NCBI GenBank assembly: GCA_040757115.1
Contig: JBFLYA010000169.1
Location: 1 to 8,197 of the forward strand
DNA from: a bacterium
GTDB taxonomy: Bacteria > UBA9089 > CG2-30-40-21 > SBAY01
Direction of reading: 5' to 3'
Length of the DNA stretch: 8,197 nt
Part shown: one piece after another, positions 1-8,197 of the stretch
How the letters are laid out: each line of letters opens with the position of its first letter
How positions within the stretch are numbered: the stretch's first letter is position 1
Position numbers and translations under genes: made by a program
The notes under the pieces: model-generated
What the model saw: the letters and a program-made list of their open reading frames with translations, nothing else
Databases searched by the model: none
Told to the model about the DNA's origin: nothing

Positions 1-22
1 TTTCGGATTGTAATGAATCTTC

Positions 23-106
23 ATACTTACAACCCCCTAACCCCCTTTATATACTTACAACCCCCTAACCCCCTTTATATACTTACAACCCCCTAACCCC
101 CTTTAT
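23..106. repeat. three perfect 28-bp tandem repeats with C5/G5 tracts
   Basis: Three head-to-tail identical 28-bp units occupy 23-50, 51-78 and 79-106. Each holds two C5 runs separated by TAA (CCCCCTAACCCCC) inside an AT-rich frame. On the minus strand this gives six G5 tracts, paired by TTA loops, which is a plausible G-quadruplex-forming array. It lies downstream of the last gene of the minus-strand run, so it could be in the 3' part of that transcript. There are no spacers between units, so this is not a CRISPR array. Confidence 0.95.
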
Positions 107-114
107 TAAGGGGG
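97..114. repeat. perfect 7-bp inverted repeat (hairpin) at the end of the 28-bp array
   Basis: CCCCCTT (97-103) and AAGGGGG (108-114) form a perfect stem with a 4-base loop. The left arm is the last C5 tract of the third 28-bp unit. In minus-strand RNA the hairpin lies about 60 bases after the stop at 177 and precedes the G-rich array. It has no T tract, so a standard Rho-independent terminator is not supported, although it could stabilise a 3' end. Confidence 0.7.
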
Positions 115-176
115 AATATCTGTCCTCTACCTCTAATCTTTTCTATATTTGGGTGAGGGAATTTCGTGAAGCCCTA

Positions 177-566
177 TTAAAGTCCAACTGATCTTAAAGC
201 CTGAGCAAGCCTTGGCTCTTTCCATGCGAACTCTTTAATCGCCTTCTCAAGTCTATCTTCCCTTTCCTCAAGTTCTTTTACCCTTTTGACAGCAGGGGCA
301 AGAGCTGTCCTCCTATCCCAGATGACAAAACCAACAAGGGCAAACATTCCTGCAAAAAGGATACCAAATCCCGTAAGCATTAAATCCTTTAAATCATCTA
401 TTCTGGTATTCATCTCTTGCCTTAAATCGTCTATCCGTTTATCTATATGTTGAATCTCCTCCTTTACAATCTTTCTTATTTCCTCAATATCCTGCTTACT
501 CAAATCTGCGTATGCTGGATGATTTAAAAATATTCCCAAGACTACCAAACTCAATATTTTCTTCAT
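177..566 (-). CDS. small exported or anchored coiled-coil protein with one membrane helix, function unknown
   Basis: The 129-residue product starts with a signal-like segment (basic MKK, hydrophobic core, possible cleavage after the AYA near residue 20). A charged heptad-rich stretch follows (about 22-60), then a strongly hydrophobic helix (about 64-83), then a second charged helical stretch ending near the C-terminus. Two hydrophobic segments could place it in the inner membrane or periplasm. No enzymatic motif is visible and I do not recognise a named family. The ATG has a very strong AAAGGAGGAAAGG Shine-Dalgarno lying entirely in the 12-bp gap after the nuoG stop, so it is almost certainly co-transcribed with nuoG. 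It is the last gene of the run in this window. Whether it works with complex I is unknown; the position is the only link. Confidence 0.8.
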   Translation of the reverse strand: MKKILSLVVLGIFLNHPAYADLSKQDIEEIRKIVKEEIQHIDKRIDDLRQEMNTRIDDLKDLMLTGFGILFAGMFALVGFVIWDRRTALAPAVKRVKELEEREDRLEKAIKEFAWKEPRLAQALRSVGL

Positions 567-578
567 CCTTTCCTCCTT

Positions 579-3104
579 TTAGCCTTCTATCTTTTCAATC
601 CGCACTCGGGTAGGACCTAAATAGTCTTTTTTAATTAAACTCAAGACATTTTTACCTGGGTGATGTGGAATAAAAACAACACCTTTTGGAGATTTACGAA
701 TGATTTTAGTTTTTACCTTAATTCCTGCTTCTCGCGAACTGACCTTGACTAATTCTTCATTTTCAATCTCTAATGCTTTAGCATCTTCTGGATTTATTTC
801 GACAATCGACTCCTGACAAACCTCCATCAATGCGGGTGATTTTCCAGACATTGAGCCAGAATGAAAATGGGTATGCCCTGTTAGTAATAAAAAGGGATAA
901 TATTTGTCTTCTACGGGCAATTTTTCAAATGTTTGTGGCACAAACTTCCATTTAAGTCTTTGCGTTCCTTTGTCTGGTGTACTATAGCCTGGCACAAGGC
1001 TCTTTATTTCATCCATTACCTCTGCTGAATTAGAGTAATTTATCTCATAACCTAATAATTTTGATAATGTTATAAATATTTCGAGGTCTGATTTAGATTT
1101 ACCTATTGGGGACAATGCCATATTCAATTTTTGCACCTTCCCCTCAACATTGGTAAAAGTCCCTTCTTTTTCGGCAAAAGCACAGGCAGGTAAGACGACA
1201 TCGGCTAATTTAGCCGTTTGGGTTAAAAACATATCCTGAACAACTAAAAACTCCAGAGATTCTAAAGCCTGTTTAATCTGGTCTGAATCAGGGTAAGTTT
1301 CAATTGGATTTTCTGCCACAATATAAAGCCCTTTTACCTTGCCTTTTTCTAATATTTCTAAGGCAGATAGTCCTCTAAAAGATGGTAATTTCACATTCCA
1401 AACCTGTTCAAATTTTTCTCTTATTTTATAATCTGTTATTTCCTGATAACCGGGTAAAAATCCTGATATTGTTCCCATATCTACTGTGCCTTGAGAATTA
1501 TTTTTTTCAAGTAAGATTCCTATTCCTGCACCTTCTTTCCCTAAATTTCCAGTAAGTAGTGCAAGATTTGCGGCAGATTGAGCTAATTTGACTTCCTCGC
1601 CAGGTAAATTCAAACCAGTAGAAATCAAAATAATCGCTTTTTGTGAATTACCATAAGTCTTAGCGGCATTCTTAATGAGTTCTTTATCTATCCCGGTTAT
1701 CTTTGACACTTCCTGGGGGGTATATTTTTCAACTGATTTTTTCAGTTCACCAAATCCTTCAGTATGTTTTGAAATGAAATCCTTATCTACCAATCCCTCA
1801 TTTATCAGGACATTAATGATGCTATTGAGCAGGGCAATTTCAGTTTTTGGATGGTGGATGAGGGAGAGGTTTGGAAGTTTGCTCATTTTTATATTTTTCG
1901 GATTTATGATGATTAATTTAGCCTCATTTCTTTTAACTGCCAGATTAACCTTTATACCAATTGTCGGATGGGTTTCTGAAAGGTCACATCTTAGAAGCAC
2001 AATACAATCTGCTTTGTCAATATCCGAAAGAGAGATTGTCATCCCGGCAGAGCCTAAAGATTGCTTTAATCCCATAAGACCTGCGTAAGCGTAGCTGCCG
2101 GCATTATCAATATTATTAGTTTGCAAGCCCGCGCGCATAAGTTTCTGGAAGAGATAAACTTCTTCATTTGTCAGGCGACTACCACAAAGTCCAGCTAAAT
2201 TATTAGCCGGAATTTCTTTAAATTTTTTAGCGATTAAATCAAGTGCCTCTTCCCAACTTGCCTCAATCAATTGGTCATCTTTTTTAATTAAAGGCGTTGT
2301 AAGTCTTTGTTGGCTATGAACATATTCAAAACCAAACCTACCTTTACTGCATAGATTCCCACCATTACTTGTTGCTTGAAATATTTTATTATCTTTAATT
2401 CCGAGGTTAAGATGACAGCCGACACTACAAAATGGGCAAATAGTCTGAACATTTTGTAATTCCCAGAGTCGGGCTTTATATTTAAAAAGTTTAGAAGTCA
2501 ACGCCCCAACCGGGCAAATATCAATACACTGGCCACAAAATTCACAATTCAGAGCTCGGTCAAAATCTGTGCCTATTTTAGCTCTAATGCCCCGATTAAC
2601 AAAGCTAACCTCGGCGACATCCTGTAATTCATCACAAATCCTGGCACATTTACCACACAGGATACAGCGATTTAGATTGCGTTCGATAAGGTGACTCTGA
2701 TGGTCTATTGGCAATCTTGATTTTTCACCTTTAAACCTATTTTCTGCAACGCCATACTCATAGACTAAATCCTGTAATTGGCATTCACCGGCTTTATCAC
2801 AAACAGGGCAATCCAGAGGATGATTAATCAGCAAGAGTTCCAAAATAGTCTTTCTCGCTTTGATAATATCCGCAGAGGTAGTTTTTACTACCATCCCATT
2901 AGTTGCTGGTGTAGTGCAGGAAGGGGTGAATTTTTGCCTTGTTCCTTCTACCTCGACAATACAAATTCGGCAGGCACCAAAAGGTAAAAGTCTTTTATCG
3001 TAGCACAATGTTGGAATATGACTTCCTGCTTTTTCGCAAGCCTCAAGGATTGTTGTTCCTTCTTCTACCTGTATTTCTTTTTCGTCAATAGTTAAACTTA
3101 ACAT
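579..3104 (-). CDS. nuoG: NADH-quinone oxidoreductase subunit G (NuoG), iron-sulfur and molybdopterin-fold subunit
   Basis: This is the large peripheral-arm subunit of complex I (841 residues; E. coli NuoG is about 900, Thermus Nqo3 about 780). An N-terminal [2Fe-2S] domain has C34, C45, C48 and C63. The His-Cys [4Fe-4S] site is H95, C99, C102 and C108. Two full ferredoxin-type sets follow: C147/C150/C153/C157 and C187/C190/C193/C197. An N7-type set sits at C223/C226/C230/C252. The rest is a molybdopterin oxidoreductase fold close to formate dehydrogenase, including the segment near 597-660 and the C-terminal domain (about 740-841). At the catalytic position of formate dehydrogenases (Cys/Sec followed by His) I read Ala339-Tyr340, so formate oxidation is not expected. 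The ATG has AAGG seven bases upstream. It lies 12 bp after the 90-residue gene and 12 bp before the 129-residue gene. No nuoE or nuoF precedes it. An alternative reading is a NuoG-like subunit of a ferredoxin- or hydrogenase-linked complex. Confidence 0.93.
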   Translation of the reverse strand: MLSLTIDEKEIQVEEGTTILEACEKAGSHIPTLCYDKRLLPFGACRICIVEVEGTRQKFTPSCTTPATNGMVVKTTSADIIKARKTILELLLINHPLDCPVCDKAGECQLQDLVYEYGVAENRFKGEKSRLPIDHQSHLIERNLNRCILCGKCARICDELQDVAEVSFVNRGIRAKIGTDFDRALNCEFCGQCIDICPVGALTSKLFKYKARLWELQNVQTICPFCSVGCHLNLGIKDNKIFQATSNGGNLCSKGRFGFEYVHSQQRLTTPLIKKDDQLIEASWEEALDLIAKKFKEIPANNLAGLCGSRLTNEEVYLFQKLMRAGLQTNNIDNAGSYAYAGLMGLKQSLGSAGMTISLSDIDKADCIVLLRCDLSETHPTIGIKVNLAVKRNEAKLIIINPKNIKMSKLPNLSLIHHPKTEIALLNSIINVLINEGLVDKDFISKHTEGFGELKKSVEKYTPQEVSKITGIDKELIKNAAKTYGNSQKAIILISTGLNLPGEEVKLAQSAANLALLTGNLGKEGAGIGILLEKNNSQGTVDMGTISGFLPGYQEITDYKIREKFEQVWNVKLPSFRGLSALEILEKGKVKGLYIVAENPIETYPDSDQIKQALESLEFLVVQDMFLTQTAKLADVVLPACAFAEKEGTFTNVEGKVQKLNMALSPIGKSKSDLEIFITLSKLLGYEINYSNSAEVMDEIKSLVPGYSTPDKGTQRLKWKFVPQTFEKLPVEDKYYPFLLLTGHTHFHSGSMSGKSPALMEVCQESIVEINPEDAKALEIENEELVKVSSREAGIKVKTKIIRKSPKGVVFIPHHPGKNVLSLIKKDYLGPTRVRIEKIEG

Positions 3105-3116
3105 TTCTTTACCTTA

Positions 3117-3389
3117 TTATACAGAAACTAATCTTTTTTGAACGGTTACAGTCACACCGTATCCTAAACGGTTTAAAAATTCTTCACAATCATCCCATGT
3201 AATTCCAAATGCCTTCACATCACTTAGTCCTAAACAGCCGATGATTTCCCGTAAGGTATCAAAATTTACCTTATCAAATTCAGCTTCCATCATCATTGAT
3301 TCTGCCCAATTTACTAATTCCTCTATGGTGAGCCGATGGTAGAGATAATCTATTAATTTTTGTGCCACCTCTTTACTTGTAACCTTCAA
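3117..3389 (-). CDS. small conserved-looking protein of unknown function, second of a gene pair
   Basis: The 90-residue product is mostly helical and acidic in its first three quarters, with a Trp-Asp-Asp-Cys-Glu-Glu segment near 65-70, and ends in a short beta-like Val/Thr stretch with basic residues. It has no signal peptide, membrane helix or metal-binding motif. I know of no name for it. The start is TTG at 3389-3387, chosen because GGAGGT lies eight bases upstream and because no ATG occurs until residue 32 or so. That ribosome binding site is made from the last codons and stop of the preceding 82-residue gene (GGG AGG TAA), so the two are translationally coupled. It follows that gene by 6 bp and precedes nuoG by 12 bp. 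The composition and tight fit argue that it is real rather than a chance frame. Confidence 0.8.
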   Translation of the reverse strand: MKVTSKEVAQKLIDYLYHRLTIEELVNWAESMMMEAEFDKVNFDTLREIIGCLGLSDVKAFGITWDDCEEFLNRLGYGVTVTVQKRLVSV

Positions 3390-3395
3390 TTGAAA

Positions 3396-3404
3396 TTACC
3401 TCCC
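3396..3404 (-). promoter_or_regulatory. Shine-Dalgarno embedded in the upstream stop, deciding a TTG start
   Basis: On the minus strand the last two codons and stop of the 82-residue gene read GGG AGG TAA. GGAGGT within this lies eight bases before TTG at 3389, an ideal spacing. It fixes the unusual start of the 90-residue gene and implies coupled translation of the pair. Confidence 0.8.
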
Positions 3405-3644
3405 GTAAGTTTTATGTCCTTTATCTACCGGATATTTTTCATGAATTTCAACTAATTCCCCTTTTTCATTATAAATTTCTTGATAGAACCTAATTGTTTT
3501 TTCTGATGAATCAACTTCTTTAATATACTGAGCCTTCCATCCATAACGACCCTGAACTTCATAGAAATATCTTCGACCGCCATTTTCTAATTTCACCCAA
3601 TTACCAAACTTTTGTTCATTCTCTCTTCGTTTATCTCTATCCAT
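3396..3644 (-). CDS. small basic protein of unknown function, first of a gene pair
   Basis: The 82-residue product is charged and basic at the N-terminus (MDRDKRRENEQKFG), rich in aromatic residues (several Trp, Tyr and Phe), and probably a small beta-sheet-rich fold. A Glu-Lys-Tyr-Pro-Val-Asp-Lys-Gly-His segment lies near the C-terminus. There are no cysteines for metal binding, no signal peptide and no membrane helix. I recognise no named domain. The ATG has AGGTAGAGA just upstream, overlapping the nuoD stop (GAT AGG TAG), and the gap to nuoD is 8 bp. With the 90-residue gene it forms a two-gene cassette set precisely between nuoD and nuoG, where nuoE and nuoF are often found. A toxin-antitoxin-like pair or a complex I accessory or assembly pair are both possible; neither is shown by a motif. 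Confidence 0.82.
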   Translation of the reverse strand: MDRDKRRENEQKFGNWVKLENGGRRYFYEVQGRYGWKAQYIKEVDSSEKTIRFYQEIYNEKGELVEIHEKYPVDKGHKTYGR

Positions 3645-3652
3645 TAGTATCT

Positions 3653-4831
3653 CTACCTATCTATCTCCCCCAAAACAATGTCCAGACTGCCGATGATGGC
3701 AACGACATCTGCAACCATCATTCCACCTTCAATCATCCTGTCAATAGACTGCAAATTAGCAAAAGATGGCGGACGAATTTTTAAACGATATGGTTTATTT
3801 GAGCCATCTGAGATGATATAAAATCCAAGTTCTCCCTTTGGAGCTTCGATAGACTGATAGATCTCTTTTTGAGGTGGTTTAAATCCTTCAATGACTAATT
3901 TGAAATGGTGGATAAGTGCTTCTATGTCTGTCAAAACCTTATCTTTTGGTGGTGGAACAATTTTTGCCTCTTTGGCAATAAAATCACCCTCAGGGATTTG
4001 AGCAAGAGCCTGTTGGACAATTCTACAACTCTGTCTCATCTCTTCCATTCGCACCAAATATCTATCGTAAACATCCCCTACCCCTCTACCCGTAGGAATA
4101 TCAAACTCAAGTTCACCATAGACACAATACGGTTCTACTTTACGAATATCCCATTGAACACCGCTACCTCGCAATGAGGGGCCAGAAAGGCTATAATTAA
4201 TTCCATCCTCTTTCGAAATAATACCGACAAATTGGGTGCGTCGGAGCCAAATCTCATTTTTAGTCAATAAAGCCTCATATTCATCTACCTTTTTGGGAAA
4301 TATCTTCACAAATTTTTCTACCTTTTCAACAAATCCTGTGGGTATATCTTGTGGCAAACCACCTATTCTAAAACAGGAGGTAGTGAGTCTTGCTCCACAG
4401 AATAATTCATAAATATCCAGGATTGCCTCTCTTTCACGAAAGGCATATAAAAATGGGGTATAGGCACCAATGTCAAGGGCATGAGTCCCTATCCAGACTA
4501 AATGACTGGCAATTCTATTTAATTCAGTAAGTATAACGCGAATATAACTTGCTCGTTTTGGGACTTCCAAATTGAGTAATTTCTCGACTGCCAAACAATA
4601 AGCCAGGTTATTGGAGACAGCGGCTAAATAGTCCAACCTATCCGTTACAGGCAAAAATTGGGCATAGGTCATATTTTCCGCCATTTTCTCTATCCCGCGA
4701 TGTAAATAACCGATATGTGGAGTAATTTTGGTAATAATTTCCCCATCTAAATTTAACACCAGCCGCAAAACACCATGCGTGCTTGGGTGTTGAGGACCCA
4801 TATTAATTGTTAATTCTTGAGTATCAGGCAT
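3653..4831 (-). CDS. nuoD: NADH-quinone oxidoreductase subunit D (NuoD, 49-kDa subunit)
   Basis: This subunit forms the quinone-binding pocket of complex I together with NuoB, at the join of the peripheral and membrane arms. The 392 residues match the usual length of a stand-alone NuoD. The N-terminus carries the family signature GPQHPSTHG (12-20) followed by PHIGYLHRGIEK (38-49). H19 and Y68 align with the quinone headgroup ligands His38 and Tyr87 of Thermus Nqo4. The hydrogenase-derived fold is intact, while the NiFe-binding cysteine motifs are absent, as expected for NuoD. The C-terminus ends normally (DIVLGEIDR). The ATG is supported by AGGAGA about six bases upstream. It lies 14 bp after the 59-residue gene and 8 bp before the 82-residue gene. 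Unusually, nuoC is not next to it but 2.7 kb upstream, behind an accessory island. Confidence 0.98.
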   Translation of the reverse strand: MPDTQELTINMGPQHPSTHGVLRLVLNLDGEIITKITPHIGYLHRGIEKMAENMTYAQFLPVTDRLDYLAAVSNNLAYCLAVEKLLNLEVPKRASYIRVILTELNRIASHLVWIGTHALDIGAYTPFLYAFREREAILDIYELFCGARLTTSCFRIGGLPQDIPTGFVEKVEKFVKIFPKKVDEYEALLTKNEIWLRRTQFVGIISKEDGINYSLSGPSLRGSGVQWDIRKVEPYCVYGELEFDIPTGRGVGDVYDRYLVRMEEMRQSCRIVQQALAQIPEGDFIAKEAKIVPPPKDKVLTDIEALIHHFKLVIEGFKPPQKEIYQSIEAPKGELGFYIISDGSNKPYRLKIRPPSFANLQSIDRMIEGGMMVADVVAIIGSLDIVLGEIDR

Positions 4832-4845
4832 TTTTATCTCCTGTT

Positions 4846-5025
4846 TTATCGTATGGGTTTAAATTTTTTTAAATATTTAGCCCTTTTATATAATTCAAAA
4901 GCAATTCTAATCTTTTTTTCAAAAGGTTCTTTGGCAAATATCATCCGACTCTCTTCTTTTGATTTAAAAATTTTCTTTCTATATCTTTCAATATCTTTTT
5001 GATTTGTTGCTACTACATTATTCAT
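4846..5025 (-). CDS. 59-residue basic helical partner of the nucleotidyltransferase
   Basis: This short frame runs from ATG at 5025-5023 to TAA at 4848-4846. Its start overlaps the end of the nucleotidyltransferase by 8 bp (ATGAATAA), a typical coupled arrangement; there is no separate Shine-Dalgarno. The product is very basic and helical. Its second half holds a FAKEPFEKKIRIAFELYKRA stretch (30-49), which resembles the LPFEEKIRILVxL-type motif that, as I recall, occurs in small proteins encoded beside AbiEii-like nucleotidyltransferases. That family link is from memory. No membrane segment or cysteine is present. A role as antitoxin or cofactor-like partner of the neighbouring enzyme is an inference from the pairing. 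The gene ends 14 bp before nuoD, and the nuoD ribosome binding site lies in that gap. Confidence 0.75.
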   Translation of the reverse strand: MNNVVATNQKDIERYRKKIFKSKEESRMIFAKEPFEKKIRIAFELYKRAKYLKKFKPIR

Positions 5026-5551
5026 AATATTTTTTTACAAATTCATCAAACTTTTTATCTAATCCATATCTTTGCAAAATATCTGTCAAGAAAGATTTGT
5101 TTATCCTGGTTTGGTCTAAAAGTTTTATTAATTTATCCCTATCTTTCGGCCTATAGACTTTCAAAAATATTGCTATTAAGTATTCTGGCTTCATAATCTT
5201 AATATTCACATTTTTATATTTTACTGCGATGGCTTCTTTAACAGCTTCCTTTTCCAAATCTGTACTTGAAGGAATGAACTGAATTGGTATATCTCCTATG
5301 ATAACATATTCTTTATGTGTCTTATATCCTTTTTTCAATAAGAAATCATAGAAAGGTGTTAATATTATTATCTTTTCTTTCGCTGGTGGAATGAAAAAAA
5401 TATCTATGTCTTGAGTAGCAAATGGTTCGGTATAATAAATCGTAGCCACTGCTCCGCCAATTGCATAATCTTTAAGGATTCCCTCCTGACACATTTTATC
5501 AATTAGATTAAATACCCTTTCTATTCCTTTATTTTCATTTTCCTTTTTCAT
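5018..5551 (-). CDS. AbiEii-like nucleotidyltransferase-fold protein
   Basis: The 177 residues fit the minimal nucleotidyltransferase fold seen in AbiEii-type and related proteins. Visible motifs are the GGAVA turn (32-36), then T46-Q-D48-I-D50, where D48 and D50 would be the metal-binding acidic pair, an IPIQFIP strand (88-94) in place of a third acidic strand, and a helical C-terminal region with KPEYLIAIFL (121-130) and RPKDRDK (134-140), typical of the family. AbiEii members act as toxins by transferring nucleotides, but others in the fold have different substrates, so the target is not predictable. The ATG at 5551 lacks a clear Shine-Dalgarno. The frame is open a further 14 codons upstream with no usual start codon, and the next ATG would cut into the fold. 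It overlaps the 59-residue gene by 8 bp and probably shares a transcript with nuoD. Confidence 0.78.
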   Translation of the reverse strand: MKKENENKGIERVFNLIDKMCQEGILKDYAIGGAVATIYYTEPFATQDIDIFFIPPAKEKIIILTPFYDFLLKKGYKTHKEYVIIGDIPIQFIPSSTDLEKEAVKEAIAVKYKNVNIKIMKPEYLIAIFLKVYRPKDRDKLIKLLDQTRINKSFLTDILQRYGLDKKFDEFVKKYYE

Positions 5552-5568
5552 GAAATTTTTGACATCAT

Positions 5569-5607
5569 CTATCCAATTTTCTCTATAAATGCTTTAGCTG
5601 GAGTTTC
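5569..5607 (-). pseudogene. remnant of the 3' end of a second DUF5618-like gene
   Basis: Just upstream of the nucleotidyltransferase start, a minus-strand frame reads ETPAKAFIEKIG and then stop (TAG at 5571-5569). The intact gene at 5966-6343 ends AAKDFIEKIG and stop. At DNA level the segments starting at 5563 and 5960 match at 30 of 39 positions by my hand alignment. Upstream of the fragment the frame hits another stop at 5619-5617, so only the tail survives. This suggests that the nucleotidyltransferase was once preceded directly by a DUF5618-like gene. Confidence 0.5.
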
Positions 5608-5619
5608 GTGAATTTTCTA

Positions 5620-5965
5620 TGATTCCTTTCTCCTTTAATCTTTGCGTTCTTTGCGGTCGATTTCTTTGCATTCTTTGCGGTTAAAAAAGGATAAATCGCA
5701 AAGGGCACAAAGGGAAGAAAATAGGTAAAGCATTTTTTATCAACTCAACTTCAAAGAATAAGTTGCAAAAAAATCATCAGGCTTTTGAGCCTAATTTTGC
5801 CCTCTTTGAACAAAATAAACAGATTGATAAGGATAAAGAGAATTTTAGAAGTAGCATAAAATTTACGAAAGTCCAGTAAGTAAGTATGTATGTATTATAC
5901 ATCCTTTCTCTCTCTTAACCGATTCTACCTTTTAATCTCTTTTCCCCTTGCTGTCGGTTCATCTT
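5620..5965. other. intergenic spacer with repeats and no supported gene
   Basis: Between the gene tail remnant and the DUF5618-like gene I find the TTTGCG repeat cluster (5641-5714), a GTAA/GTAT microrepeat (about 5876-5895), and a weak 5-bp hairpin AGGCT/AGCCT followed on the minus strand by a T7 tract a few bases on (about 5776-5795). The last is too short a stem to call a terminator. One plus-strand frame (about 5684-5878) stays open but has no usual start codon or recognisable product. No RNA gene is evident. Confidence 0.6.
5641..5714. repeat. TTTGCG-type 9-bp repeats with an inverted copy
   Basis: TTTGCGTTCTTTGCGG (5641-5656) recurs as TTTGCATTCTTTGCGG (5665-5680) with one mismatch and a 24-bp offset. 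Each copy is itself two 9-bp units. An inverted relative, CGCAAAGGG followed by CACAAAGGG, begins at 5697, so CTTTGCG (5673-5679) and CGCAAAG (5697-5703) can pair around an A-rich loop. A related direct cluster occurs at 6396-6420. Confidence 0.85.
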
Positions 5966-6343
5966 CTATCCAATTTTTTCAATAAAATCCTTTGCAGCCT
6001 TAAAATACTCCTTGACTGCCTGGGTATTATAAATAAGTCCTCTATAATAACCTGCTATGTGCAAAGCATCATAAAGCATTTCAAACTCCCTCATCAACTT
6101 TCCATTATGAATAGCCAGATGCTTTCTTAATGCTTCTCTATATCCATCCACTGACTTTGGAATCTCTTTCTTTGTCATCTGCTTTTTTTTAATCAGATAT
6201 TCGTTTATTGCCTCAAGAATGGCCAGATATGCTGTGGCAAAAGCCTCTCGGACAGGCTTAATATCAAGATAGGTATTATCTTCTATGGGAATAGATTTTA
6301 ATATCTCCTTTGCATTATTTAAATACCTTAATGACTCCTTCAT
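5966..6343 (-). CDS. DUF5618-like all-helical protein
   Basis: The 125-residue product is predicted all-helical, with an N-terminal LRYLNNAKEIL helix, a central REAFATAYLAILEAINEYL helix (32-50), a GYYRG turn (98-102) and a C-terminal helix ending AAKDFIEKIG. The overall pattern matches my recollection of DUF5618 and resembles HEPN-type four-helix bundles, which often pair with minimal nucleotidyltransferases. Two R-x5-H spacings (R69/H75 and R73/H79) exist, but their placement is not convincing as the catalytic HEPN motif. There is no membrane segment or signal. The ATG at 6343 has AAAGGAGAT about ten bases upstream. It sits 414 bp before the nucleotidyltransferase, and a remnant of a sibling gene lies right next to that enzyme, so an original helical-protein plus nucleotidyltransferase pairing is plausible. 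The family assignment is moderately sure; the biochemical role is unknown. Confidence 0.72.
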   Translation of the reverse strand: MKESLRYLNNAKEILKSIPIEDNTYLDIKPVREAFATAYLAILEAINEYLIKKKQMTKKEIPKSVDGYREALRKHLAIHNGKLMREFEMLYDALHIAGYYRGLIYNTQAVKEYFKAAKDFIEKIG

Positions 6344-6395
6344 TCTTTCATATCTCCTTTATTTTTAAATTACTTAAAGTATATTATCTATTTCT

Positions 6396-6420
6396 CGCAA
6401 AGGCGCAAAGGTCGCAAAGG
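6396..6420. repeat. three CGCAAAGG direct repeats
   Basis: CGCAAAGG occurs at 6396-6403, 6404-6411 and 6413-6420, spaced 8 and 9 bp. It is the same family as the 5641-5714 cluster. It lies about 50 bp upstream of the start of the DUF5618-like gene, within the range where its promoter would be expected; no convincing -35/-10 pair is seen. Confidence 0.9.
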
Positions 6421-6436
6421 GAACAATATCATTTAT

Positions 6437-6501
6437 CATCCTGTCCTGGCAATCACAACCTTAATTAATTCTATACATTCAGGACTATTTTTGACAGGAT
6501 G
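6437..6501. repeat. 9-bp inverted repeat CATCCTGTC/GACAGGATG
   Basis: CATCCTGTC (6437-6445) and GACAGGATG (6493-6501) are perfect inverted copies, with a second nested pair GTCCTG (6443-6448) and CAGGAC (6480-6485) that partly overlaps the first. The core ATCCTGT also forms the tandem cluster at 6554-6580, so one repeat family is present in both orientations within 150 bp. Confidence 0.75.
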
Positions 6502-6553
6502 AGACACACCCCTACACCTCTCTCAAAAAGAGATAGGATTGGCATGATTTTTT

Positions 6554-6580
6554 ATCCTGTTCATCCTGTAACTCCTGTCA
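6554..6580. repeat. three tandem 9-bp ATCCTGT units
   Basis: ATCCTGTTC, ATCCTGTAA and CTCCTGTCA follow each other without a gap at 6554, 6563 and 6572. The 7-bp core is nearly constant and the last two bases vary. No coding frame or RNA structure explains it. Confidence 0.88.
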
Positions 6581-6639
6581 AAAGACCTGAATAGTTATCT
6601 ATCAACAATAACTTTGGATAATTCATTTCCATTTATTGC

Positions 6640-6816
6640 AACCGTTCAGGTGTAAATAAGGGAAAAGGGAAAAAGAGGGAAAGGAATAATCGCGAATCGT
6701 GTCCGTGAGCCGTTAACCGTTGAAGAAAAACGAACACAGCTAACGAATAATTTATTTTTCCTTTTCCCCAGTTTCTCATTTTCCATATATTACACTATTA
6801 CACAGTGAACGCTTAT
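6640..6816. repeat. possible small element bounded by inverted CGTTCA-type ends
   Basis: The left end reads AACCGTTCAGGTGTAAATAA (6640-6659). The right end, read on the minus strand from 6816, begins ATAAGCGTTCACTGTGTAAT. Inside each end is a purine-rich block such as GGGAAAAGGGAAAAA on one side and its pyrimidine counterpart on the other, giving an imperfect inverted arrangement of about 175 bp. It encodes nothing. A MITE-like element is possible, but the ends are short and diverged and no target-site duplication was established. Confidence 0.4.
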
Positions 6817-6820
6817 TTTT

Positions 6821-6850
6821 ATCCATGTTCATCTGTGCTCATCTGTGGCT
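6821..6850. repeat. three 10-bp ATCTGTG-type tandem units
   Basis: ATCCATGTTC, ATCTGTGCTC and ATCTGTGGCT run consecutively at 6821, 6831 and 6841 with an exact 10-bp period. The unit differs from the ATCCTGT and CGCAAAGG families nearby but has nearly the same period. Confidence 0.85.
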
Positions 6851-6871
6851 AAAAAACAAAACACGAAAGTA

Positions 6872-6953
6872 ACTATTTACCACGAAGGACACGAAGAAAA
6901 TTACAAGACTTAAATACCTCTTCGTGTCCTTCGTGCTCTTTGTGGTGAATAGT
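6872..6953. repeat. large imperfect hairpin made of CACGAAGGA 9-bp units
   Basis: The left arm (6872-6896) contains CACGAAGGA and CACGAAGAA. The right arm (6920-6953) contains the complementary units TTCGTGTCC, TTCGTGCTC and TTTGTGGTG. Sixteen consecutive pairs form between CACGAAGGACACGAAG (6881-6896) and 6920-6935. After a 9-base extra unit on the right arm, 8 of 9 further positions pair (6872-6880 with 6945-6953). The loop is 23 bases. It begins a few bases after the stop of the 7392-6958 gene, so it could protect or help end that transcript. Minus-strand T-rich sequence occurs only about ten bases beyond the stem. Confidence 0.85.
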
Positions 6954-6957
6954 GACA

Positions 6958-7392
6958 CTAAAAGAATCTCTCCAGCAATTTAACAAATGTAGGATTACAG
7001 AGGGTTAAGGCAAGAAGGGCAATGGCAATAAAGATATTTAACCTGAAATTAAGACTCTTAAACCTCTCATTCATCTCCTTTTCCAAACTTTTAAACCTTT
7101 CATCAACTACATTAAACCTCTCATCAATCCAATTTTTCATACCATTAAATCTTTCATCAACCATATTAAATCTTTCCTCAAAAATCTCTCTTGTAACAAG
7201 CTCTTTCTTTAACTCTTCTCTAACTTCTACCTTTATCATCTCTTTCTTTTCAACAATTACCTCTTTTGCCTTCTCGTCAATCGCGATTATAGCCTGTTCT
7301 ATTGCCTTAGCAAATATCTCTGCCTTCCCATTATCCCCAAATGCCTCTTTTAATAGTTCAAAACAACTTCTTGGTAATGTATATGCAATCAT
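6958..7392 (-). CDS. coiled-coil protein with ERF repeats and a C-terminal membrane anchor, function unknown
   Basis: The 144-residue product has a short N-terminal domain (1-40), a long charged coiled coil (about 41-117), a hydrophobic helix (about 118-133) and a short tail. There is no N-terminal signal, so it is probably cytoplasmic and tail-anchored. The coiled coil carries five ERF starts at residues 73, 80, 91, 98 and 109, giving 7-11-7-11 spacing, a mixed heptad/hendecad pattern. The general look resembles DUF1640/CCDC90-like and many unnamed bacterial coiled-coil proteins, but I cannot assign a family. The ATG has GAAGGTGA close upstream. Promoter-like TTGACA and a palindrome lie just before it, and nuoC upstream ends in a terminator-like hairpin, so it probably forms its own transcription unit. 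The antisense frame over this gene is a shadow. Confidence 0.8.
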   Translation of the reverse strand: MIAYTLPRSCFELLKEAFGDNGKAEIFAKAIEQAIIAIDEKAKEVIVEKKEMIKVEVREELKKELVTREIFEERFNMVDERFNGMKNWIDERFNVVDERFKSLEKEMNERFKSLNFRLNIFIAIALLALTLCNPTFVKLLERFF

Positions 7393-7401
7393 TTTTTCAC
7401 C

Positions 7402-7439
7402 TTCAATTATATTGAAACATAAAACTCAATCTTTGTCAA
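7402..7439 (-). promoter_or_regulatory. promoter-like sequence with an overlapping palindrome
   Basis: On the minus strand a consensus -35 TTGACA (7439-7434) is followed after 17 bases by TTCAAT (7416-7411) as a weak -10, or after 22 bases by TATAAT (7411-7406), which is too far for standard spacing. A perfect palindrome, TTCAAT-N3-ATTGAA (7402-7416), covers the -10 area and ends next to the ribosome binding site, so it could be an operator. It would drive the coiled-coil gene. Confidence 0.45.
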
Positions 7440-7506
7440 GAGAAATTTTTTAACTCCTGAACTGATAATTCACCTCATTTTTCTACTATTCTATTAGATA
7501 ATCTAT

Positions 7507-7551
7507 AAAAAAAGTCAGTAACTGTTCACCGCTCTGCAGTGAACGGTTACT
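7507..7551 (-). terminator. Rho-independent terminator-like hairpin just after nuoC
   Basis: On the minus strand AGTAACCGTTCAC (7551-7539), a 9-base loop and GTGAACAGTTACT (7529-7517) form 12 of 13 pairs with one internal C-A mismatch. GAC and then seven T residues (7513-7507) follow. The stem starts four bases after the nuoC stop. Stem GC content is moderate, so its strength is uncertain. The arms belong to the same CGTTCA motif family found at 6640, 6816 and 8074. Confidence 0.65.
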
Positions 7552-7554
7552 CTT

Positions 7555-8010
7555 TCATTTGATTGCCTCCAGAGGATAATCCTTTCGTAAAGGATGTCCT
7601 TGCCAATCATCAGGCATTAAAATTCTTCGCAAATCAGGGTGATTATCAAATTCAACACCCAATAAGTCATATACCTCTCGTTCAAACCAATTCGCACCTT
7701 GCCAGATTCCAGTAACAGAAGAAATAGTCTCACCATCTCCAACCGCTGTTTTTATTCTTATTCGATGATTTTTCTCTATCGAATAAAGATGATAAACGAC
7801 ATCAAATCGTGGACTCCTCTCTGGATAATCTACCCCGCAAATATCCGATAGATAGACAAAGTTTAACTCTTCATTATCGTGAAGGAATTGACAAATTTGT
7901 AATATCTTATCATTTGAGACATAAATAGTCAAATCAGGCTCAGTTTCTACCTTCAAGATATCCTTTTTAAATTTATCTTTAATAATTTTTGTTATTTCCT
8001 GGTTAGTCAT
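7555..8010 (-). CDS. nuoC: NADH-quinone oxidoreductase subunit C (NuoC, 30-kDa subunit)
   Basis: This is a peripheral-arm subunit that contacts NuoD and NuoB near the quinone site and has no cofactor of its own. The 151 residues are a normal length for a stand-alone NuoC and the protein looks complete. The family signature is clear: LSDICGVDYP (54-63), RFDVVYHLYS (68-77), then the WFEREVYDLLGVEF block (108-121) followed by NHPDLRRILMPDDW (123-136) and GHPLRKDYPL (138-147). The ATG at 8010 has AAGGTGA seven bases upstream. In most operons nuoD follows directly, or is fused. Here a terminator-like hairpin comes four bases after the stop and nuoD is 2.7 kb away. The 187 bp upstream hold no gene, so nuoB is not the immediate neighbour within the window. 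Confidence 0.97.
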   Translation of the reverse strand: MTNQEITKIIKDKFKKDILKVETEPDLTIYVSNDKILQICQFLHDNEELNFVYLSDICGVDYPERSPRFDVVYHLYSIEKNHRIRIKTAVGDGETISSVTGIWQGANWFEREVYDLLGVEFDNHPDLRRILMPDDWQGHPLRKDYPLEAIK

Positions 8011-8072
8011 TCTTTGTTCACCTTATTTGCCACAAAAAGAAGCAGGGATAATTAGTAAAATAGCGAATTAGA

Positions 8073-8184
8073 GTAAGCGTTCAGGTGGTGTAACAAAAGG
8101 AGATGTGGAGATTAAGGAGATAGGGAGATATTATTAAAAAAATTGAAATTAATAGAAACTAATAGAAATTTATGGAAATTTGTT
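8073..8184. repeat. compound repeat tract upstream of nuoC: CGTTCA motif, GGAGAT x4, phased 10-bp A/T units x4
   Basis: The tract opens with TAAGCGTTCAGG (8074-8085), a member of the motif family seen at 6640 and 6816. GGAGAT then occurs at 8099, 8107, 8116 and 8124 (steps of 8, 9 and 8). Four 10-bp units follow at 8145, 8155, 8165 and 8175 (GAAATTAATA, GAAACTAATA, GAAATTTATG, GAAATTTGTT), with an A7 run at 8136-8142 just before. A/T tracts at helical spacing suggest intrinsically curved DNA. The tract occupies the leader and promoter region of nuoC. I could not identify a convincing promoter within it. Confidence 0.8.
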
Positions 8185-8197
8185 GTTTTCCACAATC

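Follow-up and report, generated by a model that had tools for sequence, protein, structure and literature searches.

Genomic context of the gene pair

The window, i.e. the whole 8,197-bp stretch of DNA analyzed here, is a complete contig (G000:C169) from a 4.3-Mb genome of 462 contigs, belonging to a thinly sampled phylum (19 genomes). Its minus strand carries, in order, nuoC, several small genes, nuoD, two small genes that we refer to as A and B, and nuoG. Both A and B are single-copy in the host genome. The features at the center of this study are:

3653..4831, minus strand: nuoD, upstream flank of the pair (Complex1_49kDa match)
3396..3644, minus strand: gene A, 82 aa, ATG start, basic (pI 9.1), proposed toxin-like effector
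3390..3429, minus strand: A tail, comprising the last ~11 codons of A and the Shine-Dalgarno sequence of B, GGGAGGT
3117..3389, minus strand: gene B, 90 aa, TTG start, acidic (pI 4.75), proposed antitoxin-like partner
579..3104, minus strand: nuoG, downstream flank of the pair (Molybdopterin, Fer2_4 and NADH-G_4Fe-4S_3 matches)

The spacers between nuoD and A, A and B, and B and nuoG are 8, 6 and 12 nt, bearing out the sequence-only reading of a tightly embedded 82/90-residue gene pair. The TTG start assigned to B in that reading is likewise backed by relatives, whose N-termini, M-K-I-T or M-x-V-T, align with it. Both ribosome-binding sites had been described as built from upstream stop regions; this stands for B, whose Shine-Dalgarno sequence overlaps the stop codon of A (ACGGGAGGTAATTTCAATTG), while the site ahead of A (GATAGGTAGAG) is the weaker of the two. 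Because of this overlap, translation of B is probably coupled to that of A. No promoter of the pair's own, terminator or known RNA stands out at the locus.

Sequence families and predicted folds

A shares 81% identity with a family relative and 58-82% with the copies at most loci in other phyla; for B, identity to relatives ranges over 35-79%. On account of these identity levels we take both to be real genes and not chance open reading frames. No Pfam match was found for A or B, either singly or as alignments (43 A and 50 B sequences), nor any NCBIfam match for single A, single B or the 43-member A alignment, the members of B having been profile-scanned against Pfam only. Single-sequence scans of both proteins against PADLOC and PHROGs gave nothing above cut-off, and profile searches of PDB sequences gave no match. 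Scattered profile matches with E-values of 0.002-0.1 differ from member to member and were set aside as chance. By these searches A and B constitute a previously undescribed pair of protein families, in keeping with the earlier suggestion of an undescribed two-protein system, as neither protein could be placed in a characterized family.

The two families have median pI values of 9.0 (A) and 4.6 (B). Single-chain AlphaFold2 models predict an N-terminal helix followed by a six-stranded antiparallel sheet for A (pLDDT 90.5) and five helices for B (pLDDT 92.2). In comparisons with solved folds, the best Foldseek E-values were 0.14 for A (SnoaL-like) and 0.99 for B (an XRE regulator), and the best VIA-align matches had Z 6.9 and rmsd 6.6 over 69 residues for A (an Rhs core) and Z 5.2 and rmsd 3.7 over 72 residues for B (a flagellar chaperone). 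We dismissed these matches, their scores lying within the range common among unrelated models. A viral fold library returned nothing better than an E-value of 0.016, which was set aside too. No HTH or RHH family was matched by any of the 50 B sequences, and the Foldseek similarity of B to XRE proteins is insignificant.

Conserved residues of A (95-100% identity) alternate along the predicted strands (R24, Y26; A38, Y40, K42, V44; F53, Q55, I57; L64, E66, H68, K70), and one face of the sheet is nearly invariant, polar and aromatic (R24, Y26, Y40, K42, Q55, E66, H68 and K70). In the model, this face suggests a site for binding or cleaving RNA or a nucleotide. A opens with a helix, continues in antiparallel strands and gathers conserved R/K/H/E/Q/Y residues on one face, as a BECR RNase might. 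Its predicted layout is compatible with the BECR fold of RelE/ParE superfamily toxins (described in PMC11980606), but six strands and a single helix are not the RelE layout. No PDB match of A was significant, whether to BECR toxins or otherwise, and there was no Pfam match to them either.

Distribution and pairing

A profile scan over 84,980 species genomes yielded 53 A loci from approximately 16 phylum-level groups of bacteria and archaea, with carriers including Nitrospirota, Planctomycetota, Bacillota, Chloroflexota, Bacteroidota, Pseudomonadota and, in archaea, the methane oxidizer Methanoperedens. B is paired with A in 52 of these loci. It lies directly downstream on the same contig in 51, and in the remaining pair (L067) A sits at a contig edge while the A tail and B open another contig of the same genome. 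The sole A locus without B in its genome (L063) encodes an A that is missing its C-terminus. The two genes, first paired from a single operon, are therefore found together almost without exception. Their junction is usually an ATGA overlap or a gap of 0-13 nt, the 4-nt ATGA overlap being the commonest form. At one Latescibacterota locus (L022 4252-4776), B runs on, by fusion or read-through, to form a 175-codon open reading frame.

Elsewhere, the neighborhoods of the pair are unrelated to one another and include rsfS/dtd, an ABC transporter, tRNA or envelope genes, and toxin-antitoxin (TA) arrays. Since these neighborhoods have nothing else in common, A-B is, on genomic evidence, a free-standing two-gene unit and no part of complex I. 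The sequence-only reading had offered a long-established complex I accessory or assembly pair as one explanation of the locus. Such a role would account for the seamless fit between nuoD and nuoG, and one of about 50 other loci (L047) also lies near NuoF/NuoG-like genes. However, nearly all the others occur in unrelated contexts, close relatives have nuoD without an adjoining pair, and a sister species has lost A out of the same nuo operon (see below), and we consider a complex I function highly improbable. The other branch of the earlier reading, a TA-like cassette, is the one that the present results favor.

TA-type genes among 112 neighbors of the pair comprise three UPF0175 and two each of HepT-like, NTP_transf_2 and RelB-like genes; these are raw counts, from which no enrichment is claimed. 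The presence of the pair is patchy, with B in 72 of 395 Nitrospirota genomes and 21 of 75 Brocadiae genomes, and phyla are interleaved in the B tree, in which few forks are resolved. A-B thus appears to be horizontally mobile. Known TA families are usually present on plasmids and phages. Neither A nor B was matched in 72,556 plasmid records, 50,697 phage records, or viral contigs.

Asymmetric loss of A

To avoid anchoring on A, the 395 Nitrospirota genomes were searched with both profiles, and A was found in 49. Among the 59 genomes with a full-length B, approximately 41 have A directly upstream (its state being judged in part of these from profile span and not by gene-by-gene read-through), 13 have no A, four have a damaged A, and in one the locus is cut by a contig end. 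There are accordingly 17 cases of intact B without intact A versus none of intact A without B, the lone apparent exception (G107) being a contig end. A sign test on these counts gives p ~1.5e-5 with kinship ignored; the counts are per genome and not per evolutionary event, independent events are fewer, and most of the genomes are metagenome-assembled. A second lineage, sampled as 75 genomes of the class holding the Brocadiales, shows the same direction: both genes are intact at 12 loci, B is intact without an intact A at eight loci (in six genomes), and A alone was never seen.

Among the loci anchored on A, no fewer than nine combine a broken A with an intact B (L015, L042, L051, L053, L060, L061, L064, L068 and L069), and none shows the reverse. 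The damage includes stops, frameshifts, truncation and insertion. One of these loci comes from an isolate genome (L042, Moorella stamsii), where a TAA lies inside A next to an intact B; the rest are metagenome assemblies, in which some frameshifts may be errors. Recoding of in-frame stops was considered and rejected, as the TAAs of L042 and L053 fall at different, non-conserved places. Two arrangements within single genomes stand out. A second copy in G010 (L015 1480-1941) has A split by ~160 bp of inserted DNA with B intact, and another genome carries two near-identical copies of frameshifted A with intact B ~4.4 kb apart (L206 and L211; G485:C1:4126621-4131572).

That A is never intact without B, and that B often outlives A, is as expected if A is a poison and B its antidote. 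Read from the genomes, the asymmetry shows a dependence of A on B, and a non-toxic subunit would depend on its partner equally. The main rival reading is consequently a non-toxic two-subunit module, in which B is self-sufficient and A, of no use on its own, serves it as an accessory subunit, regulator or substrate. Such a module would suit the absence of intact A without B, as well as the purifying selection on lone B and the frequent retention of its ribosome-binding site after the loss of A (see below). On its own, though, it fails to explain why complete, same-orientation TA modules repeatedly take the place of A, why the pair is spread so patchily across phyla, and why it has a basic/acidic, TA-like format. 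We regard it as rather unlikely.

Replacement of A in place

G005, the closest relative, belongs to the same genus (NuoD 94% identical) and shares the operon. It agrees in sequence with the window through the end of nuoD, continues as other DNA, and then resumes a 97.7% match spanning the last 11 codons of A, B, and nuoG. The other DNA (L070 2313-2784) contains a 67-codon open reading frame and a RelE-like 93-codon open reading frame, the latter assigned by eye, and neither matches Pfam at E 0.001. From this pattern we infer that, in the sister species, A was replaced by a RelE-like cassette while B was kept together with its ribosome-binding site.

Comparable exchanges are seen in Nitrospira, where loci with the pair (L118, L126, L130, L131, L136) and with a lone B (L133, L135, L174, L175) have a common upstream flank up to the start of A or of its substitute. 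The substitute is a BrnT-like gene with a CopG-antitoxin gene in L133 and L175, DUF4258 with a small gene in L135, and DUF433 with DUF5615 in L174. At other loci a lone B is preceded by DUF433/DUF5615 (L124) or by Gp49 with an HTH gene (L138); the BrnT and L124 assignments were made by eye. Profile comparisons revealed no relation of A to its BrnT-like and DUF4258 substitutes, nor of B to an HTH antitoxin. A remnant of the A tail, consisting of the last few codons and the stop, lies just before B at 10 of 21 lone-B loci as opposed to 1.6% of control windows, as would be expected if selection has kept B expressed.

Between L133 and L175 the lone B genes have diverged to dS 0.85 and dN 0.12, and between L176 and L178 to dS 0.25 and dN 0.016. 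By this measure lone B is under purifying selection, and because L133 and L175 have the same replacement, their common ancestor probably carried B without A. Given such constraint, B probably has a role beyond neutralizing an adjacent A and keeps a function where A is missing; the constraint fits an anti-addiction role, a function of its own, or service as a hub for several toxins.

The last of these would make B a shared antitoxin or third component for varied upstream toxin modules, of which A is merely the commonest. At a minimum of seven orphan-B loci (L124, L133, L135, L138, L139, L174, L175) B is preceded, at a distance of 16-60 nt, by a TA-type gene on the same strand, the RelE-like cassette of G005 also lies ahead of B, and there is precedent in partner-swapping antitoxins such as Panacea (PMC8832971). 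Yet the swapped-in modules mostly bring an antitoxin-like gene of their own, several lone B genes have no upstream TA gene (L117, L120, L176-L179), and insertion within TA islands could alone yield the same pattern. This reading seems to us improbable. Panacea (PanA) proteins are hyperpromiscuous antitoxins (PMC8832971), and B resembles them as one conserved gene with changing partners; it differs in its unrelated sequence, in having one dominant partner (A), and in that the alternatives upstream of B are complete modules and not single toxins. No DUF4065/Panacea domain was matched in B by Pfam. In a bolder version, which is a long shot, B would be a conserved hub that protects in its own right, is under selection even without A, and tolerates or neutralizes changing toxin modules placed directly upstream. 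If B were a hub, the A-B locus would be a site that exchanges its toxin half while the antidote half stays fixed.

A proposed toxin-antitoxin-like module

We hypothesize that A-B is a new TA-like module in which A is the effector and B neutralizes it, and we assign this reading a probability of roughly 0.62. A mobile module of this kind would have happened to land between nuoD and nuoG. A, a small basic protein, would be the harmful partner, its invariant sheet face binding or cleaving RNA or a nucleotide, and B, a small acidic helical protein made from a coupled start beside the A tail, would neutralize A through direct binding. Under such an arrangement A would be unable to persist without B, B would be able to lose A, and the space of a lost A would often be filled by another TA module.

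HicAB was predicted from a set of criteria (Makarova et al. 2009, PMC2701414): two genes in one operon, small products, a patchy and mobile occurrence, copies on phages and plasmids and, in many cases, a partner that binds DNA. A-B displays the first three, and its presence on phages or plasmids was not seen in the collections searched. Held against type II TA systems more broadly (criteria as for HicAB and MNT-HEPN; PMC2701414), A-B is alike in its compact operon of small, strictly co-occurring proteins, its patchiness and apparent mobility, its basic first and acidic second protein, and the loss of the proposed effector more often than of its partner, A not being maintained without B, which may itself persist. 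Strict pairing, asymmetry in two lineages, in-place replacement of A, A-tail remnants ahead of lone B, the nearly invariant sheet face of A, and type II-like size, charge and operon form speak for the TA reading. Against it, A is unlike any known toxin family or solved fold, B belongs to no known antitoxin family and has no recognized DNA-binding domain, and plasmids, phages and viral contigs gave no matches. The purifying selection on lone B, and the fact that a non-toxic subunit would show the asymmetry as well, also count against it.

More generally, a testable function would be gained for two protein families that have had neither name nor profile, in carriers such as Nitrospira, anammox Brocadiae, Methanoperedens and Moorella, lineages of central importance to the cycling of nitrogen and carbon. 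Exchange of A in place has occurred repeatedly with B conserved, which provides natural experiments on why antidotes outlive their poisons and on whether one antidote can serve several toxins.

Other features of the nuo cluster

Several further small genes accompany the nuo genes of the window. Positions 4895-5597 are a clean 703-bp insertion relative to G005, where the sequence runs on gap-free. The insertion contains most of a 59-aa open reading frame together with a DUF2204-like nucleotidyltransferase (5018-5551), and may itself be a TA-like cassette within this nuo operon. At opposite ends of the nuo cluster (177-566 and 6958-7392) lie genes for two small proteins of no clear family, each with a coiled coil and a membrane segment. 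Between nuoC and nuoD lies a gene for a DUF5618 protein (5966-6343; E 2.9e-36), and DUF5618 is present in G005 as well.
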